Shown here: positions 1-64,000 of the stretch, piece after piece
Position numbering within the stretch: position 1 is the first letter of the stretch
Layout: every line of letters begins with the position of its first letter
Source: Bacteroidota bacterium
Lineage (GTDB): Bacteria; Bacteroidota; Bacteroidia; Chitinophagales; Chitinophagaceae
DNA length: 64,000 nt
Reading direction: 5' to 3'
NCBI GenBank assembly: GCA_947460595.1
Contig: CANHGS010000008.1
Location: 62,001-126,000, forward strand
Position numbers and translations under genes: made by a program
Notes under the pieces: generated by a model
Told to the model about the DNA's origin: nothing
The model's database searches: none
What the model saw: the letters and a program-made list of their open reading frames with translations, nothing else

Positions 1-2196
1 TTATTTGGGTCCTCCTGGGCAGTTTCTTTTTAAATAATCCGTGTATAATTGAGATAAGTGATTAAAGGTTCCTGGCCCTTCAGAGATGCTGTGAGACCTA
101 TTGGGATAGCTCATCATTTGGAATTGCTTTCCATTTCTAACTAATTCATTCACCAGCATTTCCATATTAGAATAGTGTACATTATCATCACCCGTACCGT
201 GTATTAAAAGTAGGTTCCCTTTTAAATTCTTAGCGTGTGTAATAGGACTTCCTTTGATAAATCCACTCTTGTCTTCTTGCGGCAATCCCATATAGCGTTC
301 CTGATACAAATTATCATAAGAAAACTGGTTGGCCACTCCTGCTACCGCAATGCCCGTTTTATAAATATCCGGATATTGGAACATTAAATTCTGGGTGGCA
401 GAACCACCCCCACTCCAACCCCAAACGGCAATTCTATTGGAATCTACAAAAGACCATTTCATAATTTCTTTGCCAGCCATGGCCTGGTCTCGAATATTCA
501 CCTGACCAATTTTCTGATAGATAGATTTGCGCCATGCTCTTCCTTTGGGAACTGGCGTACCACGATTGTCAATAGAGATATAAATATATCCGTCTGCAGA
601 AAGGTCTCCACGATAGAGATAATTATTCCCTACGCCGTATTCATCTTTTACGTTTTGGCCCCATGGCTCTGTGTACACATAAAACAATACTGGATATTTT
701 TTCTTGGGATCAAAATTGGTGGGCTTCACAATCCAAGCATCCATGGTTACACTATCAGCTGTGGTGATGGTAAAGAACTCCAAACTTGATTTGGTTTTAT
801 CCTGTTGACCAATGGCTACATTTACTTTATCTCCATCGGTTCCCACATGCCCAGCTAGCTTAACCCATTCAGTAGTATTGGGTGTGTAATAATTAGAGAA
901 TTGGTGTCTGGCATAAAGGGCCCCAGGCGCTATTTCATAATTATGTGTTCCGGGTTGATTGTCTGGTGTAATCCTTTGTGCTGAACCAGATCCATCTAAT
1001 CTAGTTCTATACAGATAGCGTTGTGTGGCATTTTCTGGAGAAGCTTCAAAATAAAGCCATCCGCCTTTTTCATCAATACTTGAAATCTGCATTACGTCAT
1101 ATTTTCCATTGGTGATACGTGTGACTGATTTACCATTTCTGGTAATGCGATACAAATGTCTCCATCCATCTTTTTCGCTGGCCCAAATAAACTCATTCCC
1201 ATTCTCCAACCAATCCCATCCTCCATAACTATATTTCTCATCCCATAGGGCTAAAATATCTATCCATGCTTCGTCTTGTTCATGATAAATACTTTTAGAA
1301 GAGCCTGTTTTAACATCGCAAAGCAAAATATCTGTTTCATTTTGTTTACGGTTCAGATGCTGAACAATTAGTTGACTACTGTTGGCAGCCCATTCCATTC
1401 TTGGAACATAGGATTGCAAAATGGAATCCGTTGGAATATTCATCCATTTAGTTTTGGGATTACCCAAACTCACTACACCAATTTTAAATGGAGAAGGTGC
1501 TGTTCCAGCCACTGGATACTCAACCGGAATTGGAAAGGGGTAAATGGAATCGGTATTGTTCACCATTAAATAATCCCTGGTAATCTTGGCATCCATTTGC
1601 CAATAAGCAATTTGCTTACTATCGGGGCTCCACCTAAATCCATCTCTACAAAAAAACTCTTCTTCATAAGCCCAGTCAAATGTTCCATTGATTCGTTTGC
1701 GATTACCACCCATGGTTAATGCTTCTATTTTACCGGTAGTAAGATCTTCTGCATAAATATTGTATTCACTTACATAAGCAACTTTGCGACTATCAGGTGA
1801 GAATTTGGCAAACATCAAGGATGATGCGGGTTTGCCTTTACCCAGTTGCTTAATTTGATTGGTATTCAAATCCAAAATCCAATAATCGCCACGGGTATCG
1901 TAGCGCCAAACTTTTTTGCTATTGGTATAAATCAACAACTTGGTCTCATCAGCAGAAAAGAAATAATTTCTTGGATTTATGGCCTTCTCGGAACCTACAG
2001 GTGTTAACTGTTTTTTGGTAATGACTTTGGTCCTCTTACTACTGTTTAAATCAGTAAAGAAAATTTCACCTGCATCAATGGCATAATAACCGTTTCCTTT
2101 GGGTGCCCATGTAATACCCTGCGGTGGCTGTGCTGCCAAGGTTAGGAAAATGAAAGACAAGAAAAGGGATATCATTAATTGCTTGAAATATTTCAT
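1..2196 (-). CDS. Dipeptidyl peptidase IV-type S9 family serine peptidase
   Basis: Exported prolyl peptidase that would remove N-terminal dipeptides from peptides in the periplasm or at the cell surface. The 731-residue product starts with a Sec signal peptide (cleavage near AAQ, residue 22), followed by a DPPIV-type beta-propeller (about 80-440) and an alpha/beta-hydrolase domain (about 490-725). The nucleophile elbow GWSGGG places the serine at residue 595; the downstream GTGDDNVHY and NRSHSI segments carry the expected Asp and His. Length is typical of bacterial DPPIV. The stop codon lies at the very edge of the window, so the gene is complete but its terminator is not visible. It is separated from pyrG by a terminator and is probably transcribed alone. 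Confidence 0.93.
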   Translation of the reverse strand: MKYFKQLMISLFLSFIFLTLAAQPPQGITWAPKGNGYYAIDAGEIFFTDLNSSKRTKVITKKQLTPVGSEKAINPRNYFFSADETKLLIYTNSKKVWRYDTRGDYWILDLNTNQIKQLGKGKPASSLMFAKFSPDSRKVAYVSEYNIYAEDLTTGKIEALTMGGNRKRINGTFDWAYEEEFFCRDGFRWSPDSKQIAYWQMDAKITRDYLMVNNTDSIYPFPIPVEYPVAGTAPSPFKIGVVSLGNPKTKWMNIPTDSILQSYVPRMEWAANSSQLIVQHLNRKQNETDILLCDVKTGSSKSIYHEQDEAWIDILALWDEKYSYGGWDWLENGNEFIWASEKDGWRHLYRITRNGKSVTRITNGKYDVMQISSIDEKGGWLYFEASPENATQRYLYRTRLDGSGSAQRITPDNQPGTHNYEIAPGALYARHQFSNYYTPNTTEWVKLAGHVGTDGDKVNVAIGQQDKTKSSLEFFTITTADSVTMDAWIVKPTNFDPKKKYPVLFYVYTEPWGQNVKDEYGVGNNYLYRGDLSADGYIYISIDNRGTPVPKGRAWRKSIYQKIGQVNIRDQAMAGKEIMKWSFVDSNRIAVWGWSGGGSATQNLMFQYPDIYKTGIAVAGVANQFSYDNLYQERYMGLPQEDKSGFIKGSPITHAKNLKGNLLLIHGTGDDNVHYSNMEMLVNELVRNGKQFQMMSYPNRSHSISEGPGTFNHLSQLYTDYLKRNCPGGPK

Positions 2197-2260
2197 GAAA
2201 CTGGAATTTAAAAGCTAAAATTACAAAACTTACTGATTGAGAAAGTTAACTCAAAAAGTA

Positions 2261-2297
2261 CTTAAAACAAAAACATCCCAGTAAAACCAGGATGTTT
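2261..2297 (-). terminator. Rho-independent terminator downstream of pyrG
   Basis: Inverted repeat AAACATCC (2271-2278) / GGATGTTT (2290-2297). Read on the minus strand it is followed by a T-rich run (TTTTTGTTTT), as expected for an intrinsic terminator just after the pyrG stop. Confidence 0.75.
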
Positions 2298-2321
2298 AAG
2301 ATAAAAATATTGAAGCACTAT

Positions 2322-4281
<1,960 letters not shown>

Positions 4282-5157
4282 ATGAAAAAAATCCTTTTTC
4301 TAACCCTGGCAGCTTTCTCTACGGCTTGCTTTTTGGGTTATCGTCACAAAGCACCAGAACCGCAGATTTTAAGTCCGCAATGCTATATCAGCTGTTACAA
4401 TGCAGATATCAGGGACCAATTCAGAGAGGAAGCCAATACCATGGCATTTGCCAATTTGCACCCCAAACCCCTTCCCTTTCATGTGGAGGACGCCATGGGA
4501 AAATCTATAGAATTCAAAGCGGCAGACGGCTCAACGGCTATGGGCTATGAAATCAAGTCTAAGAAAAAGTCTGACAAATGGGTTTTTGTGATCCAAGAAT
4601 GGTGGGGGCTGAATGATTATATTAAAAGAGAATCCGACAACCTCTATAAAGAACTAGGAGATGTAAACGTTTTGGCGCTAGACCTTTATGATGGCAAAGT
4701 AGCTGCAACACCAGATTCTGCCATGAAACTGGTTCAAGCCGCTAAAACGGAAAGGCTAGAAAATATTATCAAAGGCGCGTTGAGCTATTCTGGATCAACA
4801 GCCAAAATCTACACCATTGGTTGGTGCTTTGGCGGCATGTGGAGTTTACAAACAGCACTATTGGCAGACAAACAAGCTGCCGGCTGTGTTATGTATTATG
4901 GAAGACCAGAAAACAATCTTGAAAAACTCAAAGGATTGAATTGCGATGTGATTGGATTCTTTGGTAATAAAGACAGAAGCCCCTCTCCAGAAATTGTCAA
5001 CAAGTTTGAACAAGATATGGCCAGTTTGGGTAAAAAATTAACAACCAATAAATACGAGGCAGGCCATGGATTTGCCAACCCTTCTAACCCTTCTTTTAAC
5101 AAGGAAGCAACCGAAGATGCACACGCTAAGGCGATAGCTTTTTTGAAAGCACACTAA
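4282..5157 (+). CDS. Exported dienelactone hydrolase family protein
   Basis: Alpha/beta hydrolase of the dienelactone hydrolase family, which opens lactone or ester bonds with a cysteine nucleophile; the substrate here is unknown. From the MKKILF start the product has 291 residues. The triad is visible: Cys182 in GWCFGG, Asp231 in GNKDRS and His262 in AGHGF. The first 20 residues form a signal sequence ending in STAC, so it could be a lipoprotein, though the lipobox is weak. A start 10 residues upstream is possible in frame, but it would put charged residues ahead of the signal peptide. The gene is monocistronic with a strong terminator behind it. Confidence 0.88.
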   Translation: MKKILFLTLAAFSTACFLGYRHKAPEPQILSPQCYISCYNADIRDQFREEANTMAFANLHPKPLPFHVEDAMGKSIEFKAADGSTAMGYEIKSKKKSDKWVFVIQEWWGLNDYIKRESDNLYKELGDVNVLALDLYDGKVAATPDSAMKLVQAAKTERLENIIKGALSYSGSTAKIYTIGWCFGGMWSLQTALLADKQAAGCVMYYGRPENNLEKLKGLNCDVIGFFGNKDRSPSPEIVNKFEQDMASLGKKLTTNKYEAGHGFANPSNPSFNKEATEDAHAKAIAFLKAH

Positions 5158-5178
5158 TTTATTTCTCTTCTAAAGCAA

Positions 5179-5225
5179 AAGCCGGTCTCATGAATATGGA
5201 CCGGCTTCTTTATGATATTTTTTTC
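5179..5225 (+). terminator. Rho-independent terminator after the dienelactone hydrolase gene
   Basis: Perfect 9-bp stem AAGCCGGTC (5179-5187) / GACCGGCTT (5199-5207), followed after a few bases by a run of T residues up to 5225. Confidence 0.8.
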
Positions 5226-5235
5226 GCTATATTTT

Positions 5236-5378
5236 TTTCTTCCCTTTCTTCCTCTCTTCACTCTTCACTTTTATCTCTTCACTTCCTTCCTCTCTTCACT
5301 TTCCTCCTTTCTTCACTTTCTTCTTCCTCTCTTCACTCTTCACTCTTCACTTTCTTCTTCCTCTCTTCACTTTCCTCC
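5236..5378. repeat. CT-rich intergenic repeat tract built on CTTCACT
   Basis: About 140 bp in which the + strand is almost purely pyrimidine apart from regularly spaced A residues. The unit CTTCACT (often CTCTTCACT) occurs about nine times between 5250 and 5375, spaced by further C/T-rich filler. Open frames running through it translate to Ser/Leu/Phe-only low-complexity strings and are not genes. It lies between two convergent genes, after the hydrolase terminator. Confidence 0.85.
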
Positions 5379-5415
5379 AATGACTGCTAATTGTTTCATT
5401 TTAAAAATGCTATGC

Positions 5416-6417
5416 TTAATAATAAACTAGGTCCTTCAAATAATTCCTAACATAGTCATCTACACCTGATTCCAAACTGTAAAAAGGTTGTTGGTAACCA
5501 GCATCACGCAATTTTTGCATATCTGCCTCGGTAAAATACTGGTACTTATCTCTAATATCAAGGGGCATGTCTATAAAAACAATATTAGGCTTTAAATCCA
5601 ACCCGCTAAAACTGGCTACTGCTAAATCATAAAAACTTCTTGCCATACCTGTTCCTAAATTAAACAATCCATTTTTGCTGCCTTCCCAACCTTGGTCTAC
5701 CATCAATTCAGACATCCATCCAATGACTTCAAGCAAGTCTTTTACATAAATAAAATCGCGCAGCTGTTGGCCATCTTGAAAATCTGGGCGATGGCTTTTG
5801 AATAATTTAACCTGGCCGTTTTCACGAATCTGTTTCACAGAATGCCAAATCACACTGGCCATTCTAGCCTTATGGTATTCATTGGGTCCATAGACATTAA
5901 AGAACTTTAATCCTGCCCAAGAAGGCGGAGCGCTTGTTTGCTTTAAAGCCCATTTATCAAATTCATTCTTACTAACCCCGTAAGGATTCAAGGGTTTCAG
6001 CTGGTCTACAATTGTGTGATCATCTTTGTAACCAAGCGCACCATCTCCATAGGTGGCTGCAGAAGAAGCATAGACCAATGGAATATTTTCTTGCACGCAT
6101 AAATGCCAAACCTCTTGAGAATATACCAGGTTTAATTCCTCATGTATGGCATAGTCAAATTCAGTAGTATCTGTTCTGGCACCTAAATGAATGATCAGAT
6201 CAATCTTTGGTTGATGTAATGCTACCCACTCAAAAAACGATTGTCTTTCAACCAAATGGGAATAGGCTGTTTTTTCCCAATTGGGGCGTTTGGCTTCTAC
6301 ACCAAAATCATCCACCAAAATTAAGTTCCTATAACCTTGACTATTCAGCCAAGACACCATGCAACTACCAATAAATCCGGCAGCGCCTGTTACTACAATG
6401 CTGGCTGATGCTTCCAT
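5416..6417 (-). CDS. hldD: ADP-L-glycero-D-manno-heptose 6-epimerase
   Basis: Epimerises ADP-D-glycero- to ADP-L-glycero-manno-heptose, the last step in making the heptose precursor of the lipopolysaccharide inner core. The 333-residue protein is an extended short-chain dehydrogenase: the NADP-binding GAAGFIGS motif lies at the N-terminus, the catalytic YGVSK pair near residue 145, and FFNVYGPNEYHK follows, as expected for HldD. The start ATG lies only one base after the purL stop, so the two genes are almost certainly cotranscribed despite unrelated pathways. Other sugar-nucleotide epimerases are less likely given the HldD-like NVYGPNEYHK segment. Confidence 0.92.
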   Translation of the reverse strand: MEASASIVVTGAAGFIGSCMVSWLNSQGYRNLILVDDFGVEAKRPNWEKTAYSHLVERQSFFEWVALHQPKIDLIIHLGARTDTTEFDYAIHEELNLVYSQEVWHLCVQENIPLVYASSAATYGDGALGYKDDHTIVDQLKPLNPYGVSKNEFDKWALKQTSAPPSWAGLKFFNVYGPNEYHKARMASVIWHSVKQIRENGQVKLFKSHRPDFQDGQQLRDFIYVKDLLEVIGWMSELMVDQGWEGSKNGLFNLGTGMARSFYDLAVASFSGLDLKPNIVFIDMPLDIRDKYQYFTEADMQKLRDAGYQQPFYSLESGVDDYVRNYLKDLVYY

Positions 6418-6418
6418 T

Positions 6419-8623
6419 TTAGCTGAGACGTTTTTCTATAGCAGTATCATATTTATTTTTCCAATCTTTTATGGTATCCCAGTTGTTGCCATTTACTGTA
6501 ACTGCTCCTGAACTAACTAAACCCAAATCAGTAATAGCAATAGATGCTGTTTCAGCGGCTTGTTTAAAAGCGGCAAGGTTTGAAGAATTAACCGAAACCA
6601 CTACCCTGCTTTGTGCTTCACCAAACCAGAACGCGTCTTTTCTCATGCCTTCAACAGCATTTACTTCAAATCCTAGATTGGCATGGAATCCACTTTCTAA
6701 TAGTGTAATGGCTAAACCTCCTTCACTAATATCATGGGCACTTTGGATCAATTTATTTTTGATGAGGTCAGTTACCAAAGATTGAACAGCATATTCTTCA
6801 TCCAGATTAAAATGTGGTGCTGGAGAAAATTCAATTCCTTTTAGTTTGTGTAAATATTCAGATGATGCAATATCATTTTGTTGCTGTCCAACTAAGAAAA
6901 TATGATCTCCCGCTTCCTTAAAATTCAACGTCATTCTGGTGTTGAAATCATCCAAGATTCCCACCATTCCAATGGTTGGTGTAGGATATACAGGGCCATC
7001 TGGATTTTGGTTATAGAAACTTACATTACCTCCAGTAACTGGTGTATTGAATTTTCTACACGCATCTCCCATACCAGTAACCGCTTTTACAAACTGATAA
7101 TAAACTTCTGGGTCATAAGGGTTACCAAAATTCAAGCAATTGGTTACACCAATAGGCTCTCCACCGCTGCAGACAATATTTCTAGCTGCCTCAGCAACTG
7201 CAATCATACCACCTACATAAGGATCCGCAAATACATATTTGCTATTACAATCCACTGTAATGGCCAATGCCTTTCCGGTTCCTTTTGCTAAAACAATTGA
7301 AGCATCACTTGGGGCATTGGTAGAAGTATTACCTGCTCCCACCATGCTATCATACTGTGTATATATCCAACGCTTAGAAGCAATATTGGGTATTTGAATT
7401 AATTGCTCCGCGATGGCTTTTAAATCATCCGCATCCGCAATACTATCTTGTTTAAACGCTTTGATTTTTTCAAAGTATTTTGGTTCAGTATATTCTCTAG
7501 TATACTGCGGTGCTCCTCCTCCCAAAACCAATTCATAGGCTGGAATTTCCGCTTCTAATTCCCCGTGCATATAGAATTTCAATAAGCCATCTCCGGTAAC
7601 TTCTCCAATTTTAGAGCAGCTCAAATCCCATTTATCAAAAACAGCCAAAACAGCGTCTTCTTTTCCTTTTTCTACCACAATCAACATACGCTCCTGACTC
7701 TCACTTAACAGTAATTCCCAGGCTTTCATGTTTTGTTGACGGGTTGGAACTTTGTCTAAGTCTATACGCATTCCCACACCACCTTTTGCACTCATTTCTG
7801 CCGTAGAACAAATAATACCAGCAGCACCCATGTCTTGCATGCCAATAACTGCATTTGTATCAATCACTTCAAGACAAGCTTCTAATAATTTTTTCTCTTG
7901 AAAGGGATCACCCACTTGAACTGCTGGTAGTTCTTCAGTGCTTTCAGCAGTAATTTCTGCAGAAGCAAAACTAGCACCACCAATGCCGTCTTTTCCAGTT
8001 GCTGACCCTACAAAATATACAGGATTACCAATACCTGCCGCAGTGGCACTAATCATTTTATTCGACTGCATAATTCCAACACTCATGGCGTTCACCAAAG
8101 GATTGGTATGATAACAGTCTTCAAAATAGACTTCACCGCCTACGGTTGGTACGCCAAAGCAGTTACCATAGTGCCCAATACCGTGCACTACCCCAGCCAA
8201 TAAACGCTTGGTCTTGGGGTCATCAATATTTCCAAAACGCAAACTATTCAAAGAGGCAATAGGTCTAGCACCCATGGTAAAAATATCACGTTGAATACCC
8301 CCTACACCTGTAGCAGCACCTTGAAATGGTTCAATGGCACTAGGGTGATTATGGCTTTCAATTTTGAATACCACGCCAAATCCATTTCCCATATCCATCA
8401 ATCCTGCATTCTCTTCCCCAGCTGCTACCAGCATTCTTCCTCCATCGCGGGGAAGGGTTTTCAACCATTTGATACTATTCTTATAACTACAGTGCTCACT
8501 CCACATACCACTGAATGCGCAGAGCTCAGTGAAATTGGGTGTACGACCCAGTTTTTCCTTTATCAACTCAAATTCTGCTTCGGTAATGCGAAGCTGTTGG
8601 GCGGTTTTAGCTGTGATTTCCAT
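6419..8623 (-). CDS. purL: Phosphoribosylformylglycinamidine synthase, small-type PurL
   Basis: ATP-dependent amidation of FGAR to FGAM in purine biosynthesis, cytosolic. With the start at MEITAKT the product is 734 residues, the size of the small PurL that works with separate PurS and PurQ subunits (neither is in this window) rather than the 1200+ residue fused enzyme. AIRS-like ATP-binding and C-terminal halves are recognisable ([24 protein letters not shown]). A 12-residue upstream extension from a TTG is open, but a near-consensus promoter (8630-8659) occupies exactly that DNA, so I place the start at the ATG at 8623. hldD follows with a one-base gap. Confidence 0.95.
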
Positions 8624-8629
8624 ACTGCG

Positions 8630-8659
8630 CGAAGGTAAGAAAGTAGCGCAATGAGGCAA
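8630..8659 (-). promoter_or_regulatory. Predicted promoter of purL-hldD
   Basis: On the minus strand TTG (8657-8659), a 19-nt spacer and TACCTTCG (8630-8637) match the Bacteroidota consensus TTG...TAnnTTTG with one mismatch. The box lies six bases before the purL ATG, implying a nearly leaderless transcript. Confidence 0.55.
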
Positions 8660-8662
8660 GAC

Positions 8663-9388
8663 TTATTCTGATTTTACTACCCTACCACTTCCGGCTGTCT
8701 TTTTTTGGATGCTTTCAGGGGCCCCTTTGTAGTGAACATCGCCACTGCCACTAATGCTGGCATCAATAGTTTTATTGACAAAAACATTTGCATTACCGCT
8801 GCCACTAATTCTAGCAGTAACCTCATTGGCATATAAGCCATAAGCATCTACAGAGCCACTTCCGCTAATGCTTGTTAATAAGGTTTCTGCTTTTCCTGAA
8901 ACCTGAATTTTACCACTACCTGCTATACTACAGTCCACAGATTTGGCATTGTTGATGTCTAGTTTTATGTTACCTGAACCAGATACGGCCAAACTCAATT
9001 TGCCGTCAGTACTAAAATTGCCCTTGCCAATCATATCACCACTGCCCGATAGGTACACCCCAGTCAATGTTGGAAAGATCACATAGACCACCATCTTATT
9101 CTTTGAACGGATATTGCTGCTTTTCTTACTGCGGATGCTCAATTTCCCGTCTTCTACCTTGGTTTCTATATAGGAAAGTAAGTTTTCATCTCCTTCCACT
9201 TGAATACTGTGTTCAGTTCCATAAGCAATCATTACATCCCATGATCCAGATGAAGCAACTTTAGTAAATGTTCCAGCCGTTCTGTTTTCTTTCTTTAACT
9301 GGCCATTTCCTTCCACTTTTTCCCATCCCCATTGGGCATTTGCTTGAATTCCAATCAATAAGCAGGCGGCAAATAAGATTTTAGTCAT
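8663..9388 (-). CDS. Head GIN domain (DUF2807) exported protein
   Basis: Function unknown; the family (head domain of trimeric autotransporter-like proteins found widely in Bacteroidota) is secreted and forms beta-helix-like repeats. The 241-residue product has a signal peptide (residues 1-18, ending NAQ), then repeated short beta strands rich in SGSG motifs (GSGDMIG, SGSGNI, AGSGKI, SGSGSV, SGSGNA, SGSGDV), the hallmark of DUF2807. The C-terminus ends shortly after the last repeat with no extra domain. It lies 39 bases upstream of purL on the same strand, but purL appears to have its own promoter, so functional linkage is doubtful. Confidence 0.88.
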   Translation of the reverse strand: MTKILFAACLLIGIQANAQWGWEKVEGNGQLKKENRTAGTFTKVASSGSWDVMIAYGTEHSIQVEGDENLLSYIETKVEDGKLSIRSKKSSNIRSKNKMVVYVIFPTLTGVYLSGSGDMIGKGNFSTDGKLSLAVSGSGNIKLDINNAKSVDCSIAGSGKIQVSGKAETLLTSISGSGSVDAYGLYANEVTARISGSGNANVFVNKTIDASISGSGDVHYKGAPESIQKKTAGSGRVVKSE

Positions 9389-9746
9389 ATTGGTTTCTTT
9401 TTAGTTGTTTTATCTGATACGATTCCGTGAAAAAAAAGTTACAGCCACCATATTTTAGATTTTCTTCCGTACAAAATTTTCAAATTCATTTTAATTTATA
9501 TTTAAATATTTTATTATGATTCAGATTTTATGAAAACTAATTATAAATTATAATATTTTTTATTTATTGATAATCAATTATATAATTGGACAAAATACTA
9601 ACTATCAGGGGCTTTATTAGTTTATATTTAATAATTTTTACATTTATTTATTTTTCAAGAAATTGCTGATTTTTTTGAGTTTTTTACATCCTTGTATATT
9701 TTTTTTAATTGTTTCACGTATTTTCGTGACACAAAATCAATTAAAT
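9389..9746. promoter_or_regulatory. AT-rich divergent upstream region of glnA with an inverted repeat
   Basis: About 360 bp, extremely AT-rich, between the head-GIN gene and the glutamine synthetase gene; no coding potential that I would defend. Close to the glnA start, TCACG (9714-9718) and CGTGA (9725-9729) form an inverted repeat flanking TATTTTCG (9719-9726), a one-mismatch version of the TAnnTTTG promoter box. A TTG occurs 24 nt upstream (9692). A regulator binding the repeat would overlap the promoter. Confidence 0.5.
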
Positions 9747-11939
9747 ATGTCACTTAGATTTCAAGCAATTGAGAGCCTGACGGCTGATACCGGTGCAGTA
9801 AATGCTCCCGGAAGTACCAAAATCACCGGAATTTTTGGTGAAAATGTATTTACCATCAAGACTGCAAGAGAGTTTTTAAGCGATGAAGCTTATAAAAGCC
9901 TTGTAACTAGTATCAAAGGTGGCAAAAAAATTGATCGTAGTGTTGCTGGAAGTATTGCTAACGGTATGCGTGCTTGGGCTGAATCAAAAGGTGTTACCCA
10001 TTTTACACACTGGTTCCAACCTCTAACTGGCACTACCGCAGAAAAACATGATAGTTTCTTTACTTTAAAAAGCGATGGAACTGCCATTGAAGAATTTGAC
10101 GGGGCTGCTTTGATTCAGCAAGAACCAGATGCCTCTTCTTTTCCTAACGGTGGTATTCGTGCAACTTTTGAAGCACGTGGTTATACTGCTTGGGATCCTT
10201 CTTCTCCAGCTTTCATCATTGAAATTGGACATGGCAAAACCCTTTGTATTCCTACCATATTTGTTTCCTACACGGGTGAGTCTTTGGACTATAAAGCGCC
10301 ATTGTTAAAAGCATTAGAGGCTTTGAACAAATCTGCTGTTGACGTAGCAAACTATTTTGACAAAAACGTCACTAAGATTACAGCCACCCTAGGTTGGGAA
10401 CAAGAATATTTTGTGATTGACGAGGGTTTAGCAAATGCTCGCCCTGACTTAGTGCAAGCTGGCAGAACCGTATTTGGTGCTGCTCCTGCTAAAGGTCAAC
10501 AATTGGAAGACCATTATTTTGGTTCCATTCCTGAAAGAGTTTATGCATTCATGCGTGACTACGAAACGGAAGCTTACAAACTAGGCATTCCCTTACGTAC
10601 GCGCCATAATGAGGTTGCACCGGCTCAGTTTGAGTGTGCTCCTATTTTTGAAGAAGTAAATATTGCCGTTGACCACAACATTTTGTTGATGGACATCATG
10701 AGTCGTGTTGCTAAAAGACACCACTTACGCGTATTGTTGCATGAAAAACCATTTGCTGGTATCAACGGTAGTGGTAAGCACAATAACTGGAGTTTAGCTA
10801 CCGACACTGGTGTGAATTTGTTGGCTCCTGGTAAAACACCAAAGACCAACCTCATGTTCTTGACTTTCTTTGTTAATACCATCAAAGCGGTTCATGACTA
10901 TTCAGACATTCTTCGCGCTTCTATTGCTTCCGCAGGTAACGACCACCGTCTTGGTGCAAACGAAGCTCCTCCTGCTATTATCTCCGTATTCGTTGGTCAG
11001 TACTTGGCCAAGGTTTTGGAAGATATTGAGTCTAGGGTTGGGGATAAATTTGACGAACAAGATGAAGCAATCTTGAAATTGGATCTTCACCGCAGTATTC
11101 CTGAATTGTTGTTAGACAATACAGATAGAAACCGTACTTCTCCATTTGCCTTTACTGGTAATAAATTTGAATTCCGTGCGGTTGGATCTACTGCCAACTG
11201 TGCTAATCCAATGATTACTTTGAATACTATCATGGCTGCTACCCTAAAGCAATTCAAGAAAGATGTAGATGGTTTAATTGAAAAAGGTGACAAGAAAGAA
11301 ATTGCCATTATGCATGTAATTCAGAAATACATTGTTGAAAGCAAAAAAGTATTGTTTGAAGGTGATGGTTATAGCGCAGAGTGGGCTCAAGAAGCAGAAA
11401 GAAGGGGTTTGCCAAATATAAAAACTACTCCTTTAGCATTTGATGCCTTGACTACTGACAAAGCAAAACACCTGTTTGAATCCAACAATATCTACAACCA
11501 TATTGAGTTGGAGGCACGTCATGAAATTGAACTGGAAAACTACTTGAAGAAAGTTCAAATTGAAGGTCGTATTATTGGTGATCTTGCATTAAATCACATT
11601 ATTCCAGCTGCTATTAAATACCAAAACGATTTGTTGAAAAACGTGAATGGTCTAAAAGAAGCTGGATTACCAGAAGCTGCTTATGCTTCTCAGATGAGTT
11701 TGCTGAAACAAGTGAGCGAGCATATTCAAGTGGTTCACGAGAATGTTTTAGCAATGGTAGAAGCTAGAAAAGTAGCCAACAATATTTCTAATACTCGTGA
11801 AAAAGCCATTGCTTATGAGAGCAAGGTTAAGGCCGCTTATTTTGATTTAATCCGTTACCATGTTGACAAATTGGAAGCATTGGTAGATGATGAAATCTGG
11901 ACCCTGCCTAAATACCGTGAAATGTTATTGTTGAGATAA
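9747..11939 (+). CDS. glnA: Type III glutamine synthetase
   Basis: Makes glutamine from glutamate, ammonia and ATP; the main ammonia-assimilation enzyme. From MSLRFQAIE the protein has 730 residues, the size of the GSIII (GlnN) family common in Bacteroidota and cyanobacteria and much longer than GSI. GSIII N-terminal sequence (TREF-type start, HWFQPLTGTTAEKHDSF) and catalytic-domain segments (GWEQEYFVID, NEVAPAQFE, NGSGKHNNWS) are clear. An in-frame extension of 28 hydrophobic residues upstream runs through the predicted promoter and is rejected. Terminator directly follows, so it is monocistronic. Some databases use the symbol glnN. Confidence 0.95.
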   Translation: MSLRFQAIESLTADTGAVNAPGSTKITGIFGENVFTIKTAREFLSDEAYKSLVTSIKGGKKIDRSVAGSIANGMRAWAESKGVTHFTHWFQPLTGTTAEKHDSFFTLKSDGTAIEEFDGAALIQQEPDASSFPNGGIRATFEARGYTAWDPSSPAFIIEIGHGKTLCIPTIFVSYTGESLDYKAPLLKALEALNKSAVDVANYFDKNVTKITATLGWEQEYFVIDEGLANARPDLVQAGRTVFGAAPAKGQQLEDHYFGSIPERVYAFMRDYETEAYKLGIPLRTRHNEVAPAQFECAPIFEEVNIAVDHNILLMDIMSRVAKRHHLRVLLHEKPFAGINGSGKHNNWSLATDTGVNLLAPGKTPKTNLMFLTFFVNTIKAVHDYSDILRASIASAGNDHRLGANEAPPAIISVFVGQYLAKVLEDIESRVGDKFDEQDEAILKLDLHRSIPELLLDNTDRNRTSPFAFTGNKFEFRAVGSTANCANPMITLNTIMAATLKQFKKDVDGLIEKGDKKEIAIMHVIQKYIVESKKVLFEGDGYSAEWAQEAERRGLPNIKTTPLAFDALTTDKAKHLFESNNIYNHIELEARHEIELENYLKKVQIEGRIIGDLALNHIIPAAIKYQNDLLKNVNGLKEAGLPEAAYASQMSLLKQVSEHIQVVHENVLAMVEARKVANNISNTREKAIAYESKVKAAYFDLIRYHVDKLEALVDDEIWTLPKYREMLLLR

Positions 11940-11958
11940 TTGTTTTTAACTTGCGTAG

Positions 11959-11991
11959 AAGCCCTGTTCCTTTGGTTCAGGGCTTTTTTTT
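11959..11991 (+). terminator. Rho-independent terminator of glutamine synthetase
   Basis: Stem AAGCCCTG (11959-11966) / CAGGGCTT (11978-11985) followed by an uninterrupted T run. Confidence 0.9.
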
Positions 11992-12092
11992 AACAATTAC
12001 TGGTCGGGAAAAAATAGCATTCCACCGATAATTGAACTAGATATACAAGGATTTCCTAACTTGAAACAGTTATCAAACTAAAAACTTCAAGT

Positions 12093-12473
12093 ATGAAAAA
12101 AATCATTGCATTGCTAGCCATAGTGCTGGTTTGCTCTTTTAACACCTTGATGGCCCAAGGTGGTGGTGGTCAACAAATGACCCCTGAACAACGTGCCGCT
12201 ATGATGAAAGAAAGGTACAAAGGTATGGGACTTAATGATGTTCAAGTTGATTCCGTAATTGCCATCAACAATGACATGCGTCCAAAAATGATGGCGCTTA
12301 GAGATGCCAGCGAAGCTGACAGACCTGCTTTGCAGAAAGCTATGACTGATGAGCGTAACAAGCGCTTGGAAAAAGCATTACCTGCTGATCTAGCCAAAAA
12401 AGTAATTGAATCTATGTCTATGCAACGTGGCCCTGGTGGTGGTGGTGGACGTGGCGGCGGAGGCCGAAAATAA
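12093..12473 (+). CDS. Small secreted protein with Gly-rich C-terminus, Spy/CpxP-like style
   Basis: Function unknown. The 126-residue product has a signal peptide (1-21, ending LMAQ), a helical, Met/Arg-rich body starting MTPEQRAAMMKER, and a C-terminal tail of almost only Gly and Arg. The TPEQR start and charged helices recall Spy/CpxP periplasmic chaperone-like proteins, but I cannot confirm the LTxxQ motifs, so this is only resemblance. It has its own terminator directly behind it and precedes another small secreted protein of similar helical composition. Confidence 0.7.
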   Translation: MKKIIALLAIVLVCSFNTLMAQGGGGQQMTPEQRAAMMKERYKGMGLNDVQVDSVIAINNDMRPKMMALRDASEADRPALQKAMTDERNKRLEKALPADLAKKVIESMSMQRGPGGGGGRGGGGRK

Positions 12474-12495
12474 GCCAATCCCTAAACAAGATGTT

Positions 12496-12531
12496 AAGAA
12501 GGCGCTTCCTAGGGAGCGCCTTCTTATTTTT
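12496..12531 (+). terminator. Rho-independent terminator
   Basis: 11-bp perfect stem AAGAAGGCGCT (12496-12506) / AGCGCCTTCTT (12515-12525) followed by ATTTTT. Confidence 0.9.
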
Positions 12532-12570
12532 AACTAGGGTTGTTGTATTTTCAAGTTATAAATAAATGAT

Positions 12571-13275
12571 ATGAACATTGGAAGCACTTTATTAGCCAGC
12601 ATTTTGACCTTATTATTATTGAACAATGTGGCTATTGCGCAAAATAGAACCCCAGAAGAACAAAGAGAATTGTTTGGCTATTGCGATAAACAGGCTTTGA
12701 TGAAACAATTCAATATAGCGGAAGAGGTGGCCAATAAGATTGGTGATATAGATTTATGGGCTGCTAAGGAACTCATTAGCATTGAAAACAATACCAATGA
12801 AGTTTACGCAACCAAAGGGGAATTAGACAAGGAAGTGATTAAAAGGTATAAGGCCTTAAAACTCTCTGACCAACAATTGAAATCATTGGCAGATTTTAAA
12901 AAGAATAGAGAGGAACATCCAGCCCCTTGTGAAGCAATCACCCTATCTTATAATAAAGCTTATGACAGTTTGAGTTTAGCAAGGGCATTGCAATTAATGA
13001 AGACCAAATACCGTAAATCATTGATTGATAAATTGGGTATTAACGGTCGCCAGGCCGATATGATTTTTGAGACCGAGTTTTACAAGCAAAAAGAAGCATT
13101 GTCCATTTCAGCCATTCCGGAAACAGACTTTACTAGAATTCGCAAGACCGTAGCTATGTATCAAGTTAGAGAGAATCGCCACAAGGCAGCTGGACTAACT
13201 GATGATCAAATAGTAGGCAGTAACCTCTTTTTTAGTCAAAACCAATTGTATCCAGAACAGGTAGTAAATAAATAA
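12571..13275 (+). CDS. Hypothetical secreted helical protein
   Basis: I do not recognise the family. The 234-residue product has a clear signal peptide (about 1-23, ending AIAQ) and then an all-helical, Lys/Glu/Gln-rich sequence with two cysteines (CDK near 37, PCEA near 117). The first mature segment NRTPEEQRELF and the LKLSDQQLKSLADF motif resemble the TPEQR start of the preceding small protein, so the two could be distant relatives in a Spy/CpxP-like periplasmic group. A terminator separates them, so they are not a strict operon. Confidence 0.65.
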   Translation: MNIGSTLLASILTLLLLNNVAIAQNRTPEEQRELFGYCDKQALMKQFNIAEEVANKIGDIDLWAAKELISIENNTNEVYATKGELDKEVIKRYKALKLSDQQLKSLADFKKNREEHPAPCEAITLSYNKAYDSLSLARALQLMKTKYRKSLIDKLGINGRQADMIFETEFYKQKEALSISAIPETDFTRIRKTVAMYQVRENRHKAAGLTDDQIVGSNLFFSQNQLYPEQVVNK

Positions 13276-13293
13276 TCCCCGTTGTGGCGGGGA
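13276..13293. terminator. Possible bidirectional terminator between convergent genes
   Basis: Stem TCCCCG (13276-13281) / CGGGGA (13288-13293) sits between the ends of the hypothetical secreted protein gene and accC. There is no good T run on either side, so this is weak. Confidence 0.35.
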
Positions 13294-13335
13294 CTATTCG
13301 GTTAACAAGAATATCTACAAAGGGTAAGCCCTATG

Positions 13336-14673
13336 TTATTTCATTTTGAATGATTCCAAGAATTTGGTAGTGAAATTACCCTTTCTGAAATCTTCATTCT
13401 GCATCAATTGCAAGTGAAAAGGAATAGTGGTTTTAACCCCTTCTATCACGTATTCACTCAAAGCGCGATACATGGTATCTATAGCTTCTTCCCTAGTTTG
13501 AGCAACAGTAATTAATTTACCAATCATACTATCATAATAAGGAGGAATTACATAACCTGCATATACATGACTATCTACCCTTACACCATGCCCACCTGGG
13601 GTATGCAATACGGTAATTTTACCGGGTGATGGTCTAAAGTCATTATAAGGATCTTCTGCATTAATGCGGCATTCAATAGCGTGCATTTGGGGCTCATAAT
13701 TTCTTCCAGAAATTTTCTCACCCATGGCAATTTTAATTTGCTCTTTGATCAAATCAAAACTTACCACTTCTTCCGTAACGCAGTGTTCCACTTGAATGCG
13801 CGTATTCATCTCCATGAAGTAGAAATTGCGGTGCTTGTCTACCAAGAACTCAATGGTACCAACGCTTTCATAATTAATGGCAGATGCTGCTTTAATAGCT
13901 GCTTCACCCATTTTTTGTCTAAGCTCTGGTGTCATAAAAGGAGAAGGAGATTCTTCTACCAATTTTTGGTGACGTCTTTGAATAGAACAATCGCGCTCAC
14001 TCAAATGGCAAACATTACCGTATTGGTCACCAGCTACTTGAATTTCAATGTGACGAGGCTCTTCCACAAATTTCTCCATGTAGATACCATCATTCTTGAA
14101 AGAAGCCGCAGCTTCTATTTTAGCTGAATGGTAGGCTTTTTCAATTTCTTCTTCATTCCAAACCACACGCATTCCCTTACCCCCACCACCGGCAGTTGCT
14201 TTGAGAATAACAGGATAGCCTACTACTTTGGCCAACTCCTTGGCTTCTTCAATACTTTCCAATAAGCCTTCCCCTCCGGGAACTACGGGAACACCTGCTT
14301 TGATCATGGTTTCCTTAGCCGTAATCTTGTCTCCCATTTTATTAATCATCTCTGGCGTAGGCCCAATGAATTTAATACCATGATCGGCACAGATCTGGGA
14401 GAATTTGGCATTCTCTGCTAAAAAACCGTAGCCAGGATGCACTGCATCGGCATTGGTAATTTCGGCAGCAGCCATAATATGAGGAATATTCAGGTAAGAA
14501 TCTGCACTCTGAGGTTTACCAATACAAACCGCCTCATCGGCAAATTTTACGTGTAAACTGTCTTTATCAGCGGTTGAGTAGACGGCAACGGTTTTGATAC
14601 CCATTTCCCTACAAGTTCTAATAACACGTAGGGCAATTTCACCACGGTTGGCAATCAATATCTTTTTAAACAT
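13336..14673 (-). CDS. accC: Acetyl-CoA carboxylase, biotin carboxylase subunit
   Basis: Carboxylates the biotin on AccB using ATP and bicarbonate, the first half-reaction of fatty-acid synthesis. The 445-residue protein has the biotin carboxylase N-terminal domain ([16 protein letters not shown]), an ATP-grasp domain with the Gly-rich loop GGGGKGM near residue 165, the [12 protein letters not shown] segment, and the biotin carboxylase C-terminal domain. Length is normal for AccC alone, so it is not a fused pyruvate or propionyl-CoA carboxylase subunit. accB precedes it by 35 bases on the same strand, forming the usual accB-accC operon. Confidence 0.95.
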
Positions 14674-14708
14674 GGATTCAATTTGATGAAAAAATAAAGC
14701 GTGAGCAA

Positions 14709-15179
14709 CTATTTAGTTGGCTCCACTAAGAACAAGGGCTGGTCATATTCTACTGGACTTGCATCATCCACTAAAATTTTGACAATCGTGCCACTTACTT
14801 CACTTTCAATTTCATTGAACAGCTTCATGGCTTCAATGATACAAACCACTTTACCAGGAGCTACTTCAGTTCCTATTTCAGCAAAAATGGGTTTATCTGG
14901 AGAAGGTCTACGGTAAAAAGTTCCAATCATAGGACTTTTTATAGTGATCAGGTTATCAGCCTTGGGAGCTGGAGCTACTGCGGGTGCAGCAGGTGCTGGA
15001 GCAGCTACTGGAGCTGGCGCAGCGGTATATACTTGATGGCTAGGAGCGGCAGCTAAGGTAACTACTGGCTCTTCTTTTTGTTTGATGGTTACTTTACCAT
15101 CTTTGTCTTCTATACTAATCTCACCAATATTGCTTTTATTGATGATTTTGATCAATTCGTGAATTTGCTTCAAGTCCAT
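14709..15179 (-). CDS. accB: Acetyl-CoA carboxylase biotin carboxyl carrier protein
   Basis: Carries biotin between the carboxylase and carboxyltransferase active sites. From [10 protein letters not shown] the product is 156 residues: N-terminal helical segment, an Ala/Pro-rich flexible linker (about 60-85), and a biotinyl domain with the attachment motif EAMKL, Lys119. The common form is AMKM; AMKL is an accepted variant. An upstream in-frame extension begins at TTG and adds 24 residues unlike any AccB, so the ATG at 15179 is preferred. Directly upstream of accC. Confidence 0.95.
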
Positions 15180-15309
15180 AAATGGCGGTTTTTGATAAAA
15201 AAACGGTTGATTTAGGTCAAATCGGGGGGCAAAATAGACCTTTTTTGGCAAAAATGGTCATTTTCTTTAAAATGGGGACAACTAGTCCCGTCTCCAAAAT
15301 TTACCCTAT

Positions 15310-15345
15310 TTAAATGACAAATGGCAGCCAATAGCCGCCATTTGT
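15310..15345 (-). terminator. Likely terminator of efp
   Basis: Near-perfect 12-bp stem, ACAAATGGC (15317-15325) / GCCATTTGT (15337-15345) extended by GC/GC inside. On the minus strand it is followed by CATTTAAAT, an only moderately T-rich tail. Confidence 0.6.
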
Positions 15346-15363
15346 GGTAGGTGTTCCAGTAAA

Positions 15364-15930
15364 TTATTCTTTAACTCTTTCTACATATTCACCAGACTTG
15401 GTGTTTACGCGAATCAGTTCTCCATCTTCTACAAACAAAGGAACCATCACAGTAGCACCGCCTTCAACGGTAGCCGCTTTTAAAGCCCTTGTAGCTGTGT
15501 CACCCCTAAGACCTGGTTCGCAGTAAGTGATTTTCATCACAATTTTCTCAGGCAATTCCGCGCCAATTGGCAATTCGGTTTCAGTGTTGATAAATACAAA
15601 CACTTCAGAACCATCTTTTAAAAACTGGGGAGCGTCAATCATTTCTTCACCCAAAGCAATTTGCTCAAAGGTTTCGTTATTCATCAAATTATAACCGCTT
15701 TCATCCTTATACAGGTACTGAAAAGCCTTCTTTTCTACCCTTACAGGATAAACGGTTTCACCGCTGTTCCAGGTTTTTTCAATAGAGCGTTTGTTGTCAA
15801 CACCCTTCAATTTGGCCCAAACCTTTGCGGCTGCACGGGCTGTCTTGTTTTCTCCAAATTCCACCACTGAATATAGACTCCCGTCTAGTTTCAGAATCAT
15901 ACCACGGCTGATGTCGGCTGTATTTGCCAT
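15364..15930 (-). CDS. efp: Elongation factor P
   Basis: Binds stalled ribosomes and promotes peptide bonds at polyproline stretches. The 188-residue protein has the three-domain EF-P layout: KOW-like N-domain, central OB domain (MNNETFEQI, residues about 67-75) and C-terminal OB domain (ending KSGEYVERVKE). The domain I tip, where E. coli has KPGKG with the modified Lys34, reads KTARA here, placing Arg32 at the tip by my hand alignment. That is an arginine-type tip as in Pseudomonas, and the usual glycine-rich loop is absent. No modification enzyme gene is in the window. A good promoter precedes it. Confidence 0.95.
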   Translation of the reverse strand: MANTADISRGMILKLDGSLYSVVEFGENKTARAAAKVWAKLKGVDNKRSIEKTWNSGETVYPVRVEKKAFQYLYKDESGYNLMNNETFEQIALGEEMIDAPQFLKDGSEVFVFINTETELPIGAELPEKIVMKITYCEPGLRGDTATRALKAATVEGGATVMVPLFVEDGELIRVNTKSGEYVERVKE

Positions 15931-15963
15931 AATTATAGTTTTTTATTCTTGTTTAAGCAGGCG

Positions 15964-15992
15964 CAAAAGTAAGGATTGGCTTTCAAAAACAA
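15964..15992 (-). promoter_or_regulatory. Predicted promoter of efp
   Basis: On the minus strand TTG (15990-15992), an 18-nt spacer and TACTTTTG (15964-15971), an exact TAnnTTTG box, 33 bases before the efp start codon. Confidence 0.65.
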
Positions 15993-16020
15993 ACATTCCC
16001 TGAGAATTTCTAACTTTACC

Positions 16021-16459
16021 GTAATCCTTTACCTCAAAACAAAATTGGGTTGTGAGAGCAAATATGCTATAACCATTCAGCTTCCAAACCCACCTTGCAC
16101 AGTTCAAGTGCAATTCAGTGCAGAAAGAATGGGACCTAAAAAAGTACAGTTTAATAGTAGTTTAAGTGCTACAGTCAATGACAGTATTGTTTCAAGAACC
16201 TGGAAGTTTGGTGACAATACTAGCCTTGCTGGCAATCAGGTAAAACCAGTGAAGGAATACCCTATTCAGGGAGCTTACACTGTTTGCTTAAAAGTTAAAA
16301 CGACCAATGGTTGTGAAGCCGAAGCATGTAAACCAGTGATTTTACAAGACAGTAAATAATGTATTGGAAATCAATACCGAATTGTTACCAAAAGGGCCTT
16401 ATTACCTCAAACTGACTTGTAAAAACGGCAAGGACAGCCGCGCATTTTATAAGTTGTAA
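16021..16459 (+). pseudogene. Remnant of a PKD-repeat protein with a T9SS-type C-terminal tail
   Basis: An open frame with no plausible start overlaps the efp promoter. It encodes the end of one PKD-like repeat (LGCESKYAITIQLP) and one complete PKD repeat (VQFSAERMGP..WKFGDN..YTVCLKVKTTNGCEAEACKPV), stopping at 16357-16359. In the +1-shifted frame from 16361 to 16459, coding continues as LPKGPYYLKLTCKNGKDSRAFYKL, the shape of a type A T9SS sorting-domain end. The two parts together look like the 3' end of a large secreted protein gene, frameshifted and with its 5' part lost. It is not a functional small gene in my reading. Confidence 0.65.
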
Positions 16460-16534
16460 AAAACAGAAGTGAACTTTTGCGCAAAAAATCCCAAAGTTTA
16501 GGATAGTTTACCCAAAGACTTAATGGTTTTCACC

Positions 16535-16542
16535 TATTTTTG
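16535..16542 (+). promoter_or_regulatory. Predicted -7 promoter box of sucD
   Basis: TATTTTTG is an exact TAnnTTTG match 19 bases before the sucD ATG; no clear TTG at -33 was found, so only the -7 element is called. Confidence 0.45.
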
Positions 16543-16561
16543 CCGCAAATTTTTAATAGTC

Positions 16562-17434
16562 ATGGCAGTTTTAGTTAATAAAGACTCTAAGATCATTGTT
16601 CAGGGATTTACTGGTACGGAAGGTACTTTTCATGCTACCCAGATGATTGAATACGGAACCAATGTAGTTGGTGGCGTTACACCTGGAAAAGGTGGCAGCA
16701 CCCATTTGGACAAGCCAGTTTTTAATACAGTGGCCGATGCGGTTAAAAAAACCGGTGCCAATGTAAGTATCATATTTGTACCACCAGCTTTTGCTGCAGA
16801 CGCTATTATGGAAGCTGCTGATGCCGGAATTGCACTGGTAGTTTGTATTACAGAAGGCATTCCTGTTCAGGACATGGTAAAAGTGAAAAACTTCTTGCTA
16901 GGCACCAGTACCCGTTTAATTGGACCAAACTGCCCAGGTGTTATCACCGCAGAGCAGGCCAAAGTAGGTATCATGCCAGGCTTTATCTTCAAAGCAGGCC
17001 GTATAGGTATTGTATCAAAAAGTGGAACCCTTACTTATGAAGCAGCTGACCAAGTGGTGAAGGCAGGTATGGGTATCAGCACGGCCATTGGTATTGGCGG
17101 AGACCCCATTATTGGAACTCCTACCAAAGAAGCGGTAGAATTGTTAATGAACGATCCAGAAACCGATGGTATCATCATGATTGGTGAGATTGGTGGTAGC
17201 ATGGAAGCCGATGCAGCCCGTTGGATCAAGGATAATAAGACAAAACCGGTAGTAGGATTTATTGCTGGTCAAACAGCTCCTCCCGGACGCCGTATGGGTC
17301 ACGCAGGTGCCATCATTGGCGGTGCCGATGATACTGCAGAAGCCAAAATGAAGATTATGGCAGAATGTGGCATTGAAGTAGTTGCTAGCCCAGCTGATAT
17401 TGGTATTACCATGGCAGCTGCTCTGAAAAAATAA
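16562..17434 (+). CDS. sucD: Succinyl-CoA synthetase, alpha subunit
   Basis: Catalytic subunit of succinate-CoA ligase in the TCA cycle, forming ATP or GTP from succinyl-CoA through a phosphohistidine. From [10 protein letters not shown] the product has 290 residues, the standard length. The CoA-binding Rossmann domain carries the [10 protein letters not shown] motif near residues 15-24; the ligase domain has GPNCPGVI and [13 protein letters not shown], which holds the phosphorylated His. An upstream extension of 13 residues overlaps the promoter box and is rejected. The beta subunit gene sucC is not adjacent, which is unlike the E. coli sucCD operon; a terminator follows immediately. Confidence 0.95.
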
Positions 17435-17455
17435 GATTCAATCTTTTGAATATTG

Positions 17456-17484
17456 ATCCCGGTCCCAAAGACCGGGATTTTTTA
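17456..17484 (+). terminator. Rho-independent terminator of sucD
   Basis: Perfect 9-bp stem ATCCCGGTC (17456-17464) / GACCGGGAT (17470-17478) with a T run behind it. Confidence 0.9.
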
Positions 17485-17577
17485 TTCCCTACCCATAAGA
17501 GCCTGTTAATGGGTATTTTCGTTTGTGCAAAGTCCTTAAGATTTGCATCATAACTAGCAGGCAGCAAAAACAGGAAT

Positions 17578-20500
17578 ATGCTTTTAAAAAAACTGATTAC
17601 AATAATAGGATTATTAGTGGGTACCCTAGTTATTGGGCAAACACCCCAAACGGATTATAACAAGCAATGGAAAGAGATAGATAGTTTGATTAATTTGAAC
17701 CTGACCAAGTCTGCTTTGGGAAAATTGAAACCATTAGAGACCCAAGCTATTCAAGCAGGCAATCAGGTACAACAATTGAAAACCTTGGTATACCAATTGA
17801 AACTGGAAGACAGAGTTAGTGAAACGGATATCAACCAACGAATCAAAACTTTGGAGACCAAATTGAATGTTACTAAAGATAGTGTTTTTAGGTCTATGTA
17901 TCATTTGATGATTGCCAAAGCATTGTATCACCACTTTAATAGCAATAGATTCAAGTTATACAGTAAAGCCAATAGCAAAGAAATTAATAAAAAGGATATT
18001 CAAACTTGGACAATTCCAGACTTGTTTCAAAAAATTCAAGAAAATTTGTTGAAGGCAATCCAACCTAGCAACAAACTAATCAAAACTGATCTAACAAATT
18101 TTGAGCCTTTATTAATTAGAGGCAATGCCAGTTCTTTAAGACCAACCCTTTTTGATTTAATTGCAAACGATGCATTGGCTATTTTCAAGACACAGGAGGG
18201 CAGCATCAACCAGCCCTTAGAACCATACAGCATTCGTGACCCAAAAGCTTTGGCCAATTTTGAAATATTTAGCCAAGCAACATTCAATACCAATGACAGC
18301 AATTCGCACTACTGGATAAGTTTACAAATTTTCCAGCAACTAATTCTATCACATTTAGACGACAAAAACCCTGAAGCACTTGTTGATGTTGACTTAGAGC
18401 GAATAAATTGGGTGTATCGCCACAGCAATATTACTCAAAAGGAAACTGCACAATTAGAAGCCATCCAATATATGGCCACTCATTTAGCTGATGTTCCAGT
18501 TGTTGCTAAAGCATGGTATGTATTGGCTTTAAAATATGCCCAAGAGGCTGCTGGCTATTTACCAAATTATGACAGTAGCAAAAGATGGAAATATGTTGCT
18601 GCCATGAAAATCATTGAAACGGTAGAAAGTAAATTTGGCAAAGACCATCCAGCCAAATCAGCCATGGAGTACCTAAAAAATTCCATCCTATCTGTTAGCA
18701 TCAATACCCAAACAGAAAAGGTGAATATTCCAGGAAAACCATTTAGGGTTTTATTGAAATTTAGAAATACCAACAAACTTTACTTTAGAATCATTCAATC
18801 AGATCAACAAACTGCATTAAGAGATGCTTATGCCAGTAATGAACTAATTAAATTGGCTTGCAAACTGCCTGTCTATCAGATTTTTGAACAGGAATTACCT
18901 GCAACAACGGATTACCAAACTCATACTACAGAAATGAAAGTAGATGGATTACCTGTTGGTGCATATACCTTGCTTTGTTCTAACGACAAGGATTTTAGAG
19001 ATAGTATCTATCCCGTTTCTCTTCAAAATTTTCAAGTATCCAATATTAGTTGTCTACAACAGGATCTTGATTTTTATGTACTGGACAGAACAACTGGTTT
19101 GCCCTTGAATAATGCATTGGTTATCACTTATCTGCAAGAGCAAAATCAAAATGGAACTTATAATGCCAAATGGAACAAATCTACCGAATACAGAACGGAC
19201 AAAAACGGATATGTCCATTTTCAATTGAAAAGATCTTCCGCATACTTGCGGGTACAAATAAACTATGGCAAGGACCATTATGAGTCTAAAGAATATCACT
19301 ATCTCAGTTTTGATCCAACCAGCAGCCCTATAAGTCAGATTAAATATGAGCAAGAAAAAAAACGAATTTTCTTTTTTACGGATCGTAGCATTTATCGCCC
19401 TGGCCAAACTTTGTTTTTTAAGGGAATTAGCACAACAGAAGACTATATTAACAAACAATGCAAATTGGTAATAAATGACAGTTGTACCATCCTATTAAAA
19501 GACGCCAATTACCAAATTATTGATTCTATAAAATTAGTTACTAATGAATATGGTAGTTTTCATGGACAATTTCAATTACCGGAAAAGGGGTTAAATGGTT
19601 ATTACCAAATTATGGCTAAAAACAATGGTATTGGGAATGCCAATTTTAGAGTTGAACAATACAAACGTCCAAGTTTCTTTGTGAATTTTGAAACACCAAA
19701 AGAGGCATACCGTCTAAATGATACCATTAGAGTTCCATTGAATCTGAGGGCCTATGCAGGCAATAGTTTAAATAGCGCAAAAATCAAGTATCACGTTATG
19801 CGCAATAGTAAACCCTCATTTACTGATTATCGCAGCAATAGCTTCCCCTATCAACCAACCATTGAAATTGCCAATGGTGAACTAATTACCAACCAAACAG
19901 GTCAGTCCAGCATTAAGTTTAAAGCAAGCCCTGATCTAACAATCGATTCCAATTACCAACCCATTTATGTTTATACCATCACGGTTGATGCAACCGACCC
20001 CAATGGAGAAACCAGAACAAGCAATACCCAAGTATCGGTTGGGTACACAGACCGCTATCTCAGAATGGACCTTAAGAAACAAATCCATTCAGATAGCTTG
20101 TTAACGATTGGCATAACCGTTAAAAATTTAAATGAACAACCCTTAAAAGCCAAATTATTTTTACAAATTCAACCGCTGAAACAACCAGGAAAAATGTTTC
20201 GGAAAAGGTATTGGAACCAACCAGATCTTAGGTTGATGGATAAGGATAAATTCTGGAAATATTTTCCAACCGATGAATATGATCATGAAACAGATTTTAC
20301 TACTTGGGAAAAGACTACTAGTATTTATGATACCAGTTTAGAAACTAGTGACAGCAAAGACTTGCAATTCATAGTAGGGAAATTGAAAGGAGGATTTTAT
20401 GCATTGGTAGCTTCCAGCAAGGACAACAATGGAAATACAATTACCAATACCAACTATATCCAAATTTTTGATCAAGAACACTTTAATGAAAGCAGCTATT

Positions 20501-23500
20501 TGCAAAACACCTCCTATCTAGCAGAAAAAACTTATCAACCAGGAGACAGCCTTTTTTTGATCAATCATATTTTACCAAAAAAAGCATTTCTGATTCAAGA
20601 AACTTTTTATGACAATAAAAAAACTGTAATAGAATCTGCTCTAATAAATAACGGGCTTTATTTACAAAATTTACTAGTGCAAGAGTCGGATAGAGGTGGG
20701 TTTGCCAAAACAGCCATTTATGTCTATGACAACCGTGTTTACTACCATCAATTTCAGATTCAAATTCCATGGAAGAACAAAGAATTAAGTATACAGTATA
20801 AAAGTTTCAGAAATAAAACTGAGCCCGGATCCCAAGAAAAATGGACCATTGAATTAATGGGTGCAAAAGGCGAACAGAAAGCAGCAGAATTGGTTAGCTC
20901 CCTATATGACGCTTCCTTAGATGCCATAAAACCACATCGTTGGGGATTTCCTAATTTATGGCAAAAACCATCTTATGCTAAGGGTTGGAATAGTTACCAG
21001 AATTTTGACGCAAACAATGGACAACAAAACAGCTTCCGAGAATTTGTTGCTCCTAGATCAAAACCAATTATTTATGATGAACTTTTATTAGGCTTAAATT
21101 CCATCTATTATCAAGAATATCCAAATGAATTTGAACCATTACATGAGGTGGTGGTTGCTGGCAATTATTCAACAAGTAAAAAAACAATTAGTATTAGGGG
21201 TACTTCCTCAAATGCTTTTGACGCAGGCAGTCCTGTACAGGAAGAATCCTATGACAAAGTATATAGAACAGTAGATGTCATTGACCCGATTACTGGAGAA
21301 CATATGGTGAATGGTAGGGTGGTGAAAGACGGCAAAAATCCGGTGGATGAATTGGTGATTAGAAAGAATTTTTCAGAAACGGCTTTCTTCTTTCCAGAAC
21401 TACACGCAGACAGCAGTGGCAAATACCAGTTTAGTTTTACCATGCCAGATGCGGTAACCAAATGGAAATGGCAAAGTTTTGCCCATTCCAAAGATTTGAG
21501 TACAGGGTATCAAAGTGCCACTATTCAAACACAAAAAACATTGATGCTACAAAGCAATGCTCCAAGGTTTTTTAGAGAAGGGGATAAACTGGAATTTAGC
21601 ACCCGAATTGCCAATTTAAGTGACAAAGAATTAACGGGGCAGGTAACATTAGAATTAATAGACCCTAGCACCAATGCCTCCGTGGATGGATGGTTTCAAA
21701 ATATTTTTCCTACCCAATATTTTACAGTAGCAGCAGGGCAAAATAGTCCAGTAAAATTTCCTATTCAAATTCCATATACTTATAACAAGCCGCTCATCTG
21801 GCGCGTGGTAGCTAGGTCTGGAAATTATAGCGATGGCGAAGAACAAACCATTCCTGTTTTGAGTAATAGAGAATTGGTTACTGAAACCCTTCCTTTTCAT
21901 ACCATGGGTGACACAACGGTGAATCTGCGTTTTGAAAAATTATTGCAGGAACAAAGTGCTAGTGCCAGTAATGAATCTTTAACAATAGAATTTAGTAGCA
22001 ACCCAGCTTGGTATGTGGTTAAGGCGCTCCCCTATTTGCAGGAAGGCAATGACCAGTGTATTGAAACGGTGATCAATCGCTTTTATGCCAATGCCATGGC
22101 AAGTCAGATCTTGAATAAATATCCCAAGATTAAAGCCTTTTATCAAGACTGGAAAAAAGACAGTGCCTATTTGGTTTCTAATTTACAAAAAAATCAGGCG
22201 CTCAAACAAGTCTTATTAGAAGAAACGCCTTGGGTCATGGAAGCCAAGTCCGAGACTGAACAGATGCAGGCATTGGTCCAATTATTCAATCTAGCCAGGT
22301 TATCTGAAGACCAAGAAACACAATTAAAACAATTGATAGAACTGCAATTGCCTGAAGGCGGTTTTGCTTGGTTCAAAGGTGGAAGAACCCATCCTTATAT
22401 GACCAATTTGGTGTTAACGCGTATTGGTCAATTAAAAAGATTGGGAGCCATTACCCCTGATATAGCCATTCGTTTAAAACCGATGCTCTTAAAAGCGGTG
22501 GCCTATTTAGACCTAGTATTTCTAACACAGCATGAAAAATTGGAAAGTCGCAAATTTGACTTTTCAAAAGCTGGTATCAACTATTGGCATATCCAATATT
22601 TATTCATGCGCAGTTTTTATGGTGATATTCAAATTAGTGATACCAAAGCACAACTATTTTATTTGAAGCTTGGAAGAACAAGCTGGAATAGATTAGGCAT
22701 TGAAGAAAAAGCTTTACTGGCACAAGTCTATTACCGCAATAAAGAAACTGCGTTGGTATTTGACAAACTAGTTCCTGCCATCATGGAAAATGCTGTTTCA
22801 AGCAAAGAAAAAGGCATGTATTGGAAAGCACCAAATCAATACTATTGGCAGGGCTCTGAAATGGCCACAGTAATTAGGGTGGCCACCATGACGGCAGAAC
22901 TTACAGAAGGCCGTAAGTCAGAAATATTGGACCAGCAATTGAATTCCATGAAGACCTGGTTAATCCTAAATAAACAAACCAATTATTGGGGTAATAGTAT
23001 GGGCACTGCAGATGTTTGTTATGCATTCTTGATGAATGGATCCAATTGGTTAGAAAACAATCGCTCTGTTAGGATTCAATTGGGGAAGACCATTTTGGAT
23101 TCAAAGCAATTGCAAACCGAAGCAGGTACCGGTTATTTTCAAAAAAGAATGGAGGGTGCTAAAATAACACCTGAGATGGGTAAGATTCAAATAAGCACCC
23201 GTAGTATTAACCAGCAAATGGGCAAGTCTTATCAACCAGCATGGGGTGCTATTTATTGGCAGTATTTTGAAGACATGGACAAAATTACCCATACCAATAC
23301 CAGCTTGAAAATTCAGAAACAATTATTAGTAGAACAACACGGAGAAAAAGGTAAAATATTAGTACCTGTTGATGCCAACAATCCCATGCATGTGGGTGAC
23401 CGCTTGATCATTCGATTAACCATTAATACAGACCGTGATTTGGAATATGTGCACTTGAAAGATAGCAGGGCTGCGGGTATGGAACCTATTAATGCTTTGA

Positions 23501-23724
23501 GTGGTTATCAATGGCAGGGAGGATTGGGTTATTATGAAAATACTACCGATGCTTCCAACCATTTTTATTTTGACAAAATTTCAAAAGGTGTTTATGTCTT
23601 TGACTATCCTGTTTTCTTAACCCATTTGGGTGATTTTTCTGCGGGTATTGCCAATATTCAATGTTTGTATGCACCCGGTTTTAATGCCCATTCAGAAGGC
23701 ATTCGTATTCAGGTACAGGAATGA
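17578..23724 (+). CDS. Alpha-2-macroglobulin family protein with degenerate thioester motif
   Basis: Giant (2048 residues) exported macroglobulin-like protein; relatives trap proteases or guard the envelope. Signal peptide 1-21 (VIGQ), then an N-terminal helical repeat region (about 25-380), MG-type beta domains with the MG2 signature FFFTDRSIYRPGQ near 597, a TonB-plug-like insertion (LHEVVVAG ... ISIRG, about 1185-1210), the A2M bait-following domain (AFFFPELHADSSGKYQFSF, about 1270) and a C-terminal alpha/alpha-toroid. The thioester site normally reads CxEQ; here it is C1494-I-E-T, so the glutamine is missing and the covalent bond cannot form as usual. The next gene follows after 36 bases. 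Confidence 0.9.
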   Translation: MLLKKLITIIGLLVGTLVIGQTPQTDYNKQWKEIDSLINLNLTKSALGKLKPLETQAIQAGNQVQQLKTLVYQLKLEDRVSETDINQRIKTLETKLNVTKDSVFRSMYHLMIAKALYHHFNSNRFKLYSKANSKEINKKDIQTWTIPDLFQKIQENLLKAIQPSNKLIKTDLTNFEPLLIRGNASSLRPTLFDLIANDALAIFKTQEGSINQPLEPYSIRDPKALANFEIFSQATFNTNDSNSHYWISLQIFQQLILSHLDDKNPEALVDVDLERINWVYRHSNITQKETAQLEAIQYMATHLADVPVVAKAWYVLALKYAQEAAGYLPNYDSSKRWKYVAAMKIIETVESKFGKDHPAKSAMEYLKNSILSVSINTQTEKVNIPGKPFRVLLKFRNTNKLYFRIIQSDQQTALRDAYASNELIKLACKLPVYQIFEQELPATTDYQTHTTEMKVDGLPVGAYTLLCSNDKDFRDSIYPVSLQNFQVSNISCLQQDLDFYVLDRTTGLPLNNALVITYLQEQNQNGTYNAKWNKSTEYRTDKNGYVHFQLKRSSAYLRVQINYGKDHYESKEYHYLSFDPTSSPISQIKYEQEKKRIFFFTDRSIYRPGQTLFFKGISTTEDYINKQCKLVINDSCTILLKDANYQIIDSIKLVTNEYGSFHGQFQLPEKGLNGYYQIMAKNNGIGNANFRVEQYKRPSFFVNFETPKEAYRLNDTIRVPLNLRAYAGNSLNSAKIKYHVMRNSKPSFTDYRSNSFPYQPTIEIANGELITNQTGQSSIKFKASPDLTIDSNYQPIYVYTITVDATDPNGETRTSNTQVSVGYTDRYLRMDLKKQIHSDSLLTIGITVKNLNEQPLKAKLFLQIQPLKQPGKMFRKRYWNQPDLRLMDKDKFWKYFPTDEYDHETDFTTWEKTTSIYDTSLETSDSKDLQFIVGKLKGGFYALVASSKDNNGNTITNTNYIQIFDQEHFNESSYLQNTSYLAEKTYQPGDSLFLINHILPKKAFLIQETFYDNKKTVIESALINNGLYLQNLLVQESDRGGFAKTAIYVYDNRVYYHQFQIQIPWKNKELSIQYKSFRNKTEPGSQEKWTIELMGAKGEQKAAELVSSLYDASLDAIKPHRWGFPNLWQKPSYAKGWNSYQNFDANNGQQNSFREFVAPRSKPIIYDELLLGLNSIYYQEYPNEFEPLHEVVVAGNYSTSKKTISIRGTSSNAFDAGSPVQEESYDKVYRTVDVIDPITGEHMVNGRVVKDGKNPVDELVIRKNFSETAFFFPELHADSSGKYQFSFTMPDAVTKWKWQSFAHSKDLSTGYQSATIQTQKTLMLQSNAPRFFREGDKLEFSTRIANLSDKELTGQVTLELIDPSTNASVDGWFQNIFPTQYFTVAAGQNSPVKFPIQIPYTYNKPLIWRVVARSGNYSDGEEQTIPVLSNRELVTETLPFHTMGDTTVNLRFEKLLQEQSASASNESLTIEFSSNPAWYVVKALPYLQEGNDQCIETVINRFYANAMASQILNKYPKIKAFYQDWKKDSAYLVSNLQKNQALKQVLLEETPWVMEAKSETEQMQALVQLFNLARLSEDQETQLKQLIELQLPEGGFAWFKGGRTHPYMTNLVLTRIGQLKRLGAITPDIAIRLKPMLLKAVAYLDLVFLTQHEKLESRKFDFSKAGINYWHIQYLFMRSFYGDIQISDTKAQLFYLKLGRTSWNRLGIEEKALLAQVYYRNKETALVFDKLVPAIMENAVSSKEKGMYWKAPNQYYWQGSEMATVIRVATMTAELTEGRKSEILDQQLNSMKTWLILNKQTNYWGNSMGTADVCYAFLMNGSNWLENNRSVRIQLGKTILDSKQLQTEAGTGYFQKRMEGAKITPEMGKIQISTRSINQQMGKSYQPAWGAIYWQYFEDMDKITHTNTSLKIQKQLLVEQHGEKGKILVPVDANNPMHVGDRLIIRLTINTDRDLEYVHLKDSRAAGMEPINALSGYQWQGGLGYYENTTDASNHFYFDKISKGVYVFDYPVFLTHLGDFSAGIANIQCLYAPGFNAHSEGIRIQVQE

Positions 23725-23760
23725 TGCAAGCGGTAAAGGATTAATCCCGAAATTTGCCCC

Positions 23761-24816
23761 ATGCAAGTGGATTATATGATTGTAGGCCAGGGACTATGCG
23801 GAACTTTTCTGAGCTGGAACTTAAGTAAAGCTGGGAAGAAAGTTTTGGTGATAGATGAGTCCAGCCCAAATAGTTCCACCAAACTGGCCAGTGGTGTGAT
23901 TAATCCTGTTACTGGAAGAAGAATTGTGCGTACTTGGGAAATTGAAACGCTCTTGCCCTTTGCTTGGGAAGCTTATACCCAACTGGGAAAAGACATTGGG
24001 CAAGACATCATGAGACAGTGTAATATGCTGGATTTTCATCCTACCCCACAAATGGAATTGGCTTTTAGAGAAAGACTTACTAATGAGCACGAATACTTAC
24101 GCGTTCCTGAAAATACAGATGCTTGGAGAATTTATTTTGAGTTCCCCTTTGGTATAGGAGAAATCAATCCTTGCCTATTGATTGACCTCAACACAATGTT
24201 GACTGGTTGGCGCAAAGAACTTGTTGCTCAAAATGCTTTATTAGAAAGCAAATTTCAATTAAGCGAATTAATAGTAGAACCCCATCGCGTTAGCTATAGG
24301 AATTGGGAAGCTGAAAAAATCATTTTCTGTGATGGTTCCTATGGATTTGAGAACCCTTATTTTCAACTATTACCTTATGCGGGAAATAAAGGAGAAGTGA
24401 TCATTGCTTCCATTCCTGATTTACCAAGAGAGCATATTTACAAACAGGGCATTAACCTGGTTCCTTGGAAAGAGGATCTGTGGTGGATTGGCTCTAATTA
24501 TGAATGGAATTACCAAGACCTTCATCCATCCCTAGCTTTTAGAGAAAAAGTGGAACTGCAACTAAAGCATTGGTTGAAACTACCCTACAACATTTTGGAT
24601 CATCAAGCTGCCATAAGACCAGCTAATATGGAAAGAAGACCATTTGTGGGCCTACACCCAATCCATTCAAGCATTGGCGTTCTTAATGGTATGGGAACCA
24701 AGGGCTGCTCTTTATCGCCCTATTTTGGGCATCAGTTTACCCAACACCTGCTTTATGACGCGCCCCTAAATCCCTTGGTAGACGTTCAGCGCTTTAAAAA
24801 GATTTTAAGCCAGTAA
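23761..24816 (+). CDS. FAD-dependent oxidoreductase (DAO family)
   Basis: A flavoprotein of the D-amino-acid-oxidase/glycine-oxidase fold; the substrate is not predictable from sequence. The 351-residue protein opens with a Rossmann dinucleotide motif GQGLCGTF at residues 8-15 and an acidic end of the second strand (VLVIDES), and contains a second conserved DAO segment near the C-terminus (IRPANMERRPFVGLHP, GMGTKGCSLSP). No signal peptide or membrane segment, so cytosolic. It starts 36 bases after the macroglobulin gene and is probably in the same transcript. ThiO-like amine oxidase is one alternative. Confidence 0.85.
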   Translation: MQVDYMIVGQGLCGTFLSWNLSKAGKKVLVIDESSPNSSTKLASGVINPVTGRRIVRTWEIETLLPFAWEAYTQLGKDIGQDIMRQCNMLDFHPTPQMELAFRERLTNEHEYLRVPENTDAWRIYFEFPFGIGEINPCLLIDLNTMLTGWRKELVAQNALLESKFQLSELIVEPHRVSYRNWEAEKIIFCDGSYGFENPYFQLLPYAGNKGEVIIASIPDLPREHIYKQGINLVPWKEDLWWIGSNYEWNYQDLHPSLAFREKVELQLKHWLKLPYNILDHQAAIRPANMERRPFVGLHPIHSSIGVLNGMGTKGCSLSPYFGHQFTQHLLYDAPLNPLVDVQRFKKILSQ

Positions 24817-24861
24817 TACCTGAAAAAAATTATTTTAGTGTCTCACACTCAAATCACCGTC

Positions 24862-25269
24862 ATGAATCAGCAGAATCCGGAAGCCAACTACCATATTCCC
24901 TTGAAATACCGGAAGATGGAGAATCTACATATTGTTTTCTGGTTATTCAAAGACGTTGCCTGGTGTATGGTTTGGAAGCCCTTGGGGATTGTGATGATTA
25001 TTCCTACCCTAGCTATTTCTATGATCATTGCCTGGCGTACTAGACAGTATATGAGTGAGCTTTGCCATAATCTGGCCATTACCATTTGGATTACTGCTAA
25101 CTCTTACTGGATGGTCAGCGAGTTCTTGGGTTTTGATGCCATTCCTATTCCTGGAGGATTGACAATGAAGCACTTAGCACTAATACCCTTTACCCTTGGG
25201 CTCTTGATTTTGGGCTTTTATTATGGGTATTGGAAGCCTAGGCACCCCAGTGAACTTGAAACATTGTAG
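24862..25269 (+). CDS. Small hypothetical membrane protein
   Basis: Unknown family. From the ATG at 24862 the product is 135 residues with a soluble N-terminal stretch of about 25 residues and three likely membrane segments (around 45-65, 75-95 and 108-126), ending in a charged KPRHPSELE tail. A GTG eight codons upstream is also possible. It lies about 45 bases after the FAD oxidoreductase gene on the same strand. TATTTTAG just upstream could be a weak promoter box. No motif suggests an enzyme. Confidence 0.65.
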   Translation: MNQQNPEANYHIPLKYRKMENLHIVFWLFKDVAWCMVWKPLGIVMIIPTLAISMIIAWRTRQYMSELCHNLAITIWITANSYWMVSEFLGFDAIPIPGGLTMKHLALIPFTLGLLILGFYYGYWKPRHPSELETL

Positions 25270-25657
25270 CAAATGTTAGGATATTTTTTGGGTGTTTACC
25301 ACTCATCAAACATACTTTACCACTGGTCTTATTGCCTGTCCCGTTTAACCTTCATGCCCTTTGAAGCAAGTATTACTCCGCTATATCTTTACTGAATCAA
25401 AGTAAACGGAGCCTCGCTCCCATGCAACATGAACCACATTATTGAATTTCTATTTGCTCGTTTTCGTCAACGTGTAAAACCACCAGAAATTCACCGACTA
25501 TAACTGTCAACAGCAATCCTCAAAAAATATTTGCTCCACAAAAAAGAAGTTCCAGCACTGTGCAGGTTATCTTTAGTGTGATCACCCTATTTGCGGATTG
25601 CGGTCCAACGGACCAAGACGCAACCAAATTTAAAAACTGACATTGATGTATACCAAC
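25270..25657. other. Intergenic region with no recognised gene
   Basis: About 390 bp between the small membrane protein and the first lipoprotein. The only open frame with an ATG worth naming is 25429-25503 (24 residues, basic), with no supporting context. Small inverted repeats GGAGC/GCTCC near 25409-25421 and GGTCC/GGACC near 25601-25613 are too short to interpret. The 5' control region of the lipoprotein/YgiC-like cluster must lie here. Confidence 0.5.
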
Positions 25658-25990
25658 ATGAAACCCATCGTACTTGCGATACTGGGAGCTGCTGCGCTAT
25701 TCTTGCTCATCTCCTGCGAAGACACTGAAAAAAACGAAGACATTACCAACACCGTTAATAAAGACGGCGCCATTGAAAGCGCTGTTAAAGTTGAACAATT
25801 AGACAGCTTGCACGATGTCTTAATCACTACCCATGCCGTATGGAAAGACAATACCATTATTAAAAATATGGAGTACCGTGATACGGTTCCCAGTCTGGGC
25901 ATGAAAAGAACTGTTGCGGAAAACGCCGATGGCGATATGAAAGACGTAACGGTGAAAAAAGAATACGAAATCTATATTACGGTAAAGTAA
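25658..25990 (+). CDS. Small lipoprotein, unknown function
   Basis: 110 residues. The N-terminus is a lipoprotein signal peptide (MKPIVLAILGAAALF...) with lipobox LISC, lipidated Cys at residue 20; the mature protein is acidic and ends in alternating beta-like residues (EYEIYITVK). An ATG four codons upstream (25646) is an alternative start. I do not recognise a domain. It is five bases upstream of another lipoprotein gene and then a YgiC-like ligase, so the three are an operon. Its role is probably in the envelope, but this is inference from location only. Confidence 0.7.
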   Translation: MKPIVLAILGAAALFLLISCEDTEKNEDITNTVNKDGAIESAVKVEQLDSLHDVLITTHAVWKDNTIIKNMEYRDTVPSLGMKRTVAENADGDMKDVTVKKEYEIYITVK

Positions 25991-25995
25991 GCAAC

Positions 25996-26334
25996 ATGAA
26001 AAAATCAACTTATATACAATTGGTGTTAATCACCGCTACCCTTGCTAGTTGCAACCAGCCCAAGAAAAATGACTGGGACGATAGTGCCAAAGTGCATATT
26101 AGAAGTGACAGCACGGCTCCTTATACCAGGGTGCAACACCATGGTGGAATTGGTACGGCATTGCTTTGGTATTATGCTTTTAGACCCTATGGAAATTACA
26201 ATAATGGTTCTTACCAACGGGCCGGATATTATTCTAGTGCCATACACCCTAACTCTAATATTGGAACCAATGGTTTCAAAGGCGCTGTAACGCGTGGCGG
26301 ATTTGGAAGAAGTGGGTTTAGTGTTTCATCATAA
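25996..26334 (+). CDS. Small Gly/Tyr/Ser-rich lipoprotein, YgiB/YjfM-like position
   Basis: 112 residues with a lipoprotein signal peptide (lipobox LASC, Cys19). The mature part has an N-terminal charged stretch (KKNDWDDSAKVH) and a C-terminal region rich in Gly, Ser, Tyr and Asn (YGNYNNGSYQRAGYYSS ... GGFGRSGFSVSS). In E. coli the glutathionylspermidine synthase homologues YgiC and YjfC are preceded by the lipoproteins YgiB and YjfM (DUF1190), and the Gly/Ser/Tyr-rich tail plus gene order match that pattern, but I cannot show homology by eye. Eleven bases separate it from the ligase gene. Confidence 0.7.
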   Translation: MKKSTYIQLVLITATLASCNQPKKNDWDDSAKVHIRSDSTAPYTRVQHHGGIGTALLWYYAFRPYGNYNNGSYQRAGYYSSAIHPNSNIGTNGFKGAVTRGGFGRSGFSVSS

Positions 26335-26345
26335 GATTTACCAAT

Positions 26346-27476
26346 ATGCAGAGAATAAAAATAACCCCCAGAAATAATTGGCAAACAGAAGTAGAAAAAC
26401 TGGGCTTTGGCTTTCATACCACCAATATTCCTTATTGGGATGAGTCTGTTTATTACCAATTTAACATGCCAGAAATTTTGGCCATTGAAAAAGCAACCGC
26501 CGAACTCTATGACTGTTGTTTGGGTGCCGTGCAACACGTAATGGATGAAGGACTTTATGCTAAATTCAATATTCCTGACTGGGCCATTCCCATGATTGAA
26601 AGGTCTTGGACAGAAGACCATCCAGCTATTTATGGAAGGTTTGACCTTTGTTTCAAAGAGGGTCAAATAAAAATGCTGGAGTTCAATGCAGACACGCCTA
26701 CTAGTTTGTATGAAGCAGGCATTGTACAGTGGTTTTGGTTAAAAGATTTTGACAAGGACAGGGATCAGTTTAACAGTGTGCATGAAAAATTAATTGAGTA
26801 CTGGAAATACTTGAAAAACTATTTGAATCCAGGCCCTCTATATTTTACTTGTTTGAAAGAAACATTGGAAGACTTGACCAATACAGAATACTTGCGCGAT
26901 TGCGCTATTCAAGCCGGATTGGAGACCAAGTTGATCTTTATTGATGATATTGGATGGGACGCTGATAACAGGGAATTTATTGACCTTGAAAACCAACCCA
27001 TCAAAAACATTTTCAAGCTCTATCCTTGGGAATGGTTACTCAGTGAAAGCTTTGGCAAAAACATGTTGGAAGACAAAAACAAAGCGCTTTGGATGGAGCC
27101 CGCTTGGAAAATGATTTTGTCTAACAAAGCCATCCTGCCCATTTTGTGGGAGCTCTATCCAAACTGTCCTTACTTATTACCTGCCTATTTTGAAGAAGGC
27201 AAATTGAGTAACTATGTTAAGAAACCCATTTTGTCTAGAGAGGGCGCCAATATTGATTTGGTGATGAAAAATATGGGGCTCGCTAAGACAGAGGGACAAT
27301 ATGGTGCGGAAGGCTATATTTATCAGGAACTATTTACCCTTCCTAATTTTGGTGATCATTATCCCGTTATTGGATCTTGGGTTATTGGTCAAGAACCAGC
27401 TGGTATGGGCATTAGAGAAGCAGACAGTTTGATTACGGATAATAAAAGCCGTTTTGTGCCTCACTTGATTGGATAA
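26346..27476 (+). CDS. Glutathionylspermidine synthase-like ATP-grasp ligase (YgiC/YjfC family)
   Basis: ATP-dependent amide ligase of the GSP_synth family; true substrates of the stand-alone members are unknown, and there is no amidase domain as in E. coli Gss. The 376-residue product shows family segments YGRFDLCFKEGQIKMLEFNADTP near residue 100, KLYPWEWL near 220, the C-terminal SREGANI loop and the terminal IGSW.IG..PAGMGIRE..SLITDNKSRFVPH motif, which together make the assignment firm. It is the last gene of the lipoprotein cluster and is followed by a terminator. About 4 kb further on the same strand sits a second, unrelated ATP-grasp system. Confidence 0.92.
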   Translation: MQRIKITPRNNWQTEVEKLGFGFHTTNIPYWDESVYYQFNMPEILAIEKATAELYDCCLGAVQHVMDEGLYAKFNIPDWAIPMIERSWTEDHPAIYGRFDLCFKEGQIKMLEFNADTPTSLYEAGIVQWFWLKDFDKDRDQFNSVHEKLIEYWKYLKNYLNPGPLYFTCLKETLEDLTNTEYLRDCAIQAGLETKLIFIDDIGWDADNREFIDLENQPIKNIFKLYPWEWLLSESFGKNMLEDKNKALWMEPAWKMILSNKAILPILWELYPNCPYLLPAYFEEGKLSNYVKKPILSREGANIDLVMKNMGLAKTEGQYGAEGYIYQELFTLPNFGDHYPVIGSWVIGQEPAGMGIREADSLITDNKSRFVPHLIG

Positions 27477-27500
27477 ATTAAACTACTTGAACTAGTTTTA

Positions 27501-27532
27501 AAAATGCGCTGATTGATTAGTGCATTTTTTTT
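27501..27532 (+). terminator. Rho-independent terminator of the YgiC-like cluster
   Basis: Stem AAAATGCGCT (27501-27510) / AGTGCATTTT (27519-27528), one G-T pair, followed by further T residues to 27532. The 3' arm overlaps the end of the convergent MFS gene. Confidence 0.8.
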
Positions 27533-28653
27533 GCGAGTACGGTAATCAACAATCCCAAACAGGCAATCACGGTAAAGGACCCTCTCAAACTTGAAATTTG
27601 TGCAATGCTTCCAATTAATGGAGGCCCTAGCAAGAACCCAATAAAGCCAATGGTAGATACCGCTGCAAGGGCTACCCCCGGCTGCATGGTTTTGGACCTG
27701 CCAGCCGCACTGTAAATGAGGGGAATCACAGATGACACACCAAGACCTACCATTAAAAATCCAATGCCCGCTGGTATGATAAAGGGAAAAACAACCGATA
27801 AGAATAACCCGGTTGCAATCAACGCCCCACTAGCTTGTAAGATGGTTTTGATGCCAAATCTAGTAGTAAATCTATCAGAAATAAATCGGCCTGTGGCCAT
27901 GGCTCCCATAAACAATAAATAGCCCAATGTAACCCATTGTGTGGGTGCTTGAACTGCTTTTTGAAAATAGACCCCTGACCAGTCAAACATGGTTCCTTCA
28001 CAAACCATACTTCCAAAAGCAATCAATCCGTATAGCAAAATGGTTTTATCTGGCTTAGCAAAAATGGGTTGCTTGCCCGATAGCGCATCCTGTTTCACCG
28101 TATATTGATTGGCAAGCCATACAACTGGTAAAGCAATACCCGTAATCATACAAAAATGCCAAAGTGGATCCAGGTTCATTGAAATCATGAAAGTACCTAT
28201 GGCTGCTCCCATAAATCCTGCCAAACTCCAGATACCATGAAAAGAAGCCATGATGGACTTTCCGTACAATTGCTCTACCGCAATAGCTTGCGTATTTACA
28301 GCAATATTGAAAAAATTACTCCAGATACCAAATAGGAACAAAGCCCCAGCTAATTGCAACGGTGTTTGCACCATTCCTAATGTAACCAAGGTTAACGGAT
28401 ACAAAATTGCGGCCGTAGCCAAAACGGTTCGGCTACTCCACCTAGCAATGATCCAACCTGTAAAAGGCAAACTACTCATGATGCCAACGGGTAGGGCAAA
28501 TAAAATCAGCCCCAAACCTCCCTCACTCAAACCCAAATTTTGTTTGATAGCTGGAATTCGGCTGGCCCAACTGGCAAAACTTAATCCAGCAATGAAAAAA
28601 AACACAGCCACCGCAATTCGATGGGTATTTTTTGAAACAGGAATACTAGTCAT
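27517..28653 (-). CDS. MFS transporter, YbjJ-like
   Basis: Inner-membrane major facilitator; substrate unknown. From MTSIPVSKN the product has 378 residues with the multiple hydrophobic segments expected of a 12-helix transporter. The first loop (FASWASRIPAIKQNLGLSEGGLG) and the start of helix 2-3 (GWIIARWSSR) resemble the E. coli YbjJ branch. A longer frame reaching 28752 adds 33 polar residues and would run through the aspS promoter, so the later ATG is used. It is divergent from aspS, with about 110 bp shared; the palindrome at 28721-28738 could serve as an operator for it. Confidence 0.85.
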   Translation of the reverse strand: MTSIPVSKNTHRIAVAVFFFIAGLSFASWASRIPAIKQNLGLSEGGLGLILFALPVGIMSSLPFTGWIIARWSSRTVLATAAILYPLTLVTLGMVQTPLQLAGALFLFGIWSNFFNIAVNTQAIAVEQLYGKSIMASFHGIWSLAGFMGAAIGTFMISMNLDPLWHFCMITGIALPVVWLANQYTVKQDALSGKQPIFAKPDKTILLYGLIAFGSMVCEGTMFDWSGVYFQKAVQAPTQWVTLGYLLFMGAMATGRFISDRFTTRFGIKTILQASGALIATGLFLSVVFPFIIPAGIGFLMVGLGVSSVIPLIYSAAGRSKTMQPGVALAAVSTIGFIGFLLGPPLIGSIAQISSLRGSFTVIACLGLLITVLAKKMH

Positions 28654-28683
28654 GAACAGCAAAGATACAGTTAGGCGAACATT

Positions 28684-28717
28684 TTGGCCCTTTCCAGCCC
28701 CTTTTCGGTTATATTTG
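28684..28717 (+). promoter_or_regulatory. Predicted promoter of aspS
   Basis: TTG (28684-28686), a 23-nt spacer and TATATTTG (28710-28717), an exact TAnnTTTG box; transcription would start near 28723, about 40 nt before the aspS ATG. Confidence 0.65.
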
Positions 28718-28720
28718 CTG

Positions 28721-28738
28721 CCCGAATAGTCATTCGGG
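28721..28738 (+). promoter_or_regulatory. Inverted repeat at the predicted 5' end of aspS mRNA
   Basis: CCCGAAT (28721-28727), a 4-nt loop, ATTCGGG (28732-28738): a perfect 7-bp hairpin or palindrome that begins where aspS transcription is predicted to start. It could be an operator in the aspS/MFS divergent region or a stabilising 5' mRNA hairpin. Confidence 0.5.
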
Positions 28739-28762
28739 AATTGATATTTCAAACCAATTATT

Positions 28763-30589
28763 ATGTTCCGTTCGCATACTTGTGGAGAATTGAGACTGGC
28801 TCATGCCGGCAAAGAAGTAACCCTAGCAGGCTGGGTTCAAACAGTTAGAAAATTTGGCGCCATTACTTTTGTGGATTTACGCGATAGATATGGCATAACC
28901 CAATTATTATTTGGTGAAGAATTAAATAGCGTGCTAGACGCCAACCCACTGGGTAGAGAATTTGTCTTGCAAGCCACTGGTAAAGTTCAGGAACGCAGTA
29001 ACAAAAATGGGAACATCGCCACAGGCGAAATTGAAATTGCCATTGGCAGTTTTAAAATCTTGAATAAGTCTGCGATTCCTCCATTTACCATTCAGGATGA
29101 TACCGATGGTGGAGATGACCTGCGCATGAAATATAGATTTTTGGATTTGCGCAGAAATGCCCTGAAAAAAAATATGGAACTGCGTTATGCCGTAAACAGA
29201 AGTACGCGCAACTATTTACATGAAAATAATTTCATGGATATTGAAACGCCTTTCTTGATCAAATCTACTCCTGAAGGTGCGCGCGATTTTGTGGTGCCTT
29301 CCAGAATGAATCCTGGTCAGTTTTATGCCCTTCCACAATCGCCACAAACTTTTAAGCAATTGCTGATGGTGAGTGGATACGATAGGTACTACCAAATTGT
29401 AAAATGCTTCCGCGATGAAGACTTACGCGCTGACCGTCAACCCGAATTTACACAGATTGATTGTGAAATGGCCTTTGTGGAACAGGAAGACGTTTTGAAT
29501 ATGTTTGAGGGTTTGGTAAAACGGATTTTCAAAGACGTTAAAAACATTGACTATGCTGAGACTGTTGAACGCATGAGCTGGGAAGACGCCATGTGGCAGT
29601 TTGGGAATGACAAACCAGATATCCGTTTTGGAATGAAGATTGCCAACCTAAAATCGGCTTTCTTGAAGGGTGGTAAAATTCATGCTACTGGAGAATTAAT
29701 TAATGGTGCGGGCTTTGGTGTATTTGACAATGCAGAAACCGTGTTAGCCATTGCTGCTCCCGGTTGCAGTGAATATACCCGCAAACAAACTGACGAGTTA
29801 ACTGATTGGGTAAAGCGCCCTCAAATTGGCATGCAGGGTTTGGTATATATCAAGTGTAATGCTGATGGCACTTATAAAAGTAGCGTTGATAAATTCTATA
29901 CAGAAGACAAACTAAAAGCCATTGCTGATGCAGCAGGTGCTGTAGCTGGAGACTTGGTATTGGTGTTGGCGGGAAGAGAAGAAAGAACCCGCAAAGCAAC
30001 CAGCGAACTTAGATTAGAAATGGGCAAACGCCTTGGCTTTAGAAAAGAGGATGAGTTCAAATTGCTTTGGGTAATGGATTTCCCATTATTTGAATATGCA
30101 GAAGAAGATAATAGATGGGTTGCCAGACACCATCCCTTTACTTCTCCCAAACCGGATGAGATTGAGATTATGATCAACAACAATCCAGTGATTGAAAACG
30201 CAGAAAAATATTTAGAACATCCCTATTCCAATATTAAGGCCAATGCTTATGATATGGTTTTAAACGGCAACGAAATTGGAGGTGGGTCTATTAGAATTTT
30301 TCAACGTAACCTGCAAGAAAAAATGTTTGCAGCATTGGGGATGACAGAAGAAGAAGCGCAACATAAATTTGGTTTCTTATTGGGTGCTTTTGAATATGGT
30401 GCACCGCCACATGGTGGTTTGGCATTTGGTTTTGATAGGCTGTGTGCCATTCTAGGTGGCAGTGAAAGTATCAGAGATTTTATTGCTTTCCCTAAAAACA
30501 ACTCTGGACGTGATGTAATGCTAGATGCCCCTAGTAGTATTGACGAGAAACAATTCACAGAATTGCAAATCAAATTGAATTTACAATAA
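28763..30589 (+). CDS. aspS: Aspartate--tRNA ligase
   Basis: Charges tRNA-Asp with aspartate. The 608-residue protein is a bacterial-type class II synthetase: N-terminal OB anticodon-binding domain (about 1-105), catalytic core with motif 2 ([18 protein letters not shown], around residue 215-232), the bacterial GAD insertion (about 290-420) and motif 3 ([16 protein letters not shown], around 555). Length is typical of the bacterial form rather than the archaeal one. The ATG sits about 40 nt after the predicted start of transcription. Terminator behind. Confidence 0.97.
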
Positions 30590-30621
30590 CCAATATTTTA
30601 GAGTAAGGAATTCATTAAAAT

Positions 30622-30656
30622 AAAAGCGGTCCAAAAAATTGGGCCGCTTTTTTATT
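30622..30656 (+). terminator. Rho-independent terminator of aspS
   Basis: Stem AAAAGCGGTCC (30622-30632) / GGGCCGCTTTT (30641-30651) with one G-T pair, followed by T residues. The flanking A run also lets it serve the convergent GNAT gene. Confidence 0.8.
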
Positions 30657-30671
30657 TATCATCGGGGGAAC

Positions 30672-31202
30672 TTAGTATTTTTCTGAATGCGGCACATTGT
30701 ACACATAGTACAACATACTTACCGCATGGGGATTTTTATTGGGTATAGGCAACTCACCTACCAATTGCCAATTCAATTTTTGCGCCAATCTTATCAAGGG
30801 TTTATTGGTAGATAAGGTCCAAGAAAAAATGAATTCAGCTTCAATATATCGTGCAAAACCACAAGCAAATTTCAATAAGTCATATCCTAGATTCATAGGG
30901 AGGTGCTTATCTGAAATATAGGTGCTAGATTCTACCACTTTGTTAGACATGAGTGGATTATGAATCAATGGTATCAAAGATTGCCATCCAATAATTTCAC
31001 CGTCTGAACTAACCGCTACAAAAAAATGAGCATCTTTTTGTTTTAATTGTGCCTTAAGTTCCTCTCTAATAAATAATTCGTCTCTTAATGGGTCTGGGTT
31101 GATGGTATATTTTTGTCCCTCCTGCCAGATCCGGAAAATGTCATCAAAATCCTTCTCTGAAGCGATTCTGATATTAGTTACCGTGCTGTTGGAGTAGACC
31201 AT
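30672..31202 (-). CDS. GNAT family N-acetyltransferase
   Basis: Acetyl-CoA-dependent acyltransferase of unknown substrate. From the ATG at 31202 the product has 176 residues. The GNAT fold is visible: N-terminal strand and helix NIRIASEKDFDDIFRIW, central FFVAVSSDGEIIGWQSLIP, an acetyl-CoA loop region near LGYDLLKFACGFARYIEAEFIFSWTLSTN, and a C-terminal strand pair ending HAVSMLYYVYNV. The usual Q/RxxGxG/A loop is poorly conserved. A start 17 codons upstream (31253) is open, but TAGTTTTG at 31229-31236, an exact promoter box, lies within that extension. Monocistronic. Confidence 0.78.
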   Translation of the reverse strand: MVYSNSTVTNIRIASEKDFDDIFRIWQEGQKYTINPDPLRDELFIREELKAQLKQKDAHFFVAVSSDGEIIGWQSLIPLIHNPLMSNKVVESSTYISDKHLPMNLGYDLLKFACGFARYIEAEFIFSWTLSTNKPLIRLAQKLNWQLVGELPIPNKNPHAVSMLYYVYNVPHSEKY

Positions 31203-31451
31203 GAATGATGTTATTTCTTTAATTCTTTCAAAACTATCCCCATGTTCAGGCATATGATACTAACAACAGGGCAATTAATAGCAATAAATCGGCAAGGCAA
31301 ATGGCAAATGACCCGTTTTGTTTACCGATTTAAAAGCCTTTTAGAATTTCATCCTTACCCAATCAATTTTATCCTTAATTTCAGGAGGGTTGTTTGCAAA
31401 GCTATTATTGGCTGGCATGCAACCTTTTTTTGTGACTGACCATACAAAACA

Positions 31452-32915
31452 ATGCTTATGACGGGAGAGGCCCTTTTTAATAATTACCCCATCGTGCCCC
31501 ATATTTGGGACGAAATGAAAAGCAGTGATGGAATTAGGCAACAGTACTATTCTATTTATGAAACCGGTAGCCAATTGAGTTTGGAGCAGCTGGAACAGAA
31601 ACACAAACTGGCTGCTGAACTATTTATGAGCCAGGGAATCACATTTACAGTATACAGTGAAAATGAGGGAATAGAACGGATTTTCCCATTTGACATTATT
31701 CCAAGAATTATCACGGGATCAGAATGGAATCATATAGAAAAGGGTATACAACAGCGAATCAAAGCCCTTAATCTGTTTCTAAAAGATATTTATAACGAGC
31801 AACAAATTATAAAAGATGGTATTATTCCTGCCGATTTAATTGCGTCCTGTCCTCATTTTACCCGTGAAGTATATGGTATTAAAGTTCCATTTGATATTTA
31901 CGTGCATATTGCTGGTATAGACTTGATTCGCGGAGACGACGGTACGTTTTATATTTTAGAAGATAATTTGAGAACGCCCTCTGGTGTATCTTATATGTTG
32001 GAAAATAGAGAAGTAACCAAAAGAATTTTCCCCAACCTTTTGGCAGACAATAATGTGCGGATGATTAATAATTATCCATTGTTATTGCATGACAACCTAA
32101 TTCATTTGGCACCAAGACAAAATGCCAATCCTACGGTAGTATTACTCACCCCCGGGATCTATAATTCTGCTTATTTTGAACATACGTTTTTGGCCAGACA
32201 AATGGGGGTTCAATTGGTAGAAGGGAGGGACTTGCTGGTAGACAATCAAAAAGTTTTTATGAAAACTACAGCCGGACTCAGACAGGTAGATGTAATTTAT
32301 AGAAGGATTGATGATGAGTTTTTGGACCCCTTGGTTTTTAGACCAGATTCTGCGCTGGGAGTTCCTGGTTTAATTAGTGCTTATAGAAAAGGTAATGTAG
32401 CCATTGTAAATGCATTGGGTAATGGCGTTGCCGATGACAAAGCAGTCTATGCTTATGTGCCAGACATGATTAAATATTATTTGAACGAGGAAACCATTCT
32501 ACCCAATATTCCCACTTACCACATGAACAATGATGAAGAAAGGGAACACGTTTTTAAGAACATGAATAAAATGGTGATCAAAGAAACCAATCAATCTGGT
32601 GGTTATGGTATGGTCATGGGCAATAGTGCTACTGAAGCTGCATTAGAAAAAGCCAAGGAAAATATCTTGGCCAATCCACGTGGATTTATTGCACAACCCA
32701 TTATTCAATTGTCTACTGTACCCTGTTTAATAGACGGCAAATTGCAACCTAGACATGTGGATCTTAGGCCCTATTCACTTTGTGGTCCTAACGGAATTGA
32801 AGTAGTAGCTGGTGGATTAACAAGGGTAGCATTAAGAGAAGGCTCCTTGGTAGTTAATTCCTCTCAAGGTGGAGGCAGTAAGGACACCTGGGTGGTTGAC
32901 ACACCCAATCTCTAA
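31452..32915 (+). CDS. Circularly permuted ATP-grasp protein
   Basis: Member of the CP_ATPgrasp (DUF404/DUF407) family, predicted amide- or peptide-bond-forming ligases whose substrate is not established. 487 residues; no signal peptide. Conserved segments: ITFTVY.E..GIERIFPFD near 55-70, the H..YGIKVPFDIYVHIAGIDLIRGDDG.FYILEDNLRTPSGVSYMLENR block around 135-195, VIYRRIDDEFLDPL around 280, and KETNQSGGYGMVMG followed by RHVDLRPY toward the C-terminus, all hallmark of this family. A second ATG two codons in is an alternative start. First of three tightly packed genes: alpha-E protein and transglutaminase follow. Confidence 0.93.
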   Translation: MLMTGEALFNNYPIVPHIWDEMKSSDGIRQQYYSIYETGSQLSLEQLEQKHKLAAELFMSQGITFTVYSENEGIERIFPFDIIPRIITGSEWNHIEKGIQQRIKALNLFLKDIYNEQQIIKDGIIPADLIASCPHFTREVYGIKVPFDIYVHIAGIDLIRGDDGTFYILEDNLRTPSGVSYMLENREVTKRIFPNLLADNNVRMINNYPLLLHDNLIHLAPRQNANPTVVLLTPGIYNSAYFEHTFLARQMGVQLVEGRDLLVDNQKVFMKTTAGLRQVDVIYRRIDDEFLDPLVFRPDSALGVPGLISAYRKGNVAIVNALGNGVADDKAVYAYVPDMIKYYLNEETILPNIPTYHMNNDEEREHVFKNMNKMVIKETNQSGGYGMVMGNSATEAALEKAKENILANPRGFIAQPIIQLSTVPCLIDGKLQPRHVDLRPYSLCGPNGIEVVAGGLTRVALREGSLVVNSSQGGGSKDTWVVDTPNL

Positions 32916-32944
32916 TTTATTTTGAAGCACTTGAAAGAACAACT

Positions 32945-33886
32945 ATGTTAAGTAGAATAGCCGACTCACTATATTGGATGCACCGTTATATGGAACGTGC
33001 AGATGGCATGCTCCGTTTGATGAAAACAAGTTATATCCTGTCTTTTGACAAAGTTCAGGCCAGTGGAATGACTTGGGAACCTGCTTTGAAAATTTTCACT
33101 TCACTCAATCAAGAAGAAGTGGCTCACTTAAAACAGGACAATACTGCCGCATTAAAATACTTGTTATTAGATACCAAGAATACCAATTCGCTCAAAGTAA
33201 TTATCACTAGGGCTAGAGAAAATGCTAGAGGTGTGCAGGATCAGATTACCAAGGAAGTTTGGGAACAAATGAATCTAATTTATCACCAGATTAATCAACC
33301 TGGTATTGCTGAAAAATTGGCTGGCCCAGACGCCATTTTGATCATTGATAATTTCATCAATAGTAGCGATCAGTTTTGCGGTATTACAGACAGCACTATG
33401 CCAAGGGGGCAGGGTTGGAATTATATGAATTTGGGCAAACAAACCGAGCGATGTTTGCTTACTGCAGAATTTACCCATTTCTATTTCAAGAAAACAGGTT
33501 TTGACTTTAAAAACGAACAGGATATTCTTTTTTGGAGAAGCCTTTTACTAGCTTTATCCGGTTATGAATTGCATTTAAAAAACTATAGCAACCAGCACCA
33601 CAACTACAATGTTGCACAACAATTGCTATTTGACAAGAACTTCCCCAGGTCTGTTTACTACGCGTTGGACAGGGCAAATAAATATTTATCCGATATTGCA
33701 GCTTCTAACCCTGTGGAAGGTAGCATTCAATTGAGCCGTTCCTTTGGCAGATTATACAGTTCTGTAAAATTTGCTGATTTGGAATTAGTAGAAAAAGAAG
33801 GGTTAGAAAATTATCTGACTTTTGTGCGAAAAGAATTAAACGAATTTAGCCGTGTCTTAGGCAGAACCTATTTCTCTTATTCTTAA
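32945..33886 (+). CDS. Alpha-E domain (DUF403) protein
   Basis: All-helical protein whose activity is unknown; it co-occurs with circularly permuted ATP-grasp and transglutaminase genes across bacteria. The 313-residue product begins with the family signature MLSRIADSLYWMHRYMERADGM and is helical throughout (DYxNQHHNYN-like and LDRANKYLS segments near 220-250). No signal peptide or membrane segment. It starts 29 bases after the ATP-grasp gene and is 12 bases from the transglutaminase gene, so the three are cotranscribed. Confidence 0.92.
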   Translation: MLSRIADSLYWMHRYMERADGMLRLMKTSYILSFDKVQASGMTWEPALKIFTSLNQEEVAHLKQDNTAALKYLLLDTKNTNSLKVIITRARENARGVQDQITKEVWEQMNLIYHQINQPGIAEKLAGPDAILIIDNFINSSDQFCGITDSTMPRGQGWNYMNLGKQTERCLLTAEFTHFYFKKTGFDFKNEQDILFWRSLLLALSGYELHLKNYSNQHHNYNVAQQLLFDKNFPRSVYYALDRANKYLSDIAASNPVEGSIQLSRSFGRLYSSVKFADLELVEKEGLENYLTFVRKELNEFSRVLGRTYFSYS

Positions 33887-33898
33887 AAAGCCTAACGC

Positions 33899-34846
33899 AT
33901 GTCTGTTTTTACCATACATCACATTACCCGATACGATTACGATAGACCGGTTAAGGAAAGTGTGAATGAAATAAAGATCTTCCCTTTTGTTTCTGCTGAG
34001 CAAGAAGTCTTGCACCAAGAACTCATTATTACAGGTCAACCAGATGTTCTCACCTATACTGATTACTGGGGTAATAAAACAGGTTGTTTTAACCTTTTAC
34101 AACCACACAAAGAAATGGTGATTGAGAGCAAATTGACTGTTAGAACGGCTATTGCCCCTGAACCTACCATTAGTTTACCCAGCTATGTGTCCAATATAGC
34201 AACGGCTATTGGGAATGACTTAGCTCTTTTAGAATTGGTCAGAACTGCTCCAAGTAGTTCTGAAGCCTTGATGCAATCTTATATAGCTAGTTTTTTTAGC
34301 CCCCATAAAACCATTGATCAAATAGTCAAAGATTGCTGTGCTTTTATCTTCACTGATTTTACTTATATTAAGGGAATCACCACCATTGAAACTACTGTGG
34401 ATGAGATTGTGGCCCAAAAAGCGGGAGTTTGCCAAGACTTTGCGCACGTGATGTTGGAATTACTCAGAATGATTGGCATTCCTTCTAGGTATGTAAGTGG
34501 CTATATCTGCCCCAATAAAAACGGAATGCGTGGAGAAGGTGCTACACACGCCTGGGTAGAGGCTTTTGTACCCAATCATGGTTGGATAGGCGTGGATCCC
34601 ACCAATAATGTTTGGGCCACCAATAACCACGTTAAATTAGCCGTTGGAAGAGACTTTAGTGATTGTACACCAGCTAAGGGTACTTTTAAGGGGCCGGCCA
34701 GACAATCGCTCTCCGTTTATGTATCTGTTGGTTATGAAGACGGACAGGTATTTGAGGAGATCAATGCCGTTAAAATGCAAAAACAATCGGCAGCAGATGA
34801 GGCAGAACTAATTATTGATAACTTTGCCGAGCAACAACAACAATAG
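33899..34846 (+). CDS. Transglutaminase-like cysteine protease/amidase family protein
   Basis: Papain-fold transglutaminase-like enzyme with an N-terminal Bact_transglu_N beta domain (about 1-90) and a catalytic core (about 150-240). The triad reads Cys178 in GVCQDFAHV, His217 in THAWVEAF and Asp233 in GVDPTNN. 315 residues, no signal peptide, hence cytosolic like its partners. Family members can form or cut amide bonds; in this cluster it may process the product of the ATP-grasp protein, which is inference from the gene pair. The next gene starts eight bases downstream. Confidence 0.93.
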   Translation: MSVFTIHHITRYDYDRPVKESVNEIKIFPFVSAEQEVLHQELIITGQPDVLTYTDYWGNKTGCFNLLQPHKEMVIESKLTVRTAIAPEPTISLPSYVSNIATAIGNDLALLELVRTAPSSSEALMQSYIASFFSPHKTIDQIVKDCCAFIFTDFTYIKGITTIETTVDEIVAQKAGVCQDFAHVMLELLRMIGIPSRYVSGYICPNKNGMRGEGATHAWVEAFVPNHGWIGVDPTNNVWATNNHVKLAVGRDFSDCTPAKGTFKGPARQSLSVYVSVGYEDGQVFEEINAVKMQKQSAADEAELIIDNFAEQQQQ

Positions 34847-34854
34847 CTGCCGCC

Positions 34855-35367
34855 ATGAACCAACTTACTTTATTTAAAATATTGAGTTTTATACTCTTAC
34901 CCATTGCCCTTTTTTTTATAGTCATGGATCTCATAGCCATTATTATGGCCCTTGGCAATCCAAGTCTTTTTTTTCCAGTATTCTTGTTAACGGGAATGAT
35001 TATTTATACACTAACTTCTTTTTATTTTCTCCTATTTGGCGTTAATAAAAAACAAGTTTTAGGCGCTTCTGTAAAAGATTGGATTAAGGTAAATGCCTAT
35101 GTAACGCTATTTCTAGGATTCCAGTTCATGCTCATTTCTGTGAGTATCTTTTATATGGGATCAGCTAACTTACAAGAATTTGCAGACAAAGCATTGGCAG
35201 CACAACCCAATATGCCCAGCCAAATGAACAATGGTTTATTTCTGAAAATGCTAAAAGGAATGGCTTATTGCTTCTTTTTCTTGTCAATTGCCTTACTGGT
35301 GCATATTAACATCTGTTTTAAACTGCTAAAGGAATATGCCAACTTGTTTTTAGAAAAAGAAGCATAA
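34855..35367 (+). CDS. Hypothetical four-helix membrane protein
   Basis: Unknown family. 170 residues with four likely membrane segments: about 10-30 (LSFILLPIALFFIVMDLIAI), 38-58, 78-100 and 130-152. The loops are short and the only charged clusters lie between helices 2 and 3 (NKKQ, KDW) and at the C-terminus. It starts eight bases after the transglutaminase gene, so it is translated from the same mRNA, but whether it belongs functionally to the ATP-grasp system is unknown; it may be a passenger. Confidence 0.7.
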   Translation: MNQLTLFKILSFILLPIALFFIVMDLIAIIMALGNPSLFFPVFLLTGMIIYTLTSFYFLLFGVNKKQVLGASVKDWIKVNAYVTLFLGFQFMLISVSIFYMGSANLQEFADKALAAQPNMPSQMNNGLFLKMLKGMAYCFFFLSIALLVHINICFKLLKEYANLFLEKEA

Positions 35368-35422
35368 CGGATATTTGACAATTTCCTTTTTAAAAGCCCT
35401 TACATTTTAGTACTTTGCTCAT

Positions 35423-36706
35423 GTGAACACCAGTATTCCATTAGCAGAAAGAATTAGGCCCGCAAGTTTGGATGACCTGATTGGTCAGGAACACTTGACC
35501 GGCAAGGGTAGTATTTTGCGCAATGCCATTGAACATGGCAGAATCCCTTCTATAATTTTATGGGGGCCACCAGGTGTAGGAAAAACCACCATTGCCAATA
35601 TCATTGCCCATAGTTTACAAGTTCCCTATTTTCAATTAAGTGCTATTAGTAGCGGTGTTAAAGATGTTAGAGAAGTCATAGAAACTGCTAAAGAACAAAT
35701 TGGTTCCATCTTATTTATAGATGAGATTCACCGTTTTAACAAAGGGCAACAAGACGCTCTTTTGGGTGCTGTTGAAAAAGGCATTATCACGCTCATTGGT
35801 GCCAGCACAGAGAACCCCAGTTTTGAAGTAAATAGTGCCTTGCTGAGCAGGTGCCAAGTTTATGTTTTAAAGGCATTGGATCAAACGGGAATGATTCGCC
35901 TCTTGCACCAAGCTTTGGAAAAGGACGCTTTTATGCAATCCTTGCAATTGGAATTAAAAGAAACAGAAGCCCTGATTCGAATATCTGGTGGAGACGCTAG
36001 AAAACTACTGAATCTATTTGAACTAGTTGCTAATTCCATTGACCCTAGTACTCCCAAAAAAGAGGGACTGGTTTCTATCACAGATGCATTGGTCATGCAA
36101 GTAGCGCAAAATAAGATTGCCCTTTATGATAAACAGGGAGAGCAACACTATGATATAATTTCTGCCTTTATTAAAAGCATGAGAGGTAGTGATCCAAATG
36201 GAGCCATGTATTGGTTGGCAAGAATGATAGAAGGTGGAGAAGACGTAAAATTCATTGCCAGAAGAATGCTCATTTTTGCCAGTGAAGATATTGGCAACGC
36301 CAATCCCAATGCGCTTTTGATGGCTAATAGCTGTTTTGATGCGGTTGCAAAAATCGGCTATCCAGAAAGTAGAATTATTCTGGCACAATGCGTTACTTAT
36401 TTGGCATCATCTCCCAAAAGCAATGCTGCAGTAGTAGCCATTATGGAAGCGCAGAAAGCGGTGCAACAATTTGGTGACCAACCGGTACCCTTACATATTC
36501 GTAACGCTCCTACCAAGATGATGAAAGACATGGACTATGGAAAAAACTACCAGTATTCGCATTTGGGTCAGGATAATTTTATTGAACAGGAATACCTACC
36601 TGCTCCCCTAGTTGGCACTAAATTTTATGAGCCCGGGAATAATACCAGAGAGAATGAATTGAGAAAATTTTTAAAAGACCGTTGGAAAGACAAATACCAT
36701 TATTAA
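35423..36706 (+). CDS. rarA: Replication-associated recombination protein A (AAA+ ATPase)
   Basis: Homologue of E. coli RarA/MgsA and eukaryotic WRNIP1, acting at stalled replication forks with the clamp-loader-like AAA+ fold. The 427-residue protein has Walker [10 protein letters not shown] around residue 50, Walker [10 protein letters not shown] around 100, sensor motif [10 protein letters not shown] around 126 and the family-specific C-terminal tetramer domain ([21 protein letters not shown]). It has a GTG start: an overlapping ATG at 35421 is out of frame and an in-frame stop (35408) precludes any earlier start. Confidence 0.95.
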
Positions 36707-36742
36707 CCTCTATTGAACATTTTTGACCACAATAACCCACAC

Positions 36743-38092
36743 ATGAAAAAACAAATTATTTGCTGCCTCTTGGCCATTTCATTTTTACAAGCAAAAGCAC
36801 AAACTACCATTAACAGAGATGCGTCTATTGCGTCCATGGTTAAAGAAGTATCGGCTGATTCTCTGGAATCCTACATTAGACAAATGGTTAGTTTTGGCAC
36901 TAGGAATACCATGAGTGCTGCCAATGACCCCAAGAGAGGAATTGGTGCCGCGCGTAATTGGGTATTGAATAAATTCAACAGTTTTGCTAAAGCCTCTGGA
37001 GGCAGACTAACCGCTTTTATTGATACCACTACTTTGCAAGCGGATAAAAGAAGAATTGATACCGCTACCCTATTAGGAAATGTGGTAGCCACTTTAAAAG
37101 GAACCGACCCCAATGACAAACGCATTTTCCTAATCAGTGGACACTTAGACAATATGCGTGGCAGCCCAACAGATAGAATGGGTGATGCCCCAGGTGCCAA
37201 TGATGACGGTAGTGGATCCGCTGCTGTTTTAGAATGTGCACGTATCATGAGCAAACAAAGCTTTCCAGCTACTATTATTTTTGTAACCGTGAGTGGTGAA
37301 GAGCAAGGTTTATTAGGCGCTTATTATATGGCCAATAAATTTAAAAAAGACAGTACTAGAATTGAAGCCGTTTTGAACAATGATATCATGGGTAGCAACA
37401 ATAGTAATGAAACCAATATCATTGACAACACTAGGATTCGCGTATTCTCTGAAGGATTGCCAGCCTATGAAACAGAAAAAACAGCCAAACAAATTAGACA
37501 ATTGGGTTTAGAAAATGATGGCAAATCTAGGCAGCTAGCGCGATATGTAAAGGAAATTGGAGAGCGCTATGTAGAGAACCTAGAAGTGGTGATGATATAT
37601 AGAAATGACCGATTCCTTCGTGGTGGAGACCATACACCCTATGTAGAAAATGGCTATGCTGCGGTACGTATTTCAGAAATGAATGAGAATTATAATCACC
37701 AACACAAAGACGTTGAGAAGAAAAATGGTACTCAATACGGTGACCTTCCTGAGTTCATGGACTTTGAATATTTGCGTAAAAACACTGCCATGAATCTCTC
37801 CAATTTAGCCAATTTGGCCAAAGCCCCAGCCATGCCAGAAGACGTGAAAATTGAAGTACGCAAATTGTCTAACTTCTCATACTTAAGTTGGTCTGCACCA
37901 AAAACTGGAAAAGTAAAAGGCTATTATATTTTGCAAAGAGAAACCACTAGTGCTTTCTGGCAGAAAAAATACTTTACAACAGACAAGGAATACCTATTGC
38001 CTTTTTCAAAAGACAATTACTTCTTTGCTGTACAATCAGTCAACGAAAATGGCAATGAAAGTTTGCCGATAGTACCAGGTATTGGACGTTAG
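36743..38092 (+). CDS. Exported M28 family metallopeptidase with a C-terminal fibronectin-III-like domain
   Basis: Zinc aminopeptidase-like enzyme acting outside the cytoplasm. From MKKQIIC the product is 449 residues: signal peptide 1-20 (AKAQ), catalytic domain with metal ligand segments [35 protein letters not shown] and a final [10 protein letters not shown], then a fibronectin-III-like tail (about 360-445) starting near [15 protein letters not shown]. An upstream TTG would add ten polar residues before the signal peptide and is rejected. It follows rarA by 36 bases. Its stop overlaps the stop of the convergent flavoprotein gene. Confidence 0.9.
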
Positions 38093-39570
38093 TGCTGAAT
38101 TTTTTGGGGAACTAATCGCTCTGCGATTTTTTCCCCTTCTTCTGCACCTCTTAGTCCTCCTTCATGGTATTCTGCGTCTTCGTTTACGTCCCAGAGATCA
38201 TATAATTCTTGACCAGCAATAATATTCTTGGCAGCTAGCATGGCTGTCATCATACTATGGTCTTGGTTATTGTATTTGTGCATACCATTACGCCCAACTA
38301 AATACAAACCTGGATAAGCTTTTAGGGCTTCACGTACGTCTTCTACATTTTGTTTATAGTCTTGGTCATATACCGGATAGGCCTTTGGTTGACGCACCAC
38401 ATATCCGTCTACAACGGCAGCTCCTGTGGTTAAACCAATCTGCTCAATTTCTTTTTTACCAAGATTAATCAAGGTCTCATCAGAACTGGTCCAAAGCCCA
38501 TCACCCTCAAAACAGAAATACTCCAGTCCATAACAAGCCATCTCTGGATCAGGCACCATATAAGGACTCCAAGATTTAAAATTCTGGATTCTACCTACCT
38601 GCACACTTGGATCATGAATATAAATCCAGTTATCAGAGAATGCGTCTTCGTCCTTGCAGATTAATACCACAGTTACAAAATCGCGATAGCCCAATTGCTG
38701 TGATGATTGCAATGGCTTTGCTGGAAATTGCGGTGCAACAGTTGGAATTAATTCACGCATGGGAGCAGAAGAAAGTACATAATCAAAGCCTTCAAAAGTT
38801 CTTTGATCATTGGTATGTACCGTCCATTTATCATCCACTTTAGCTATATCTTTTACACCCGTATTCATTTCTACTTGAACACCCAGTGCAATACATTTTT
38901 GGGTACAAACCTCCCACATCATTCCGGGCCCTTTCTTGGGATAACGGAAAGAATCAATTAAGGTCTTGATTACTTTGTCTTTAGAACCCGCGGCTGGCTT
39001 GGGTTTAAACAATGCATTCCAGATAGCAGAACTCAATGACAAACCCTTGATTCGCTGTGCGGCCCAATCGGCAGAAATTTCATTGCAAGGAATACCCCAT
39101 ACTTTTTCTGTATAGGTTCTAAAAAATATATTGAACAAGCGTTTACCAAATTGATTGGTCACCCAGTCTTCAAAATTGGTTGGATTTTTAACAGGGAAAA
39201 CTTTGGCTTGTAAATAACTCATCACACAAAGAAAACTTTCCCAAATCCCCAATTTCATCAGGGCTTCAAAAGCTACTAGTGGATAAGAAAAGAATTTCTT
39301 GTTATAATAGATGCGAGAACTTCTTGGTCTTTCCAGCATTTCATCGCCCAAGATCTCTGTCCAAAAATCTTCTACTTCTTTTGATTTGGAAAAGAAGCGA
39401 TGTCCTCCAATATCAAAACTATAACCTTTGTAGGTTTCTGTTCTAGATATCCCACCCACGTATTTTGGGTCTTTTTCAAACACCACTACCTGCTGATTAG
39501 CCTTACCCAATAAATAGGCTGCGGTTAATCCTGCCGGTCCAGCACCAATAATGGCAACTTTTTTCTGCAT
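38089..39570 (-). CDS. FAD-dependent oxidoreductase, UDP-galactopyranose mutase-like
   Basis: Flavoprotein with the amine-oxidase/UGM fold; the substrate is uncertain. The 493-residue protein starts with the FAD-binding motif [14 protein letters not shown], then [14 protein letters not shown], and the block [15 protein letters not shown], which is characteristic of the UGM-like and protoporphyrinogen-oxidase-like branch linked to sugar or glycan metabolism. A second FAD segment [21 protein letters not shown] lies near residue 430. No signal peptide. It is convergent with the M28 peptidase, overlapping it by four bases at the stops. Protoporphyrinogen or phytoene-type oxidase is a less likely alternative. 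Confidence 0.83.
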
Positions 39571-39689
39571 AAATTTGATTCTCGGAGATGAATACTTGCG
39601 TTTTGCAAGGCAGCAAAGGTGTAAAAATATTGTGGTTCTACCATTAGTTTTGCATCAGAAACAAGGATTTTGACAAGAATATGTAAATA

Positions 39690-40157
39690 ATGACCCGAAA
39701 AAACTACCAATGGGAGTTAATACGCTTCCAAGATTTAAAAAATGAAAGTCTTTATGCACTACTACAGCTAAGGGTAGAAGTATTTATTATTGAGCAAAAC
39801 TGCATTTTTCAAGACCTTGATGGCAAAGATCAAGCCTGCCATCATCTATTGGGTTGGGACGGCCCCATCCTAGTTGCTGGAGCTAGAATTGTACCACAAG
39901 GGGTCTCTTATCCTGATTATCCCTCCATTGGCAGGGTGGTCAATAGACAGACATATAGAGGCAAGGGAGCGGGCAAAGAATTGATGCAAGAAGCCATTGC
40001 GCATTGCATTGCCTTATATGGCGATACAGGCATTAAGATTGGGGCGCAATATTATTTGAAAGGCTTCTATGAATCCCTTGGCTTTGTAGCCATAGGAGAA
40101 ATCTATGACGAGGATGGCATTGATCATATAAAAATGATCAGACCAGCTGGTTTATAA
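39690..40157 (+). CDS. ElaA-type GNAT acetyltransferase
   Basis: Acetyltransferase of the ElaA family, substrate unknown. The 155-residue protein shows the typical start (WELIRFQDL.....YALLQLRVEVFIIEQNCIFQDLDGKDQ), the acetyl-CoA loop RQTYRGKGAGKELM around residue 85-98 and a C-terminal FYESLGFVAIGEIYDEDGIDH, all typical of ElaA. A TAnnTTTG match (TAGTTTTG, 39645-39652) lies 37 bases upstream of the ATG. It is divergent from the flavoprotein gene and is followed by a hairpin shared with the convergent tRNA-Cys. Confidence 0.87.
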   Translation: MTRKNYQWELIRFQDLKNESLYALLQLRVEVFIIEQNCIFQDLDGKDQACHHLLGWDGPILVAGARIVPQGVSYPDYPSIGRVVNRQTYRGKGAGKELMQEAIAHCIALYGDTGIKIGAQYYLKGFYESLGFVAIGEIYDEDGIDHIKMIRPAGL

Positions 40158-40185
40158 AAAATAGGGCGGTGTAGAAACACCGCCC
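40150..40185 (-). terminator. Terminator of the tRNA-Cys transcript
   Basis: Perfect 9-bp GC-rich stem GGGCGGTGT (40164-40172) / ACACCGCCC (40177-40185). On the minus strand it is followed by TATTTTTTATAAA, so it terminates the tRNA; on the + strand there is no T run. Confidence 0.8.
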
Positions 40186-40216
40186 GCTCTTCGATTGCTT
40201 GCCATATAAAAAAAAG

Positions 40217-40288
40217 AGGTCTATGAACAGATTCGAACTGCCGTGAAAGGTTTTGCAGACCTTTGCCTTACCACTCGGCCACATGACC
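40217..40288 (-). tRNA. tRNA-Cys (anticodon GCA) with a bulged base in the acceptor stem
   Basis: On the minus strand all arms are visible: D-arm GCC...GGC with GTGGTAA loop, a perfect anticodon stem AAGGT/ACCTT around loop CTGCAAA (anticodon GCA), T-arm GGCAG/CTGTT around TTCGAAT, and discriminator T73 as expected for tRNA-Cys. The CCA end is not encoded. The acceptor 5' strand GGTCATG would pair perfectly with CATGACC, but the 3' strand reads CATAGACC, one extra A. It has its own promoter and terminator, so it is a stand-alone transcription unit. Confidence 0.87.
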
Positions 40289-40308
40289 TTTTATGCTTTT
40301 TAACAGCG

Positions 40309-40338
40309 CAAACATACATTGAAATTATTTGTCTACAA
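40309..40338 (-). promoter_or_regulatory. Predicted promoter of tRNA-Cys
   Basis: On the minus strand TTG (40336-40338), a 19-nt spacer and TATGTTTG (40309-40316), an exact TAnnTTTG box, 20 bases ahead of the mature tRNA. Confidence 0.7.
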
Positions 40339-40400
40339 AAATAATAGACTAATAATTTATGTTTTTTTAATGTCTTGCAGCAAAATGCCTGAGCATTTTG

Positions 40401-43292
40401 CTATTTTAAACCCAATTCTATTTTCAAGAATCGGGCGGTATGACTTTCCTTGTTTTTGACCATTTGTTCGGGTACGCCTTCAAACAGAATTCTTCCGCCA
40501 CCGTCTCCCCCCTCTGGGCCCAAATCAATGATATGATCCGCCACTTTAATCACGTCTAAATTATGCTCAATGACCAATACGGTATTACCACGGTCTACCA
40601 ATTTATTCAGCACGTCTAATAAATGCTGTATGTCTTGAAAATGCAATCCAGTAGTAGGCTCATCTAAGATATAAAATGTTTTGCCCGTATCTTTTTTTCC
40701 AAGCTCAGTAGCCAATTTTACACGCTGGGCTTCTCCCCCACTCAAGGTTACAGCAGATTGGCCTAAACTAATATAACCCAGACCTACGTCTTGCAACACT
40801 TTAATTTTACGATAGATAAAAGGTACTGCTTGAAAAAATTCACAGGCTTCGTCTACTGTCATGTTTAATACATCACTAATAGATTTTCCTTTATAGCGAA
40901 TTTCTAAAGTCTCTCTATTATAGCGCTTCCCATTGCATTTTTCACAGTGAACGTATACGTCTGGTAAGAAATTCATTTCTATAGTACGCATGCCGCCTCC
41001 TTCACACATATCACACCTTCCACCTTTTACATTAAAAGAAAATCGCCCAGCGTTATATCCCCTAATTTTTGCTTCTGGTACAGCTGCAAATAGGGTTCTA
41101 ATTTCTGTAAAAAAACCGCAGTAAGTGGCTGGATTACTTCTAGGTGTTCTTCCAATGGGAGACTGATCAATGTCAATGACTTTGTCTATTTGTTCCAAAC
41201 CCTTGATGCTCTTGTATTCCATAGCAATTGCCTTGCTATTATAGCAATGCTTAGACAATAAGGGATACAGGGTTTCATTAATAAGGGTTGATTTACCAGA
41301 ACCGCTCACGCCACTCACTACTACTAATTTTCCCAAAGGAATTTCTACAGAAACTTGTTTTAAGTTATTGCCGTTGGCTCCTTTTATTTCTAATGATTTA
41401 CCATTCCCCTTTCTTCTTTCTGCAGGAACTGGAATAAACTTTTCACCATTGAGGTATTGAGCTGTATCTGAATGGCTTAACAAAACTTCTTGCGGTGTGC
41501 CCGCTGCCACAATGCTACCGCCATGAATCCCCGCTTTGGGACCAATGTCTACCAAATAATCGGCAGCCATCATAATATCTTTATCGTGTTCCACTACCAA
41601 CACAGTATTACCAATATCCCTTAGGTTTTGAAGCGCCAAAATTAATCGGTGGTTATCTCTTTGGTGCAAGCCAATAGAGGGCTCATCTAATACATACGTA
41701 ATCCCCTGTAATTGAGATCCTATTTGTGTTGCCAACCTAATTCGTTGAGATTCTCCCCCACTAAGGCTTCTAGAAGGCCTATCTAAAGAAAGATAGGTAA
41801 GACCAACGTCTAATAAAAACTGTAAGCGTTCTCTAATTTCTTTGAGTATGTCTTTGGCAATGGCATTTTGTTTTTTGCTCAACCTTTTTTCAATGCCCTC
41901 AAACCAGACAATCAATTTGTCTAGATTTAAATGACTTAGTTCTGCAATATTTTTTTCATCTACCTTAAACCAAAGACTTTCTTGTTTTAAACGCGCACCT
42001 TTGCAACTGCCGCATTTTTTTAGTTCCATGAACTGCTCTACCCATTCTCTCAATCCTTCTGAACTTCCATTACCCACAAACCAGCGTTTGAGCATGGGAA
42101 TGATTCCTTCAAAATCTCCCTCATAAACAGCTCCCGCCATTGGGTCATCATCCACTCCTAGTGCATCTGCTGCTGGGCCATCTGAATTTCCGTACAACAA
42201 AATATTCAAAGAAGCTGGGCTCAAGTCTTTGATGGGCTTATCTAAATTAATCTTGTGTTTCTTAGCAAGCGCTTCCACACTGCGGAACATATGTGCGTCA
42301 CGTTGTTCTCCCAAAGGAGCTATACCACCCGCTTTTACGCTAAGTGATTGGTCTGGCAAAACGGCTTCCATACTAATACTATAGACATTACCCAAACCTT
42401 TACAAGTAGCACAAGCGCCATAAGGTGAGTTAAAAGAAAAAGCATTGGGCGATGGTTCTTCATAACTAATGCCTGTGTCTTCACACATAAGTTGCTTGGA
42501 ATACTGTACCAACTTATTGGAGTCATTCACCAATAAGAACAAAAGATCCTTACCTGTTTTCAAAGTTTGCTGTACACTTTGGCTCAAGCGAACTTTCATG
42601 TCTGGCGTAACCGCTAATCGGTCAACCACCACTTCAATATCATGAATCTTATAACGGTCTACTTGCAATTTTGGGGTGAGGTCCATGACTTCACCATCAA
42701 CCCTCACTTTCAAATACCCCTTCTTGCGTATGTCTTCAAAGAGTTCCCGATAATGTCCTTTTCTACCTCTGATTAAGGGAGCTAACAAAGAGATTTTTTT
42801 GTTGGCAAAGCGTTCAACTATATTCTCTATAATTTCCTCTTCGCTAAACTTTACCATTTTTTTGCCTGTGTTATAACTATAGGCTTCTCCAATTCTTGCA
42901 AAAAGAAGACGCATAAAATCATACACTTCGGTAACAGTTCCAACAGTAGACCTTGGATTTTTATTGGTCGTTTTTTGTTCAATAGAAATTACCGGACTCA
43001 GGCCTGTAATCTTGTCTACATCGGGCCTTTCCATATCGCCCATAAATTGACGCGCATAGGCGCTAAAGCTTTCCATATACCTGCGCTGTCCCTCATTGTA
43101 AATGGTATCAAAAGCCAAGGAGGATTTTCCACTTCCACTGACACCCGTAAATACCACCAATTTATTTTTGGGAATACTAATGTCTATGTTTTTCAGGTTA
43201 TGCTCTCTTGCTCCAAAAACTTCAATGGTTTCCAAGGAAACATGGTTACTAGGCTCAACGGGTATATTGGTGGTAGATTTTTTCTTTGCCAT
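40401..43292 (-). CDS. uvrA: Excinuclease ABC subunit A
   Basis: DNA damage recognition ATPase of nucleotide excision repair. The 963-residue protein has two ABC cassettes: Walker A VFTGVSGSGKSSLAF near residue 50 and VVSGVSGSGKSTLIN near residue 655, signature SLSGGESQRI and TLSGGEAQRV, plus zinc-binding CxxC pairs (CATCKG, CGSCKG and CDMCEG/CEKCNG). Length and order are those of a standard UvrA. The ATG lies at 43292. A 10-bp inverted repeat (40379-40388/40393-40402) overlaps its stop codon but lacks a T run, so I do not call it a terminator. Confidence 0.97.
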   Translation of the reverse strand: MAKKKSTTNIPVEPSNHVSLETIEVFGAREHNLKNIDISIPKNKLVVFTGVSGSGKSSLAFDTIYNEGQRRYMESFSAYARQFMGDMERPDVDKITGLSPVISIEQKTTNKNPRSTVGTVTEVYDFMRLLFARIGEAYSYNTGKKMVKFSEEEIIENIVERFANKKISLLAPLIRGRKGHYRELFEDIRKKGYLKVRVDGEVMDLTPKLQVDRYKIHDIEVVVDRLAVTPDMKVRLSQSVQQTLKTGKDLLFLLVNDSNKLVQYSKQLMCEDTGISYEEPSPNAFSFNSPYGACATCKGLGNVYSISMEAVLPDQSLSVKAGGIAPLGEQRDAHMFRSVEALAKKHKINLDKPIKDLSPASLNILLYGNSDGPAADALGVDDDPMAGAVYEGDFEGIIPMLKRWFVGNGSSEGLREWVEQFMELKKCGSCKGARLKQESLWFKVDEKNIAELSHLNLDKLIVWFEGIEKRLSKKQNAIAKDILKEIRERLQFLLDVGLTYLSLDRPSRSLSGGESQRIRLATQIGSQLQGITYVLDEPSIGLHQRDNHRLILALQNLRDIGNTVLVVEHDKDIMMAADYLVDIGPKAGIHGGSIVAAGTPQEVLLSHSDTAQYLNGEKFIPVPAERRKGNGKSLEIKGANGNNLKQVSVEIPLGKLVVVSGVSGSGKSTLINETLYPLLSKHCYNSKAIAMEYKSIKGLEQIDKVIDIDQSPIGRTPRSNPATYCGFFTEIRTLFAAVPEAKIRGYNAGRFSFNVKGGRCDMCEGGGMRTIEMNFLPDVYVHCEKCNGKRYNRETLEIRYKGKSISDVLNMTVDEACEFFQAVPFIYRKIKVLQDVGLGYISLGQSAVTLSGGEAQRVKLATELGKKDTGKTFYILDEPTTGLHFQDIQHLLDVLNKLVDRGNTVLVIEHNLDVIKVADHIIDLGPEGGDGGGRILFEGVPEQMVKNKESHTARFLKIELGLK

Positions 43293-43478
43293 GCTGCTCT
43301 AAAGGAATGTAAATGTACAAACAATGCCCAAGCCAATAAGTTTTAAAATACCAAATTTAGGGTAGCAATGATGCCAAACATTAAACCTATCTATTTCCCC
43401 CTAAAAAATATTTTTGACCTACAACACCTATCTGGCTTGAATTTCAAACTACTCCCTACCTATACAGTAGACTTTTAT

Positions 43479-43510
43479 TTGGAAAATTGATGCTTCTCCC
43501 TTTATCTTTG
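43479..43510 (+). promoter_or_regulatory. Predicted promoter of the SAM-riboswitch operon
   Basis: TTG (43479-43481), a 21-nt spacer and TATCTTTG (43503-43510), an exact TAnnTTTG box, 19 bases before the riboswitch P1 helix. Confidence 0.65.
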
Positions 43511-43528
43511 TATGAGTTCTTTAAGATA

Positions 43529-43638
43529 ACTTATCAAGAAAGGCAGAGGGATTTGGCCCGATGAAGCCTTGGCAACCCATATTGTTACTCAACAGTATGA
43601 AGGTGCCAACTCCAGTACCCATGGGTACAGAGATAAGT
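43529..43638 (+). ncRNA. SAM-I (S-box) riboswitch
   Basis: Cis-acting RNA that senses S-adenosylmethionine. P1 is ACTTATC (43529-43535) / GATAAGT (43632-43638). The conserved core is present in order: AAAGGCAGAGGGA from 43540, GATGAAGCC (43560-43568), GGCAACC (43571-43577) and GGTGCCAA (43602-43609). It lies directly upstream of an intrinsic terminator and of genes for a trans-sulfuration enzyme and homoserine dehydrogenase, the expected regulon. A 9-bp antiterminator, TAAGTCAGA (43634-43642) with TCTGACTTA (43693-43701), uses the 3' strand of P1, giving SAM-off control by transcription attenuation. Confidence 0.95.
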
Positions 43639-43685
43639 CAGAGTAAAAGTTTGTCTATTCTCCCGCAAGGGTATAAAATAATTAC

Positions 43686-43720
43686 AAGCTCATCTGACTT
43701 ACCGGATGAGCTTTTTTATT
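43686..43720 (+). terminator. Riboswitch-controlled attenuator
   Basis: Stem AAGCTCATC (43686-43694) / GATGAGCTT (43705-43713) followed by a T run, between the riboswitch and the first gene. Its loop and inner stem pair alternatively with the end of the riboswitch. Confidence 0.9.
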
Positions 43721-43813
43721 GCCCCTAAGGCAGAAAAAGCTCCGGTAAGTTGGCTCTACAGAATCCAAAAAGTTGTTGCAAAGGCAGTATTTAAAAACTT
43801 TAAAAACAGCCAC

Positions 43814-44998
43814 ATGAGCAGTATTACCCAGTTGATTCACAGCATTCCCGTTGACCCATTAACAGGTGCCATTTCAGTGCCTATTTATCAAACCTCCACA
43901 TTTGTGCAAGACGCACCAGGGGTAAATAAGGGTTATGATTATTCCCGTTCCAATAACCCAACCAGGGCCGTATTGGAACAGTTAATTGCCAAATTAGAAA
44001 AAGGTAGTACAGGTCTTGCATTTGCCAGTGGATTGGCCGCTATTGACTGTGTCATTAAACTATTAAAAACTGGGGATGAAATTATAGCCGTTGATGATAT
44101 TTATGGCGGAGCTTTTAGATTGTTTGGATCAGTGTACGAGCAATTTGGTATTAAAGTGCATTATGTAGATACTACAGATACCAATAAAGTTTATGATGCC
44201 ATTACCCCAAACACAAAACTGATCTGGCTAGAAACGCCTACCAACCCTACTTTAAAAATTTCTGATATAGCTGCCATTGCAAAAATTGCCAAAGCAAATA
44301 ATGTCTTGCTTTGTGTTGATAATACTTTTGCAACACCCGTCTTGCAAACCCCATTAACACTAGGTGCTGATATTGTAGTACATAGTGCCACCAAATATTT
44401 GGGTGGTCATAGTGATTTGATTGCAGGTTTATTGGTAACCAAGGATCCCGCTCTTGGAGCCAAACTCAAGTTCTATCAAAATGCTTGCGGTAATATTCTG
44501 GGCCCCTTTGATAGTTGGTTAACCATTCGTGGTATTGAAACCTTGCACTTACGTATTAGACAACACTGTAGCAGCGCTTTAGAAGTGGCAGAATGGCTAG
44601 AACAACATCCCTTGGTTGATACAGTGTATTATCCAGGACTAAAAACACATCCCAATCATGTCATTGCCACTCAGCAAGCAAAGGGTTATGGTGGGATTAT
44701 TTCTTTTAGTTTAAAAGAGGATACAGAAGCTGCCGCTATTGAACTGGTAAAACATACAGGTTTATTCAAATTGGCAGAAAGTCTAGGCGGTATTAAAAGC
44801 TTGATTTCACATCCGGCTAATATGACCCATAAATCCATACCAGCAGAAAAGCGCAGGGCCAATGGTGTTGTGGATAGCTTATTAAGATTGTCTATTGGAC
44901 TAGAAGAAGCGGAAGACCTGATTGGAGACTTGGAACAAGCATTCCAAAAAATAACAACTACAAAAAACAACAAAATATACGAAATAGCAACCGTTTAA
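43814..44998 (+). CDS. PLP-dependent trans-sulfuration enzyme (cystathionine gamma-synthase / sulfhydrylase type)
   Basis: Cys/Met metabolism PLP enzyme, probably cystathionine gamma-synthase or O-acylhomoserine sulfhydrylase in methionine synthesis; the family does not separate these by simple inspection. From MSSITQLIHS the product has 394 residues; the internal-aldimine lysine is K194 in HSATKYLGGHSD, and YDYSRSNNPTR (substrate and PLP-binding region) is near residue 40. An upstream in-frame extension would begin inside the terminator, so the later ATG is used. First gene of the SAM-riboswitch operon; homoserine dehydrogenase follows after 14 bases. Confidence 0.92.
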   Translation: MSSITQLIHSIPVDPLTGAISVPIYQTSTFVQDAPGVNKGYDYSRSNNPTRAVLEQLIAKLEKGSTGLAFASGLAAIDCVIKLLKTGDEIIAVDDIYGGAFRLFGSVYEQFGIKVHYVDTTDTNKVYDAITPNTKLIWLETPTNPTLKISDIAAIAKIAKANNVLLCVDNTFATPVLQTPLTLGADIVVHSATKYLGGHSDLIAGLLVTKDPALGAKLKFYQNACGNILGPFDSWLTIRGIETLHLRIRQHCSSALEVAEWLEQHPLVDTVYYPGLKTHPNHVIATQQAKGYGGIISFSLKEDTEAAAIELVKHTGLFKLAESLGGIKSLISHPANMTHKSIPAEKRRANGVVDSLLRLSIGLEEAEDLIGDLEQAFQKITTTKNNKIYEIATV

Positions 44999-45012
44999 TT
45001 GAAACAACAAGT

Positions 45013-46269
45013 ATGGAAACGCACAAGAAATTGACAATTGGTTTATTTGGTTTTGGTGTAGTGGGAGAAGGTTTGTACAAGGTTTTACAACAAACCCCAT
45101 CACTGAATGCCAGTATTAAAAAAGTATGTATCAAACATCCGGGCAAGCAAAGAAACGCCCCGGATGAATTGTTTACAACGGTGAAAGAAGATATTTTAGA
45201 AGACGCAGAAATCAATGTGGTAGTGGAAGTAATTGATGATGCAGACGCAGCATTTGAAATTGTGAACATTGCACTACGCGGTGGTAAAGCAGTAGTAAGC
45301 GCCAGCAAGAAAATGATTGCAGAACATTTACCAGAAATTTTGCAATTACAACAAGAAACAGGACTACCCTTTTTATGCGAAGCCGCAGCCTGCGCTTCAA
45401 TTCCTGTTATTAGAAACTTAGAAGAATACTATGACAATGACTTATTGCATAGCATTAAAGCCATTGTTAATGGTTCAACCAATTTCATCTTAACCAAGAT
45501 GTTTGAGGATAAATTGGATTTTCAATCAGCTCTTTTATTGGCCAAACAATTGGGTTTTGCAGAAAGCAATCCCAAACTAGACGTGGAAGGATATGATGCT
45601 GTTAACAAGTGGGCCATTCTTTTAAACCATGCTTATGGTATTGTAGAACACCCAGACAATATCTTGTTTACGGGTATTCAAAACATTCAATTGAGTGACG
45701 CCCTTGTAGCCAAGGAAAAAGGACTTGATATTAAATTGATTGGACAAGCCAAAAAATTGAAGAATGGAAAGGTTGCCGCTTTTGTTTTGCCACAGTTTGT
45801 TAAAAACGGAGATCCCCTGTCTTTTGTTAAAAATGAATACAATGGGGTAGTCATTGAAAGTGGATTTGCAGACAAACAATTCTTTTATGGCAAGGGTGCT
45901 GGAAGTTTTCCTACTGCATCTGCCGTATTGAGTGATATCTCTGCACTTAGATACAACTATCGTTATGAGTATAAAAAACGCTACCACCATATTCCTCATG
46001 AATTGACCAATGAGTATTTTGTAAAAGTGTATTTGAGTTTTGATGACTGGAAATATATTCCCAGAGAGAAATTTGAATGGATTGAAGAGTGGCATGCAGA
46101 CGCTGACAGGAAATACCTGATTGGCGTTTTACCCGTTCAAGAATTGATTCAAAATAGTTGGTGGAAGGAAAATCAAACTTCTCTTATACTAACCGTGGAC
46201 CCCATTATTGACAACCTTGATATTATCCATTTGAAAAAAAGGAGTTTAGAATTGGCTGGTATTCAATAA
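45013..46269 (+). CDS. hom: Homoserine dehydrogenase
   Basis: Reduces aspartate semialdehyde to homoserine with NAD(P)H, supplying methionine and threonine branches. The 418-residue protein has an N-terminal Rossmann domain (LTIGLFGFGVVGEGLY, residues about 6-22) and the homoserine dehydrogenase catalytic domain with KAIVNGSTNFILTKM near 150 and the conserved AESNPKLDVEGYDAVNK around 180. There is no aspartokinase fusion. Residues after about 340 do not show an obvious ACT domain. SAM control through the upstream riboswitch is expected since homoserine feeds methionine. Terminator follows. Confidence 0.93.
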   Translation: METHKKLTIGLFGFGVVGEGLYKVLQQTPSLNASIKKVCIKHPGKQRNAPDELFTTVKEDILEDAEINVVVEVIDDADAAFEIVNIALRGGKAVVSASKKMIAEHLPEILQLQQETGLPFLCEAAACASIPVIRNLEEYYDNDLLHSIKAIVNGSTNFILTKMFEDKLDFQSALLLAKQLGFAESNPKLDVEGYDAVNKWAILLNHAYGIVEHPDNILFTGIQNIQLSDALVAKEKGLDIKLIGQAKKLKNGKVAAFVLPQFVKNGDPLSFVKNEYNGVVIESGFADKQFFYGKGAGSFPTASAVLSDISALRYNYRYEYKKRYHHIPHELTNEYFVKVYLSFDDWKYIPREKFEWIEEWHADADRKYLIGVLPVQELIQNSWWKENQTSLILTVDPIIDNLDIIHLKKRSLELAGIQ

Positions 46270-46289
46270 ATGATTTTGAAATAGCTTAG

Positions 46290-46321
46290 ATCCCGGTTGC
46301 CATTGGTAGCCGGGATTTTTT
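46290..46321 (+). terminator. Rho-independent terminator of the methionine operon
   Basis: Stem ATCCCGG (46290-46296) / CCGGGAT (46310-46316), extendable inwards with G-T pairs to a 3-nt loop, followed by T residues. Confidence 0.9.
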
Positions 46322-46347
46322 ATTAGATTTGTTAGAATCAAACAACA

Positions 46348-46977
46348 ATGAACCACCTAGAAACTAACTATTTAAAAACAGGAAGTCTGATTTCCATTGT
46401 AGCTGGCATTTTGTTGATTACCATTTCCCTAGTAATTGGTAAGGTTCCCGTATTTCTCTTCTTCAATCTTAATTTAGGCGGCTTTGCCGATGTGTTTTTT
46501 GAATACATCACTTATTTGGGAGATGGACTCATCTGGATTCCCATTGCCCTATTTTTTATATGGAAACAAAGACAATATTTGGTATTGTTGATTAGCACCA
46601 TTAGTATTTCTACCCTACTGGCGCAGGGTATCAAGAATTATGTATTCACAGCGGAACCAAGACCAACTACTTTAATTACTGATAGGTCGCTAATACATAC
46701 CGTTTCTGGAGTAGAATTACATGGATTTTACAGTTTCCCCTCTGGACATACTACAACAGCCACTTGTCTATTTCTTTTGGCCTGTTTGTTCATTCCCAAA
46801 AAATGGATCTTACCAATTGGTTTTATCTATGCTTTAGTGGTGGGTTATTCAAGAGTTTATCTTGCCCAACACTTTCCATTAGATGTGGGAGGTGGATTTA
46901 TCATAGGTACTATCAGCCTATGGCTTTCTGTATATTTACAAAATAGCTATAACCAGGGTCTTAAACAATTAGACTAG
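46348..46977 (+). CDS. PAP2 family membrane phosphatase
   Basis: Integral-membrane acid phosphatase/phosphotransferase; relatives dephosphorylate undecaprenyl-PP, phosphatidylglycerophosphate or lipid A. The 209-residue protein has several membrane helices and the three-part active site: KNYVFTAEPRP near residue 95 (K...RP), SFPSGHTTTA near 131, and SRVYLAQHFPLDV near 172 (SR...H...D). Which lipid it acts on cannot be read from sequence. It is convergent with the PA-domain peptidase gene, overlapping by four bases at the stops. Confidence 0.9.
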   Translation: MNHLETNYLKTGSLISIVAGILLITISLVIGKVPVFLFFNLNLGGFADVFFEYITYLGDGLIWIPIALFFIWKQRQYLVLLISTISISTLLAQGIKNYVFTAEPRPTTLITDRSLIHTVSGVELHGFYSFPSGHTTTATCLFLLACLFIPKKWILPIGFIYALVVGYSRVYLAQHFPLDVGGGFIIGTISLWLSVYLQNSYNQGLKQLD

Positions 46978-48443
46978 TCTTTCCATCTCCATTCACCGGC
47001 AATTTGCAAAGGCTCTTTCAAGTTATTTTTGAGTAAGAATTCTTTGGTTTCTGCATCGCTAAAATGTTTGGCTGTAATCACAGGCGCGTCAGCAATACCA
47101 TAAGCAAGCATCGCATTAAAGCGAACAGTGTTTACCATTCCCTTTTTGTCTACCAAACTAAAATTGTCACAATCGGCATGATAACAAGGACCTGAATTAT
47201 TGGGCAGTTTACCACCAGCTGCACCGCCTGTTGGAACGCCTTGTAACATGAAGGGTTGGTGATCACTATGTAAACCGGCTCCACTACGGAAGCTGTTTTT
47301 AAAGCTACTGTCTAAGGACTGAGCAATGGTACCTATGGATTGAAACAAAGCTTTGCTTCCCTCATCAGTACTGGAATAACCAGTGGGGTCATTGGTCATA
47401 TCATAATTGAGCATATAACGCAATTGGTCAATGGTCTTGTCTTTGATAGCTGCATCTACATAGGCTTTAGAACCAAGTAAACCTTCCTCTTCTCCCATAA
47501 ACATTACAAATTCAATAGTCCTATCTGGTTGTAATTTGAGTTTGGCAAATGTGCGCGCCATATCCAATACTGAGAAGGAACCAATTCCATTGTCAATGGC
47601 GCCTGTAGCTAAATCCCAACTATCTAAGTGCCCTCCTACGGCAATTTTCTCATTAGGATATTTCTTCCCTTTAATAGTGGCTACCACATTTCTGGCTTTG
47701 ATTAAACCAGAAATATTATTCATTTTGATATGGGTATATAATTTATCTGTCTTCAGGGTTTCACGCAACTTGAAACCATCTTCCATTCCAATACATACTG
47801 CTGGAATTGGAATCAACTTACCTGTAACAGAGGCTGTGCCCGTAAGCAAAATTCCTCCTTTAGCGGTATTAATGATAATAATACCTTTTGCTCCCCATTT
47901 GGTTGCAATAGCCGTTTTCTCTGAACGATGTAAGGTTTTGGTTCCTTCTTTAGAACCAGGAACAACACCCAAATAAACCAAGGCAATTTTTCCTCTTACT
48001 TTATTGGGGGCAGCTTGATAATCTTCCTCTAATCCATTTCCCATATCTACCACTTCATTAGAAACATCGGCCTTAACAGGCGAGTGTGCAAGTGTTACAG
48101 ATTTAATGGGTACCAAGTGATTGGTATCGGTTCCAATGGAAACGGCAATATTACCCCTACTCCAACTTTCTACTTCAAAGGGTTGGTATTTGAGATTGGT
48201 AAATCCGTAAGATTTGAGAAGATTGTAGGCATAGTCCTCTGCTTTTTTCCCATTGGCTGATCCGGTAAGTCTGTGTCCAATGGTAGATGTTGCTTCTTTC
48301 AAGGTTTCATAAGCCCTTGAATGTTCCAATGCTTCTTGGTTGATACTGGCAAAAATGCTTTTCCACTCAGGTTTGTCCTGAGAAAAACAGGTTTGACTCC
48401 CAACCAAAACCATCACCCAAAACAGCGAAATTTTCCTATTCAT
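46974..48443 (-). CDS. Exported M28 family peptidase with a PA domain
   Basis: Zinc aminopeptidase/carboxypeptidase of the plasma-glutamate-carboxypeptidase style. The 489-residue product has a signal peptide (1-21, ending CFSQ), an M28 domain interrupted by a protease-associated domain (about 135-245, including KIALVYLG and KWGAKGIIIINTAKGG), then the metal-binding segments GGHLDSWD, GAIDNGIGS, MGEEEGLLGS, MLNYDMTNDP and HSDHQPF. It is divergent from the GH127 gene. The other M28 peptidase in the window (36743) lacks a PA domain, so the two are not recent duplicates. Confidence 0.92.
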   Translation of the reverse strand: MNRKISLFWVMVLVGSQTCFSQDKPEWKSIFASINQEALEHSRAYETLKEATSTIGHRLTGSANGKKAEDYAYNLLKSYGFTNLKYQPFEVESWSRGNIAVSIGTDTNHLVPIKSVTLAHSPVKADVSNEVVDMGNGLEEDYQAAPNKVRGKIALVYLGVVPGSKEGTKTLHRSEKTAIATKWGAKGIIIINTAKGGILLTGTASVTGKLIPIPAVCIGMEDGFKLRETLKTDKLYTHIKMNNISGLIKARNVVATIKGKKYPNEKIAVGGHLDSWDLATGAIDNGIGSFSVLDMARTFAKLKLQPDRTIEFVMFMGEEEGLLGSKAYVDAAIKDKTIDQLRYMLNYDMTNDPTGYSSTDEGSKALFQSIGTIAQSLDSSFKNSFRSGAGLHSDHQPFMLQGVPTGGAAGGKLPNNSGPCYHADCDNFSLVDKKGMVNTVRFNAMLAYGIADAPVITAKHFSDAETKEFLLKNNLKEPLQIAGEWRWKD

Positions 48444-48552
48444 GTTTAATTGCTTTTATACGGGGCACAATATAATGGGGAATTCTCTTTTGTGCTGAAA
48501 AAATAGGCTGAAATAGGTTTTTAACCGGAAGAGGTTATATTTAACAGAACCA

Positions 48553-48568
48553 TTTCAAACGTTTGAAA
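48553..48568. promoter_or_regulatory. Perfect 16-bp palindrome, LacI-type operator candidate, before the GH127 gene
   Basis: TTTCAAACGTTTGAAA is a perfect palindrome with the central CpG typical of LacI-family operators. It ends two bases before the GH127 ATG and follows a weak promoter box (TATATTTA, 48536-48543). Its core CAAACGTTTG recurs with one change before the SusC gene. Confidence 0.55.
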
Positions 48569-48570
48569 AC

Positions 48571-50535
48571 ATGCAACAAAAAGGAATTTGGGCCATCATT
48601 GCCCTTTTAGGAACGCAGATAGGTTTGGCACAGACCCCTATTTCTACCATGGAACCCATTAGCTTTTCAGCTGTAACCATTAATGATGCTTTTTGGAAAC
48701 CCAAACAGGAATTACTGGCAAATACCACTTTAAAAGCTTGTATTTATCAAACGGAAACAGCTACCCCACGTCTGAGAAATTTTCAGAAAGTAGCTAGAAA
48801 AAAAGGAGAAAAGCACGAGGGCATTTTTTATGATGACTCGGACCTGTTTAAAGCCTTAGAAGCTATGGCCTATTCTTTGAAAAATCATCCAGATGCCAGT
48901 ATGGAAGCCAAAGCAGATGAATGGATTGAAATTATAGCTGCTGCTCAACAACCAGATGGTTATTTAAATACTTTTTATACACTCAATGAACCACAGAATA
49001 GGTATACCGATATGAGCATGCATGAAGACTATAATGCAGGTCATATGATTGAAGCAGCTGTTGCCTATTTTAATGCTACTGGTAAGAGAAAATTTTTGGA
49101 TGTATGTATTCGTTGGGCCAATCATTTTGATGCCTTATTTGGACCTGGTAAACGCCATTGGGTTACGGGTCACCAAGAATTGGAATTAGCTTTGGTTAAA
49201 TTGTATAAAACCACCAAGGACCAGAAATATTTAAAACTGGCCGATTGGTTATTAGATGAAAGAGGGCACAAATTTGCCAAAGGTTATACTTGGACCGATT
49301 GGAAAGACACGGCATATGCGCAAGATGTAGTTCCTGTAAAGCAACAATCAGAAATTACAGGTCACGCAGTACGTGCTATGTATATGTATACTGGCGCTGC
49401 CGATGTGGCTACACAAACAGGGGACACTGGCTATCTATCAGCCATGGTAAGGGTTTGGAAGGATGTGGTGTATAGAAATATGTATTTAACAGGCGGTATT
49501 GGATCATCTGGATCCAATGAAGGTTTTTCTGTAGATTATGACCTTCCCAATGAACAAGCTTATTGTGAAACCTGCGCTTCTGTTGGCATGGTTTTTTGGA
49601 ATCAGCGCATGAATTCCCTTACGGGCAATGCTACCTATATTGATGTGTTAGAGAGAAGCTTGTACAACGGTGCACTTGATGGTTTGAGTTTAACGGGTGA
49701 TAAATTTTTTTACGGAAACCCATTAGCCTCTAATGGCAAACACGCAAGAAAAGCCTGGTTTGGAACGGCTTGTTGTCCCGCCAATATTGCCCGACTAATT
49801 GCTTCTTTGGGCGATTATATTTATGCAAAAGACAATAAAGGCTTGTATGTAAATCTCTTTGTGGGCAGTGAAACAAAAATGATTTTGAACGGCCAAGAAA
49901 TTGGTATCAAAACCAATACCGAATATCCCCTCAATGGCAAAATTAAGATTGAAATTTCTGCCAATGGTCAAAATAGCTTTGCACTGCATATTAGAAAACC
50001 GGGATGGTCAGATAACACGGTGGTTCCAGGCGGACTCTATCATTATGCCATGGTCAACAAAACGGAGCCTAGTCTTATGATCAATGGTAAAACTGTCAGT
50101 GCTAGTTTGGTTAATGGCTATTACGTAATTGAACGCAAATGGAAAAAAGGAGATATTGTAGAATACCGCATTCCTATGCCTATTCAAAGAATTCAAGCAC
50201 AGGAGGTACTCAAAGAAGACCAACAAAGAATTGCCATTCAAAGAGGCCCCTTGGTTTATTGTGTGGAAGGTGCTGATAATGGTGGTAAAGCTTGGAATAT
50301 TTTGTTTCCTGACAATGCATCCATAGTAGAGAAACCCATGCAAGTTTTGGACGAGAAAGTAATTGGACTAAGCGCAATCTTACCAAGTTTGCAAATCAAT
50401 GCAGCTGGCACCCAAGCACAAACCGTTTTAAAAGAAGTTATTGCTATCCCTTACTATACCTGGTGTAATAGAGGAAGTAATCAAATGCAGGTATGGTTTC
50501 CAACAACTATCAAAGATGTAAAACTAAATTATTAG
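48571..50535 (+). CDS. Glycoside hydrolase family 127 enzyme, beta-L-arabinofuranosidase type
   Basis: Exported retaining glycosidase of GH127; characterised members release beta-L-arabinofuranose from plant glycoproteins and glycans using a zinc-bound cysteine nucleophile. The 654-residue product has a signal peptide (1-21, GLAQ), an (alpha/alpha)6 catalytic domain and C-terminal beta domains (about 430-640). The zinc/catalytic set of this family (Glu, Cys, Cys-Cys) is present as E333 and C335 in YCETCASVG and C401-C402 in TACCPANIAR. The substrate specificity could be another furanoside. Terminator not visible. A palindrome precedes it. Confidence 0.93.
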   Translation: MQQKGIWAIIALLGTQIGLAQTPISTMEPISFSAVTINDAFWKPKQELLANTTLKACIYQTETATPRLRNFQKVARKKGEKHEGIFYDDSDLFKALEAMAYSLKNHPDASMEAKADEWIEIIAAAQQPDGYLNTFYTLNEPQNRYTDMSMHEDYNAGHMIEAAVAYFNATGKRKFLDVCIRWANHFDALFGPGKRHWVTGHQELELALVKLYKTTKDQKYLKLADWLLDERGHKFAKGYTWTDWKDTAYAQDVVPVKQQSEITGHAVRAMYMYTGAADVATQTGDTGYLSAMVRVWKDVVYRNMYLTGGIGSSGSNEGFSVDYDLPNEQAYCETCASVGMVFWNQRMNSLTGNATYIDVLERSLYNGALDGLSLTGDKFFYGNPLASNGKHARKAWFGTACCPANIARLIASLGDYIYAKDNKGLYVNLFVGSETKMILNGQEIGIKTNTEYPLNGKIKIEISANGQNSFALHIRKPGWSDNTVVPGGLYHYAMVNKTEPSLMINGKTVSASLVNGYYVIERKWKKGDIVEYRIPMPIQRIQAQEVLKEDQQRIAIQRGPLVYCVEGADNGGKAWNILFPDNASIVEKPMQVLDEKVIGLSAILPSLQINAAGTQAQTVLKEVIAIPYYTWCNRGSNQMQVWFPTTIKDVKLNY

Positions 50536-50582
50536 ATCAAGGATTTCAAGATGCCCTAGCAATTCTTGAACTAATTCCTATA

Positions 50583-51614
50583 TTAAATGGGAGAATGGTA
50601 TCTTCCCATTCTTGGTGTTGAATTGGGTGAAAACCTTTTGTAAATCAGTGATATTTCAAAAGACCTTGTACTCACAGCACCGCTTTTAACGCTGGACACA
50701 TTCACGTCATAACTCAAACCAAATTGGACCTCATTATGGGTATACCCTATATAAGGGATAATTGCATCGCCAAGTCTGTAATAAATCCCTGCATTTAGCA
50801 TTCTTCTCTGATCCATTTCAAACTGTCCCGGACTCAATCCAAAAGCTAGGCTAGAACCAAAAGAGGTAGAACTTGTTCCATTTTGAATCATATGAATGGC
50901 ACTCACCGTTACATTCAAATCATCATTCAATGTTGTTCCAAAATCCGCGTGTATATCGTATCTAGGACTTACATACAATGAATTATTATCAAGCAGACTT
51001 CTACTAGATTTTACAAAACGATAACCGGCAACGCCCACATTTAGAAAAGAATAATCATTGACATGGGTAAACATAATACCCGCACATGCGGAAGAATAAG
51101 AAATTGATGGATTCAGATTGGGCTCTCCTGTTGGAAGTGCGCGATCAAACCCAGTACTTGACAATTGTTGGTCAGTTGTCAATGAAGCATAGTCTACTCT
51201 TGTATTATTTGAAACAAAACCCAAGCCAACAGCCAATCCGTTACCTTTATTATCAATTGACAGGTGATAAGCAGTATTGAAGTTTACATAAGTACTTTTA
51301 AAGGCTCCTTCTAAAGACCTATCGGCCAGAACCATTCCCCCAATTCCCAAATAATTGTCATCACCAAATTTTTTCAATTTTCCATCAATAGAGAAACTTT
51401 GAGTGCTATAAGGAGATCCCATTCCAACTGTTTGGGTTCTTATATTGGTCATTGCCCTCCAAACTGATTCACCATCACTAGTTAGCGCCGGGTTAATGGT
51501 CAATGGAGAAGAAAAAAATTGAGAAAAATTGGGGTCTTGAGCATGCAGTTTTGTTACTGATGATATTATCAACACTAATAAAAAAAATCTGCTGTGTATT
51601 TTAAAATTTCTCAT
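50583..51614 (-). CDS. PorP/SprF family outer-membrane protein of the type IX secretion pathway
   Basis: Beta-barrel-like outer-membrane protein needed for surface delivery of partner T9SS cargo. The 343-residue protein has a signal peptide (about 1-25, LHAQ), the family start QDPNFSQFFSSPLTINPALT and repeated beta-strand patterns to the C-terminal aromatic region (FEISLIYKRF). It follows a giant cargo gene after one base, the usual SprF-type gene order for type B cargo proteins. No other T9SS core gene lies in the window. Confidence 0.93.
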   Translation of the reverse strand: MRNFKIHSRFFLLVLIISSVTKLHAQDPNFSQFFSSPLTINPALTSDGESVWRAMTNIRTQTVGMGSPYSTQSFSIDGKLKKFGDDNYLGIGGMVLADRSLEGAFKSTYVNFNTAYHLSIDNKGNGLAVGLGFVSNNTRVDYASLTTDQQLSSTGFDRALPTGEPNLNPSISYSSACAGIMFTHVNDYSFLNVGVAGYRFVKSSRSLLDNNSLYVSPRYDIHADFGTTLNDDLNVTVSAIHMIQNGTSSTSFGSSLAFGLSPGQFEMDQRRMLNAGIYYRLGDAIIPYIGYTHNEVQFGLSYDVNVSSVKSGAVSTRSFEISLIYKRFSPNSTPRMGRYHSPI

Positions 51615-51615
51615 C

Positions 51616-54600
51616 TTATCTAATTAGTAAGAAACTACCATTTTTTTGTACCACATTACCATTATTGTCTATTCCTTCCGCAATCCAATTATAAGCATCC
51701 ATTGGTTGACTGATACCTGAACTAATGCCATTCCAGCCATCCGTAGAATTTCTGGATTCAAAGACAAGTTTGCCAAATTTATTTACAATTTTAAAATAGG
51801 ATAATGATTTCATTCCAGCCAAATAAGGATAAAGCATATCATTGATGCCATCTCCATTAGGACTAAATGACCTAGGAACAAATATGTTAACTAAGGCCGA
51901 ATCAAATACTTTAACCCTAATGGTATCAACGGTAATACAGCCTTCTGGAGAAGTCATAGCAATATAATAGTTCTGACTTTTAGTATAGTTGAAAATTGGG
52001 TTGTTTACATTTAAGAAGTCTAGGCCCCAGACTGGTTGCCAACTATATTGATAGGCTTGCCCCTCAAATTTCCTTGCCTGTAATTGCAAAGATTTGCCAG
52101 CATTGGTACTAACTGTTTGTAAGTTTACCGGTTTCCTAGGCTCTGCAATAGCAATTAAACTATCTTTCTTAATAGAATAAGCACAGGATGGAATATTTGC
52201 AGAAAGAGTAATTTTCTTTAATCCACCGGTTTTAAAAATCTTGGTTGCATTGTATCCTACTACAGAATCTTCTCCATTAAAATTCCAGGTCCATTTAATA
52301 TTTCTAACAGCGGAAGTGTCTGAATAATTCATGAATTGTTTTAACACGTTAATACAATTGACACTATCATTTTTAAAGGAAATTCCAAAATTCTTTAAAT
52401 CATACATCTTCATCACATTCGCTGTGGTATTGGAGCAACCAATACTATCCGTTACTATGGCACTATAGGATCCTTGTTGATAGGCATTATAGTTAACACT
52501 AGTGCTACCACCAATGGGCTGGCCATTAAAATACCATTTATAAGATTGAAAAAATGGGGTAATCACTAGTGGTTGATAAGAACCCACACAAATTAATTGG
52601 CCACTTGGGGCTTCAATGGTTGCAACAGGCAGCTTTTTCAAATTCTGGCTTGATGCAGCCAAATAAGGAATACTAACACTGCTATCATTGCTACAGTATG
52701 CGTCATTTACATGCAGAATCCTAAAATCATAGGTAGCATTTTTAGGAAGTGCATTTTGAACAAAAATGGAATTGGCAGCAGTAAACCCACTTACCTGATT
52801 TAATTGAAAATCTTTGTTATCCCTATAACTGATAGACCAAGGAGAGGTTCCCGTAAAAGTTAAACGCAAAGTATCTGATGCATTTTCACAAAGACTAGAC
52901 AGTCCATCAATTTTTACCTGTGGCTTGGGGTTTACTGTGGCTACAAGCCTAAATGGCAATCCTAAACAGCCATTGGTAATTGGACTAACTAAATAACTTG
53001 CATTCACTGGAATAGTTCCTGAATTAAATAAGTTTTGTATAACAGATGGCTGATATAAAGTATCGTTATTGGTGTATCCAGAAAGCGCAAAGGAAGGATT
53101 GGTTTCTGCAAATTTCCATCTAAACAGCGTGCCAACAGGAATTTGATTTGGTATGAATTCCATTTTCTGACCAGTACAAGTACTAGCTGTTTGGTTACCA
53201 ATTAAGGAAATTGGTTTTACGGTAACCGTTACATTAAAGGGTTGTAATGCACAGGTTGGATTTTGTGGTTTAATAGTATAAATAGCAATAGCATCCGTGG
53301 TAAGTGTATTATTCAAACTGTCTTGAACTATTGTTTGGGGTGTTATTCTAGCATTGAACCCTTTTAAAGATTGATCAGGTAATTGTGTGGGAGCATCCCA
53401 AGTATAAGTGGTTCTTAATGGCTCCAAATTGGTTGGAAGACTAAAGTTTGTTCCACTACAAATGGTTAATTTTTGATCAGGAACAATTGGAGCAGGATTC
53501 ATCACAAAGCTAACAACCTGAGTACTATCGGTGCAACCATTAAAGGTTGTTTTGTATTTGTAAGAAATTAAAACGGGATTGATGGTTGAATCCAATAAGG
53601 TTTCATTAATGGCATAAGAACCTTTTGCAGGTTTGTTTGCAATACCTGCAATGCTATCTCTGGTCCAAGAGAAAATAGTACCCGGCGTTTTGCTTGTTGG
53701 GATATACGTAAAATTGGTATTGCTACATATAGCAGGCAGGTTAGTTGGACTACTTAATACTGGAATTGGATTTACAATCACCGTTAACTTGAATGGCTTG
53801 CCTACGCATCCACCAGTTGAGGCTCCAGGAATAATGGTTTGAATATTATAAGTAGCAATATTGGCAGTATCGGTCAAATTGGTTAAGGAACCTTTGATGG
53901 CATTAGTAGGGATTAGTCTATTTTCGTTTCCACCTACTAACCCATTAGAAAGCAATGGCATTGACCAAAGAAATTCAGCGTTCACGGTATTGGCTGGAAT
54001 AATATTAAAATTAGAACCGCTACAAACCGGTGTTGTCATATCGGGCAGCGTTAATACGGGATTTACAATTTCATAGACGGTTTGTTGATTGGTGCAACCA
54101 TTTGCCTTCATGGTATAGACATAGGGCACTTGCACAATATTAAAAGTAGTATTCTGCAATTCTTCGCTAATACTATTTGATCCATTGGTTAATGCTTGTG
54201 AAATACCAACCACATAAGATCTTGACCATTCAAATGAAACATCACGCGTACTACTAACCGGCGTATAATTAAAAGTATTACCAGAACAGATTGGCGTTGG
54301 CTTTAAGCTGCTACTTAATTGGGGTTTAGGATTAATTAATACAGTTACTACCTGAGACTTTAAATTCACACAACCATTATACAATAGTGAAAAACGATAG
54401 TTAACTCTTACAGGTTCTCCAGTACTGTCAATCAAAATCTCGTTAATATCTGAATAACCAGTAGCGGGTAAATTGGCTAATCCTGGAATAGAATCCCTGG
54501 TCCAAGAAAATGCTGTTCCTGGAAAATTACTTTGAGGAGCATAATTAAAGGTAGTACCACTGCATTGGTCTGGTAACAACAAAGGACTTGTCAGTACTGC

Positions 54601-57291
54601 TGAATTGGCTTTAACGGTAACTTTTACAGGAAATGAGATTCCTTTACAACCATTGGCAACAGGGGTTACACTATAAAACGCTCTTCCAGAAGAGGTATCA
54701 CTATTGATGTTTTTTAATACTTGAGAAATATTGGTTTGCAAAACATTTTGTTCAAATCCACCTGTAACCCCATTGGAATAAGTTGGGTCATCCCAAGTGA
54801 ACATAGAACCTGCAGGAAGATTATTGGGAAGTCTCACTGTAAATGGACTACCACTACAAACGGTTGATCGCAAGGTATCAGTAATATAGGGAGATGCTTT
54901 AACGGTCACTACAATTGAAAATGGTTTACCAATACAGTCTCCAAATCTAGGGGTTACTTTATAGGTAGCCAATACATCAATACTATTGGTGGTATTGGTT
55001 AATAGCTGGCTAAAATTGGGTACCGGCGTTAATTGATTATCCCCACCAATGACTGAATTTTGAATATTGAAGATGGGTTTATCCCAAGTATAATTGGTAA
55101 TGAAGGGTAGTGGAGAAGGATTCATCACAAAAGGAACACTTGGACAAATGATGGTGTCTTTATTGGGAAAATTGGGTGTTGGATTTACAGCTGCAATAAA
55201 AGTAAATGGTTTACCAGGACAACCCAGAGCAGTAGGCGTTACTGTGTAAGTGGCCTGTGCTATATTATTATTACTATTTATTAATTGCTGACTGATGGAT
55301 GGCATTAGACTACCATTGGCAACAGCTCCAGTAACGGAATTTAAGGGGGAAATCTGTGGCAAATCCCAGGTATAATAAGTAGCAATATTGACTAAATTAC
55401 TAGTAGGAATGGTTGTGAATGGATTGTCACTGCAAACAGATTCAGAGGCAGTAGCAACAATGGGCAGTGGCCTTACTTTTACCGTTAAATTAAAGGGAGC
55501 ACCAGCACAATTGCCACTTTTTGGCACCACCGTGTATACTGCCGTACCACCAGAATCAACACCACTATAATTTAAAATACCGGTGATATTAGGATCCCCA
55601 GCCAAATTGGTATTTTGAGAAAAGCCGGTGGTAGATACCCCCGAACCCATTGAGGGAGACCTCCAAGTATATACGGTATTAGGTGGCACATTCAAAGGGC
55701 TGGCTGTAAAGGGAGACCCACTACAGGTAACCAAAGTTTGTGACGCAACACTGACACTCACATTGGCAGATGGATTCACACTTACTACAATGGGAAAAGC
55801 TTTTCCAACACAACCCGCGCTAGTAGGTACCACTGTAAAATTAGCCGAGGCAGGATTGGTATTACTATTGTTTAGGGTAGGCGCAAAATACAACTGATTG
55901 TTTAGGGCATTAAGACCAGAACCTGTTAGCGTTCCTGCTGGTGTTACTTGAGGGCTAGTCCACGAATAAAGGGTACCTGTTGGAATAATTCCAGAAGGTT
56001 GGTAGGTTGGCGGAGTTCCGCTACAAACCACTAGGGTATCCTTGCTGTTAATTACGGGAGTAGGATTTACTGTTACTATTAGATCAAATGGGATTGACTT
56101 ACAAGTACCCGCTGTGGCAAATACATTATAAGTGGCGGTTTGGGGAAGAGTAGATTTATTAATCAGCGTTTGACTTATAGGCGGATCAGTGTAAATGATG
56201 GAAGGTGTTTGTTGAAGTCCTGACCCCCCGGAAAGACTAGTATCACTATACTGTGGCATTGTCCAAGTGAACTGGGTACTTGTTGGAACAATATTGGCTC
56301 CTCCAGTAACAGGAGAAGCTTTAAAAGGGATACCGCTACAAACCGTCTGAATCACAGGGGAACTAATATTGGGTTTGGGATTTACAATAATAAATTTTTG
56401 GAAGGTAGGTCCCGTACAAGTAAATCCTGTGTACGTGTAATTTGGAATAATATTATAAGCTGTACTAATGGTATTTGCAGTGGTATTGGTAAGGGTTTGA
56501 TTAAAAGAGTAAATTTTGGGGCTAATCCCAACTGTAGATGCCCCTGATATTCCAGCGGTTCCGGGATTGTTCCAATTGTAAAAAGAACCCGAAATTTGTG
56601 TTTTGGGTGTAAAGGAAATGGGCGTTCCACTACAAATGGTGTCGTAAACTATGGGATCTGAGATATAGGGTGTAGGATTGATGTTATAGGTTAGAATTTG
56701 CTGATTGGTACAACCATTCAGCGCAGTCATATTAACCGTATAGGGAATACTGACCGGATTAGCAGTGGTGTCCAATAAATTATCGTTAATCAAAAAAGAT
56801 GTTCCATTTAATGCAGTTTGCCCAAGCACGGCTGGTCTTGACCAATTCCATTTATCAATCAGAATGGTTGCTGCTGCAGTAAAATTGATGTTATTTCCAC
56901 AGCCATTAGAAAGACTATTCCAAGTAGTAAGGTTTGAAATGGTCGGTATGGGATTGACAGTAACATCAATAAAATATTTTACTTTATTGTCGTCAGTTAC
57001 AGTAAACCTAATAGTTGCCGGTGTAGTACCAGTTAAGGTTAATTTTTGGTTGATAGCAGGCAGAGGATTAGTGGGATTACTAGGATTTGCCGATTGAACT
57101 GTGATAGACCCTGGAACAGTTCCCATTATCCATGTATACGTTCTGCCTGCAGGAAGGTTTAGTTTAATAGATATATCATTAGTACTGCCGCTACAAAAAT
57201 CGTTGTATGAAACTGGTGTTTGCCCCTTTGCCATCAAGGGCATACAATATAAGGCAGCTATTAAAGCAGTAATTGCAACTATAGATTTCAT
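51616..57291 (-). CDS. Giant T9SS cargo adhesin-like protein with PKD-like repeats and gliding-motility C-terminal domain
   Basis: Surface-exposed or secreted repeat protein of 1891 residues. Signal peptide (about 1-23, KGQ), then about 15 tandem modules of roughly 100 residues, most with the pattern CSGxPF or CSGTNF and a following WxxP-like beta region, then a region of PKD/Ig-like domains (about 1450-1780) and a C-terminal type B T9SS sorting domain (SFSPNGDGINDMLYP ... YNWIAEGIDNNG ... GSFLLIR, last 90 residues). The downstream PorP/SprF gene is its likely dedicated partner. The cysteine-rich repeats might bind sugars or form disulphide-linked filaments; function unknown. Confidence 0.92.
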   Translation of the reverse strand: MKSIVAITALIAALYCMPLMAKGQTPVSYNDFCSGSTNDISIKLNLPAGRTYTWIMGTVPGSITVQSANPSNPTNPLPAINQKLTLTGTTPATIRFTVTDDNKVKYFIDVTVNPIPTISNLTTWNSLSNGCGNNINFTAAATILIDKWNWSRPAVLGQTALNGTSFLINDNLLDTTANPVSIPYTVNMTALNGCTNQQILTYNINPTPYISDPIVYDTICSGTPISFTPKTQISGSFYNWNNPGTAGISGASTVGISPKIYSFNQTLTNTTANTISTAYNIIPNYTYTGFTCTGPTFQKFIIVNPKPNISSPVIQTVCSGIPFKASPVTGGANIVPTSTQFTWTMPQYSDTSLSGGSGLQQTPSIIYTDPPISQTLINKSTLPQTATYNVFATAGTCKSIPFDLIVTVNPTPVINSKDTLVVCSGTPPTYQPSGIIPTGTLYSWTSPQVTPAGTLTGSGLNALNNQLYFAPTLNNSNTNPASANFTVVPTSAGCVGKAFPIVVSVNPSANVSVSVASQTLVTCSGSPFTASPLNVPPNTVYTWRSPSMGSGVSTTGFSQNTNLAGDPNITGILNYSGVDSGGTAVYTVVPKSGNCAGAPFNLTVKVRPLPIVATASESVCSDNPFTTIPTSNLVNIATYYTWDLPQISPLNSVTGAVANGSLMPSISQQLINSNNNIAQATYTVTPTALGCPGKPFTFIAAVNPTPNFPNKDTIICPSVPFVMNPSPLPFITNYTWDKPIFNIQNSVIGGDNQLTPVPNFSQLLTNTTNSIDVLATYKVTPRFGDCIGKPFSIVVTVKASPYITDTLRSTVCSGSPFTVRLPNNLPAGSMFTWDDPTYSNGVTGGFEQNVLQTNISQVLKNINSDTSSGRAFYSVTPVANGCKGISFPVKVTVKANSAVLTSPLLLPDQCSGTTFNYAPQSNFPGTAFSWTRDSIPGLANLPATGYSDINEILIDSTGEPVRVNYRFSLLYNGCVNLKSQVVTVLINPKPQLSSSLKPTPICSGNTFNYTPVSSTRDVSFEWSRSYVVGISQALTNGSNSISEELQNTTFNIVQVPYVYTMKANGCTNQQTVYEIVNPVLTLPDMTTPVCSGSNFNIIPANTVNAEFLWSMPLLSNGLVGGNENRLIPTNAIKGSLTNLTDTANIATYNIQTIIPGASTGGCVGKPFKLTVIVNPIPVLSSPTNLPAICSNTNFTYIPTSKTPGTIFSWTRDSIAGIANKPAKGSYAINETLLDSTINPVLISYKYKTTFNGCTDSTQVVSFVMNPAPIVPDQKLTICSGTNFSLPTNLEPLRTTYTWDAPTQLPDQSLKGFNARITPQTIVQDSLNNTLTTDAIAIYTIKPQNPTCALQPFNVTVTVKPISLIGNQTASTCTGQKMEFIPNQIPVGTLFRWKFAETNPSFALSGYTNNDTLYQPSVIQNLFNSGTIPVNASYLVSPITNGCLGLPFRLVATVNPKPQVKIDGLSSLCENASDTLRLTFTGTSPWSISYRDNKDFQLNQVSGFTAANSIFVQNALPKNATYDFRILHVNDAYCSNDSSVSIPYLAASSQNLKKLPVATIEAPSGQLICVGSYQPLVITPFFQSYKWYFNGQPIGGSTSVNYNAYQQGSYSAIVTDSIGCSNTTANVMKMYDLKNFGISFKNDSVNCINVLKQFMNYSDTSAVRNIKWTWNFNGEDSVVGYNATKIFKTGGLKKITLSANIPSCAYSIKKDSLIAIAEPRKPVNLQTVSTNAGKSLQLQARKFEGQAYQYSWQPVWGLDFLNVNNPIFNYTKSQNYYIAMTSPEGCITVDTIRVKVFDSALVNIFVPRSFSPNGDGINDMLYPYLAGMKSLSYFKIVNKFGKLVFESRNSTDGWNGISSGISQPMDAYNWIAEGIDNNGNVVQKNGSFLLIR

Positions 57292-57519
57292 TACTTGTGG
57301 GGGTAAATTCTAAACTAATAAAACAGGTAATGAAAATAAGACTTATGAAGAATTAAAAGGTTTAAAAAAGATTAAAATACGAAAATATAATATATATATT
57401 CCTATAAAATCAAGGAATATATCACAAATTGATCAATAAATTACACTATTGCATCAGACCAAATATTAACTATGCCCAATAAGGTCTTTGATTCAATAAT
57501 GCAATTCTTTAACTGAGCT

Positions 57520-57840
57520 TTAGAGCAATATGATTAGCAAAAGAACAATCAGAACTACGGCACCAATAGATAAGTAAATCCCCCCACTTCTTTCTCTAAC
57601 TTCTGATTTCATGGCTCTTACTTCTTTGCGCAAGACTTTTTTCTCTTGAGAACTAAGTAATGACTTATCCATGTTTTGAATTTGAACTAGTCTTGCATTT
57701 ATTTGATTAAGGCGTAAGGTTTGTGTTTCAGTTAGGACAATTTCTTTTTTTGCAGAATGCGTATCTATTGCTGCATGGGTTTTAGGTAAATATGCTAGTG
57801 AAGAAATAACTAGTAAACATACCATGGCTGTCTTTTTCAT
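57520..57840 (-). CDS. Small membrane-anchored protein, unknown function
   Basis: 106 residues: signal peptide or N-terminal membrane segment (1-24, ending HAA), a central basic helix with coiled-coil character (LTETQTLRLNQINARLVQIQN ... EKKVLRKEVRAMK), and a C-terminal transmembrane helix of pure Ile/Leu/Val (IGAVVLIVLLLIILL). Such short proteins recur in Chitinophagaceae genomes but I know of no assigned role. It stands alone between AT-rich regions; TA-box promoters are not obvious. A terminator upstream (57960-57990) belongs to the SusD gene. Confidence 0.65.
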   Translation of the reverse strand: MKKTAMVCLLVISSLAYLPKTHAAIDTHSAKKEIVLTETQTLRLNQINARLVQIQNMDKSLLSSQEKKVLRKEVRAMKSEVRERSGGIYLSIGAVVLIVLLLIILL

Positions 57841-57959
57841 AATGATATTTTAGTGTTTGTAATTGATTTGTCAAAGTTGCAAAATTGCTTGACCAACTTA
57901 TTACAAACACTGTTGTCATTCTTGCGGCATTCACAGGTTTAGGTTAGGCCAGAAATTAG

Positions 57960-57990
57960 AAAATCCCAGAACCTGAGGAACTGGGATTTT
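57960..57990 (-). terminator. Rho-independent terminator after susD
   Basis: Stem AAAATCCCAG (57960-57969) / CTGGGATTTT (57981-57990) lying 46 bases after the SusD stop, with T-rich sequence on the minus-strand side. Confidence 0.75.
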
Positions 57991-58036
57991 CTAATAGCCC
58001 TATTTAAAAGACCATTAAGTATTCCAAATAACTGCA

Positions 58037-59533
58037 TTAATAACCTGCATTCTGCGTATACAAGCCAGCTCTTGCATCCAATTCTGCTTGTGGAACTGGA
58101 TAGATGATATAGTTTTTATTAAAGGGTAGCATTTGCTTTAACACGTCTTCGGTAGTTATCCAAGCAGGGATAATGGTTTCAATATTCCCGCTACGAACCA
58201 GATCGTGCCAACGGTTACCTTCATTACCAAATTCTTTTCTACGTTCTGCAAATAACTGAGCTAGGGTTACACCTGAAGCGGCACCAGTAATACCAGCACG
58301 ATTTCTAACCTGTGTTACTATGGCATCAACATCTGCCTGTGTTCCACCTGTTGCGCCTCGTAAAATACATTCTGCCTTTAGGAGTAATACATCGGTATAC
58401 CTGCTAACAATAAAATTGATGGGCCAGTCAGTACGAACTGCAGGAATCTTAGTAATGTCAATCCATTTCTTTTCAAAAGAACGGGTTTCTGTAATACCAT
58501 TGTACGTGAAACCAGTTTGAATATAAAATGGTTTTCTAAGATCGGTTGCTGCAAAAGCATTTAAAAAATCAGTAGATACCGGCCTAATCAACAATCCACC
58601 TTGGATAGGTTTACCCTGAGAGAGGAACCAGTTATCTGGTACAGTAATCCAAGGAAAAGTTGCACCCACTGCAGGGTTCAGGCCATTTACATATTGCACA
58701 TCAAAAATAACTTCGGGGTTATTTTCATTGGTGAAAGAAAAAATATTGGCATAGCTGGCACCAAAACTATATTTACCAGAAGCAATGATTTCGTTTAACA
58801 GAGTCAATGCCTGATTCCATTCAGATACACCAAGACCGGGACCGTTAATGCCATAACTAGCACCTGATCTGGTCATGTGAACTAATGCTAATATAGATTT
58901 TGCAGCCCATTTGGTAGCCCTACCCTTGTCACCTGCAGCGGCATAGACATCGGGCAAATTGGCACTTGCAAATTGAAGGTCAGCAATAATTTGGGTATAA
59001 ACTTCTGGAATGGTATTTCTTTTTAAAGAAGCTGCTTCTGAGGCGGTAAGTGGATGATCCGTTAAAGGCACTTCTCCAAAATAACGTACCAAGTCAAAAT
59101 AATAAAAAGCACGCAGGAATTTAGCTTCCGCTTCAATCTGTGTTTTTAATGAGGCAGGAGAAATTACGGATCCTTTTGCAGCTAATTGTTCTAATAAAAC
59201 ATTAGCCTTATAAATTCCATTGAAATTAGCATTCCATGCTTCTACCACATAGACATTCCCACTAATGGTCTTCTGAAAATTATTAATTGGCTCCCAGTCA
59301 CGAGGACCATCGGCCGTTGCATATAAATTATCTGATCTTGTTTCAGACAAGTTGATCAATCTGTCTGGATATCCTTTTAAGTTGTTATAAACGGCATTAA
59401 CACCATTAACAAATTCACTTGTTTGGGTATAAAATGTAGCTGAGGTAGCGGAGGATAATGGAATCTGGTCTAATTTCTTCTCGCAAGAAACTAAGACAAT
59501 CAGGGTTGATATTAGAAAATATATTTTTTTCAT
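58037..59533 (-). CDS. SusD/RagB family nutrient-binding outer-membrane lipoprotein
   Basis: Surface lipoprotein that captures glycans or peptides and hands them to its SusC partner. From MKKIYFLI the product is 498 residues: lipoprotein signal with lipobox LVSC, Cys18, then the SusD fold with TPR-like helices (LDQIPLSSATSATFYTQTSEF near 25-45, KAEAKFLRAFYYFDLVRYFGEVPL near 140-165) and the C-terminal RRKEFGNEGNRWHDLVR motif. An ATG three codons upstream would also fit. It starts 21 bases after the SusC gene. No glycoside hydrolase or sensor regulator sits beside the pair, so the substrate is not predictable. Confidence 0.95.
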   Translation of the reverse strand: MKKIYFLISTLIVLVSCEKKLDQIPLSSATSATFYTQTSEFVNGVNAVYNNLKGYPDRLINLSETRSDNLYATADGPRDWEPINNFQKTISGNVYVVEAWNANFNGIYKANVLLEQLAAKGSVISPASLKTQIEAEAKFLRAFYYFDLVRYFGEVPLTDHPLTASEAASLKRNTIPEVYTQIIADLQFASANLPDVYAAAGDKGRATKWAAKSILALVHMTRSGASYGINGPGLGVSEWNQALTLLNEIIASGKYSFGASYANIFSFTNENNPEVIFDVQYVNGLNPAVGATFPWITVPDNWFLSQGKPIQGGLLIRPVSTDFLNAFAATDLRKPFYIQTGFTYNGITETRSFEKKWIDITKIPAVRTDWPINFIVSRYTDVLLLKAECILRGATGGTQADVDAIVTQVRNRAGITGAASGVTLAQLFAERRKEFGNEGNRWHDLVRSGNIETIIPAWITTEDVLKQMLPFNKNYIIYPVPQAELDARAGLYTQNAGY

Positions 59534-59554
59534 GATAGTCATTTTTCGGGTTGA

Positions 59555-62500
59555 TTAAAATGTGAAATTCAAACCAAAGATGAAAGACTTTGGAATGGGC
59601 AATCCGCCATAGTCAGATGCTTCAGGGAAGGCTGAACTTCCACTTACGTCTGTATTGGTAGCTTCGGGATTAAATCCGCCTTTGTATTTATCATATCCAA
59701 AGAAATTTTCTAAAGACATATAGGCACGTGCAGACTGGATTAATTTTCCTTTGAATACTTGTCCAAAATTATAGCCCAATGTAATATTTCTAATACGCAG
59801 GTAATCTGAAGAATACATCCAGTCAGTATTCTTAATTCTTCCAAAAGTAGAATAGGCTTTGCTCACAACACCTGCACCAGGATTGGCTGCAGAGAACCAA
59901 CGATCACGATAAGTACCCAATGCATTGTCTGAAAAACCTTGTCCAGTTCTACCTAGTGCTCTTCCCAATAAAGAATACAATTGACCACCATTTTGACCTT
60001 GGATTAAGATGCTTAAATCAAAGCCCTTATATTTGAAAGTATTGGTAATACCCCATACATAATCTGGGTTAGGTTTACCAACAATGGTGCGGTCATTGGC
60101 ATCAATGGTACCATCGCCATTGGCGTCAAAATATTTTGGATCACCTTCTGTTTCTCCAGCCATAATGGGCGATTTCTTTGCAATGTCATCCGCAGTTAAA
60201 ATGCCCAATTGCTTCACCACAAAAATGCTATACATGGGATCTCCAATTCTTAAAATAGAATGGTTGATATCTAGGTTTGAAGGAATTAAAATCTGAGACT
60301 GTCCACCTGGTAAGCTGACCAATTTATTGGCATTGTGACTTAGGTTAAGCGTAGTTGACCATTCAAATTTACCAACCATGTTTTTACTGGTTATTTGAAA
60401 TTCCCAACCCTTATTTCTAGCACTTCCCGCATTACTTAAATATGAGGTAAATCCAGTTGCAGCTAAAATTGGAACGTTTAACAACAAATCAGTACTCAAT
60501 CTGGTATAATAATCAAATGAAACAGACAATCTGTTTTTCAAAACAGTCAAGTCAAATCCTACATCAAATGTTTCTGATTTTTCCCAAGCCAAATCTGGGT
60601 TGGTAATGCTATTAGGCGCTTGACCAACAGCAGCTACACCATTGAAAGTATAATTAAAAGTTCCCAAAGTACTGATGGTACTATAGTTACCAATATTGTA
60701 GTTACCAGACTTACCCCAGCTTGCCCTAATTTTCAAGTCATTGATGGCAGTAACTTTTCTCATAAAGTCTTCTTCACTTAACCTCCATCCAATAGAAGCT
60801 GATGGGAATAATCCCCAACGCGTATTGCTGCCGAATCTTGAAGATCCATCACGGCGCATACTTGCTGTTAACATGTATTTATTCTTATAGTTATATTGCA
60901 TCCTTCCAAAATAAGAAACTAACACATTTCTGGCTTCATTTGTGTTACCAATTACACCGTTGGCATCTGATAAAGTAGTAATGGCGTTTCCGCGAAAACC
61001 ACCAACAGAAGACATACTAACCGCGTCTATCTTGTCTACGTTATAGGACTGACCCAACAACACATTGATATCATGTGCTCCTGCAATGGTCTTGCTGTAA
61101 GACAAAGTATTTTCATTTACAAAAGTCTGTTTGCGATAACTGTTATAAGTTCCAGAAGTGAGCGTTGAACCTCCACCACTGGAAGGAGCAGCTTGTCTGG
61201 TTAAAACGGAACTTGCTGCTACATAGGGTACATAGGTTTTTGCATTGTTATCCGTATTATCAAAGTTAACGGTAGTCTTAAAGTTTAAGCCAGATATGAT
61301 TTGGTATTCACCATACAAAGAGGCAATAGTTCTGAAGCGTTTTGTTTCACCTAAGAAATTTTGTAATTTCCCAATGGGGCTATTAGGAGAAACGCCCCAT
61401 CTATATTGACCATTGTTACCTACGTTTGGATACAAACCCATGGTATCTTCTTGCACAGGTGTAAAACTCACCATTTGGTGCAAGATATTGTCCTTGCCTT
61501 CAACTCCGGGGTCATTGTTTACAGAATAACTTGGAGCCACATTCATTCCAATCTTTAATTTTCTACTAACATTGGCTTCAATGTTAGCCCTCACAGAATA
61601 AGAAGTAAAATCGGTATTGATGACCATTCCTTCTTGACGGGCATAGTTACCAGAGATATAATATTTTACAAATTCATTGCCACCTGTAGCAGATAGCTGA
61701 TGGTTCTGACCCATCCCTTTTCTGAAAGCAGCATCTTGCCAATCTATATAATTCAAACCAGGATGCCCAGGTGTATTCCATCTATCATCGCCCATAAAGG
61801 CAGTATTTACAGAACCTACAGGAAGCCCTAACACAACTCTTCTTTGGTCATAGGTTTGAGAAGCAGTTCTGGCAGGACCTGCCACTGGAGAAGAAGCCAC
61901 CCATTGGGCGTCAACCATTTCTTTTGCGCGAGTTACCCACTCATCTGCACTCAACATATCTAATTTGCGACTTCTTTCTATATAACCCATATAACTATTC
62001 AAAGTAATTTTTGCTTTTCCATTTTGGCCTTTCTTGGTAGTTATCAAGACTACCCCATTGGCTGCTCTAGAACCATAAATGGAAGCAGCAGCAGCGTCTT
62101 TTAATACTTGAATAGACTCAATATCATTGGGGTTAATATTGTCTAATGGATTTCCCTGACCAAAATTACCAGAACCATTAGGAGCTGCAGTGGCTAATGG
62201 AAAACCATCTACCACATACAAGGGCTCACTACCAGCGGTAATAGAACCCGTACCACGTACTTGCACGCTAAATGCTTTTCCTAATCCACCACTGGTTTGT
62301 TTAACCGTAACACCGGCCATTTGACCAACCAAGGCCTGGTCAACCCTTAAAATGGGTCTTTCCACTAAGCTTTTGGCGTCAAAATTAGAAACAGCTCCGG
62401 TTACATTTCTTTTCTTTTGCGTACCGTATCCTACTACTACCACTTCATCTAGATTATTGGTAGACTTTTGCATTAGAATAGTAAAATTGGTTCTGTTAGT

Positions 62501-62785
62501 TGTTCCTGCTTCTTGATCAGCAAAACCAATGGAACTAACCACCAGCGTTGCTTTTGCTGGTACACTTAAACTAAAAGACCCATCAGCCTTAGTAGACGTT
62601 TTTTCGGAACTATTTTTCACTTGAACCGTAGCTCCTTCCAAAGGATTTCCAGTTTGGTCTGTGACTTTACCTGTTACTAAGATTTTGCTGTTTTGACTAA
62701 AGGAAGAAAGTGGAGAGACTAAGAGTCCCAACAAGAATAGTGTTATAAAAACACAGTTACGCCAGAGGCATGATGGCAGCTTCAT
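59555..62785 (-). CDS. SusC/RagA family TonB-linked outer-membrane transporter
   Basis: TonB-dependent barrel that imports the substrate captured by SusD. The 1076-residue protein has a signal peptide (about 1-30), a carboxypeptidase-regulatory-like domain (about 35-115), the plug with DEVVVVGYGTQKKRNVTGAVS around 115-135, and a long beta-barrel ending in a C-terminal aromatic residue (FGLNFTF). Paired with SusD. No STN domain is visible, so it is not an obvious anti-sigma/sigma-signalling transporter. A palindrome resembling the GH127 operator lies four bases before its start codon. Confidence 0.96.
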   Translation of the reverse strand: MKLPSCLWRNCVFITLFLLGLLVSPLSSFSQNSKILVTGKVTDQTGNPLEGATVQVKNSSEKTSTKADGSFSLSVPAKATLVVSSIGFADQEAGTTNRTNFTILMQKSTNNLDEVVVVGYGTQKKRNVTGAVSNFDAKSLVERPILRVDQALVGQMAGVTVKQTSGGLGKAFSVQVRGTGSITAGSEPLYVVDGFPLATAAPNGSGNFGQGNPLDNINPNDIESIQVLKDAAAASIYGSRAANGVVLITTKKGQNGKAKITLNSYMGYIERSRKLDMLSADEWVTRAKEMVDAQWVASSPVAGPARTASQTYDQRRVVLGLPVGSVNTAFMGDDRWNTPGHPGLNYIDWQDAAFRKGMGQNHQLSATGGNEFVKYYISGNYARQEGMVINTDFTSYSVRANIEANVSRKLKIGMNVAPSYSVNNDPGVEGKDNILHQMVSFTPVQEDTMGLYPNVGNNGQYRWGVSPNSPIGKLQNFLGETKRFRTIASLYGEYQIISGLNFKTTVNFDNTDNNAKTYVPYVAASSVLTRQAAPSSGGGSTLTSGTYNSYRKQTFVNENTLSYSKTIAGAHDINVLLGQSYNVDKIDAVSMSSVGGFRGNAITTLSDANGVIGNTNEARNVLVSYFGRMQYNYKNKYMLTASMRRDGSSRFGSNTRWGLFPSASIGWRLSEEDFMRKVTAINDLKIRASWGKSGNYNIGNYSTISTLGTFNYTFNGVAAVGQAPNSITNPDLAWEKSETFDVGFDLTVLKNRLSVSFDYYTRLSTDLLLNVPILAATGFTSYLSNAGSARNKGWEFQITSKNMVGKFEWSTTLNLSHNANKLVSLPGGQSQILIPSNLDINHSILRIGDPMYSIFVVKQLGILTADDIAKKSPIMAGETEGDPKYFDANGDGTIDANDRTIVGKPNPDYVWGITNTFKYKGFDLSILIQGQNGGQLYSLLGRALGRTGQGFSDNALGTYRDRWFSAANPGAGVVSKAYSTFGRIKNTDWMYSSDYLRIRNITLGYNFGQVFKGKLIQSARAYMSLENFFGYDKYKGGFNPEATNTDVSGSSAFPEASDYGGLPIPKSFIFGLNFTF

Positions 62786-62789
62786 AAAA

Positions 62790-62799
62790 CAATCGTTTG
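62790..62799. promoter_or_regulatory. LacI-like operator half-palindrome before susC, matching the GH127 site
   Basis: On the minus strand the site reads CAAACGATTG, nine of ten bases identical to CAAACGTTTG before GH127 and at nearly the same distance from the start codon (four versus five bases). It is an imperfect palindrome on its own. Confidence 0.4.
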
Positions 62800-62890
62800 G
62801 TTTTTTAAAAAGAAATGGCAGTGCACGGGCACTAACTAAAAGTAGATTTGATACAATGGCTTACTATCCTGTACAATACTGCCAAAAGAT

Positions 62891-62927
62891 AAAAAGTGCA
62901 TCAAAAGAGGATTTTGATGCACTTTTT
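62891..62927 (-). terminator. Strong terminator between the YceI and SusC genes
   Basis: Perfect 16-bp stem AAAAAGTGCATCAAAA (62891-62906) / TTTTGATGCACTTTTT (62912-62927) with a 5-nt loop; the 3' T-run is part of the stem on either strand, so it may terminate in both directions. It isolates susC from the upstream YceI gene. Confidence 0.85.
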
Positions 62928-63029
62928 ACGTACGGGAACGATTGCGTAAAATGGAAATATTATTGGAAAAATAGAATCCGATTAGGATAAATAAAATTGC
63001 AAAAAATGTTTTGGCTTAAGTGACTTGAC

Positions 63030-63584
63030 TTAATTGGTAACAAAGGAAACTGAAAAACGCATCTTTAAATCATTAGAGGTTTTAACCATCATCAAAGATG
63101 GTCTTTCCAAATTAAAGTCTTCTAATGCTAAGGTGAACGCACCGGTGATTACCCTGTTCTTGGCGTTTGTTTTTGATTGGGCTTTAAAAGAAATTTCCTT
63201 AGTTACATTGTGAAAAATGATTTTACCTTGAACCTCCACCTCTTCTCCATTGTCCTTTACTTGCGTACTAACAAATGATACACTGGGGTATTTAATGGCT
63301 TCAGTAATTTCCAGCAAATGAGAATCTCTGTTTGAGTTCTTAGAGTCAAAACTAGAGACCTTACATACAAGTGCTACTTTTTGAATGAGTAAATTTTGTG
63401 CGTCTATCTGAACAACTCCATCCACTTCTTTAGAAATACCGTCCCACTCGTGCATGGGATGAGACATGTGGTAAGTGAGGCTTGAATTTGCTTTATCAAA
63501 GCGAATGGTTTTAATGGGATCTGCTTTAAATGAGTATGTCATAAAAAGTAGGGGAATCAAAAAACTAATGAATGGTGTTTTCAT
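63030..63584 (-). CDS. YceI family periplasmic lipid-binding-like protein
   Basis: YceI-family protein; relatives bind polyisoprenoid or other lipids in a lipocalin-like barrel in the periplasm. The 184-residue product has a signal peptide (1-20) and the family features: FDKANSSLTYHMSHPMHEWDG near residue 30, VALVCKVSSFDSKNSNRDSHL near 70 and the C-terminal strand region. It follows the small membrane protein gene (63594) after nine bases, so the two are likely cotranscribed. In related genomes YceI genes often sit next to cytochrome b561-like genes, which fits the neighbour. Confidence 0.9.
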   Translation of the reverse strand: MKTPFISFLIPLLFMTYSFKADPIKTIRFDKANSSLTYHMSHPMHEWDGISKEVDGVVQIDAQNLLIQKVALVCKVSSFDSKNSNRDSHLLEITEAIKYPSVSFVSTQVKDNGEEVEVQGKIIFHNVTKEISFKAQSKTNAKNRVITGAFTLALEDFNLERPSLMMVKTSNDLKMRFSVSFVTN

Positions 63585-63593
63585 AACAGGTCT

Positions 63594-63998
63594 TTAGAAT
63601 TTGATGACCACCATAGCAGCCGCAAATGAGGCAAATGTAGTATAGGCTGCTGCGCGATGATAAGGCTTTAAACTAGGATTATGTTCTAATTGCGAAGCCA
63701 ATATATTAGTGGCCAACATACCCGTTAAATGCACTACGGCCAACCATTTGTGTAAGCGAATAGAACTAACACCCTTGTCTCTTTGAATCAATGGCGGTGG
63801 CGCAAATAGCGATGCCAAAGCTGTTAAGGAGTAAGTGGTATTTATGGCAAAAGCTAAGGTTTCATGTGTTTCACGCAAATTTTTATCGCCAGGATTATCA
63901 TACAATTTGGCACCTACAATTCCTTGTCCAATAAATCCTGCTAAAGTGGCAAATCCCAAAATTTGGTGGGCTACCAACATTGACCTTCTGGTTTTCAT
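63594..63998 (-). CDS. Small His-containing membrane protein, b561-like (may extend past the window)
   Basis: 134 residues with four predicted membrane helices (starting near residues 10, 45, 83 and 111). Helices 1, 2, 3 and 4 contain or abut His residues (H11, H40, H83, H90, H112 region: AHQILG, THETLA, LHKWLAVVHLTG, YHRAAAY), a pattern compatible with a heme-b cytochrome of the b561 group, though the spacing was judged by eye. The start codon lies only two bases from the window edge, so an earlier in-frame start outside the window is possible. Likely in one transcript with the YceI gene. Confidence 0.65.
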   Translation of the reverse strand: MKTRRSMLVAHQILGFATLAGFIGQGIVGAKLYDNPGDKNLRETHETLAFAINTTYSLTALASLFAPPPLIQRDKGVSSIRLHKWLAVVHLTGMLATNILASQLEHNPSLKPYHRAAAYTTFASFAAAMVVIKF

Positions 63999-64000
63999 AT

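Follow-up and report, generated by a model that had tools for sequence, protein, structure and literature searches.

A SusCD pair without an adjoining enzyme is predicted to belong to a LacI-type pectin regulon in a Chitinophagaceae genome

What a SusCD pair imports is commonly deduced from the enzymes encoded next to it, and pairs that have no such neighbours thus stay unassigned. The LacI-family uronate regulators UxaR, KdgR and UxuR have been described in Bacteroides (PMC3878776, PMC4052901), and the rhamnogalacturonan SusCD loci of B. thetaiotaomicron have been assigned to HTCS regulators (PMC3878776). The system considered here shares with the UxaR, KdgR and UxuR regulons, as outlined in these sources, a LacI-family regulator near galacturonate/KDG catabolism genes and an even palindrome with a central CG (PMC3878776, PMC4052901). 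Unlike the Bacteroides uronate regulons in that outline, it has such sites before susC genes as well, including one on a different contig. Our literature search (titles and abstract openings, among the matches listed) found no paper describing a pectin regulator of the LacI family in Chitinophagaceae. With its predicted LacI-type site directly before susC genes, including the remote one, the system adds to a known kind of regulon. Rhamnogalacturonan-type polysaccharide utilisation loci offer another comparison. In other Bacteroidota, relatives of the SusC studied here adjoin PL22 and GH106 genes (locus L174) or pectinesterase, GH28 and GH106 genes (L178), whereas the SusCD pair in this genome has no adjoining enzyme and its counterpart in a sister species is accompanied by a GH2 gene. 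PurR-type LacI operators have the consensus ACGCAAACGTTTGCGT; the operator proposed below has the same ACGCAAACG half-site with its outer CG, but differs in its other half, CCGGGAACG, and in having its regulator in a pectin cluster.

The window, meaning the whole 64,000-nucleotide stretch analysed, corresponds to positions 62001-126000 of contig C8 (G000:C8:62001-126000) in a 3.66-Mb genome of 44 contigs. The sister genome used for comparison is the MAG Chitinophagaceae bacterium BSSC1, whose SusC is 94% identical to the SusC of the window. The features discussed are as follows.

48553-48568, no strand assigned: perfect 16-bp palindrome TTTCAAACGTTTGAAA before GH127, the first of two sites in the initial annotation
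48571-50535, plus strand: GH127 beta-L-arabinofuranosidase-like enzyme, 654 aa (PF07944, 1.4e-101; closest solved chain 6ex6_B, 2.8e-158)
58037-59542, minus strand: SusD-like glycan-binding protein, 501 aa (PF14322, PF07980)
59555-62785, minus strand: SusC-like TonB-dependent importer, 1076 aa (PF00593, PF07715, PF13715)
62790-62799, minus strand: CAAACGATTG without outer CG, 4 bp before the SusC ATG, the second site in the initial annotation
62889-62929, minus strand: between the predicted operator and susC, hairpin of 18 pairs with a 5-nt loop and a T-rich stretch after it (-22.7 kcal/mol, z -9.4)
62930-62951, minus strand: predicted operator of the LacI pectin regulator encoded on contig C1, upstream of susC, with core ACGGGAACGATTGCGT (TTTTACGCAATCGTTCCCGTAC read toward susC)

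What the initial annotation had described at the two start codons is correct. A gap of 2 bp separates the palindrome TTTCAAACGTTTGAAA from the GH127 ATG at 48571, one of 4 bp separates CAAACGATTG from the SusC ATG at 62785 on the minus strand, the two sites agree in 9 of 10 core bases, and the loci, put at about 14 kb apart, are separated by 14.2 kb between starts. Pfam agrees with the identities given for GH127, SusC and SusD, the solved relatives closest to the GH127 protein include GH127 enzymes, and the SusCD pair was rightly said to have no enzyme beside it.

Seven LacI-family genes in the genome lie above the cut-off. One of them, on contig C1 (G000:C1:393029-394057), encodes a 343-aa protein with PF00356 (LacI HTH) and PF13377 (periplasmic-binding-protein-like sugar domain) and is surrounded by two SusCD pairs and by pectinesterase, GH43, alpha-L-fucosidase and GH28 genes. 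Genes for a pectic lyase, altronate dehydratase, UxaC, a mannitol-dehydrogenase-family reductase, an SDR, KduI, an MFS transporter, a PfkB kinase and a KDPG-type aldolase are also nearby, and this gene neighbourhood is what the putative label UxaR/KdgR-like refers to. A search with this protein gave matches in 62 of 120 genomes including its own, many of them other LacI proteins; for the orthologue sample, 21 full-length relatives with 57-82% identity were taken from other genomes. When upstream sequences of up to 350 bp from these 21 orthologues were searched for motifs without a preset pattern, TTTTACGCAAACGTTCCCGG emerged as the top motif, present in 19. The exceptions (L188 and L191) score below zero for TTTTACGCAAACGTTCCCGG, and such a site lies 415-429 bp from the start in their genomes. 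The best match to the pattern-free motif in the window was found at 62932-62951, with 31.6 bits and rank 1 of 127,962 positions, the next match reaching 6.1 bits. This match, ACGGGAACGATTGCGTAAAA, is a far stronger LacI-type site that had previously been missed. At the level of sequence, the earlier proposal of a LacI-type repressor is right in that a LacI-family regulator probably controls SusCD. A second matrix, built from 26 pattern-picked intergenic matches in 19 of 20 stretches around regulator relatives and therefore partly presupposing the outer CG, likewise placed the operator site at rank 1 of 127,962 (24.9 bits; second-best 11.4), with left-out training sites ranging from 3.5 to 33.4 bits. 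The outer CG occurs in both halves of 24 of the 26 regulator-linked sites, a set picked with a CG-bearing pattern, while the pattern-free sites carry it on one side in 19/19 cases and on the other side in 17/19.

The 14-mer CGGGAACGATTGCG within this site (C8:124933-124946, window 62933-62946) recurs in the pectin cluster ahead of two susC genes, identically at C1:396668 and with one base different at C1:384922. Allowing at most one mismatch, CCGGGAACGWTTGCGTA (the CGGGAACG kind) occurs three times in the genome, each time before a susC gene. Two of these three firm sites are in the pectin cluster, where one also faces GH29 and LacI genes, and the third is at the orphan susC of the window. Two looser sites on C1 precede a kduD-like gene (14.3 bits) and separate kdgK-like and KDPG-aldolase genes (19.0 bits). 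With the pattern-picked matrix, sites beside another LacI gene reach 18.1 bits (L103), nearly the score of the kdgK-like site and more than that of the kduD-like site, which makes the owner of both looser sites less sure; they probably belong to the same predicted regulon. Looser genome-wide counts showed no enrichment, either for CGNAAACGNTTNCG with one mismatch (24 forward and 17 reverse against 135 and 125 for the reversed control) or for CCGGGAACGWTTGCGTA with three mismatches (7 + 2 against 8 + 9), and the value of the longer CGNAAACGNTTNCG-type pattern lies in where its sites fall, not in their number.

Comparison with BSSC1 demonstrated that the 27 bases TTACGCAATCGTTCCCGTACGTAAAAA, which contain the operator, are identical there and have changed bases on both flanks. 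Also retained upstream of the BSSC1 susC are another block, GCAGTATTGTACAGGATAGTA, and the part that holds the start-proximal core, so the whole upstream region is under some constraint. BSSC1 has the same three firm sites at the same genes, and the two looser sites are present too. At four more distant SusC loci (L174, L177, L178 and L068) no match to CGGGAACGATTGCG within two mismatches was found, and L176 begins inside the gene; the operator footprint is therefore that of one sister species. The SusC proteins of L174, L177 and L178 are longer, and their genes are preceded by two genes resembling, by sequence only, a sigma factor and an anti-sigma partner, a putative pair that may be the reason for the absent LacI site at these loci.

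The likely substrate was approached through gene order elsewhere. Five SusC relatives are 50-65% identical to the SusC of the window, and three of them adjoin rhamnogalacturonan or rhamnose genes: L174 and L178, with the enzymes given above, and L155, which has genes resembling those of L174 by sequence together with rhamnose-catabolism-like genes (an aldolase-dehydrogenase fusion and an FGGY kinase). No pectin enzyme was found in the 23 kb available for L177, and the L176 stretch is too short to judge. In BSSC1 the GH2 gene directly follows SusD (L173:14736-17804) and is absent from 57840-58037 of the window; a search for a counterpart in the window and the other available stretches gave distant GH2 relatives elsewhere only. 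The pair is therefore enzyme-less by loss here or by gain in BSSC1. The most likely role of the orphan SusCD is that of a distal importer of pectic oligosaccharides, controlled by the putative UxaR/KdgR-like LacI regulator. The regulator's predicted site would in this manner assign a neighbourless SusCD to pectin uptake, gene order elsewhere agreeing in 3 of 5 cases, and the orphan pair gains a specific, testable function, ordinary in kind. The earlier suggestion of a dispersed carbohydrate utilisation unit holds at sequence level insofar as SusCD appears to belong to one, but the partners differ from those proposed, being the pectin/galacturonate cluster on another contig.

Taken together, SusCD (58037-62785) very probably belongs to a pectin/galacturonate regulon under the C1 LacI regulator, detached from its other members, with the start-proximal cores being chance or secondary. 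The regulator would bind an asymmetric 20-bp palindrome, TTTTACGCAA[A/T]CGTTCCCGG, and would most likely hold its sites until released by a pectin breakdown product, judging from its family, whose sites and effectors are reviewed in PMC4052901. A uronate or related breakdown product is the probable releasing effector. In the presence of pectin fragments the orphan SusCD would then be produced together with the rest of the regulon, and its cargo would be rhamnogalacturonan-type oligosaccharides. The start-proximal cores at GH127 and SusC would be chance or secondary look-alikes. The same review (PMC4052901) puts most LacI-family sites 30-140 bp upstream, and the predicted operator, about 145-166 bp upstream of the SusC ATG, is just outside that range. 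The strong hairpin at 62889-62929 is not among the entries of a terminator scan, which gave two other weak hairpins, and its BSSC1 counterpart is weaker and partly changed; it is possibly a terminator of the upstream gene or a leader element. Given the operator distance and the intervening strong hairpin, simple blocking is not obvious. For the first susC of the cluster, a TAnnTTTG-like element is found downstream, 73 bp from the operator's start, which makes repression at a distance possible, as well as activation.

The initial annotation had interpreted the two start-codon sites as targets of one LacI-type repressor that couples GH127 to SusCD, a reading we consider unlikely. Their similarity is real and extends to 10/10 core bases in BSSC1, where GH127 has CAAACGATTG and both sites are kept. 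The core CAAACGWTTG is also found intergenically in 11 of 25 genome places against 2 of 19 reversed-control places under one gene-calling rule (p 0.02) and in 10 of 25 under another (p 0.04). Several of these intergenic places precede carbohydrate genes (amylase-like, a PfkB kinase/KDPG-type aldolase pair, fucosidase and SusC) and a LacI gene, and others precede FecR-like, NusG-like and MFS genes; the core therefore marks some LacI-type sites. As a genome-wide operator definition it was rejected as too short, 14 of the 25 places being intragenic. Exact matches are not over-abundant genome-wide (15 forward and 15 reverse against 17 and 14 for the reversed control), and with one mismatch allowed the window holds 13 matches against 10.8 expected. 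The scan near start codons that had been suggested did return cores ending within 10 bp of a start in 3 of 25 places (GH127, SusC and NusG-like) against 0 of 19 controls, but at p 0.25; the companion search for LacI regulators with such sites did find sites near LacI genes, but most of these have extra outer bases of the CGnAAACGnTTnCG kind. Both start-proximal sites lack the outer CG. The GH127 palindrome scores -5.3 bits with the pattern-picked matrix and -14.2 bits (rank 575 of 127,962) with the pattern-free motif, and the SusC core -6.9 and -22.0 bits (rank 3199 of 127,962), scores that cover one regulator of the seven. The GH127 palindrome thus fails to match the motif upstream of the C1 regulator orthologues and is probably not an operator of that regulator. 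Start-hugging positions also stand against the 30-140 bp at which LacI-family sites mostly lie in the review cited (PMC4052901). The operator assigned to the start-adjacent position is placed instead at 62932-62951, and the case illustrates how a much better site, at a distance of about 130 bp, can be overlooked in favour of a plausible short palindrome.

Results from GH127 relatives bear on the same question. Of 29 genomes that gave any match, 17 contributed orthologues of the same genus (56-74% identical) once partial copies and weaker paralogues were set aside, and at least one locus (L156) shares the gene order of the window as judged by protein likeness. The core is absent from the vicinity of the start in all 17 leaders, where the closest match (at most two mismatches) is 44 bp away. 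The patterns tried gave no intergenic LacI-type site in any of the 17 neighbourhoods, and exact cores and weak matches to the matrix fell inside genes only, which leaves GH127 unsupported as a regulatory partner of SusCD. In BSSC1 the GH127 site reads TTTCAAACGATTGAAA, and the single base change breaks the palindrome symmetry; the palindrome is accordingly not conserved with its gene. That change is the sole one among the last 40 leader bases. With 39/40 bases kept, the GH127 leader is the best kept of the comparable BSSC1 leaders (32/40 for the M28 gene and 26/40 for the 106-aa gene), which favours a functional reading, although the test is weak since these two genes are the only comparators for GH127 and SusC: of 12 genes tried, six starts were not found in the available stretches, the SusD upstream region is mostly SusC coding and the 134-aa gene offers 2 upstream bases. 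We consider it likely that the start-proximal sites have no operator role and either arose by chance or belong to conserved promoter or leader DNA. Ten simulated windows held a mean of 2.1 perfect 16-bp palindromes, so that about two are expected per 64 kb, and TTTCAAACGTTTGAAA is the sole one in the window; BSSC1 loses its symmetry while the flanking leader stays. The palindrome was also considered as an RNA hairpin and rejected, its folding being no better than that of shuffles (z 0.21). Against chance stand the rarity of perfect palindromes with a central CG (0.1 per 64 kb in the simulations), the 3/25 start-proximal cores and the unusually good conservation of the GH127 leader; on balance the GH127 palindrome is probably chance. 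A xylose-type LacI on C14 was tried as its owner and set aside, with no matching intergenic site nearby.

Two further readings would give the start-proximal cores a role beside the upstream operator. Start-hugging CAAACGWTTG without outer CG (GH127, orphan susC and NusG-like) might form a second operator class in both sister species, the susC one working with the upstream operator by looping or roadblock and the class linking pectin uptake to the arabinofuranosidase and to a NusG-like antiterminator gene; we regard this as very unlikely. Least probable of the readings weighed here is that the SusC start core alone is an auxiliary operator, looping DNA with the strong operator 146 bp upstream. 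One upstream region does hold two LacI-type cores, both kept in BSSC1, but the auxiliary core lacks the outer CG.

Several side observations were made on other LacI-type sites and on the sister genome. Sites of the CGCAAACGnTTGCG kind (L103:6224-6309, L103:14323-14342 and L102:12504-12523) occur in another two clusters that contain LacI and SusC-like genes and are probably separate LacI regulons of the same genome. A LacI-family regulator at L097:9667-10836 has about 55 extra N-terminal residues with zinc-ribbon-like cysteine pairs (a weak Lar match, below cut-off) and the LacI-type site TTGCGGAAACGTTTTCGATA just upstream. Between the GH127 and PorP genes, BSSC1 carries about 7.4 kb (L235:6538-13933) with a GNAT gene and several others that are absent from 50535-50583 of the window. 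A third start-proximal CAAACGATTG lies 7 bp before the NusG-like gene (L034, G000:C25:6074-6083) and is kept in BSSC1 (L238).
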